Shown here one piece after another: positions 1 through 29,027 of a DNA stretch of 29,027 nt. The DNA is from a virus, in the IMG/VR virus record IMGVR_UViG_3300038962_000103, positions 1 to 29,027 of that record. The stretch is one strand, 5' to 3'. The stretch's first letter is position 1. Each line of letters begins with the position of its first letter. The notes under the pieces are model-generated. The model was not told where the DNA came from. It worked only from the letters and a program-made list of their open reading frames with translations, and did no database searches. Position numbers and translations under genes: made by a program.

Positions 1-74
1 ATGTTATGATTTATGTTATGATTTACAGGCAACATTTTATTGTGATGCGCTTGGATATGATCCAAAAAAATTTA
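1..74. repeat. Left copy of the terminal direct repeat (circular overlap)
   Basis: Bases 1-74 match bases 28954-29027 except at one site (G at 20, C at 28973). The matching ends and the reading frame that continues across them show a circularly closed contig, or a circularly permuted phage genome, of about 28,953 bp. The right-hand copy is more likely correct at the mismatch: it encodes His in a conserved YHLQ context, while the left copy encodes Asp. Confidence 0.9.
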
Positions 75-262
75 AATTTATTGCCGTAGAAACAAAACAT
101 CCTTTTTCTATTGCAGTATATAATTTAAGTGATCAAATGATTGAACATGGTCGTGATGCTTATAAAAAAGCAATCAGCGATTGGAAATTTTATTTGGAAA
201 CAAAAATTCCTTTAGGTTATACAAATCAAAATATGATGGATGATGGTTCAATTACTTTATAA
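2..262 (+). CDS. RecE/YqaJ-like PD-(D/E)XK exonuclease, C-terminal part
   Basis: This open frame has no start because the gene begins at 28454 and crosses the circular join. Joined, the protein is about 253 residues. This part starts in the conserved Y-x-L-Q-A-T-F-Y helix that follows the catalytic D-x-K, and ends near residue 253 with TAA at 260-262. Members of this nuclease family (DUF3799 / RecE / Cas4-like fold) resect double-stranded DNA to give single strands for an annealing protein, and an ERF annealing gene lies upstream at 27195. The window's left end changes one residue to Asp (GAT at 20-22) where the right end has His; I take Asp to be an assembly error. The next gene starts 12 bases downstream on the same strand. 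Confidence 0.85.
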   Translation, partial: CYDLCYDLQATFYCDALGYDPKKFKFIAVETKHPFSIAVYNLSDQMIEHGRDAYKKAISDWKFYLETKIPLGYTNQNMMDDGSITL

Positions 263-274
263 AAAATAATATAT

Positions 275-943
275 ATGTTTTCTAATAAATTTAAAATAAA
301 TGTATTTTTAAAATTAACAAATCATTATTTTAAAGTAGATATAAAAAAGAAAACTAATAAAAGAGAGTATGTTTACCCCCGTTTTATGTTTTTCAAATTA
401 TGTAATGAATTATTGGAAAAAACAACATATAATGAAATTGGAAAATATACCAATAATCATCATGCAACTGTTTTATACGGAATACGACAAGTTGATAATT
501 TTAATTCTTTTGATAAAAATTTTAAAAGTAATTATTTAAATTTACTTGATATATGTATAAATCGACTGAATAAAATGGGGAATGCTTTTGATAATTATTT
601 AACAAAAGAAGATAAATTGCATAATGCTGTAATGACTTTCATAAAACTAAATTATAAAAATGCTTTTGTTGTACATATCCCAAATGAGGGTAAAAGGACA
701 CCATTTGAGCGATATAAATTTAAATACTTGGGGGGGGTATCGGGGATGCCTGATATTATGATTTTTACCCCTAATTTGCAAAATAGCGGTTTAGCGATCG
801 AAATTAAAGTTGGTTATAATAAACCCACCGAAAATCAATTAAAGTGTCTTAAAACGCTTGAAAATGCGAATTGGAGTGTTTTTTGGTCAAACTCTTATGA
901 TGAATGTATTGAAAAAATAAAAAAATATTTTGATGATGTTTAA
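275..943 (+). CDS. DnaA domain IV-like DNA-binding domain fused to a VRR-NUC nuclease
   Basis: The 222-residue protein has two recognisable parts. Residues about 30-75 resemble the C-terminal DNA-binding domain of DnaA: a YVYPRFMFF helix, then the IGKYTNNHHATVLYGIRQV signature corresponding to DnaA's IG..fg.RDHsTV..a...i. Residues about 108-220 look like a VRR-NUC nuclease of the PD-(D/E)XK superfamily, with HIPNEGKR (134-141), GGVSGMPDI (153-161, metal-binding Asp at 160), EIK (176-178) and a P-T-x-N-Q helix near 184-188. Phage VRR-NUC proteins are usually single-domain nucleases acting on DNA junctions or flaps. The fusion suggests a nuclease targeted to DnaA-box-like DNA, or a transcription or replication regulator; this is inference. 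A Met at residue 101 could give a separate nuclease product. No stop or frameshift lies between the domains. Confidence 0.8.
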   Translation: MFSNKFKINVFLKLTNHYFKVDIKKKTNKREYVYPRFMFFKLCNELLEKTTYNEIGKYTNNHHATVLYGIRQVDNFNSFDKNFKSNYLNLLDICINRLNKMGNAFDNYLTKEDKLHNAVMTFIKLNYKNAFVVHIPNEGKRTPFERYKFKYLGGVSGMPDIMIFTPNLQNSGLAIEIKVGYNKPTENQLKCLKTLENANWSVFWSNSYDECIEKIKKYFDDV

Positions 944-1193
944 AAATGAATATAGGAATGTTTATTGGAATGAAATTGATCAAAGAATGTGGCGCACAAC
1001 AACAACTGCGGGTGAAATTTCTGTAAAATATGAATATGTTGGAACGATGACACTTGCTGAATATGAACTTTTAATTGAGGTTTTATATGAATTATTTGAT
1101 GATCGTAAAATATCAATTGATGATTTTCAAAAAATATTTGGCGATATTAGAACTTTTTGTGATAAAATAAAAAAATTATTAGATGATTCATAA
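933..1193 (+). CDS. Small acidic protein of unknown function
   Basis: I do not recognise this 86-residue product. I start it at the ATG at 933; a second ATG follows at 936, and the frame can be extended only one codon to a TTG at 930. It overlaps the end of the nuclease fusion gene by 11 bases, so translation is probably coupled. The C-terminal half is rich in Asp, Glu, Leu and Ile and is predicted mostly helical, ending in KKLLDDS; no metal-binding or membrane motif is visible. It lies between two replication genes, so an accessory replication or takeover role is possible but not shown. Confidence 0.75.
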   Translation: MMFKNEYRNVYWNEIDQRMWRTTTTAGEISVKYEYVGTMTLAEYELLIEVLYELFDDRKISIDDFQKIFGDIRTFCDKIKKLLDDS

Positions 1194-1220
1194 TTAAATA
1201 AAAAAACCTAAATAAAACAA

Positions 1221-1979
1221 TTGACTAAAATTAATCGAATATTTAAACCCAAAAAATATGACAATTTCACGGTTGTCCCATCTTATATTTTTAGATTTAA
1301 AAACATTACTTTAGGATCAACGGGTTTATATTGTTTTTTATTTTCACATACCAGTGATTTTGAAATTACAGTTTCATTTATTTGCAATCATTTTAAAGAG
1401 GGAAAAGACGCCATAAATAATAAAATAAAAGAATTAATTAGTTATGGTTTTTTAAAACGTGAATTAATTAGGATTGATGGAAAATTTGCAGGTTATAATT
1501 ATCATTTAAACGCCAAACCGAAAAGGCAAAAACCGAAATCGGAAAAACCGTTGACGGTTAAACCGCAGCGGCAAAAACCGCAACAAAGTAATATTAATAA
1601 TAATATTAATAATATAAGTAATAATAATAAAGTAAATAAAACATCTAAATCACCAAAAAAAGAAATTAAAGCCAGTGATTTTGATGATGATATTATTAAG
1701 TGTTTTAATCATGTAATATTATTATTTCCTGAAAAATATAGACCACAAACAAAATCTCAAAAAATTAATTGGGTTAAATGTATTGATCAATTAAATCGAT
1801 TAGATAAATATTCGCCACGAAAAGTTTACTACATAACTATGAAAGCATTAAAAGATGATTTTTGGTCACAAAATTTTTATTCAATATTGAAATTAAGACA
1901 AAAAAATAAACAAGGTGTTAAATATGTTGATGTGTTTTTTGAAAAATTTGGAAAAGAATTAAAAGGTGTTAAAATATGA
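1221..1979 (+). CDS. Phage replication initiator (winged-helix N-terminus), lambda O-like in layout
   Basis: The 252-residue protein starts with TTG at 1221: an in-frame stop lies just upstream, and the first in-frame ATG comes well after the conserved N-terminus. Residues about 15-95 form a winged-helix domain typical of phage replication proteins (FTVVPSYIFRFKNITLGS, then GLYCFLFSH, a recognition helix near 55-75, and an L..YGFLKRE wing). Residues 99-123 are five Lys-Pro-x-x-x pentapeptides, then an Asn-rich linker to about 140. Residues about 152-250 (FPEKYRPQT, WVKCIDQL, DDFWSQNFYSILKLR) resemble the C-terminal part of phage initiators that recruit the helicase. The linker-coding DNA is a candidate origin, described separately. 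By analogy with lambda O, the N-terminus would bind the iterons and the C-terminus would contact a helicase, here possibly the product of the gene at 2310. Confidence 0.8.
   Translation: MTKINRIFKPKKYDNFTVVPSYIFRFKNITLGSTGLYCFLFSHTSDFEITVSFICNHFKEGKDAINNKIKELISYGFLKRELIRIDGKFAGYNYHLNAKPKRQKPKSEKPLTVKPQRQKPQQSNINNNINNISNNNKVNKTSKSPKKEIKASDFDDDIIKCFNHVILLFPEKYRPQTKSQKINWVKCIDQLNRLDKYSPRKVYYITMKALKDDFWSQNFYSILKLRQKNKQGVKYVDVFFEKFGKELKGVKI
1515..1645. other. Candidate replication origin: five 15-bp iterons plus AT-rich unwinding region
   Basis: AAACCG occurs at 1515, 1530, 1545, 1560 and 1575, exactly 15 bp apart. Three units carry an internal dyad whose arms differ between units but still pair: CCGA-AA-TCGG (unit 2), AACCGT-TG-ACGGTT (unit 3) and CCGC-A-GCGG (unit 4). 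From about 1588 to 1645 the sequence is almost only A and T. Iterons with dyad symmetry beside an AT-rich tract inside the initiator gene is the layout of the lambda origin in gene O. CCG proline codons are unusual in this AT-rich genome, which argues for selection on the DNA as well as on the protein repeat. Confidence 0.75.
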
Positions 1980-2299
1980 AAAAAGAAACTGCAATTGAAT
2001 TAAATAAATATGTTGAAACTGTTAAAAATAGATATTCAATAAAAAATCGACAAGGTAATTATAAGAATGAAAAATTTATTTTAAAAGAAATAATTCCCAC
2101 ATCAGATCAAACAGCAACCGTAATATTTGAAAAGGAATCAAAAAAATTAGCTTGTTTTTTCTTTTATTATATAAATATTGGTGCATCAAAAGGGTGGAAA
2201 TATTTTGTTCCAACTGATTCACATATTACAGGAATGAGGGCTTTTGAATATTATAAATTAAATACTGAAAGACATAATTATAAACATAATTTTAACTAA
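1976..2299 (+). CDS. Hypothetical protein between initiator and primase-helicase
   Basis: A 107-residue basic protein that I do not recognise. Its ATG overlaps the stop of the initiator gene in an ATGA arrangement, which implies translational coupling and an operon. The N-terminus (KKETAIELNKYVETVKNRYSI) looks helical; the middle is a probable beta-rich segment with aromatic residues (ACFFFYYINIG). The gene position, 10 bases ahead of the primase-helicase, suggests a replication accessory such as a helicase loader, but no ATPase or zinc motif is present and this remains inference. Confidence 0.75.
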   Translation: MKKETAIELNKYVETVKNRYSIKNRQGNYKNEKFILKEIIPTSDQTATVIFEKESKKLACFFFYYINIGASKGWKYFVPTDSHITGMRAFEYYKLNTERHNYKHNFN

Positions 2300-2309
2300 A
2301 ACCTGAAAA

Positions 2310-3983
2310 ATGATTAATGAATTTAACAATATTGGTATTTTTCCTAAAGGAAATTATATTGAACAAAAATTAAAATGTCCCCAATGTTATACTAAACGAA
2401 AAAATAAACATGATCGCCCATTGTCTATTAATACACAAAAAGGTGTTTATAATTGTCATAATTGTGGTTGGTCTGGAAATGTGAAATTTAAAGAAAAAAA
2501 GGAATTTATAAAACCTGTTAAAATTAAATCACCCCTTAATGAAAGAACAATAAAATGGTTTGAAAAAAGAGGAATTAATAAAGATACTTTAAACTATTGG
2601 AAAATAACAGAATCAATCGAATTTTTTCCGCAAGTAAATAAAAGACGTAAAGCAATAAATTTTAATTATTATCGAGATAATGAATTGATAAATATAAAAT
2701 TTCGAGACGGTGAAAAAAATTTTAAAATGGTTTCAAACGCTGAATTGATTTTTTATGGTCTTGATAATATAAAAACTATGAATAAAATTTATATTGTTGA
2801 GGGGGAAATTGATGCGCTTACTTTACATCAAGCGGGGGTATATTCTGTTTGTAGCGTTCCAAATGGCGCATCTAAAGGGAACCAAAGATTGGATTATTTG
2901 GATAATTGTTGGGAATATTTTAAAGAAAAAAACGAAATTATTTTATGTACTGATAACGATCAAGCGGGTTTAACATTAAGGAATGAACTGGCAAGGCGTT
3001 TTGGACAATATCGTTGTAAATATATAGATTTTGGCGAATTTAAAGATGTTAATGAAATATTAATGAAAAAAGGAAAAGATGAATTGTTGAATATTTTAAA
3101 AACAGCTAAAAATTTTCCATTAGAGGGTATTTTAAATATTGATGATATTTGGAATGATGTACTGAATTTTAATAACAATGGTATAAAAAACTATTCAATA
3201 TTTTTAGGCAATAGCGATAATTATTTTAAATTGGCTTTTGGTGAATGGTCAGTTGTAACGGGTATACCAAATGCGGGAAAATCTGATGTTGTTGATCAAA
3301 TATGTTGTAATTTATCATTAAACCACGATTTTAGAATTGCAATGTTTTCCCCTGAATCATTTCCCTATGAGGGACACATTAAAAGAATAGCCAATAAATT
3401 AAATAATAAAAATTGTGATAATGAGTTGTTGAATAAAACAAAATCTTTTATTGAAAATCATTTTTATTTTATTAAAATAGATTTTGAAAATTTAACACTT
3501 GATGGTATTTTAAATGCATTTCGTGAACTTGTTTTTCAAAAAGGAATTAATATTTGTGTTATTGATCCATATAATCTTTTAGATCATAGCGCACAAAAAG
3601 ATCATAATTATATTGGAAAAATATTGTCCCAAATAACACAATTTTGTCAACAAACAAACACACATTTATTTTTGATTGCACATCCGAGAAAAATGGAAAC
3701 TGAAAATAATATATATAAAGTTCCTACACCTTATGATATTTCAGGATCAAGTGATTTTTTTAATAAAGCATATAATTGTTTCACTGTTTATAGATCAATT
3801 GGTGAAAAATCAATTGTTGGTTCTGATGTTGTGCAGATACATATTCAAAAAGTAAAACGAAAAGATAATGGACAACAAGGTAAATTTGAAATTGCACCCG
3901 ATTTTAAAAATGGTGGGGGGTATATTTCAATCGATGAAAAAAGACAAAGATTTACCGTTGTACAAGATAACGTTCCATTTTAA
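2310..3983 (+). CDS. Bifunctional DNA primase-helicase (T7 gp4/Twinkle type)
   Basis: The 557-residue protein has the three domains of phage primase-helicases. A zinc-binding module has C23/C26 and C49/C52. A TOPRIM domain has YIVEGEIDAL (161-170, Glu164) and LCTDNDQAG (212-220, Asp215 and Asp217). A RecA-fold helicase domain has Walker A GIPNAGKS (318-325), Walker B NICVIDPYN (414-422) and a motif with His458 (LIAHPRK). It would unwind the fork and lay down primers on the lagging strand. The phage shows no DNA polymerase gene, so a host polymerase is probably recruited. The last residues, DNVPF, resemble the acidic C-terminal tip of single-stranded DNA-binding proteins. ATG start 10 bases after the preceding gene, with an A-rich leader. 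Confidence 0.92.
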   Translation: MINEFNNIGIFPKGNYIEQKLKCPQCYTKRKNKHDRPLSINTQKGVYNCHNCGWSGNVKFKEKKEFIKPVKIKSPLNERTIKWFEKRGINKDTLNYWKITESIEFFPQVNKRRKAINFNYYRDNELINIKFRDGEKNFKMVSNAELIFYGLDNIKTMNKIYIVEGEIDALTLHQAGVYSVCSVPNGASKGNQRLDYLDNCWEYFKEKNEIILCTDNDQAGLTLRNELARRFGQYRCKYIDFGEFKDVNEILMKKGKDELLNILKTAKNFPLEGILNIDDIWNDVLNFNNNGIKNYSIFLGNSDNYFKLAFGEWSVVTGIPNAGKSDVVDQICCNLSLNHDFRIAMFSPESFPYEGHIKRIANKLNNKNCDNELLNKTKSFIENHFYFIKIDFENLTLDGILNAFRELVFQKGINICVIDPYNLLDHSAQKDHNYIGKILSQITQFCQQTNTHLFLIAHPRKMETENNIYKVPTPYDISGSSDFFNKAYNCFTVYRSIGEKSIVGSDVVQIHIQKVKRKDNGQQGKFEIAPDFKNGGGYISIDEKRQRFTVVQDNVPF

Positions 3984-4009
3984 AAATTATTATATAAAAA
4001 CAAAAAAAA

Positions 4010-4228
4010 ATGAAAAAACACGTAATTACTAAACAAGAACATTACAATGCATTTTCGTGGTGTTCAAAAAATAATATAAAAATTTATGCTGAACCCTATA
4101 AAGGAAAGTTTAAATTAATATATGTAAAAGATGGAATACATAAGTCATCTAATATTTTGCATGATAAGGATGATTATATGCAACAAATGTGGAATTTTTA
4201 TTTGTATCTTTATAAAAAATTTTCTTAA
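4010..4228 (+). CDS. Small hypothetical protein
   Basis: A 72-residue basic, aromatic-rich protein that I do not recognise. It starts at an ATG preceded by an almost pure A leader and ends in TAATG, sharing its last base with the next ORF. Short alternating hydrophobic stretches (IKIYAEPY, KFKLIYVKDG) suggest a small beta sheet, and the C-terminus (MQQMWNFYLYLYKKF) a helix. It lies at the boundary between replication genes and the terminase genes. Confidence 0.7.
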   Translation: MKKHVITKQEHYNAFSWCSKNNIKIYAEPYKGKFKLIYVKDGIHKSSNILHDKDDYMQQMWNFYLYLYKKFS

Positions 4229-4395
4229 TGTTAGAAATTGATTTTTTTCCAATTTATGGCTTAATTGTTGGAATTAATTATTCTGATGAAGATATTGAAC
4301 AATTAGATTTTGTCGCAGATAATAAAAGGCGTACAATTCAAATATTTTTATTAATATTTGGTTTTAATATAAATTTTTATACAAATAGAAAATAA
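4228..4395 (+). CDS. Small hydrophobic protein upstream of terminase
   Basis: A 55-residue ORF. Its ATG overlaps the TAA of the preceding gene by one base, and its own TAA overlaps the ATG of the terminase small subunit gene by one base; tight coupling on both sides is good evidence that it is translated. It opens with LEIDFFPIYGLIVGINYSDED and has a second hydrophobic stretch, IQIFLLIFGFNINFY, that could be one membrane segment. I believe similar short proteins occur beside terminase genes in other Bacteroidota phages, but no function is evident. Confidence 0.7.
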   Translation: MLEIDFFPIYGLIVGINYSDEDIEQLDFVADNKRRTIQIFLLIFGFNINFYTNRK

Positions 4396-4751
4396 TGGCA
4401 TACGATAAAAAAGAACTTGAAAAAAAAGCATTGTTAGCAATTAAAAAACATAGACTAATGTTTATTGAACATATTGTTGCTTTTTTACCTTGTGGAAAAA
4501 ACACTTTTTATAATCTAAAATTAAACGAATCAAACGCTATAAAAAAGGCAGTTGAGGAAATGCGAGTTTCAAGAAAAACAAAAATGCTTTCTAAATGGAT
4601 TGATAGTGATCAACCTACATTGCAAATTGCCGCAATGAAAATGATCAGTGAAGATAATGAAGCACATAGATTAAATGGTACACGTCAAGAAATAAAACAC
4701 AAGGGGGGGTTAAAATCAACATTGATTGAATGGAAACCAGTGGACAAATAA
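4395..4751 (+). CDS. terS: Terminase small subunit
   Basis: The 118-residue protein has the expected size and place for a small terminase: directly before, and overlapping by 22 bases, the large subunit gene. Residues about 12-50 look like a helix-turn-helix (HIVAFLPCGKNTFYNLKLNE), followed by a helical oligomerisation region (AVEEMRVSRKTKMLSKWI) and a basic C-terminus. In known phages this protein binds the packaging site and regulates the large subunit's ATPase and nuclease. Recognition rests on context and HTH shape rather than on a strict motif. Confidence 0.8.
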   Translation: MAYDKKELEKKALLAIKKHRLMFIEHIVAFLPCGKNTFYNLKLNESNAIKKAVEEMRVSRKTKMLSKWIDSDQPTLQIAAMKMISEDNEAHRLNGTRQEIKHKGGLKSTLIEWKPVDK

Positions 4752-5950
4752 AAGTCGAACAAAAATTTAACAGACAATTTACTGATCTATATAAATCTAA
4801 AAAGCGTTTTAGAGTTCATCAGGGTGGAACACGTTCAGGAAAAACTTACGCAATTTGTCAATATATAGTTTGGTTAATTACAGAAATGCATGAAGATAAA
4901 AAACCACTATTTGCCCAAAACAAAAAATTAACTATTAGCATAATAAGAAAAACATTACCTGCGCTTAAAGGATCAATTTTAAGAGATTTAATTTCTATTT
5001 TAGAACAAACATCTGCGTATTTTAATGGAGTTCATAATAAAGCTGAAAACACGTTTTCTTTTGATGGTCATTTAATTGAATTTTTATCAGTTGATGAACC
5101 GCAAAAAATTAGAGGTCGCAAAAGAAATATTGCAATTTTAAATGAGGCTAACGAATTAACGATTGAAGATTTTAGGCAAATAAATATGCGAACAACTGAT
5201 TGCATTATTATGGATTTTAATCCATCTGATCCAGTGCATTGGATTTACGATGAAATAATTCCAAGAAATGATTGTGATACTTGGATTACTACATATCACG
5301 ACAATAAATTTTTATCACCTGATATTATAAAAGAAATTGAACGCATGAAAGATCGTGATCCTGATTTTTGGCGTGTTTATGGACAAGGGCAAAAAGCGGT
5401 TTACTCAAATAGACAAATATTTAATAATTGGAAATTTATTGATTATAAAGATTTTCCAAAACATGATATTGAAAGTGAATGTGTTATTGGTTTAGATTTT
5501 GGTTTTTCAAATGATCCATCGGCGGGGGCTATAATTTTTAGAAAAAATAATAAATTATATATTCACGAAATTTTATATAAATTAGGAATGACAAACAATG
5601 ATTTGTATAATTTTTTCAAAGAAAATAATTATCATAATATTTTAATTTATGCTGATGCCGCAGAACCAAAATCAATTGAAAGTTTGAAAAGAATGGGATT
5701 ATTAATAAAACCATCTATAAAAGGACAAGGATCAATTAACGCAGGAATTTCATTGTTAAAAGAATTTGATATTTTTGTAAGTAAAGAATCAAAAAATATT
5801 TATAAAGAATATAACGGTTATTTTTGGGAACAATTAAAAGATGGAACAATAATAAATAAAGCGTGTGATCGCCTAAATCACCAAATGGACTGCATTCGTT
5901 ATGGAGTTTATTCCCAATATAACAAAAAGGCGAATTTCTTTGTAATTTAA
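4730..5950 (+). CDS. terL: Terminase large subunit
   Basis: The 406-residue packaging motor has an N-terminal ATPase with Walker A QGGTRSGKT (31-39) and a Walker B-like strand NIAILNEAN (133-141), a Ser/Asn-rich coupling segment near IMDFNPSDP (160-168), and a C-terminal RNase H-fold nuclease with acidic residues in GLDFG (Asp256), IYADAAEP (Asp309) and HQMDCIRYG (Asp387). Length and motifs match the PBSX/Terminase_3 group. It drives DNA into the procapsid and cuts genome units. The ATG lies within the end of the small subunit gene in another frame. Circular permutation of the assembly is compatible with headful cutting but does not prove it. Confidence 0.95.
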   Translation: METSGQIKVEQKFNRQFTDLYKSKKRFRVHQGGTRSGKTYAICQYIVWLITEMHEDKKPLFAQNKKLTISIIRKTLPALKGSILRDLISILEQTSAYFNGVHNKAENTFSFDGHLIEFLSVDEPQKIRGRKRNIAILNEANELTIEDFRQINMRTTDCIIMDFNPSDPVHWIYDEIIPRNDCDTWITTYHDNKFLSPDIIKEIERMKDRDPDFWRVYGQGQKAVYSNRQIFNNWKFIDYKDFPKHDIESECVIGLDFGFSNDPSAGAIIFRKNNKLYIHEILYKLGMTNNDLYNFFKENNYHNILIYADAAEPKSIESLKRMGLLIKPSIKGQGSINAGISLLKEFDIFVSKESKNIYKEYNGYFWEQLKDGTIINKACDRLNHQMDCIRYGVYSQYNKKANFFVI

Positions 5951-5954
5951 TTAT

Positions 5955-5962
5955 TACTTTTG
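5955..5962 (+). promoter_or_regulatory. Bacteroidota-type -7 box before portal gene
   Basis: TACTTTTG matches the TAnnTTTG -7 element of Bacteroidota primary sigma factor promoters and is followed by TA. It lies 24 bases before the portal ATG, in the gap after terL. No clear TTG -33 element is seen at 19-21 bases upstream. Confidence 0.5.
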
Positions 5963-5985
5963 TAATAAATAATTATTTTAAATAA

Positions 5986-7923
5986 ATGGCATCAATAATA
6001 GAGCGATTAAGAAATTACATTTCAAAAAACGCACAACAAACACATCTTGATTTTAACAAAGCAATTTACAATTATTTAGGCGATTCAATTGTTTGGAATC
6101 CTGAAAATGATGATACTTATATTAATAAGGGTTATCGTTATAATTCAACAATTTATTCCCTAATTAATTTAATTACTAAAACTGCAACAAATATTCCTTT
6201 TCAGGTTTATGAAATTCAAAATGATAATGATTTAAAAAAATATAAATCACTTTTTAGTGGTGATATAAATTCAACATCTTTACATAATGCAAAAATCTTA
6301 CAAAAAAAGGCATTGATTGAATTAAATAATACTGAATTGCATGAATTATTAAATCGCCCAAATCCAAATCAATCTTATACATCATTTATTTCTGAAATTG
6401 TGGCTTTTGGAAAATTAACAGGAAACAGATATATTTACGGTATTTCACCCGATACAGGAATTAATAAATCTAAATACAAAGAACTTTATGTTTTGCCAAG
6501 CCAAGCCATTGAAATAAATTCAGGTGGTTTATTTGAACCTGTAAAAAGTTTTTCTTTGTCTTATAATGGAACACATAAAATTGATGCTGATAATGTTTGT
6601 CACATTAAAGATTTTAATCCTTATGTTGACGGTACTGGTTCACATTTATATGGTATGTCACCATTAAAGGCAGGATTAAGAACAATGACCGCAAACAATG
6701 AAGCACTAACAACTGGCGTTAAATATTTGCAAAATCAAACAGCGAGGGGGGTACTTATGAGCGATGAGGGTGATTTGAATGAAATACAAGCACGTCAATT
6801 AAAAGAAAAATTCAAACAACAATATCAGGGTTCATCAAATGCAGGTGATGTTATAATTACGCCAAAAAAATTATCATGGGTAAATTTTGGTTTAAACGCA
6901 TCAGATTTATCATTAATAGAACAATATAATGCATCAATTAAAGATTTATGTAATATTTATAATGTACCAGTTCAACTTTTAAACAACACTGAATCAACTA
7001 CATATAATAATATGCGTGAAGCTAAAAAAGCATTATATCAAAATTCAATTATTCCTGAATTAAATAAAATTAGAGATGAATTAAACAGATGGTTAACACC
7101 ACATTATGGCGATAAATTATATATTGATTTTGATTATACTGTAATTCCTGAATTGCAAGAAGAACAAGAAAAAGTTGTTGATCAAATGACAAAGGCATGG
7201 TGGTTAACGCCAAATGAAAAACGTTCAATAATGAGTTATGGAATTATTGAAGATGAAAAACTTGATGATTTGTTTATTCCCGCAAATTTATTACCAATAA
7301 ATCAAGATGATATTGATTTTGATGCTAAAAAAATAGATATTGATGTAAATGAAATTTTAGATAAACAAACAAAAACGCAAGTCACTGGACGCCCGAATGT
7401 TTTTACTACAATTACTGAGGCTATTGACAGGGCAAGGGAACTTGGTGGTGATGGTTATCATTCTATGATTATAAATGGAACAACTGTTTATATGCCATTT
7501 GATTCACATCAAGAATTTGAAAATATTATGACAACTAATGTTGAAAATGATCCACAACTTGATTCGTATGACAATAATGATGATGATGATAAAACTTTAA
7601 TAACAAAAGAAACTAAATTTAATGATTATCCACAAACCGCGACAAATAATTGTAGGCGAATGATTGATTGGAAAAATAATTTTAAGTTAAAAGGAATAAA
7701 AAAAGATTATTTAGAATTATCTGAAAAAATATCAAAAAGACAATATTTAAATTTAGAAGATTTAAAGAAAATTAAATTAATTTTAGATAAACAAAAAAAC
7801 CATTTTATAATTGAAAAAAAATATCATAAAACACCACATCTTGATAAAAAATATTTTAAAACTAATTTATTAGGTGGTGAATCAATGTATAATTGGATTA
7901 TTAAAATTGTTGAAAATGTTTAA
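5986..7923 (+). CDS. Portal protein with extra C-terminal domains
   Basis: The first ~440 of 645 residues match HK97-family portals: NSTIYSLINLIT near 53, LLNRPNPNQSYTSF (121-134), LTGNRYIYG, and IYNVPVQLLNNTEST (324-338) with the following NMREAKKALYQNSIIPEL helix. The dodecameric portal forms the DNA channel at one head vertex. Two further segments follow. Residues ~468-515 (EAIDRARELGGDGYHSMIINGTTVYMPF) look like a small beta module. Residues ~546-645 open with DYPQTATNNCRRMIDWK and close with LLGGESMYNWIIKIV, resembling a module I associate with other phage and prophage head proteins (YP.aat.NAkral.W...GGl.WdaW), here diverged and lysine-rich. Asp/Asn-rich linkers separate the parts. The extension may bind another head component; this is inference. 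Confidence 0.88.
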   Translation: MASIIERLRNYISKNAQQTHLDFNKAIYNYLGDSIVWNPENDDTYINKGYRYNSTIYSLINLITKTATNIPFQVYEIQNDNDLKKYKSLFSGDINSTSLHNAKILQKKALIELNNTELHELLNRPNPNQSYTSFISEIVAFGKLTGNRYIYGISPDTGINKSKYKELYVLPSQAIEINSGGLFEPVKSFSLSYNGTHKIDADNVCHIKDFNPYVDGTGSHLYGMSPLKAGLRTMTANNEALTTGVKYLQNQTARGVLMSDEGDLNEIQARQLKEKFKQQYQGSSNAGDVIITPKKLSWVNFGLNASDLSLIEQYNASIKDLCNIYNVPVQLLNNTESTTYNNMREAKKALYQNSIIPELNKIRDELNRWLTPHYGDKLYIDFDYTVIPELQEEQEKVVDQMTKAWWLTPNEKRSIMSYGIIEDEKLDDLFIPANLLPINQDDIDFDAKKIDIDVNEILDKQTKTQVTGRPNVFTTITEAIDRARELGGDGYHSMIINGTTVYMPFDSHQEFENIMTTNVENDPQLDSYDNNDDDDKTLITKETKFNDYPQTATNNCRRMIDWKNNFKLKGIKKDYLELSEKISKRQYLNLEDLKKIKLILDKQKNHFIIEKKYHKTPHLDKKYFKTNLLGGESMYNWIIKIVENV

Positions 7924-7925
7924 TA

Positions 7926-8789
7926 ATGTTAAGAAAACAATTACTAAAAAAAATTAAATCAAATTGGATTAAAGAATTTGATAAACAATTATTAATTGCT
8001 GAACGTATTGAATTAAAAAATGCGTTGAAATATTATAAAACAGAATATAAAAAATCTATTGACTTATTTTTACAAAATAAAACCATTAATGGATTTAATG
8101 ATTTATTTTTAATTAGAGATTTCAAAAGACTTTACGAAAATATTTATGTTAATGTTGGATTAAGATTTGCAAAATGGTATGCTAAAAATTTTCGTTTATT
8201 CATAAAAAAAGATATTAATATTGCTAAATATGAAACGATTTGGCTTGAAAAATTTCAAAATATTGCACAAATAGTTGGTGCTGAAAGGGTTACACTTGTA
8301 CAAGGTACTGCAAAAGAAACATTAAAAAAAGTATATAAAAAATTAATGCGTGATCCTGAATTTATGGTTTTAAATGAAAGGGTATCAGCTCCAATTTTAC
8401 AATCACAATTTAATAAGTATTCAGTATCACAAGCTAAAAGACTAATTAGAACTGAATCAACTTTTGCCGCTAATTTTGCAACACATTTAAGTGCATCTGA
8501 TATTTTTGATAAAAATCAATTACAAAAGGAATGGATCACAGCAATGGATGAAAGGGTCAGATCATCACATGCAAATGCTCATGGTCAAATTGTTGATTTT
8601 GACAAATCTTTTAGGGTGGGGGGTGAGTTTTTATTCGTTCCCGGTGATAAAAGTGGTTCAGCTTCAAACATTATAAATTGTAGATGCCAATCTGCACCAT
8701 TTCCAAAACCCGATGAATATGATGCAAGTACAAATGAATTTTTAAGTACGGTTGCAATTTCAGTTGCCCTTACTGATGATGAAAATTAA
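7926..8789 (+). CDS. Head morphogenesis protein (Mu F / SPP1 gp7 family)
   Basis: A 287-residue protein directly after the portal gene (two-base gap). The C-terminal third has the family signature: RLIRTESTFAANFATH, then KEWITAMDERVRSSHANAHGQIV, a FxVGGEFLFVPGD strand, and NIINCRCQSAPFP. These residues are the conserved R-T-E, D-x-R-x-x-H and NCRC blocks of the minor head family. The N-terminal half is long helices rich in Lys. In SPP1 the homologue binds the portal and is carried into the head in a few copies. A neighbouring protease and capsid gene fit the role. Confidence 0.88.
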   Translation: MLRKQLLKKIKSNWIKEFDKQLLIAERIELKNALKYYKTEYKKSIDLFLQNKTINGFNDLFLIRDFKRLYENIYVNVGLRFAKWYAKNFRLFIKKDINIAKYETIWLEKFQNIAQIVGAERVTLVQGTAKETLKKVYKKLMRDPEFMVLNERVSAPILQSQFNKYSVSQAKRLIRTESTFAANFATHLSASDIFDKNQLQKEWITAMDERVRSSHANAHGQIVDFDKSFRVGGEFLFVPGDKSGSASNIINCRCQSAPFPKPDEYDASTNEFLSTVAISVALTDDEN

Positions 8790-8813
8790 TAAATAATAAT
8801 ATTTTAAATTTAA

Positions 8814-8821
8814 TATCTTTG
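8814..8821 (+). promoter_or_regulatory. TAnnTTTG box directly before the protease ATG
   Basis: TATCTTTG followed by TA is a full match to the Bacteroidota -7 box. The ATG of the prohead protease begins only four bases after it, so a transcript from here would be leaderless or would begin inside the gene. No -33 TTG is seen. Confidence 0.45.
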
Positions 8822-8825
8822 TAAA

Positions 8826-9515
8826 ATGGAAACAATAATTTTTAAATCAACCCAAATTGGTGAATTAATTGATGCTGATGAAAAAAGTGGCATTGTAAAA
8901 GGTTATGGATCAATTTTTGGAAATGTTGATTCAGATGGTGACGTCATAAATAAAGGCGCATACAAAAAAACAATAAATGAAAATGGTAAAAGGGTAAAAT
9001 ATTTATATCAACATGATATGAATAAACCGCTTGGAAAAATGTTAAATTTAGATGAAGATGATAAGGGATTAATATTTGAAGCAAGTATTCCAAAAACAAG
9101 ATTGGGTTCAGATGTAATTGAATTAATGAAAGCGGGAGTAATTACAGAAAACAGTGTTGGAATTTTACCAATTCAAAAAGAAATGAATGGGGATTATAGG
9201 CATATAAATGAAGTTAAATTGTTTGAAATTTCTGCGGTCACTTTAGCCGCAAATGATCAAGCGATGATATTAGATGTAAAAGGAAAAGTTGATCCCGATA
9301 AAGTATTAAAGCGTTATGATAAAATAGCGTCTTTAATCCGTAAAGGTGACATATCTGATGAACTTGGATTTGCACTTGAATCGGAAATTCAAAAACTAAA
9401 ATCAATTTATTTTAATAACACTTTGCCGACTAATATAGAAGTCACAGAGCCGACACAAATAAAAAATGATGATAGTGAGATTTTTAAATATTTGTTTAAT
9501 GTTCTAAAAAAATAA
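8826..9515 (+). CDS. HK97-type prohead protease (peptidase S78)
   Basis: The 229-residue protein has the fold signature of HK97 prohead proteases: GIVKGYGSIFGNVDSDGDV (23-40), KGAY, then LYQHDMNKPLGKM with probable catalytic His63, ENSVGI with probable nucleophile Ser110, and VKLFEISAVTLAAN (130-143) with Glu134. It is expected to cleave the N-terminal scaffold part of the capsid protein during maturation. The gene lies four bases before the major capsid gene, the usual order. The last ~70 residues are charged and helical. ATG chosen because no other in-frame start precedes the conserved block. Confidence 0.93.
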   Translation: METIIFKSTQIGELIDADEKSGIVKGYGSIFGNVDSDGDVINKGAYKKTINENGKRVKYLYQHDMNKPLGKMLNLDEDDKGLIFEASIPKTRLGSDVIELMKAGVITENSVGILPIQKEMNGDYRHINEVKLFEISAVTLAANDQAMILDVKGKVDPDKVLKRYDKIASLIRKGDISDELGFALESEIQKLKSIYFNNTLPTNIEVTEPTQIKNDDSEIFKYLFNVLKK

Positions 9516-9519
9516 TATA

Positions 9520-10734
9520 ATGGACGAAAATGTAAAAAATCAACTTGATCAAATTGGCGATATAGTTGATGAAAAAATTGAAAAAGCATTTAATTCGGCA
9601 AAAGACAACGCAAAAGGTGAAGTTGAAACTTCTTTAAAATCAGAAATTTCAAATTTAACTAATGAGTTTAACGCCAAATATGAAGATGCTACAAAAAGAA
9701 TGGATTCAATCGAAGTGGAAAACAAAAAAGCACTTTCAAATGAATCATCAAAAACTTTCAAAGGCGCACTGCAAAAAGCATTTAAAGACGGCGCAATTGA
9801 TGGTTTAGTCAAAGGAAGTGCAAACGCATCATCTTTTGAAATAAAAGCGGACATGACTATGGCGGCGGATTATACTGGAGTTGTTGCAGGTGAAACAGTT
9901 GTTGGTGCGATCAAATATGATCCATCAAGATCACAACACATCAGAAGTTTAATCCCACAAGGTTCAACAGACGCACAAACTATTAGATTCCCAAAAGAAT
10001 CAGGGTATTCTGATAATGCGGCGGCAACTGCACAAGGTTCAGCACTTGGACAATCTGATTTTGATATTACTGCGACAAGCGTTAATGTTGAAAGAATTGG
10101 TACAACTATGAGAATAACAGAGGAAATGTTGAATGACACACCTCAATTATCATCATATTTAAGTGCGAGAGTGCCGGGCAAAGTTTTAGCGATTGAAGAT
10201 AATGAGATTATGAATGGTGATGGATCATCGCCAAATCTTGACGGTTTATTTACTGATGGAACTGCTTTCACAACATCATCAGGTGGTTTATTTTATCAAG
10301 CGATAGAATCAGCTAATGAGTATGATGTTATCGTTGTTGCACTAAATCAATTATCTCTATTAAATTATCAAGCGGATTCAATTCTTGTTAATCCTACTGA
10401 TTTACATAAAATAGTTTTATTGAAATCAACAGCTAATGAATATTTGAGACAGCAAATTTATACGGGGGTACAACCAACAATCATGGGTATTCCAGTTACA
10501 ACTAATACGGCTGTACCAAATGGTAAATTCTTAGTTGGAAATTTAGCACAAGCAACGCAGTTATGGATCAGAGAAAATTTAGCGGTATCATTTAGCCGTG
10601 AAAATTCTGATAATTTTGAAAAGAATTTTGTAACTGTAAAATGCCAAGAAAGAGTGGCATTAACTAATTATCAACCGAACGCAATTGTTCAGGGAACTTT
10701 CTCAACTGCAAAAACAGCTTTAGAAACTTCATAA
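9520..10734 (+). CDS. HK97-fold major capsid protein
   Basis: A 404-residue protein. Residues 1 to ~75 are a charged coiled coil, the delta-domain scaffold that the upstream protease would remove; cleavage probably falls between ~90 and 115. The rest matches HK97-fold capsid proteins: GETVVGAIKYDPSRSQHIRS, IPQGSTDAQTIRFP, VERIGTTMRITEEMLNDTP (E-loop and spine helix), IMNGDGSSPNLDGLF and MGIPVTTNTAVPNG. It forms the icosahedral shell. Codon use is richer in GCG, GCA and GGA than the replication genes, as expected for a highly expressed gene. A strong terminator follows. Confidence 0.95.
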   Translation: MDENVKNQLDQIGDIVDEKIEKAFNSAKDNAKGEVETSLKSEISNLTNEFNAKYEDATKRMDSIEVENKKALSNESSKTFKGALQKAFKDGAIDGLVKGSANASSFEIKADMTMAADYTGVVAGETVVGAIKYDPSRSQHIRSLIPQGSTDAQTIRFPKESGYSDNAAATAQGSALGQSDFDITATSVNVERIGTTMRITEEMLNDTPQLSSYLSARVPGKVLAIEDNEIMNGDGSSPNLDGLFTDGTAFTTSSGGLFYQAIESANEYDVIVVALNQLSLLNYQADSILVNPTDLHKIVLLKSTANEYLRQQIYTGVQPTIMGIPVTTNTAVPNGKFLVGNLAQATQLWIRENLAVSFSRENSDNFEKNFVTVKCQERVALTNYQPNAIVQGTFSTAKTALETS

Positions 10735-10756
10735 TAATAATTAGTATTATTGAATT

Positions 10757-10784
10757 AAGGGTGATTAATTTCACCCTTTTTTTT
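10757..10784 (+). terminator. Rho-independent terminator after the capsid gene
   Basis: An 8-bp perfect stem, AAGGGTGA (10757-10764) and TCACCCTT (10771-10778), with a 6-base loop, is followed by a T run. It would end the head operon transcript just after the most abundant head protein. Confidence 0.85.
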
Positions 10785-10825
10785 ATACCTATATCAATAA
10801 TTTATTTTAAATATTAAAAAATATT

Positions 10826-10855
10826 TTGTGTTTTAAAAAAAGTTTTATATATTTG
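10826..10855 (+). promoter_or_regulatory. Promoter of the small-ORF cassette
   Basis: TTG at 10826-10828 and TATATTTG at 10848-10855 are separated by 19 bases, matching both elements and the spacing of the Bacteroidota promoter (TTG, 19-21 bases, TAnnTTTG). It is the best plus-strand match in the window and lies 27 bases before the first small ORF. Confidence 0.65.
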
Positions 10856-10881
10856 AATATTATTAATTAAAAACAAACAAA

Positions 10882-11118
10882 ATGACAAAAATAAAAACTA
10901 ACGTAAAAAATAATAACTGGTCTTTTAAAAAGCCACATGTATTTATAACAATACATGAAACAATTATTGACAATAAATCATGTTTTTATATTAACAAATT
11001 AAATGACGGTTCTTATAATTACAATAGATTAATTATGTATAATTCAAGAATGTATAGTTTTAAATCAGCTTTAGAATATTACAAAGCACTGCAAAAAGCA
11101 AAATTAACATTAACTTAA
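10882..11118 (+). CDS. Small hypothetical protein, first of a paralogous pair
   Basis: A 78-residue basic protein that I do not recognise. Its C-terminal two thirds resemble the next gene's product: FYINKLNDGSYNYN against FFNVNKLSNGTYIYY, and SALEYYKALQKAK against LALEYYKELKEAK. It is thus one of a duplicated pair. The pattern suggests a short beta hairpin followed by an amphipathic helix. The leader AAAAACAAACAAAATGA is repeated exactly at the second gene. First gene of the cassette between capsid and connector genes. Confidence 0.75.
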   Translation: MTKIKTNVKNNNWSFKKPHVFITIHETIIDNKSCFYINKLNDGSYNYNRLIMYNSRMYSFKSALEYYKALQKAKLTLT

Positions 11119-11129
11119 AAACAAACAAA

Positions 11130-11336
11130 ATGATAAGAACACTTTACGTTATAATAATTGGGAGATTATTTTTTAATGTTAATAAATTAAGTAATGGTAC
11201 TTATATTTATTATAAATCAGTTATTAATAAAAAAATAAAAACTTATCGTTACAATTTAGCTTTAGAATATTACAAAGAATTAAAAGAAGCAAAACAACGA
11301 CTTTTTGAAAAAGATTCTGATTTATTTATAAAATAA
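11130..11336 (+). CDS. Small hypothetical protein, second of a paralogous pair
   Basis: A 68-residue paralogue of the preceding product, with the same N-K-L-x-N/D-G-x-Y hairpin and ALEYYK-E/A-L helix, then an extra KDSDLFIK tail. It starts 11 bases after its partner's stop. Its N-terminus is shorter and more hydrophobic (IRTLYVIIIGRLFFNV). Function unknown. Confidence 0.75.
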   Translation: MIRTLYVIIIGRLFFNVNKLSNGTYIYYKSVINKKIKTYRYNLALEYYKELKEAKQRLFEKDSDLFIK

Positions 11337-11351
11337 CTTAAATTAATAATT

Positions 11352-11519
11352 ATGTCAAAAAAAGAACAATTTCAACACAATTTAAAAAGAATTAAAAGTG
11401 AAAAATCTTTTAAAAGGGAACAACAAATTTTTCCAAAAAATGTTAAACTAAAAACGGGTTTAACAATTCAAAGGATAAATAAAAATGGAGTTACTAAAAT
11501 TGAAATAATAGATGAATAA
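11352..11519 (+). CDS. Small basic hypothetical protein (55 aa)
   Basis: An ORF of 55 residues with ATG at 11352, rich in Lys and Gln in the first half (SKKEQFQHNLKRIKSEK), then VKLKTGLTIQRINKNGVTKIEIID, which looks like a small beta sheet. No family recognised. Its 3' end overlaps the next ORF's start by eight bases. The close packing with neighbours supports translation. Confidence 0.6.
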   Translation: MSKKEQFQHNLKRIKSEKSFKREQQIFPKNVKLKTGLTIQRINKNGVTKIEIIDE

Positions 11520-11658
11520 AAAAAAACAATTTCTATTAAAATATTTTATTAATAATCCGAACATGGAAAATCCAAAAGAATTTATTGAAAATTTGGACAA
11601 AAAAATGTTAAATATTATGTATGAACGAGTAAAACAAGATTTAAATGAAAATAAATAA
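11512..11658 (+). CDS. Small helical hypothetical protein (48 aa)
   Basis: A 48-residue ORF whose ATG lies inside the end of the preceding ORF. The sequence (KKKQFLLKYFINNPN, then PKEFIENLDKKMLNIMYERVKQDLNENK) appears wholly helical and charged. It overlaps the following membrane-protein ORF by 14 bases. No function can be assigned. Confidence 0.55.
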   Translation: MNKKKQFLLKYFINNPNMENPKEFIENLDKKMLNIMYERVKQDLNENK

Positions 11659-11812
11659 AGATATATCTAAATACAATTTTTATATTATAAAAAAAGTTGA
11701 TGATCAAACTAATAAAAAAAGAATACAATTATTGTTATTATTCTCAATATTATTTTGTGTATTATTTCAAGTTTTATTTTTTTTATTCGCTCATTTATTA
11801 TTAACACCGTAA
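11645..11812 (+). CDS. Single-span small membrane protein (55 aa)
   Basis: A 55-residue ORF with a charged N-terminus (KINKDISKYNFYIIKKVDDQTNKKRIQ) and one long hydrophobic stretch from residue ~29 to 53 (LLLLFSILFCVLFQVLFF and on), ending LLLTP. It would insert once in the membrane with its basic N-terminus in the cytoplasm. It might act in superinfection exclusion or lysis timing; nothing proves this. Confidence 0.6.
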   Translation: MKINKDISKYNFYIIKKVDDQTNKKRIQLLLLFSILFCVLFQVLFFLFAHLLLTP

Positions 11813-11814
11813 AA

Positions 11815-11964
11815 ATGAAAAACAGAATTAGATTATACTTAATTGTCGGTTTTTTTATTTGGGGAATAAGATTGTCATATTATTTTCAATTATACATTGA
11901 CGGCATTTTAATGATCTTATTGTCTTTAATTATTTACGCAAATAAACTTGATGAAAATGGATGA
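11815..11964 (+). CDS. Two-span small membrane protein (49 aa)
   Basis: Starts at the ATG at 11815, two bases after the previous stop; the frame is open further upstream only by way of a TTG inside the previous gene. The 49 residues contain two hydrophobic segments, about 6-18 (RLYLIVGFFIWGI) and 27-42 (YIDGILMILLSLIIYA), with short charged ends. Together with the previous ORF it makes a membrane-protein pair in the cassette. Function unknown. Confidence 0.6.
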   Translation: MKNRIRLYLIVGFFIWGIRLSYYFQLYIDGILMILLSLIIYANKLDENG

Positions 11965-12100
11965 TATATTTGAATTATATTTAAAAATAATTTCACAAAA
12001 AGATATTCAACAACATTTAAATATGGGGGATCGTATTTTTATGAATAATATTATTTGTAAATTAGATAAAAGATTAAAAGAAATAAAAAATAGAAAATAA
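11951..12100 (+). CDS. Small helical hypothetical protein (49 aa)
   Basis: A 49-residue ORF overlapping the previous gene by 14 bases; ATG at 11951, with another in-frame ATG at 11957. The sequence is amphipathic and helical (DDIFELYLKIISQKDIQQH, then NNIICKLDKRLKEIKNRK). Its TAA overlaps the ATG of the next ORF (TAATGG). No family recognised. Confidence 0.55.
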   Translation: MKMDDIFELYLKIISQKDIQQHLNMGDRIFMNNIICKLDKRLKEIKNRK

Positions 12101-12222
12101 TGGAACGCCCTGCAACACCGCCCGATGATAAATCAGATTTTTATGAATGTGATTTTTGTGGCGAATTATCAAAAGAAAAATTTTGTGATAAAAATTGCGA
12201 AAATGCTTTTTTTAATGATTAG
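12100..12222 (+). CDS. Tiny zinc-ribbon-like protein (40 aa)
   Basis: A 40-residue ORF with four Cys: C17-x2-C20 and C29-x4-C34 within ECDFCGEL and KFCDKNCEN, preceded by MERPATPPDD. This spacing suggests one small structural zinc site, as in treble-clef or zinc-ribbon peptides. It is the last small ORF before a terminator. A DNA- or protein-binding role is possible. Confidence 0.6.
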   Translation: MERPATPPDDKSDFYECDFCGELSKEKFCDKNCENAFFND

Positions 12223-12247
12223 TTATCTTTAATGTTTGTTTGAAAAG

Positions 12248-12275
12248 CCCTTATCTTAATTGTTAAGGGTTTTTT
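12248..12275 (+). terminator. Terminator ending the small-ORF cassette
   Basis: CCCTTA (12248-12253) pairs with TAAGGG (12264-12269) and is followed by TTTTTT. An inner CTTAA/TTAAG pairing in the loop is a competing fold. It closes the cassette transcribed from 10826. Confidence 0.7.
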
Positions 12276-12277
12276 AT

Positions 12278-12285
12278 TATCTTTA
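12278..12285 (+). promoter_or_regulatory. Weak -7-like box before the nuclease gene
   Basis: TATCTTTA differs from TAnnTTTG only in the last base. It lies directly behind the terminator and 28 bases before the TTG start of the next gene, the same distance seen for other promoters here. Tentative. Confidence 0.3.
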
Positions 12286-12313
12286 CTTTTCATAAAACCA
12301 ATACAAATATTAA

Positions 12314-12688
12314 TTGGATTCCAATCAACGTGGCTGTTTAGCTGAATATCTATTTGCAACTGAATGCATTAAAAAAGGTTATAATGTTTCTATGCCTTTA
12401 CTGGATTCATCTATATATGATATGATTGTTGATACTGGAAATAAATTAATTAAAATTCAAATCAAATCAACAACTAAATCTCCCGATCGTGAAAATCATA
12501 AATCCGTACACATACCAATCCAAAATAATAAAAGGGAATATTTTAAGGATCAAATTAACTACTTTGCTATTTGGGTCAATTTCTTTAATGGTTTCTTTAT
12601 TTTTAAAAATACTGGAAACATGCAAAGCATAAGATTGTCATTAAATGGTAAAAATGCCAAATTTTTTAATAACTTTGCTTTTAAATAA
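12314..12688 (+). CDS. Freestanding PD-(D/E)XK nuclease, I-Ssp6803I-like
   Basis: The 124-residue protein must start with TTG at 12314: an in-frame TAA lies immediately before it, and the conserved N-terminus comes before any ATG. The core is NQRGCLAEYLFATECIKKGYN followed by YDMIVDTGN and KIQIKST, giving the catalytic set Glu11, Asp36, Gln49 and Lys51, a Q-x-K variant of PD-(D/E)XK. This pattern matches the group I intron endonuclease family typified by I-Ssp6803I (PDDEXK_5). No intron is seen around it, so it may be a freestanding homing nuclease or a Holliday-junction-type resolvase helping packaging. It sits between two terminators, apart from the head and connector genes, as a mobile cassette would. 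Confidence 0.75.
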   Translation: MDSNQRGCLAEYLFATECIKKGYNVSMPLLDSSIYDMIVDTGNKLIKIQIKSTTKSPDRENHKSVHIPIQNNKREYFKDQINYFAIWVNFFNGFFIFKNTGNMQSIRLSLNGKNAKFFNNFAFK

Positions 12689-12720
12689 TTCTTTAATTGT
12701 TTTTGGGTTTATTTAGGTTT

Positions 12721-12752
12721 TGCGCTGTTCTTCGGAATGGCGCATTTTTTTT
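12721..12752 (+). terminator. Strong terminator with UUCG tetraloop
   Basis: TGCGCTGTTC (12721-12730) pairs fully, with two G-T wobbles, with GAATGGCGCA (12735-12744) around a TTCG loop, followed by eight T. The UUCG loop makes this the most stable hairpin of the window. Confidence 0.9.
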
Positions 12753-12759
12753 ATCTTTG
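12752..12759 (+). promoter_or_regulatory. TAnnTTTG promoter box for the connector operon
   Basis: TATCTTTG begins at the last T of the terminator's T run and lies 24 bases before the ATG at 12783. The -33 region would fall inside the terminator hairpin. Confidence 0.55.
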
Positions 12760-12782
12760 TTTTATATTTAAATATTTATAAA

Positions 12783-12980
12783 ATGAAAAAAATTAAAATA
12801 ACCAAAAGCGTTTATTCAAGTTCAGGTTGGCGTAATGAGGGCGATATTATAGAACTGGACAACAAAACCGCTCAACATTATATTTCAAAAGGTATTGGCA
12901 TTGAATATAAAGAGGAAAAAAGAAAAAAAGAAACAAAAGAAGATAAGACTTCAAAAAAAAGAACCACAAAAAAATCATAA
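12783..12980 (+). CDS. Small basic-tailed protein at the head of the connector operon
   Basis: I start this 65-residue protein at the ATG at 12783, which has an A/T-rich leader and a promoter box 24 bases upstream; the frame stays open into the terminator, but that start would lie in the hairpin. Residues 1-45 (KIKITKSVYSSSG, NEGDIIELDNKTAQHYISKGIG) look like a short beta-rich domain found ahead of head-tail connector genes in other phages. The last 20 residues are almost all Lys, Glu, Thr and Arg. Function unknown; a structural or DNA-binding role is possible. Confidence 0.7.
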   Translation: MKKIKITKSVYSSSGWRNEGDIIELDNKTAQHYISKGIGIEYKEEKRKKETKEDKTSKKRTTKKS

Positions 12981-12983
12981 AAA

Positions 12984-13499
12984 ATGCCTGATTTAAAAAT
13001 TACTGCAACAAGTGGATCAGAAATTGTAACCACTGCAAACGCTAAAGATTTTATTAGAATTGATACATCTGATGATGATACATTAATTGCAACAATGATC
13101 AAACAAGCACGAATTTGGTGTGAAAATTATTTGACAAAAGATATTGTGGCAAAAACACGTCAATATTATCTTGAAGATATAAACAAACGATTTTCATTAC
13201 CTTTTGCGCCTATTAGTTCAATTACATCAATTACAGTTGAGGGTTCTGCGGCAACTTATGACACTTATGGTGTTAACGGCGATATTATTGAACTTGATGA
13301 ATTACCTGCAAAAGATATTATTGTCACTTATGTGACATCGGGTGTTGATACAGAATTATTGCAACAAGCGATTTTGCAATTAGTGGCAACGTATTATGAT
13401 AACAGATCTGATTTTATAGTTATGCAAGGCGTATCGGCTGTAAAAATCCCAAGCGATGTTAAAAATATTTTATCATCAGAAAAAACAATGTTTATATAA
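12984..13499 (+). CDS. Head-tail connector protein (HK97 gp6-like)
   Basis: A 171-residue protein with the gp6-like architecture: an N-terminal helical bundle (AKDFIRIDTSDDDTLIATMI then QARIWCENYLTKDI), a central beta part (LPFAPISSITSITV) and C-terminal helices (LLQQAILQLVATYYDNRSD). Such proteins form a ring beneath the portal. Gene order with the next three genes (closure, gp10-like, tail terminator) confirms the role. It starts four bases after the previous stop. Confidence 0.85.
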   Translation: MPDLKITATSGSEIVTTANAKDFIRIDTSDDDTLIATMIKQARIWCENYLTKDIVAKTRQYYLEDINKRFSLPFAPISSITSITVEGSAATYDTYGVNGDIIELDELPAKDIIVTYVTSGVDTELLQQAILQLVATYYDNRSDFIVMQGVSAVKIPSDVKNILSSEKTMFI

Positions 13500-13502
13500 A
13501 TA

Positions 13503-13832
13503 ATGGATTCGGGTAAATTAAATACAAGGGTTATTGTAAAAAGACAAACACAAACCGCTGATGGTTATGGTGGTTTGACATCAACCATTTCTGATTATGC
13601 AACAGTTTGGGCTAATTTAAAAGAAAAAAAAGGCGATATTAAATCAACTGACAGGTTTCGAGGGCGGTTTTTAGAAGTAGCATTGATAATGAGGTCAAAA
13701 ACAGTAGAATCAAAAATTGCTAATGATGATTATTTGCAAATACAAGGTATTTCAGGCGATTATAGAATTACGTCAATTTATGAAAGTCAACAAAAATATT
13801 TCACAACAATTGAAGCTATAAAAATTGACTAA
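13503..13832 (+). CDS. Head closure / head-tail adaptor protein (SPP1 gp16-like)
   Basis: A 109-residue all-beta protein. The opening GKLNTRVIVKRQTQTADGYGGLTST and VWANLKEKKGD are hallmarks of the head-tail joining family, as is the ending DYRITSIYESQQKYFTTIEA. It would plug the connector until the tail docks. The gene is three bases after the gp6-like gene and is adjacent to the gp10-like gene with no gap. Confidence 0.88.
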   Translation: MDSGKLNTRVIVKRQTQTADGYGGLTSTISDYATVWANLKEKKGDIKSTDRFRGRFLEVALIMRSKTVESKIANDDYLQIQGISGDYRITSIYESQQKYFTTIEAIKID

Positions 13833-14210
13833 ATGAAAAAAAATAATATTACAGTAAATAAAAAAGATTTAGCACAATTAAAAAAAAAATTTACAGAATT
13901 AAAACTTTTGGATAAAATTGGTTTAGAACAAGAAATTTCAAAAACAATAATGTTAAGTGCTAAAACAATGAAAAAAGTGGCACCAGTTGACACGGGTAAT
14001 TTAATAAAAAATATAAATTTTAGAATGCTACCAAATACAGTTGGTGAAATAAGATCGGAAGCACCTTATTCGGGGTATGTTGAATTTGGCGGTAATAAAC
14101 CAAAAAACGCAAATAAAATAATTCCCTTTTTTTTTCCAGTAGTAAGAAAACAAATAAAATTGTTAAACATTAGATTAAAAAAAAGAATTAATAAAATATT
14201 AAAACGATGA
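13833..14210 (+). CDS. HK97 gp10-like neck/tail-completion protein
   Basis: A 125-residue protein with the family's key block AKTMKKVAPVDTGNLIKNI (near 45-65) followed by GEIRSEAPYSGYVEFGG. The APVDTG and YVEFG motifs are typical of gp10-like virion proteins. It has a very basic C-terminus (KQIKLLNIRLKKRINKILKR). It follows the closure gene directly and overlaps the next gene in an ATGA arrangement. Confidence 0.87.
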   Translation: MKKNNITVNKKDLAQLKKKFTELKLLDKIGLEQEISKTIMLSAKTMKKVAPVDTGNLIKNINFRMLPNTVGEIRSEAPYSGYVEFGGNKPKNANKIIPFFFPVVRKQIKLLNIRLKKRINKILKR

Positions 14211-14644
14211 ATGAAGCGTTTCACCATATTAGAAAAAAATACATTGATCGTTTAACAGGTCAAATTACAATTTCAGGTTCAACAGTTCCTATTTATAACA
14301 GAATACCAAACGGCGCATCAACACCATACATTCGTATTTATTCACATTTACAGGATGAAATAGATGAAAATCAATCAAGTTACACAACCGAATGTGTGAC
14401 AAAAATAGAATGTTTTACATCATACATTTCAGATAATGGGGGGGAATATATTTTAAATCAAATTGTTGACGGCGTTTTAAATTTAGTTAGAACAAGATCA
14501 TCAGGATATATTGATTTAAGTTCAGAAGGTTTTAATGTATATACAACAACAATTGAACGTGTTAGATATTTAGAAGATTATGAAGATGACCAAACATGGT
14601 TTCGTGCAATTATTGAGGTTGCAAATAGAGTAGAAAAAACTTAA
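14207..14644 (+). CDS. Tail completion/terminator protein (DUF3168, SPP1 gp17-like)
   Basis: A 145-residue protein of the size, order and motif pattern of the DUF3168 family: VPIYNRIPNGASTPYIRIYSHL, a central CVTKIECFTSYISDNGG, then ILNQIVDGVLNLV and an aromatic C-terminal strand with DDQTWFRAIIEV. It is expected to cap the tail tube end that binds the head. Its start overlaps the previous stop by four bases. Confidence 0.83.
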   Translation: MNEAFHHIRKKYIDRLTGQITISGSTVPIYNRIPNGASTPYIRIYSHLQDEIDENQSSYTTECVTKIECFTSYISDNGGEYILNQIVDGVLNLVRTRSSGYIDLSSEGFNVYTTTIERVRYLEDYEDDQTWFRAIIEVANRVEKT

Positions 14645-14668
14645 TTTTAAAAAATTAAAAAAAACATT

Positions 14669-14803
14669 ATGAAAAATAAAATAATAAAAATTATAAATTG
14701 GTATAAAAAACAATGGTCAGATAATAGAAAAATAATGGGAATGATTCATTTATTTTTATCAGTTGTAATAATATTTGAGATTATAAAATTATTTATTAAT
14801 TAA
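14669..14803 (+). CDS. Small single-span membrane protein (44 aa)
   Basis: A 44-residue ORF with ATG at 14669 after a strongly A-rich leader. A basic N-terminus (KNKIIKIINWYKKQWSDNRK) is followed by one hydrophobic span (HLFLSVVIIFEIIKLFI). It precedes the endolysin and holin genes, so a role in lysis, for example a spanin or antiholin component, is possible by position only. Confidence 0.55.
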   Translation: MKNKIIKIINWYKKQWSDNRKIMGMIHLFLSVVIIFEIIKLFIN

Positions 14804-14814
14804 AAAATTAATTT

Positions 14815-15276
14815 ATGGCATATATAAGTGAACATATTTCATGGAATGAAGCTGTTAAATCTAAAACAGCGGAAAAATATGAAATTGAAAACATTCCTGA
14901 TCAAGATCAAATTAAAAATATGAAATTAGTGGCAAAAAATATTTTTGAGCCATTAAGATTATGGGCTAATGAACCTATCAGGGTTAATAGTTTTTTTAGA
15001 TCACCCGAATTATGTTTGAAATTAAAATCTAAAATTACCAGTCAACACACAAAAGGACAAGCCATTGATATTGATGCAATGGGTGAAAAATCTAATGCTG
15101 ATTTATTTGAATATATAAAAGATAATTTTTCATTTGATCAATTAATTTGGGAACACGGGACAGAATTATCGCCCGATTGGATACACGTTTCATGGGTTTC
15201 GCCAAATGGAAATAGAAACAGAATTTTAAAAGCTGTTAAAACAAGTAAGGGAACAAAATACGAATTATATGATTAA
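14815..15276 (+). CDS. Endolysin: M15-type zinc peptidase
   Basis: The 153-residue protein has the M15 (peptidase_M15_3) metal site: S-Q-H-T-K-G-Q-A-I-D-I with His78 and Asp85, and D-W-I-H-V-S-W with His124, plus Glu113 in IWEHGT as likely catalytic base. It would cut peptide cross-links of peptidoglycan. No signal peptide is visible, so export depends on a holin; the next gene, overlapping by eight bases, is a holin of the 3-TM family. Confidence 0.9.
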   Translation: MAYISEHISWNEAVKSKTAEKYEIENIPDQDQIKNMKLVAKNIFEPLRLWANEPIRVNSFFRSPELCLKLKSKITSQHTKGQAIDIDAMGEKSNADLFEYIKDNFSFDQLIWEHGTELSPDWIHVSWVSPNGNRNRILKAVKTSKGTKYELYD

Positions 15277-15649
15277 ATTATTATTAGGTCTTTTAAAAGG
15301 TGGCGATGGTCGTAAATCAGTTGCGGGAAATTTAGCTTGGGAAATTCGTGAAGCTATAAAAGGAAAAGAACTTGATCCGCAAAGATTAATTGAATTACAA
15401 TCAGAAATTAATAAAGTAGAAGCACAACACCGAAGCGTGTTTGTTTCGGGTTGGCGACCCTTTACGGGTTGGATTTGTGCGGTTGCATTACTTTATAATT
15501 TTGTCATTCGAGATTTAGCAATTTGGGCTTTTGGGATAGAACAAGTTCCCCCCGCTTTACAAATGGAACATTTAATGACGGTACTGTTTGGAATGTTGGG
15601 AATTGGTGGAATGCGAACTTTTGAAAAAATTAAAAACAAAGTAAATTAA
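15269..15649 (+). CDS. Holin, GTA/3-TM family
   Basis: A 126-residue protein with the family block F-V-S-G-W-R-P-F-T-G-W-I-C-A-V-A-L-L-Y (58-76), a second hydrophobic region (FVIRDLAIWAFG) and the closing LFGMLGIGGMRTFEKIKN (106-123). About three short membrane segments are predicted after a charged N-terminal helix. It would open the inner membrane to release the endolysin. Start overlaps the endolysin gene's end, a typical lysis pair. Confidence 0.88.
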   Translation: MIKLLLGLLKGGDGRKSVAGNLAWEIREAIKGKELDPQRLIELQSEINKVEAQHRSVFVSGWRPFTGWICAVALLYNFVIRDLAIWAFGIEQVPPALQMEHLMTVLFGMLGIGGMRTFEKIKNKVN

Positions 15650-15657
15650 AATAAAAA

Positions 15658-15801
15658 ATGAAAATATTAATTTTTTTATTATTTGTTTCATGTACCAAAC
15701 CGAGTTTAGAAATAGTATGCCAAGAAATTAAAAAGTTTTGTGAAGTAAATAGACAAGGCGAGAGAATATGTATAAAAAAAACAGAATGTAAAAATTTTTA
15801 A
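15658..15801 (+). CDS. Small lipoprotein, candidate outer-membrane spanin
   Basis: A 47-residue ORF starting at ATG 15658, nine bases after the holin gene. It has a signal sequence MKILIFLLFVSC with a lipobox-like FVSC, so Cys12 would be the lipidated residue. The mature part is about 36 residues with four more Cys (21, 28, 38, 44) and many charged residues. Size and place directly behind a holin fit an Rz1-type o-spanin; the family has little sequence conservation, so the function is inferred. Confidence 0.6.
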   Translation: MKILIFLLFVSCTKPSLEIVCQEIKKFCEVNRQGERICIKKTECKNF

Positions 15802-15939
15802 ATGGCAAGGCGGGTAATACAAACATATCAAAAAAAGAAAAGAAAAAAGCATAAAAAAATACATAGTAAAAACAGATCAAGATTAAAAACATCAAAAGGA
15901 TATAAAAAACCGCCAAACAGAGGGGGTAAAAAAAGATAA
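15802..15939 (+). CDS. Very basic 45-aa protein
   Basis: An ORF of 45 residues whose ATG follows the preceding TAA directly (TAAATGG). More than 40 per cent of the residues are Lys or Arg (MARRVIQTYQKKKRKKHKKI, then NRSRLK and NRGGKKR), with no acidic residue. It resembles a nucleic-acid-condensing tail or ribosomal-protein-like peptide. It lies one base before the next virion-type gene. Function unknown; a DNA- or RNA-binding or cell-wall-contact role is a guess. Confidence 0.6.
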   Translation: MARRVIQTYQKKKRKKHKKIHSKNRSRLKTSKGYKKPPNRGGKKR

Positions 15940-15940
15940 A

Positions 15941-16213
15941 ATGGCAAATGATTTATATAGCGCACATCAATTTCACAAAATAAGTTTTGGTGATTATGGT
16001 TTTAGAATATTAACAAATGGTGACACAAGTGTATCAGGGGAATATTTTTCAACTATTCAAGTTTTAAAAGATTGCACAATTTCATTAACAAGTGGCGCAC
16101 CAGGTGGTGATTCATCAATTACAAATTTAGATTTAGATGAGGGACAAATAATTTATGGAAATTTAACTTCAATATCACTTTCAAAAGGTGATGTAATTGC
16201 TTATTTAAGATGA
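15941..16213 (+). CDS. Small virion-like protein (90 aa)
   Basis: A 90-residue beta-rich, acidic protein: MANDLYSAHQFHKISFGDYG, then LTNGDTSVSGEYFSTIQVL and a C-terminal GQIIYGNLTSISLSKGDVIAYL. I associate this pattern with small structural or decoration-type proteins of marine phages, next to fibre genes. Its last bases (ATGA) hold the start of the next ORF. Confidence 0.65.
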   Translation: MANDLYSAHQFHKISFGDYGFRILTNGDTSVSGEYFSTIQVLKDCTISLTSGAPGGDSSITNLDLDEGQIIYGNLTSISLSKGDVIAYLR

Positions 16214-16347
16214 TTGGAATTGGTGTTGCTATAAAAACAAGTGGGAAAAAAATTGCTCGTTTTATTCAAAGGCGAATCGCCAGTTTTTTTTGGCAAACAA
16301 AAGATGATAAATATAATTTACTTGATAAAAATTGGGATGAATTATAA
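16210..16347 (+). CDS. Small hypothetical protein (45 aa)
   Basis: A 45-residue ORF overlapping the preceding gene by four bases (ATGA). The sequence begins MIGIGVAIKTSGKKIARFIQ, has RRIASFFWQ in the middle and ends DKNWDEL. It has a mildly hydrophobic start and a basic amphipathic helix. No family recognised. Confidence 0.5.
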   Translation: MIGIGVAIKTSGKKIARFIQRRIASFFWQTKDDKYNLLDKNWDEL

Positions 16348-16370
16348 AAATATCTTTATAAATAAATAGT

Positions 16371-16378
16371 TAAATTTG
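16371..16378 (+). promoter_or_regulatory. TAnnTTTG box before the fibre operon
   Basis: TAAATTTG followed by TA, 17 bases before the ATG of the first fibre gene. No -33 TTG at the right distance. Probably the promoter for the fibre block. Confidence 0.5.
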
Positions 16379-16394
16379 TAAAAAATAATAATAG

Positions 16395-17660
16395 ATGGGA
16401 ACTTCATTAACAGGATTAAAAATAAAAGATACTTATAAATCTTTAATAAAAGTTACAGATAACAGTGAAGCAACAACATCGGGAAAACAATTATCAGATG
16501 GAAATGGGAACGATTTTGGGTTATACGTTGATACAGATGGCGTCATTGGAGTCGGCGCACAAGCGGAATATTCTATCGATGCATCTTCTAAAAATGATGC
16601 AATTAGGTTACCAAGCGGAACAACAGGGCAACGACCAACTGGTCAATCAGGTATTGTTAGATATAATACTACTGAGAGCAAATTGGAATATTATGATAGC
16701 GGATTCAAATTAATAGCATCAGAAAGTTATGTATCTACACAAATTTCCAATTTAATTGATTCTGCACCTGCGACATTAGACACATTAAACGAAATTGCCG
16801 CCGCACTTAATGATGATGCAAATTTTAATACAACAATAACAAATTTAATTGCGGCAAAACAAGACACAATTACAGGGGGTGCAACAACAATTGTTTCATC
16901 TGATCTTACAGCGTCAAAAGCACTTGTATCAAATTCAAGTGGAAAAGTTGCCGTTAGTAGCGTTACAGATACCGAACTCGGTTATGTTTCAGGGGTTACA
17001 TCAGCAATTCAAACACAAATTGATGGTTTAACAGATAACAATACTACTTATTCAATTAGTTGTGTTGATGGTGATAATTCTGATGAAGAAAAAATTAGAT
17101 TAACCGCAGGGGGTTCAGGGAGTGGGACAGATGATATTGTACTTGAAGCGGGTACGGGATTAAGCATTGCAAGATCAAGTGATAAAATTACTTTTACAAA
17201 TACTCAATCAGGTGGTGGCGCATTTAACATAGTTACTGAAAATTTTAGTGGTGATGGTTCAGATACAACATTTGATGTATCAAATACAATAGCCAGTGAA
17301 AATAATCTTCAAATCTATATTGATGGGGTTTATCAATTTAAAAACACTTATTCAACAAGTGGACAAACGGTCACATTTTCAACTGCACCATCTTCAGGAT
17401 CAAGTAATATAGAAATTACACATTTTGTATCTTTGTCAGGAAGTCCAAATATCGAGGTTGAGAATGAAAGTGGAAATGGTTCAACAACGGCTTTCACATT
17501 AACAAGTGAACCCGCTACGAAAAATAATTTGCAAATTTATATTGATGGGGTTTATCAATCTAAATTAAATTATAGTGTTTCAGGAACAACGTTGACATTT
17601 ACGACTGCACCGCCAAGTGGCACAAACAATATTGAAATAACACATGTAAAATTATCATAA
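16395..17660 (+). CDS. Tail fibre protein with duplicated C-terminal domain
   Basis: A 421-residue protein rich in Thr, Ser, Gly and Asn. Known fibre motifs appear in order: RLPSGTTGQRPTGQSGIVRYN (71-91), TLDTLNEIAAALNDDANF (127-144) and AAKQDTITGGATT. At the C-terminus a beta module occurs twice, residues ~281-344 and ~354-418, both with NNLQIYIDGVYQ and an SNIEITH/NNIEITH end. At DNA level 22 bases are identical at 17316-17337 and 17538-17559. Such modules occur in fibres of marine phages and probably trimerise or bind the host surface. It is the first of four fibre-type genes. Confidence 0.82.
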   Translation: MGTSLTGLKIKDTYKSLIKVTDNSEATTSGKQLSDGNGNDFGLYVDTDGVIGVGAQAEYSIDASSKNDAIRLPSGTTGQRPTGQSGIVRYNTTESKLEYYDSGFKLIASESYVSTQISNLIDSAPATLDTLNEIAAALNDDANFNTTITNLIAAKQDTITGGATTIVSSDLTASKALVSNSSGKVAVSSVTDTELGYVSGVTSAIQTQIDGLTDNNTTYSISCVDGDNSDEEKIRLTAGGSGSGTDDIVLEAGTGLSIARSSDKITFTNTQSGGGAFNIVTENFSGDGSDTTFDVSNTIASENNLQIYIDGVYQFKNTYSTSGQTVTFSTAPSSGSSNIEITHFVSLSGSPNIEVENESGNGSTTAFTLTSEPATKNNLQIYIDGVYQSKLNYSVSGTTLTFTTAPPSGTNNIEITHVKLS

Positions 17661-17661
17661 T

Positions 17662-18195
17662 ATGGCAATTACTAAAATAACAACTGATGTAATAACTGAC
17701 AGCGCAATTACAACCGCTAAAATAAATGCGGACGCAGTAGACGGCACAAAAATCGCTGATGACGCTGTTAATTCAGAACATTTTACAGATGGTTCTATTG
17801 ACACGGCTCATATTGCAGATGACCAAATTACACACGCAAAAATTGAAAACAGATATACAGCTAAAGTTGATATAACTACATACACAGGAGCAGTAAGTGT
17901 TGATTGGTCAGCAGGTACAACTTTTAAAATGGGAAGTAGCTTAACTGGATCGATAGAGTTTGATTTTACAAACTTCAAACAAGGACAAGTTATTACTTTC
18001 TATAATTTAACAGGAAGTCAAACAATAACTTTTGATAGTGATGCAGGAACAAGTGAAACTTTTAATAAGGTTGGTGCAGTAGATTATGACGGAAGTACAA
18101 CAAATATGATTCAAGTGGAATGTATTGATGATTCAGCTAATGCAATTTTTAATTATTCAGTTGCAGCTTATACATCAGATTCAACTCCAAGTTAA
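17662..18195 (+). CDS. Tail fibre protein with imperfect hexapeptide-like repeats
   Basis: A 177-residue acidic protein. Residues ~5-65 carry short repeats of the form I-x-D-x-A-I/V and A-K-I-x-x-D/N (DSAITTAKINADAV, GTKIADDAVNSEHF, DTAHIADDQITHAKI), a feature of fibre proteins in T7-like and marine phages. The remainder (YTAKVDITTYTGAVSVDWSA on) is beta-rich and Thr/Ser/Gly-rich, resembling a fibre knob. It starts one base after the previous stop. Confidence 0.78.
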   Translation: MAITKITTDVITDSAITTAKINADAVDGTKIADDAVNSEHFTDGSIDTAHIADDQITHAKIENRYTAKVDITTYTGAVSVDWSAGTTFKMGSSLTGSIEFDFTNFKQGQVITFYNLTGSQTITFDSDAGTSETFNKVGAVDYDGSTTNMIQVECIDDSANAIFNYSVAAYTSDSTPS

Positions 18196-18215
18196 TAGAT
18201 AAAAAATAAAAAATT

Positions 18216-18683
18216 ATGGCAAAAGCAGTAGAAATAAATGGTTCAATTAAAACTTATTCAGCACTTCCAAAATCTTGGGGAAATGTAATTGGAGGATTTG
18301 ATTTGTTATCGGATTCAGAATTAGAAACTCACGGATTTTATAATGTTGAATATCCAAGTGATTATGATTCTCAAATACATAATTTAGGAGATTTAAGTTT
18401 TAATTCTGATAATAGTGTATTTTCTTATTCTAAAACGAACAAGACTTGGAGTCAGTCAGTTTCAGAACTTAAAGCTGAAAAAATTTCAGATCTTAAACAT
18501 ATTTACAAAAATAAATTAAAAGAAACAGATTGGATAATTATTAGAGACCAAGAACTTGGTAATTCAACTGATCAATCAATATTAGATGCAAGATCAGCTT
18601 TAAGAACAGAATGTGCGGAAAAAGAATCAGAAATAAATAGTTTAACAAAAAAAACAGATGTAGTAAAATATGAGTTTAGGTAA
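18216..18683 (+). CDS. Possible tail fibre assembly protein
   Basis: A 155-residue protein. The N-terminal half (AKAVEINGSIKTYSALPKSW, DSELETHGFYNVEYP) resembles the N-terminus of XkdW/DUF4376-type proteins, and residues ~85-125 (SELKAEKISDLKHIYKNKLKETDWIIIRDQELG) match the helix-then-TDW segment of tail fibre assembly chaperones. It lies between fibre genes, where such chaperones occur, and overlaps the next gene by 14 bases. Confidence 0.7.
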   Translation: MAKAVEINGSIKTYSALPKSWGNVIGGFDLLSDSELETHGFYNVEYPSDYDSQIHNLGDLSFNSDNSVFSYSKTNKTWSQSVSELKAEKISDLKHIYKNKLKETDWIIIRDQELGNSTDQSILDARSALRTECAEKESEINSLTKKTDVVKYEFR

Positions 18684-19416
18684 AAGATTGTTTATTGGAG
18701 GAGTTTCTTGTACAGCTAATACGCTTCAAATACTTGGAGATAGTTCTTGTGTTGCTACTTACAATTTTGAAAACAATGCAAATGATTTAAGTGGTAATTA
18801 TGATGGAAGTGGTACAGGCATAACATATGTAACAGGAAAATATGGACAAAGTGCAGAAACAGATGATACAGGAAACACTTATGTTACTTTTCCTAATATT
18901 ACAAATGTTTTAACAAATACATCTAATGATGATTGTTCTATTAGTATTTGGTTTAATTTAGAGTCTATACCATCATCAAGTTCAACTTATTATAATATAT
19001 TTGGTAAAGGTAATCCAACAACTTCAGCAAATTATCAAATGCTTTATACTTTAATTAGAGGTACATCAAGTACTAATGGAGTGCAATTTGAATTTAGAAG
19101 AGGTTATAGTGGTTCTACTTATGACGCTTCAAGTTATAATGCTACTGCAACCCTTTCGACTGATACTTGGTATCATATTGTATTTGTATATGATGCTTCT
19201 TCAAAAGAAGTTGATATATATTTACAGAATAGTTTAATTGGTACTGACACTATAAATTCTCAATCTTCAGGCAGAACGATTGAATCTGGCTTTAATATAG
19301 GTTCATATAGAGAAGGTGCGAATGGGTTTCCTGGTAAATTTGATCAATTAAGAATATTCAACAAAGTAATATCAGCAAGTGAAGTATCAACACTTTATAA
19401 TGAAACAGGGTGTTAA
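18670..19416 (+). CDS. LamG-domain protein, candidate receptor-binding protein
   Basis: A 248-residue protein. After ~28 residues it shows a concanavalin A-like/LamG (laminin_G_3) domain: CVATYNFENNANDLSGNYDG, YVTGKYGQSAETD, CSISIWFNLESIPSS, DTWYHIVFVYDASSKEVDIYL and FPGKFDQLRIFNKVISASEVSTLYNE. These are the standard LamG strands, ending with the usual S-x-x-E-V-x-x-L-Y. Such domains bind glycans. As the last and largest domain protein of the fibre block it is a good candidate for the receptor-binding tip. Confidence 0.85.
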   Translation: MSLGKRLFIGGVSCTANTLQILGDSSCVATYNFENNANDLSGNYDGSGTGITYVTGKYGQSAETDDTGNTYVTFPNITNVLTNTSNDDCSISIWFNLESIPSSSSTYYNIFGKGNPTTSANYQMLYTLIRGTSSTNGVQFEFRRGYSGSTYDASSYNATATLSTDTWYHIVFVYDASSKEVDIYLQNSLIGTDTINSQSSGRTIESGFNIGSYREGANGFPGKFDQLRIFNKVISASEVSTLYNETGC

Positions 19417-19433
19417 ATAAATAAAAATAAATT

Positions 19434-19535
19434 ATGGTGACAACTAATTTTAAAATTAATAGCACTGCAATTTGGGTAGGAATGAACGCAACAGGTGGAG
19501 TTTATTTTTATTGGGCAATGCGAAACCTTTGGTAA
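19434..19535 (+). CDS. Tiny hydrophobic ORF (33 aa)
   Basis: A 33-residue ORF with an AT-rich leader like that of the gene at 18216 (AAATTATGG). The sequence is MVTTNFKINSTAIWVGMNA then TGGVYFYWAMRNLW. It fills the gap between the LamG gene and a small membrane protein, with five bases to the next ATG. The size is too small for a confident call; it could be a leader peptide or spurious. Confidence 0.4.
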   Translation: MVTTNFKINSTAIWVGMNATGGVYFYWAMRNLW

Positions 19536-19539
19536 AATT

Positions 19540-19683
19540 ATGGATTTAAAAGTATGGTCAGCTAATGGATTCGCAATTCTTTTTTCTTTAATGAATGAAG
19601 CTAATGAAATCTTACAGACCATAGTTCTAATCCTTACAGCAACATATACGATTATATCAATTTACCAAAAATTAAAGAAATGA
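19540..19683 (+). CDS. Small membrane protein (47 aa)
   Basis: Starts at ATG 19540; an upstream non-ATG extension of the frame is less likely. The 47 residues include a conserved-looking amphipathic start (DLKVWSANGFAILFSLMNEANE) and a membrane span (ILQTIVLILTATYTIISIY) with a basic end (QKLKK). The stop overlaps the next gene's ATG (ATGA), so these two membrane proteins are coupled. Confidence 0.6.
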   Translation: MDLKVWSANGFAILFSLMNEANEILQTIVLILTATYTIISIYQKLKK

Positions 19684-20081
19684 ATTTACCAAGAAATGGG
19701 GTGGCGAAAGAAATACGTCATTATATTGGAGCATTACTTATATTCTTTTTTATAGTTGCTTTAGTTGTAGGATTTATTCAATTTCCTGTTTTAGATTCTA
19801 ACAAAGAAGTAGTTATGATGTTAGTAGGTACACTTTCTGCAAGTTTGGCTATGGTTGTATCTACAATTACAGGAAGTAAACCTGATGACATTGAAGCTAT
19901 GAAAAGTAAAATTGAAAAATTAGAATTAACAATAGAAAACTTACACAAAAACAAAGATGAATACGAAAAAATGATTATTAACTTACAAAATCAAATGGTC
20001 GAAAATTATGATAATATTTTAGATAGAATTATATTAAAGAGTGCTATGGATTTTGATGATAAAAGAAATAATAAATTATAA
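19680..20081 (+). CDS. Two-span membrane protein with coiled coil
   Basis: A 133-residue protein: short cytoplasmic start, a hydrophobic span at ~17-35 (GALLIFFFIVALVVGFIQF), another at ~44-64 (VVMMLVGTLSASLAMVVSTI), then a heptad-like coiled coil at ~70-115 (MKSKIEKLELTIENLHKNK). The shape suggests a second holin-like or inner-membrane spanin component; proteins of this shape are common beside phage lysis genes, but no family motif was recognised. Coupled to the preceding 47-residue membrane protein. Confidence 0.7.
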   Translation: MNLPRNGVAKEIRHYIGALLIFFFIVALVVGFIQFPVLDSNKEVVMMLVGTLSASLAMVVSTITGSKPDDIEAMKSKIEKLELTIENLHKNKDEYEKMIINLQNQMVENYDNILDRIILKSAMDFDDKRNNKL

Positions 20082-20133
20082 TTAATATAGTTTTTAACCT
20101 ATAAATGTAAATAAAAGCAAAAAAAATAAATTG

Positions 20134-20141
20134 TATATTTG
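20134..20141 (+). promoter_or_regulatory. TAnnTTTG box before the tail tube gene
   Basis: TATATTTG followed by TA, 21 bases before the ATG of the tail tube gene. It lies in the 81-base gap after the membrane protein gene, and would give the tail tube gene its own strong transcript. Confidence 0.6.
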
Positions 20142-20162
20142 TAAAATAAAATAACATAAAAA

Positions 20163-20573
20163 ATGGCAACAACTGGAGTATTTAATGGAACATCATTAAT
20201 TTTAAAAATAGAGGGAACGGCACTTGGTCACACAACATCTTGTTCAATGACTTTTAATGTGGATTTACCCGAAGCGACAAGCAAAGATTCATCAGGTTAT
20301 CAAGAACTTATCACTGGCGTTAAAAGTGGTGAAATTTCATTTGATGGTTTAGTTGCTTATGATGATACTGCAAACGCTATTGAATTAGCGGATTATTTAA
20401 TTGCAGGTACTCAATTGACATGTATTTTCGGAACTGCGGCAAGTGGAGACGCTGTTTATACGGCAGAGGGATTTTTAAGTAGTATCGAAATGAGTGCGGA
20501 AATGGAATCGCCTGTGACTTATAGCGGTTCAATTTCAACAACTGGTTCAATTGTGAAATCAACTAATTCATAA
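20163..20573 (+). CDS. Major tail (tube) protein, TP901-1-like
   Basis: A 136-residue protein with the family layout: MATTGVFNGTSLILKIEG, then TSCSMTFNVDLPEATSKDS with the usual A-T-x-K-D-S-G block, a GVKSGEISFDGLVAYD strand and the closing TYSGSISTTGSI. It polymerises into the tail tube around the tape measure. A promoter box upstream and a strong terminator directly downstream fit a high-copy virion protein. Confidence 0.9.
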   Translation: MATTGVFNGTSLILKIEGTALGHTTSCSMTFNVDLPEATSKDSSGYQELITGVKSGEISFDGLVAYDDTANAIELADYLIAGTQLTCIFGTAASGDAVYTAEGFLSSIEMSAEMESPVTYSGSISTTGSIVKSTNS

Positions 20574-20584
20574 AAAAATTAATT

Positions 20585-20618
20585 AAGGGTTGTTAAATTA
20601 ATTAATAACCCTTATTTT
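20585..20618 (+). terminator. Strong terminator after the tail tube gene
   Basis: AAGGGTTGTTAA (20585-20596) pairs with TTAATAACCCTT (20602-20613), 12 bp with one G-T wobble and a 5-base loop, followed by A and a T run. It would cut down expression of the chaperone and tape measure genes relative to the tube. Confidence 0.85.
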
Positions 20619-20637
20619 TATTTTTTAAAATTAATTA

Positions 20638-21024
20638 ATGGCAAACAAAAAAAGAGGTTATTATCAATTAAATATTGGTGGTAAATTACGCACACTTCAT
20701 TTTTCAATGAATTTTTGGGTTAATTTTACTGATTTATTAGGGTTAAATCTTGATGAATTAGATTCAGTATTTTCAAAAGGCGTTTCAATTAAAAACATTA
20801 GAACATTAATTTATTCAGGTTTATTAGCTTATGATCAAGAAAATGGAAATAAAATTGATTATAATGAATTTAATGTTGGTGATTGGTTAAGTGATTTATC
20901 GCCTGATCATTTAGAAAAAATTGTACTTGCAATGACTGAATCAAAAATTTTAGGACAAGATTTAAACATGGGAATTAATAGAAAACAAGATGTTAAAATT
21001 GTAAATCCTGAAAAAAAAAATTAG
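20638..21024 (+). CDS. Tail assembly chaperone, short form (gpG-like)
   Basis: A 128-residue protein located between the tail tube and tape measure genes, the standard place for lambda gpG-type chaperones. The sequence (KRGYYQLNIGGKLRTLHFSMNFWVNFTDL, then a helical remainder) matches gp13/gpG-like chaperones. Its last codons before TAG lie on a run of ten A (21011-21020). A -1 slip there continues into the frame that ends at 21353 to make a longer gpGT-like product. Confidence 0.87.
   Translation: MANKKRGYYQLNIGGKLRTLHFSMNFWVNFTDLLGLNLDELDSVFSKGVSIKNIRTLIYSGLLAYDQENGNKIDYNEFNVGDWLSDLSPDHLEKIVLAMTESKILGQDLNMGINRKQDVKIVNPEKKN
21010..21024 (+). promoter_or_regulatory. Programmed -1 frameshift site (A10 run)
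   Basis: Zero frame reads GAA AAA AAA AAT TAG. The ten-A run allows A-AAA-AAA slippage, after which the -1 frame reads AAA TTA GAT GAT CCG and stays open to 21353. No strong downstream pseudoknot was identified by eye. Confidence 0.75.
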
Positions 21025-21353
21025 ATGATCCGTTAAATTGGGATAAATTGCTTGATTATTTTATTGGACAAGTTGGAATTAATCCGAATGATTTTTGGCA
21101 AAATACATGGAGTGAAAATCAACTTCTTGGCGAATCACATAGTATTAAATTAAATTTAGCGTGGGAACAAACAAGATATTTGGCTACAATGATCCACAAT
21201 GTTAATTGTCAAAAAAAATCCCAAATGATAAAACCTGAAAAACTATTTCCATTACCGCAAGATAAATATTTACAAAAATCAAAACCAAAATCAACACCAA
21301 AAGAGTTTAAAGAATTTTTAGAACATGTTAGATCAAAAGGGATAAATATTTAA
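21018..21353 (+). CDS. Tail assembly chaperone frameshift extension (gpT-like)
   Basis: This frame has no ATG near its beginning and is read only as an extension of the preceding gene after the -1 slip. The added ~111 residues (LDDPLNWDKLLDYFIGQVG, GINPNDFWQNTWSENQLL, LAWEQTRYLATMIHN) show the gpT pattern: W-x-x-L, G-x-x-P-x-x-F-W and W-E-Q-T-R. In lambda the G and G-T products at a fixed ratio load the tape measure for tail assembly. The basic tail (QKSKPKSTPKEFKEFLEHV) is unconserved. The stop codon falls in the loop of the following terminator. Confidence 0.82.
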   Translation, partial: KLDDPLNWDKLLDYFIGQVGINPNDFWQNTWSENQLLGESHSIKLNLAWEQTRYLATMIHNVNCQKKSQMIKPEKLFPLPQDKYLQKSKPKSTPKEFKEFLEHVRSKGINI

Positions 21354-21365
21354 CCCTTTTTTTTT
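21335..21365 (+). terminator. Terminator overlapping the end of the chaperone gene
   Basis: AAAAGGG (21335-21341) pairs with CCCTTTT (21354-21360), with a 12-base loop that contains the stop codon, followed by more T. A ribosome finishing the frameshift product would cover the hairpin, so the terminator may respond to translation. Confidence 0.7.
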
Positions 21366-21367
21366 AG

Positions 21368-21375
21368 TATTTTTG
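21368..21375 (+). promoter_or_regulatory. TAnnTTTG promoter box for the tape measure gene
   Basis: TATTTTTG followed by TA begins two bases after the terminator's T run and 25 bases before the ATG at 21400. Confidence 0.55.
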
Positions 21376-21399
21376 TATTTATAATAAAACTTTTAAAAA

Positions 21400-23274
21400 A
21401 TGCCAATAGATCAAAAATTAAGGGTTTTAATCGATGGTAATACTACTGGATTAAATAAAGCCTTAACAACAACATCAACACGTTTAAATCAATTTGGAAC
21501 AAGATTACAATCCATTGGAACGTCTTTAAGTACACGTTTAACATTACCAATTGCACTTGCAGGTGGAGCGGCAATAAAAATGGCATCAGATTTTGAAGAA
21601 TCATTAAACAAAGTTGATGTTGCTTTTAAAGATTCATCATCAATAGTTAAAGAATTTAGCAAAACAACATTAGAAAATTTTGGTATTGCAGAGGGAACGG
21701 CATTAGATATGGCGGCTTTATTTGGTGATATGGGGACATCAATGGGTATTGCAGTAGATAGTGCCGCCGAAATGTCAACAGCATTAGTAGGTTTAGCGGG
21801 TGATTTAGCATCTTTTAAAAACATGAATATTAAAGAGGTGACAACAGCTTTAAATGGGGTATTTACAGGTGAAACTGAATCATTAAAAAGGCTGGGTATA
21901 ATAATGACCGAAATTAATTTAAAACAATTTGCACAAGAACAAGGCATAAAAAAGAATATAAAAGCGATGACACAAGCTGAAAAGGTTAATTTACGATTTC
22001 AGTTTGTTTTAAAAAATACTGCAAATGCACAAGGTGATTTTGCAAGAACATCAGGCGGTGCGGCTAACCAAATGAGAATATTTCAAGAAACTTTAAAAGA
22101 ATTAGCCGCAAATTTTGGTCAAATTATATTACCTGCTTTTACTAAAATTGTAAAAAAAGCAAATGTAATTCTCAAATCATTTAGCAATTTAGACATTGAA
22201 ACAAAAAAATTAATTTTAACAATTGCAGGAATAAGTGCCGTAATTGCCCCAGTTATAATGGTTTTAGGTACATTTATTAAAAGTGTTGGTTTTATTAGTA
22301 GTGGCGTAATGACTGCAATTCCTGTTATCACAAAATTAGGAGGTGCTTTAAAAATATTAGGAACAATTGCTTTAACAAATCCAATTGGTATAATTGTCAC
22401 GGGAGTTTCAGCATTGACTATTGGTGTAATAGAATTATTACATCGTTTAAATCCTGTTGTTTCAAGAATACAAACTTTTTTTAATTTAATAAGATCAGGC
22501 GGTAATTTTGTTGCATTTAATAATCTCCAAATGGAAACTACGGCAAAAAATTTAGCTCGTATAAAAGAAGAGGAAGAGCAAGGAATTAGAGCCAAAAAGG
22601 AATATACTAATAATATAAAATTAAACAATTCAGCTTATCAAGAACTTGGAAATACAATCAATACATCAGTTGTTCCTGCATTAAGAAAAGTATCAACGCT
22701 TGAAACTGATTTAAAACCTTTAGGTTTAGTAAATGTTGGAGCAAATGTAAAACCAACAGCCGACACATCAGGCATGTCAAATCTTGCAAATAATAAAACA
22801 AGTGAACAAGCACCATTTATTAATACTTTACAACAAGGTGTAATTTTAACTGATTTATTAACACAATCTTTTCAAAATTTAGGTTCAGGGGGTAATTTTT
22901 TTGAACCGATTATTCAACATATAAAACAATTAGTGATTAAATTGGTTGCGGCGACGGCGGCGGCGGCAGTTTTGAACGCTATAATGGGCGGTGGTGCATC
23001 AGGTTTTTCCAGTATGTTTAGTCAATTTTCAGGAATACCAATTAAACCAATGGCAAACGGTGGAATTGTAAGTGCGCCAACAATGGGATTAATGGGTGAA
23101 TATAGTGGCGCAAAGTCAAATCCCGAAGTTGTTGCACCTTTAGATAAATTAAAAACAATGATTGGAACAACTGGTTCACAAAATGTTCAAGTTGGTGGAG
23201 AATTTAAAATAAAAGGTCAAGATTTAGTTGTTGCAGTTCAAAGGGCTACAAACCAACGAAACAGAATAAAATAA
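21400..23274 (+). CDS. Tape measure protein
   Basis: A 624-residue protein with the usual sequence of a siphovirus tape measure: N-terminal LRVLIDGNTTGLNKALTTTS and the TRLNQFGTRLQSIGTSLST block, DFEESLNKVDVAFKDSS, an Ala/Gly-rich helical region with hydrophobic segments (~265-345, IAGISAVIAPVIMVLGTFI and on), and a C-terminal NGGIVSAPTMGLMGEYSG motif seen at the end of many tape measures. Length sets tail length; by the usual 1.5 angstroms per residue it would be roughly 90-95 nm, an estimate only. Confidence 0.9.
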   Translation: MPIDQKLRVLIDGNTTGLNKALTTTSTRLNQFGTRLQSIGTSLSTRLTLPIALAGGAAIKMASDFEESLNKVDVAFKDSSSIVKEFSKTTLENFGIAEGTALDMAALFGDMGTSMGIAVDSAAEMSTALVGLAGDLASFKNMNIKEVTTALNGVFTGETESLKRLGIIMTEINLKQFAQEQGIKKNIKAMTQAEKVNLRFQFVLKNTANAQGDFARTSGGAANQMRIFQETLKELAANFGQIILPAFTKIVKKANVILKSFSNLDIETKKLILTIAGISAVIAPVIMVLGTFIKSVGFISSGVMTAIPVITKLGGALKILGTIALTNPIGIIVTGVSALTIGVIELLHRLNPVVSRIQTFFNLIRSGGNFVAFNNLQMETTAKNLARIKEEEEQGIRAKKEYTNNIKLNNSAYQELGNTINTSVVPALRKVSTLETDLKPLGLVNVGANVKPTADTSGMSNLANNKTSEQAPFINTLQQGVILTDLLTQSFQNLGSGGNFFEPIIQHIKQLVIKLVAATAAAAVLNAIMGGGASGFSSMFSQFSGIPIKPMANGGIVSAPTMGLMGEYSGAKSNPEVVAPLDKLKTMIGTTGSQNVQVGGEFKIKGQDLVVAVQRATNQRNRIK

Positions 23275-23275
23275 C

Positions 23276-25423
23276 ATGGCTTACGGTGTTAAATTTGAAT
23301 TATTTTTTAGTGATTTAGAAGATCGACAAATTAAAGTCGAAATTTTAAAAAAAGATTATTTAAATGTTGATGGTGGTGAAACTGAAACAATTTTTCCGCT
23401 TATAGGTACTGAAAATCCTGTACAAATAACATGGGAATCAGATGATGATATTTATTCACCAATTATTGGATCACGATGTAAATTAAATTTATACGCCACA
23501 ACATTAACACAATACGATGAATTTTATAAAGCTGATGAACGTGAATATAAAATAAAAGTTTATTACTATAATTCATACGGTGATGGTGCGTGGGAAGATG
23601 AAAAATCAAAATGGGAACTTACTGACGTAAATTGGGACGCAAAAGCGGGTTCGGCTCTATGGTGGGATTCATATTGGGAAGGTTTTATCGTTGTTGATCG
23701 TTATCAAGAAATGGTTACAACAACACCTTTTCCATTAACTTTTGAAGCGATTGACGGGCTTGGAACATTATCAGGTTTTGATGCGCCAAATCCTTTTAAA
23801 TTAAATTCATTAGCTGATTTAATAAGTGGTGATGAAAGGATTACAACCGATGGTGAAAAAAGTCTATTTTTTTATATAACAGAAATTTTAAAAAAAACAG
23901 GACATCAATTTGATATTTATATTGCAAATGACACCCGTAAAGTTGGCGGGGCTACAAACGACACAATTTTTCATGATATTTTGGTTAATGAAATAGCAAT
24001 GTTAAATCCAAATAAATTTACTTATAGGACGGCAAAAGAATTATTAGAACGTATTTTAAAAGCTACAAATTCAAGAATTTTCCAATCTTATGGTAAATGG
24101 TATATTGTAAATAATTCATCACTTATAGATAATAGAATTACACAATCTACTGTAAGCGCATCAGGTGATGATATTTCAGTTGATCCAACACCAGTCGCAG
24201 ACAATGGAGTTCCAACATTTGGCGAGGGTGAAAGCGACCCCCCTGTTTCTGTCAATCCTGTTGTTGCGCCTGATATTACATTAAATGGTGCAGTTTCTAA
24301 AATGGCGGGAACTGGTTTTTATTTTACATTATTAAACAGCGGGGGGACACCAACATCAACAACTTGGACGTTGCCCGATGGTACAACACAAACAACAAGT
24401 GATCCTTATCCAACATTGTCATTTCCTGCAACTACAAGTATAAGTGGCGGTACGGTTTCAGTTTCAGCAACAAACAGCGCAGGTACAGATTCAGATTCAT
24501 CAACAATTACTGTTTCGGCTTTTGTTTCATCATCAAATACTGGTGGAACTTTAAGAATATTTTTTCAAGAAAGTGGATTAATTGGTGCAAGTGGAACGCC
24601 AACCGTTGCCACAATAAATTATCAAGGTTCAGAGGTTGGAAATAGCTTTTCAGTTTATTTTAATGTTATGCCAAGCGGGGGTGAATTTACGGGTGTTAGT
24701 CAAATAAGTGCAAGTGTAACGGGGGGTTATACAGTAGCAAAATCATTAATTGGTGAATTTATTAGAATTACAGTTTCAGGCACATTACCAAATGGTGGTG
24801 CTAATGAATATTTAACAGTTAGCGGTTCAGCATTAAGACCACAAACAACAACAACCGTGACTATAAATGATACAACAACAAACACAACCAAAAGCGCAGG
24901 ATCGTTAACATTTACAGGCGCATCAGATGATTCATTTAGTGGAACGGTCACTTTTACCCCAAATACTAATTATGATTTTGATAATGCAGGGCGATTAAGT
25001 ACTTTATTTTCTGCGGGTGGCATTGCAAGTTTAAATAAAAGTGTTGTTTCAAATAATTGTGTTATTACTATTTTTGGAAATATTGGGGCAACTGATCAAA
25101 GTGTGACTTTAAATGTAAGTGGATCGCCACAATTTGCCGCAGTGGCATCATCAATTTCAATAAATCCAAGTGGTGTTTTAAGCGTTGGTGAAAATGGCGG
25201 TACTTTTAATATTATAGTTTCATCAAATGGTAAATATGGCGTTAACACAACTGCGAGATTTTTACGCCCAAGTATTAAACTTGGAAATCCATCAAATACA
25301 ATTGTAACGATAACATTTTTAAGAAACAATGGCAGTTCAAGATCAGGAACGATTAATTTTACACCATACGCATCAAGTTCAACATTAGTATCTTTGCGAG
25401 TAGATCAAGACGGTATTTTATAA
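23276..25423 (+). CDS. Tail tip/baseplate protein with Ig-like and BACON-like domains
   Basis: A 715-residue protein. Residues 1 to ~285 (VKFELFFSDLEDRQIKVEIL, then DLISGDERITTDG, TAKELLERILKATNSRIFQ, YGKWYIVN) form a conserved-looking tail domain. From ~330 on it is almost all beta: a PKD-like domain (~333-415, with TWTLPDGTTQTT and VSVSATNSAGTDS), two Ig-like or uncharacterised beta domains (~420-620), and a C-terminal module (~626-715, SVGENGGTFNIIVSSNG, then VDQDG) that matches the BACON pattern (G-G-T, S-S/N-G, final V-x-Q-x-G). In Bacteroidota phages such domains bind carbohydrate or mucin. The gene starts one base after the tape measure stop, the normal place of the distal tail protein. 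Confidence 0.82.
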   Translation: MAYGVKFELFFSDLEDRQIKVEILKKDYLNVDGGETETIFPLIGTENPVQITWESDDDIYSPIIGSRCKLNLYATTLTQYDEFYKADEREYKIKVYYYNSYGDGAWEDEKSKWELTDVNWDAKAGSALWWDSYWEGFIVVDRYQEMVTTTPFPLTFEAIDGLGTLSGFDAPNPFKLNSLADLISGDERITTDGEKSLFFYITEILKKTGHQFDIYIANDTRKVGGATNDTIFHDILVNEIAMLNPNKFTYRTAKELLERILKATNSRIFQSYGKWYIVNNSSLIDNRITQSTVSASGDDISVDPTPVADNGVPTFGEGESDPPVSVNPVVAPDITLNGAVSKMAGTGFYFTLLNSGGTPTSTTWTLPDGTTQTTSDPYPTLSFPATTSISGGTVSVSATNSAGTDSDSSTITVSAFVSSSNTGGTLRIFFQESGLIGASGTPTVATINYQGSEVGNSFSVYFNVMPSGGEFTGVSQISASVTGGYTVAKSLIGEFIRITVSGTLPNGGANEYLTVSGSALRPQTTTTVTINDTTTNTTKSAGSLTFTGASDDSFSGTVTFTPNTNYDFDNAGRLSTLFSAGGIASLNKSVVSNNCVITIFGNIGATDQSVTLNVSGSPQFAAVASSISINPSGVLSVGENGGTFNIIVSSNGKYGVNTTARFLRPSIKLGNPSNTIVTITFLRNNGSSRSGTINFTPYASSSTLVSLRVDQDGIL

Positions 25424-25433
25424 ATAAAAAAAA

Positions 25434-26717
25434 ATGGGATTAATAGAAAATTATCAAAACGACTTTTTACTGCAAGGTTCAGAACAAATTTCATATAAAG
25501 TATTTAATTATGAGGGAACTTATATTGAAACAACTGATGATGATGTTTTGTTTACAGCGCCAAAAGATTTGCATCCAATAAATAATGATTTATTAAAAAG
25601 CTATGAAAAACCATTAAAAGAAGTTCAATTCGTTACAGATTTAACAAAATTAGAAGTTAAAAGCGTAAATCCAAACATGGCTATTCCCTCTGATTTAACA
25701 TCATTAACAGGTGATTTTGAAGTAGCATCAACATCAGCAGGATTTTCATCAACTGATTATTCTTTTGCTTCTGATTACAGTCAAAATGTAAAAGCAATAA
25801 GCGGAAACAGATATTTCAAAAGTACGGCGATAAATACAACAGGAACTGTTATTTATGATTTTATTACTTGCCCTGCAACTGTAAAACAAAATCAAGATTT
25901 ACAAATTGGTTTTAGTTATTATTTTGGAACAACATCAACGGTTGCTGAATATATTATTTCTATACGTTTAAATGTTGATTTAAGCGGTGATGGAACTGCT
26001 GATCACAGATTTAATTTTGATACTAATGAATGGGATTCAAGCACAAACACAACATTTTCAGCATCAAGTGCATCAGCATATACAAAAGGTATTACAACCG
26101 AAACTTTGAACAAATGGCAAACTTTTACACTGACCGTGCCGCCTTTTGAAACATCATCAGACAATAATGATAAAACTGTAAAATTACGCATGGGACGTCC
26201 TGAACAATTATCTGCAAATGGAACACATTCGGCGACTTACATTGATAATTTTTATATTGCCGAAAAATACGATGTAACTGATAATAAAATGATTTCAAAA
26301 AGGCGTCAATTAGATTCAGCGGGTACATATACAGGATTATATAAAAATGAAAAAAACATAATTTCAAATGAAGCAAAAGAAACCGATTTTTTTATGGGAC
26401 GTTACTTGGGCGATTATAAAAGATTAAGAGATACATCTAATAAAACAATGGAGCAAATTGTAAGTCAAGAAATTTTAAATGATCATCGCCAATATTTAAG
26501 AAAATATGAGGGAACATTTTATAATTTAACATTAAATCATATTTCAATGCATAATAAAATTTTATTTGATTTTGGTCAAGAATTATTGCGTGAAAATGTT
26601 TCTTGTTATCTTGATGGAATGGAACATAATATGAAAGAAAATAAATATAATTTAAAAATGCATGTTCCTAATCAAGATGATGATGTTGATTCAACTTACC
26701 AAACAGTATTTGAATAA
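25434..26717 (+). CDS. Tail-tip protein with a central beta-sandwich insertion
   Basis: A 427-residue protein. The first ~70 residues (LIENYQNDFLLQGSEQISYK, PKDLHPINNDLLKSYEKPL) and the last ~145 (ETDFFMGRYLGDYKRL, KTMEQIVSQEILNDHRQYL, KYNLKMHVPNQDDD) seem to belong to one fold, separated by a 200-residue domain (~80-280) rich in Ser, Thr and aromatic residues that looks like a galactose-binding-like jelly roll. It may be the second half of a longer ancestral tail-tip protein; the first half would then be the preceding gene. Last gene of the structural operon, followed by a terminator. Confidence 0.75.
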   Translation: MGLIENYQNDFLLQGSEQISYKVFNYEGTYIETTDDDVLFTAPKDLHPINNDLLKSYEKPLKEVQFVTDLTKLEVKSVNPNMAIPSDLTSLTGDFEVASTSAGFSSTDYSFASDYSQNVKAISGNRYFKSTAINTTGTVIYDFITCPATVKQNQDLQIGFSYYFGTTSTVAEYIISIRLNVDLSGDGTADHRFNFDTNEWDSSTNTTFSASSASAYTKGITTETLNKWQTFTLTVPPFETSSDNNDKTVKLRMGRPEQLSANGTHSATYIDNFYIAEKYDVTDNKMISKRRQLDSAGTYTGLYKNEKNIISNEAKETDFFMGRYLGDYKRLRDTSNKTMEQIVSQEILNDHRQYLRKYEGTFYNLTLNHISMHNKILFDFGQELLRENVSCYLDGMEHNMKENKYNLKMHVPNQDDDVDSTYQTVFE

Positions 26718-26737
26718 ACTTTTTTTTTGTTTGTTCG

Positions 26738-26775
26738 CCCCCTAATATCTTTAATTGTTGTTGGGGGGTTTTATT
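26738..26775. terminator. Terminator between convergent genes
   Basis: CCCCCTAA (26738-26745) pairs with TTGGGGGG (26761-26768, one T-G wobble) around a 15-base loop and is followed by T-rich sequence on the plus strand. It separates the structural operon from the oppositely oriented gene at 26779-26895. The minus side has a run of A instead of T, so efficiency for the minus transcript is less certain. Confidence 0.75.
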
Positions 26776-26778
26776 TTT

Positions 26779-26895
26779 TTACCTTTCCAAATATTCTCTT
26801 AATATCATTTCTAATTCTTTAAGTTGTCTTAATTCAGATTCCGCCTGTTTAGTAGTTAGTAATTTTAAATCTTTGGTATTAAAGGAATAATTCAT
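26779..26895 (-). CDS. Minus-strand small helical protein (38 aa)
   Basis: The only credible minus-strand gene of the window. It reads from ATG (26895, reverse) to TAA (26779-26781) and gives 38 residues, MNYSFNTKDLKLLTTKQAES then ELRQLKELEMILREYLER, with a long amphipathic, coiled-coil-like helix. The leader is a run of A, as for other genes here, and a good promoter (TTG, 19 bases, TACATTAG) lies upstream on the same strand. It may regulate the divergent early operon or act as an antagonist. No family recognised. Confidence 0.6.
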   Translation of the reverse strand: MNYSFNTKDLKLLTTKQAESELRQLKELEMILREYLER

Positions 26896-26936
26896 TTTTT
26901 TTTTTTAGTTAATATTATAATATTTATTTTATACGA

Positions 26937-26966
26937 CTAATGTATTAAAATATTTTTTTAAATCAA
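26937..26966 (-). promoter_or_regulatory. Minus-strand promoter for the 38-aa gene
   Basis: On the minus strand, TTG (26966-26964) is followed after 19 bases by TACATTAG (26944-26937), one mismatch from TAnnTTTG, with exact Bacteroidota spacing. It lies 41 bases before the minus-strand ATG. Confidence 0.5.
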
Positions 26967-26976
26967 AAATTTTTTT

Positions 26977-26984
26977 TAATATTG
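26977..26984 (+). promoter_or_regulatory. Possible early promoter box
   Basis: TAATATTG followed by TA, one mismatch from TAnnTTTG, is 16 bases before the ATG at 27001. No -33 element was found. It is the only candidate for the early operon's plus-strand promoter. Confidence 0.35.
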
Positions 26985-27000
26985 TAAACAGATAAATCTA

Positions 27001-27198
27001 ATGATTATGAATAAATTTGAATTTGAATTTATAAACGATTTACAGGATTTAGAATTAACAAGAATAAAAGTTTGTAAAGAATTAAAATGTACTTTGCCAA
27101 CTCTAAAATCTAAATTAAAAAATCCTGATAGTCTAACTATAAAAGATATTAAAATATTAAAAAACCTAAAATTTAACCTAAAAACGTTAAAAATATGA
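27001..27198 (+). CDS. Small HTH regulator (Cro-like)
   Basis: A 65-residue protein; ATG at 27001, with an in-frame ATG at 27007. The region ELTRIKVCKELKCTLPTLKSKL (helix, turn, helix) followed by NPDSLTIKDIKILKNL has the layout of small XRE-like/Cro-like DNA-binding proteins. As the first gene of the early operon and divergent from the 38-residue gene it is the best candidate for a transcription switch. It overlaps the annealing protein gene by four bases. Confidence 0.7.
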   Translation: MIMNKFEFEFINDLQDLELTRIKVCKELKCTLPTLKSKLKNPDSLTIKDIKILKNLKFNLKTLKI

Positions 27199-27761
27199 AT
27201 ATACTTCAAAAATTAACTGCAATACAAACAAAATTAAAAGTACCAAAAACACGAAAAAATCAATTTGGAAATTATAAATTTAGAAGTGCCGAAGATATAT
27301 TGGAACATATAAAACCATTTTTAAAACAATATGACGCCAGTATTATTATTTCTAATAAAACTAAAGAAAAATGTGGTATGCCATACATTAGAGCAAAAGC
27401 AAAATTTTTTGACAATAAAAATAAAGACCAAAAACCAATAACAGCACGTGATGATGCATTTATTGATTTAAATCAAAAAGGTATGCAAATGCCACAAAAA
27501 TCAGGAACGGCGTCAAGTTATGCAAAAAAATATGCGCTTGGCAATTTACTATGTTTGGATGACACTAATGATTCTGATAGTATTAATAAATCTCCAAAAT
27601 TAGAAACATATCAATTTAATGAATTTATAAATAAATATAAAACAAAAGATAAATTAGATAAATTATTAAACACTGATAAATATATTTTAAACCAATCACA
27701 AATTGATCAAATAAAAGAAAAACTGAAAAATTTAAAAACAAAAAAAGTAATAAATAAATAA
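27195..27761 (+). CDS. ERF-family single-strand annealing protein
   Basis: A 188-residue protein with ERF features: an N-terminal helix (ILQKLTAIQTKLKVPKTRKN), the F-x-Y-K-F-R-S-A-E-D-I-L block (44-35 region, QFGNYKFRSAEDILEHIKPFL), and the glycine-rich SGTASSYAKKYALGNLL followed by acidic DDTNDSD. ERF proteins anneal single strands during recombination-dependent replication. The partner genes are an SSB-like protein and a PD-(D/E)XK exonuclease just downstream. The C-terminal third is lysine-rich and unconserved. Confidence 0.88.
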   Translation: MNILQKLTAIQTKLKVPKTRKNQFGNYKFRSAEDILEHIKPFLKQYDASIIISNKTKEKCGMPYIRAKAKFFDNKNKDQKPITARDDAFIDLNQKGMQMPQKSGTASSYAKKYALGNLLCLDDTNDSDSINKSPKLETYQFNEFINKYKTKDKLDKLLNTDKYILNQSQIDQIKEKLKNLKTKKVINK

Positions 27762-27776
27762 TTAAAAATTAAAAAA

Positions 27777-28079
27777 ATGAGCGAAATAAAACAAGAAAAT
27801 ACAAACAGACCAAAAGGAATAAAAACATTTCCAAAAAGAGAAAATTCTCCCGATTTTGTTTTGGGTGATATGATTTTAACACCTAATGATTTTTTTAAAT
27901 GGGTAAAAGAAAAAGAACAACATTTGACTGAATATACAGACAAAGATGGTAAAACCCATAAACAATTAAAATTTCAAATTAAAAATGGCGATTATGGTGT
28001 TTATTTAGAATTAAATACTTGGAAGCCTGATAACAAAAAATCAGAGCAAATAGAATCAGATGGTGATTTACCTTTTTAG
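27777..28079 (+). CDS. SSB-like single-stranded DNA-binding protein
   Basis: A 100-residue protein. The C-terminal tip SDGDLPF matches the acidic, Pro-Phe-ended tip with which bacterial SSBs recruit partners (D-D-D-I-P-F), preceded by a flexible charged linker (KPDNKKSEQIE). The core (~30-82, FVLGDMILTPNDFFKWVKEK, LKFQIKNGDYGVYLELNTW) is short and could be a reduced OB fold. It lies between ERF and nuclease genes, where SSBs are expected. A non-OB SSB-like protein is an alternative. Confidence 0.7.
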   Translation: MSEIKQENTNRPKGIKTFPKRENSPDFVLGDMILTPNDFFKWVKEKEQHLTEYTDKDGKTHKQLKFQIKNGDYGVYLELNTWKPDNKKSEQIESDGDLPF

Positions 28080-28093
28080 TTAGTTTTTAATCA

Positions 28094-28157
28094 ATGGGTG
28101 ATTATTATCATGTTATTAATTTTTTACAACTCAAATTATAAAAAAATAATTGCCCAT
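28094..28157. repeat. Imperfect 12-bp inverted repeat before the coiled-coil gene
   Basis: ATGGGTGATTAT (28094-28105) can pair with ATAATTGCCCAT (28146-28157); all 12 positions pair, two as G-T wobbles, with 40 bases between. It lies in the 94-base gap between the SSB-like gene and the coiled-coil gene. It could be an operator, an RNA structure at the gene start, or chance. Confidence 0.4.
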
Positions 28158-28173
28158 TTTAAAAAAATGTTTT

Positions 28174-28464
28174 ATGGATAACAATATGCCTTTAATGGAT
28201 GAAACACCGATTGATGATCATCGTTTTATGTTAGAACGTATAAATGCATTATCTGAATCACTTGCTAATTTAAGCAATGAAAATACTATTTTAAAAGGCG
28301 AAATTGCTTATTTAGAAACAAGAAACAATTTTTATAAAAGTGAAATCATTGAAAAAAAATCTGATATAAAATTTTTAAATAAACGACTTGAAAAACTTGA
28401 AGATATTAATCAAAAATTAACAGAAAATTTACATAAATTAGTAATGCAAAAAAATGATAATTAA
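28174..28464 (+). CDS. Coiled-coil protein of unknown function
   Basis: Starts at ATG 28174; the frame is open upstream to a TTG at 28150 but that lies within the inverted repeat. The 96 residues form a nearly continuous heptad pattern from ~18 to 92 (RFMLERINALSESLANLSNEN, LEKLEDINQKLTENLHKL), so a dimeric or trimeric coiled coil. It overlaps the exonuclease gene by 11 bases. In this operon it may tether recombination proteins, but no family was recognised. Confidence 0.7.
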   Translation: MDNNMPLMDETPIDDHRFMLERINALSESLANLSNENTILKGEIAYLETRNNFYKSEIIEKKSDIKFLNKRLEKLEDINQKLTENLHKLVMQKNDN

Positions 28465-29027
28465 ACAAGATTCCAATGAAGATTATCACAAAAATCCATC
28501 TATTTCTGCAAGTGGATTAAAAACAATTTATTCTTATAGTGTTCAACATTTTTTAAAGCAAAAACCATTTTCATCTAATGCAATGAATTTAGGTTCAGCA
28601 ATACACACGATAATGATTGAGGGGCAAAAAATATATGGCGAACAATATTTTGAAATTCCTGATATTGGCGATAAAAGAAAAAAAGAAAATAAACAGCTTT
28701 TAGATAATTTAGTTAAAAGATCAGAGGGTAAAAAAATTATAAATAGTTCAGACTCATATATTATAAAAAATGTAATGGATAGTTTTTTAAATAATGAATT
28801 AGCCCAATTTTATTGCAAGGGTAAATGTGAATTATCACATTATTTAGAATTTATGGGAATACCTATAAGGGTTCGCCCTGATGTTATTGGCAAAGATTGG
28901 ATTAGTGATGTAAAAACTTGTCAATTTAATTCACCTAAAAAATTCAAACGCCAATGTTATGATTTATGTTATCATTTACAGGCAACATTTTATTGTGATG
29001 CGCTTGGATATGATCCAAAAAAATTTA
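28454..29027 (+). CDS. RecE/YqaJ-like PD-(D/E)XK exonuclease, N-terminal part
   Basis: 191 codons up to the window end; the gene continues at position 2 of the window after the circular join. Key residues: GSAIHTIMIEG with the G-x-x-x-H motif of RecB/Cas4-like nucleases, then R-V-R-P-D-V-I-G and W-I-S-D-V-K-T, giving the P-D...D-x-K metal site, and QCYDLCYHLQATFY, the Y/H-x-x-Q helix. It would degrade one strand of double-stranded DNA and feed the ERF protein. ATG at 28454 lies within the end of the coiled-coil gene, so the two are coupled. Confidence 0.87.
   Translation, partial: MIIKQDSNEDYHKNPSISASGLKTIYSYSVQHFLKQKPFSSNAMNLGSAIHTIMIEGQKIYGEQYFEIPDIGDKRKKENKQLLDNLVKRSEGKKIINSSDSYIIKNVMDSFLNNELAQFYCKGKCELSHYLEFMGIPIRVRPDVIGKDWISDVKTCQFNSPKKFKRQCYDLCYHLQATFYCDALGYDPKKF
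28954..29027. repeat. Right copy of the terminal direct repeat (circular overlap)
   Basis: Matches 1-74 with one mismatch (28973 C against 20 G). This copy keeps the conserved YHLQ of the nuclease and is more likely the true sequence. Confidence 0.9.

Follow-up and report, generated by a model that had tools for sequence, protein, structure and literature searches.

What occupies the gap between the capsid gene and the connector genes of this phage, and why does it consist almost entirely of very small ORFs? The window, i.e. the whole analysed stretch of 29,027 nucleotides, encodes, in this order, primase/helicase, large terminase, portal, head morphogenesis protein, protease, capsid, an array of small ORFs, an endonuclease, a small gene, head-tail adaptor, head closure, neck, endolysin and holin, tail genes and tape measure. 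An initial, sequence-only reading described the array as a self-contained, moron-type cassette of eight accessory ORFs, with two membrane proteins and a four-Cys peptide, inserted between two terminators. The features of the locus, all on the plus strand, are as follows.

10757-10778, plus strand: terminator of the major capsid gene (8-bp stem and T run), left border
10826-10855, plus strand: Bacteroidota-type promoter-like site before the slot, by sequence match (TTG-N19-TATATTTG)
10882-11118, plus strand: o1, slot ORF, 78 aa, from an ORFan family common to o1 and o2
11130-11336, plus strand: o2, slot ORF, 68 aa, paralogue of o1
11352-11519, plus strand: o3, slot ORF, 55 aa, with weak similarity elsewhere apart from the sibling contig L086
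11512-11658, plus strand: o4, slot ORF, 48 aa, mostly deleted in L086
11645-11812, plus strand: o5, core ORF 1 (family F0), a short polar part followed by a hydrophobic segment
11815-11964, plus strand: o6, core ORF 2 (family F1), a small protein with two hydrophobic segments
11951-12100, plus strand: o7, core ORF 3 (family F3), a small, probably helical protein in conserved order
12100-12222, plus strand: o8, core ORF 4 (family F6), a 40-aa four-Cys peptide
12246-12276, plus strand: array terminator (fold of 12240-12280, -15.2 kcal/mol, z -5.1)
12314-12688, plus strand: PD-(D/E)XK endonuclease, 124 aa, TTG start, I-Ssp6803I-like (PF11645, E 1e-12; PDB 2OST, E 1.6e-8)
12721-12744, plus strand: terminator 3' of the endonuclease gene (fold -14.4 kcal/mol, z -4.4)
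12783-12980, plus strand: small conserved gene preceding the head-tail adaptor and forming the right border (phrog_2616, E 1.5e-5), retained at the empty site of L034

The array itself, as initially described, is real. Eight plus-strand ORFs of 40–78 aa cover 83% of positions 10735-12313 between the two terminators, and the minus strand of this stretch contains no ORF of at least 40 aa. In 1000 dinucleotide shuffles, the number of ORFs averages 0.46 and never exceeds 3, and coverage never rises above 0.29; with 8 ATG-initiated ORFs observed, the ORF density is far above chance. The array has the lowest GC content in the window (19.4% against 28.0% overall). Codon conservation among relatives, the check that the sequence-only reading had set, likewise indicates genuine ORFs: the median dN/dS of the core families lies between 0.2 and 0.38. 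The values for the slot families are mostly in the 0.15–0.6 range, and the single family at 0.9 is probably a spurious overlapping ORF. The two membrane proteins are o5 and o6, and the four-Cys peptide is o8, with all four Cys invariant in its family (10 sequences). In the o6/F1 alignment, F, W, D and M residues are invariant. Among the slot ORFs, o1 and o2 are paralogues (40% identity) that share an 18-nt leader, TTAAAAACAAACAAAATG.

The regulatory signals that had been noted around the array are also present. The capsid terminator folds well (10750-10785, -13.5 kcal/mol, z -4.8), and the array, like a moron, ends in a terminator of its own. Taken alone, the promoter match in the window carries little weight: the two strands together contain 11 full matches and 10.7 are expected, a frequency no different from that in shuffled DNA. 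Its weight comes from the conserved position in relatives, where a full match is found at the same place in 32 of 83 loci compared with 1.1 expected, these loci being related and thus not independent. The promoter form TTG...TAnnTTTG and the A-rich starts lacking a Shine-Dalgarno sequence would fit Bacteroidota, for which this type of start context has been described (PMC6847099). The phage group consists of Bacteroidota-type siphoviruses, the window phage being called marine-type. A capsid alignment run against a genome collection to find the host via prophages detected no relative, and a tRNA search of the phage found none.

How far the locus is peculiar to this phage can be gauged from 80 capsid relatives, 60 of which show the whole gap from capsid to adaptor. 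The small-ORF array and the PD-(D/E)XK endonuclease are present in this gap in 59 of the 60. The exception, L034, represents an empty site: within a 392-bp gap, the capsid terminator is directly followed by the small gene and the adaptor, and the endonuclease is absent throughout the L034 record, which may be incomplete. A further scan, based on the alignment of the endonuclease, raised the collection to 88 distinct intervals; given that the extra loci were chosen by the endonuclease, its frequency is to be taken from the first, capsid-selected set.

The conservation is unevenly distributed within the array. Family profiles F0, F1, F3 and F6, built without the window, recover o5 (E 1e-5, at the same position as in relatives), o6 (E 1.7e-16), o7 (E 3.5e-4) and o8 (E 1.3e-5; also phrog_35839, E 1.6e-7) as the best window ORFs, in the same order. 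In 19 of the 88 intervals, F0-F1-F3-F6 stand alone, with or without one more short ORF at the end, and the window array consists of four unassigned ORFs (o1-o4) followed by these four; o1-o4 thus resemble an insert placed between promoter and core. The array thus appears to be bipartite, with a conserved core, o5-o8, and an exchangeable, promoter-proximal slot occupied by o1-o4. An accessory region between capsid and connector, as initially proposed, is supported, L034 providing an empty site. The idea of a single self-contained moron peculiar to this phage finds no support in view of the constancy of the location and of the core, only o1-o4 being exchangeable; of the expected absence of the cassette from this junction in other phages, only the absence of the slot ORFs holds. 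Nor is position 12275, where the unit had been taken to end, an evolutionary border: the conserved endonuclease gene beyond it belongs with the array. This gene and the gene-by-gene swapping in the slot had both been missed.

The swapping is best seen between close relatives. Among 60 pairs with capsid arms at least 94% identical, 34 contain an unalignable block inside the gap with both flanks aligned; several of these pairs share loci and ancestry, so that the events are not independent. Most of the replaced blocks correspond to a slot ORF, exchanged from its start to its stop codon. In the 33 swaps that were measured, an ATG is found no more than 15 nt from 79% of the left edges (14% for random edges) and a stop no more than 15 nt from 62% of the right edges (13% for random edges). 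In L074 and L075, the difference is confined to the second slot ORF, and in a few pairs (among L029, L033, L042 and L046), the block starts immediately 3' of the capsid terminator and takes in the promoter region. Families of slot ORFs turn up again in backgrounds with very different capsids (L024, L121 and L141; L026, L137 and L005); isolated phages carrying the L024 slot gene were searched for, and none was found. Within about 6 kb upstream and 5 kb downstream of the gap, the only other recurrent swap affects the head morphogenesis gene (window 7834-8808; -2900 to -1926 from the capsid stop in relatives).

Variation of the same kind occurs in the window's own population. Contig L086 is 99.98% identical to the window over 5 kb (11632-16685), and its name carries sample number 3300039050, as does that of L004; the near identity suggests that the window comes from the sample of these contigs. 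In L086, a different 53-aa ORF replaces o2, the switch being at the o2 stop codon, and 148 bp (11484-11631, most of o4) are missing, so that most of o3 is kept and fused to the o4 tail. L004/L084 matches the window up to the last promoter base (10855), diverges and matches again within o1, with a 10-nt stretch in between unread. This switch probably gives o1 another N-terminus; a comparison of the alternative leader of L004 with known RNAs yielded no match. In these sibling contigs, an assembly error is possible because metagenome assembly is least reliable in and around the slot, where they end.

In the relatives, slot ORFs are commonly followed by a hairpin. There are 41 such hairpins in 35 intervals, located 5–20 nt 3' of slot ORFs, with a GNRA, UUCG or flipped loop and a distance from the stem to the next ATG of 9–24 nt (mostly 15–24). 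They comprise 23 distinct sequences in which pairing is kept by changes on both sides; at the two pairs beside the loop, three and five pair types occur. In the same loci, the 76 kb of slot region contain 48 hairpins (counted over a slightly wider region than the 41) compared with 0 in 612 kb elsewhere. None was found in the window's slot. The slot hairpins have no T run and covary, and are not terminators; in some unrelated phages, the same hairpin sequence followed by T is used as a terminator. We infer that the slot hairpins insulate or stabilise the downstream cistron; in Flavobacterium, secondary structure near the start tunes initiation (PMC6847099). The notion of a lineage-specific element was rejected, the exact sequence occurring in unrelated phages, often as an ordinary terminator. 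In L035, L054, L069 and L070, the loop is inverted (TTGC for GCAA) on an unchanged stem, and L083, close to L069, has the usual loop.

Is the endonuclease the agent of this exchange? The enzyme matches I-Ssp6803I (PDB 2OST). Its E11, D36, Q49 and K51 are invariant across 18 relatives, and these conserved acidic and lysine residues presumably belong to the active site. The gene starts at the same place in relatives, with a varying start codon. Conceivably, a free-standing PD-(D/E)XK homing endonuclease cuts phages that lack it at the capsid-connector gap and co-converts the neighbouring small ORFs. This agrees with the similarity to PF11645 and 2OST, with a match to the PADLOC 'homing endonuclease' model (E 1.6e-5), with the joint absence of gene and array from L034, and with homologues located at other sites in other phages, in some cases immediately preceding the large terminase, in others next to a holin and a Mom-like gene. 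Endonuclease and capsid divergence are only loosely related (Spearman 0.38), and alleles of close phages can differ sharply, as in L008 and L011, with capsid proteins 3% and endonucleases 48% apart. However, many swaps occur between phages with nearly the same allele, and identity resumes before the gene, so that classical plus-into-minus homing cannot account for them and the endonuclease does not explain the slot swaps. Furthermore, the gene has an intact reading frame in every relative read to its end and is under purifying selection (dN/dS 0.154), which is unusual for a purely selfish gene after fixation, and a group I intron around it, for which there is no Rfam match in 10500-13200, was rejected. 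Homing as the general explanation is therefore unlikely, although the endonuclease may move and may have founded the locus. In three phages (L152, L155 and L136), an endonuclease homologue lies right before the large terminase, and no such capsid was found in these phages.

The explanation that we consider probable is an accessory locus with a constant frame and an exchangeable slot that is filled by recombination and whose products are directed at the host. The frame, the slot, the ORF-precise edges, the empty site and selection on many of the ORFs can be read from the alignments. The frame would comprise the capsid terminator, the Bacteroidota-type promoter with its A-rich leader, the core o5-o8, the array terminator and the endonuclease, with the slot between the leader and o5, filled in the window by o1-o4. 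Slot genes would be exchanged whole by homologous, annealing-type recombination, with the common promoter and leader as the left border and a common intercistronic hairpin or the core as the right one, so that any incoming ORF would be placed under the one promoter, its start codon correctly positioned. The hairpin part of this scheme is drawn from relatives, the window's slot being devoid of hairpins. Recombination presumably drives the swaps, and an Erf annealase is encoded near the window end (27195-27761). The slot products would have the host as their target, most likely in countering defence or in takeover, and would form a repertoire that changes rapidly.

The evidence on function comes mainly from context. 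Comparison of o1-o8 with Pfam, PHROGs, PADLOC and NCBIfam recognised no anti-defence, exclusion or takeover gene, for which ORFans could still qualify, and comparison of the relatives' slot ORFs with Pfam and PHROGs revealed no known anti-defence gene. Relatives of o1 (54%) and o8 lie in the early region of phage L085, where the o1 relative is preceded by the same kind of promoter and followed by a GNRA hairpin and a small membrane ORF, with a four-Cys peptide and an exonuclease-like gene further on. This context suggests that the small ORFs might do early, host-directed work, possibly anti-defence or takeover, a proposition for which the case falls slightly short of balanced. Variability and position make anti-defence or host-takeover roles plausible, the membrane proteins could serve exclusion, and a part in the virion or in regulation is conceivable for the core. 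Predicted structures are of a confidence too low for fold comparison (mean pLDDT 49 for o1 and 48 for an L026 slot protein). A lysis role for o5 and o6 was rejected, given that the phage encodes an endolysin (14815) and a holin (15269) elsewhere.

The remaining alternatives to the frame-and-slot explanation are all improbable, to different degrees. That the small ORFs are fast-diverging virion or head-completion components would account for their place among head genes and for the conservation of the o6 and o8 families, and is improbable in view of the promoter-like site and terminators of the array, the complete replacement of slot ORFs between phages with 94–100% identical capsid arms, the early-region relatives of o1 and o8, and the lack of the ORFs at this place in L034. 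A strict moron, i.e. a transcription unit that is self-contained, of recent acquisition and found only in this phage, would explain the promoter-like site, the terminator, the low GC content and the empty site, but not a location and a core that nearly all capsid relatives, even distant ones, have in common, and is highly improbable. Spurious ORFs in an AT-rich spacer, combined with assembly chimaeras, would be compatible with 19% GC and with two sibling contigs ending near the slot; against the shuffle test, the dN/dS values, the conservation of o5-o8 and mid-contig swaps with ORF-precise edges in many samples, this possibility is barely credible.

Lambdoid morons are accessory genes with their own promoter and terminator, located between late genes. 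The locus resembles them in its promoter-like site, terminator, accessory look, position between late genes and empty site in a relative, but differs in its old, fixed location, conserved core and exchange of only the first part. The PeSL 'mobile regulatory cassettes' of T4-type phages (Arbiol 2010, Comeau 2014; described in PMC4503421) are similar in that short genes are exchanged in a plastic region, with spacer stem-loops as common borders. In a PeSL, the stem-loop is joined to an early promoter, whereas the array here has a single promoter for all its ORFs, and the 9–24 nt from stem to ATG leave no room for another; the spacer stem-loops are found in 35 relatives but not in the window's slot, and the phage type and host phylum differ. 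Nucleases at borders of genetic exchange and HEG islands (PMC10448857) and SegB amplification of anti-defence genes (PMC13096335) similarly involve a homing-type nuclease gene adjoining a variable accessory stretch near essential genes, but here a single PD-(D/E)XK enzyme is kept in nearly all relatives and the swaps stop before it. The anti-phage hotspots of P2-like phages and satellites (PMC9122126) share the fixed genomic position and variable cargo, whereas the cargo here consists of small ORFans of about 40–180 aa, with no recognised defence or anti-defence gene.

If the frame-and-slot explanation is correct, gathering the promoter-proximal ORF of the gap across many uncultured phages could yield a list of candidate host-interaction genes that are small, exchange fast and have known start and stop positions, and the swapping would probably let phages keep changing the genes they use against hosts. 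Shuffling of single genes at stem-loop borders, as known from T4-type phages, would then also occur in small siphoviruses of the Bacteroidota type and at a location among head genes. More tentatively, the locus might be a one-promoter expression socket in late phage DNA, in which host-directed genes are swapped whole and tetraloop hairpins act as standard insulators keeping the insert and the downstream genes translatable, the inserts forming a shared, rotating counter-defence library.

Two minor observations concern the promoter region. On the minus strand, an AT-rich promoter-like stretch (26897-27015) is 72% similar to 10782-10897 and is followed by a short minus-strand ORF with its own terminator-like hairpin. 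In a clade without slot ORFs (L016, L037, L078, L087, L091-L096, L109 and L114), a palindrome similar to TTTGGAATTTCCAAA lies across the promoter region, just upstream of core ORF 1, and is a possible operator.
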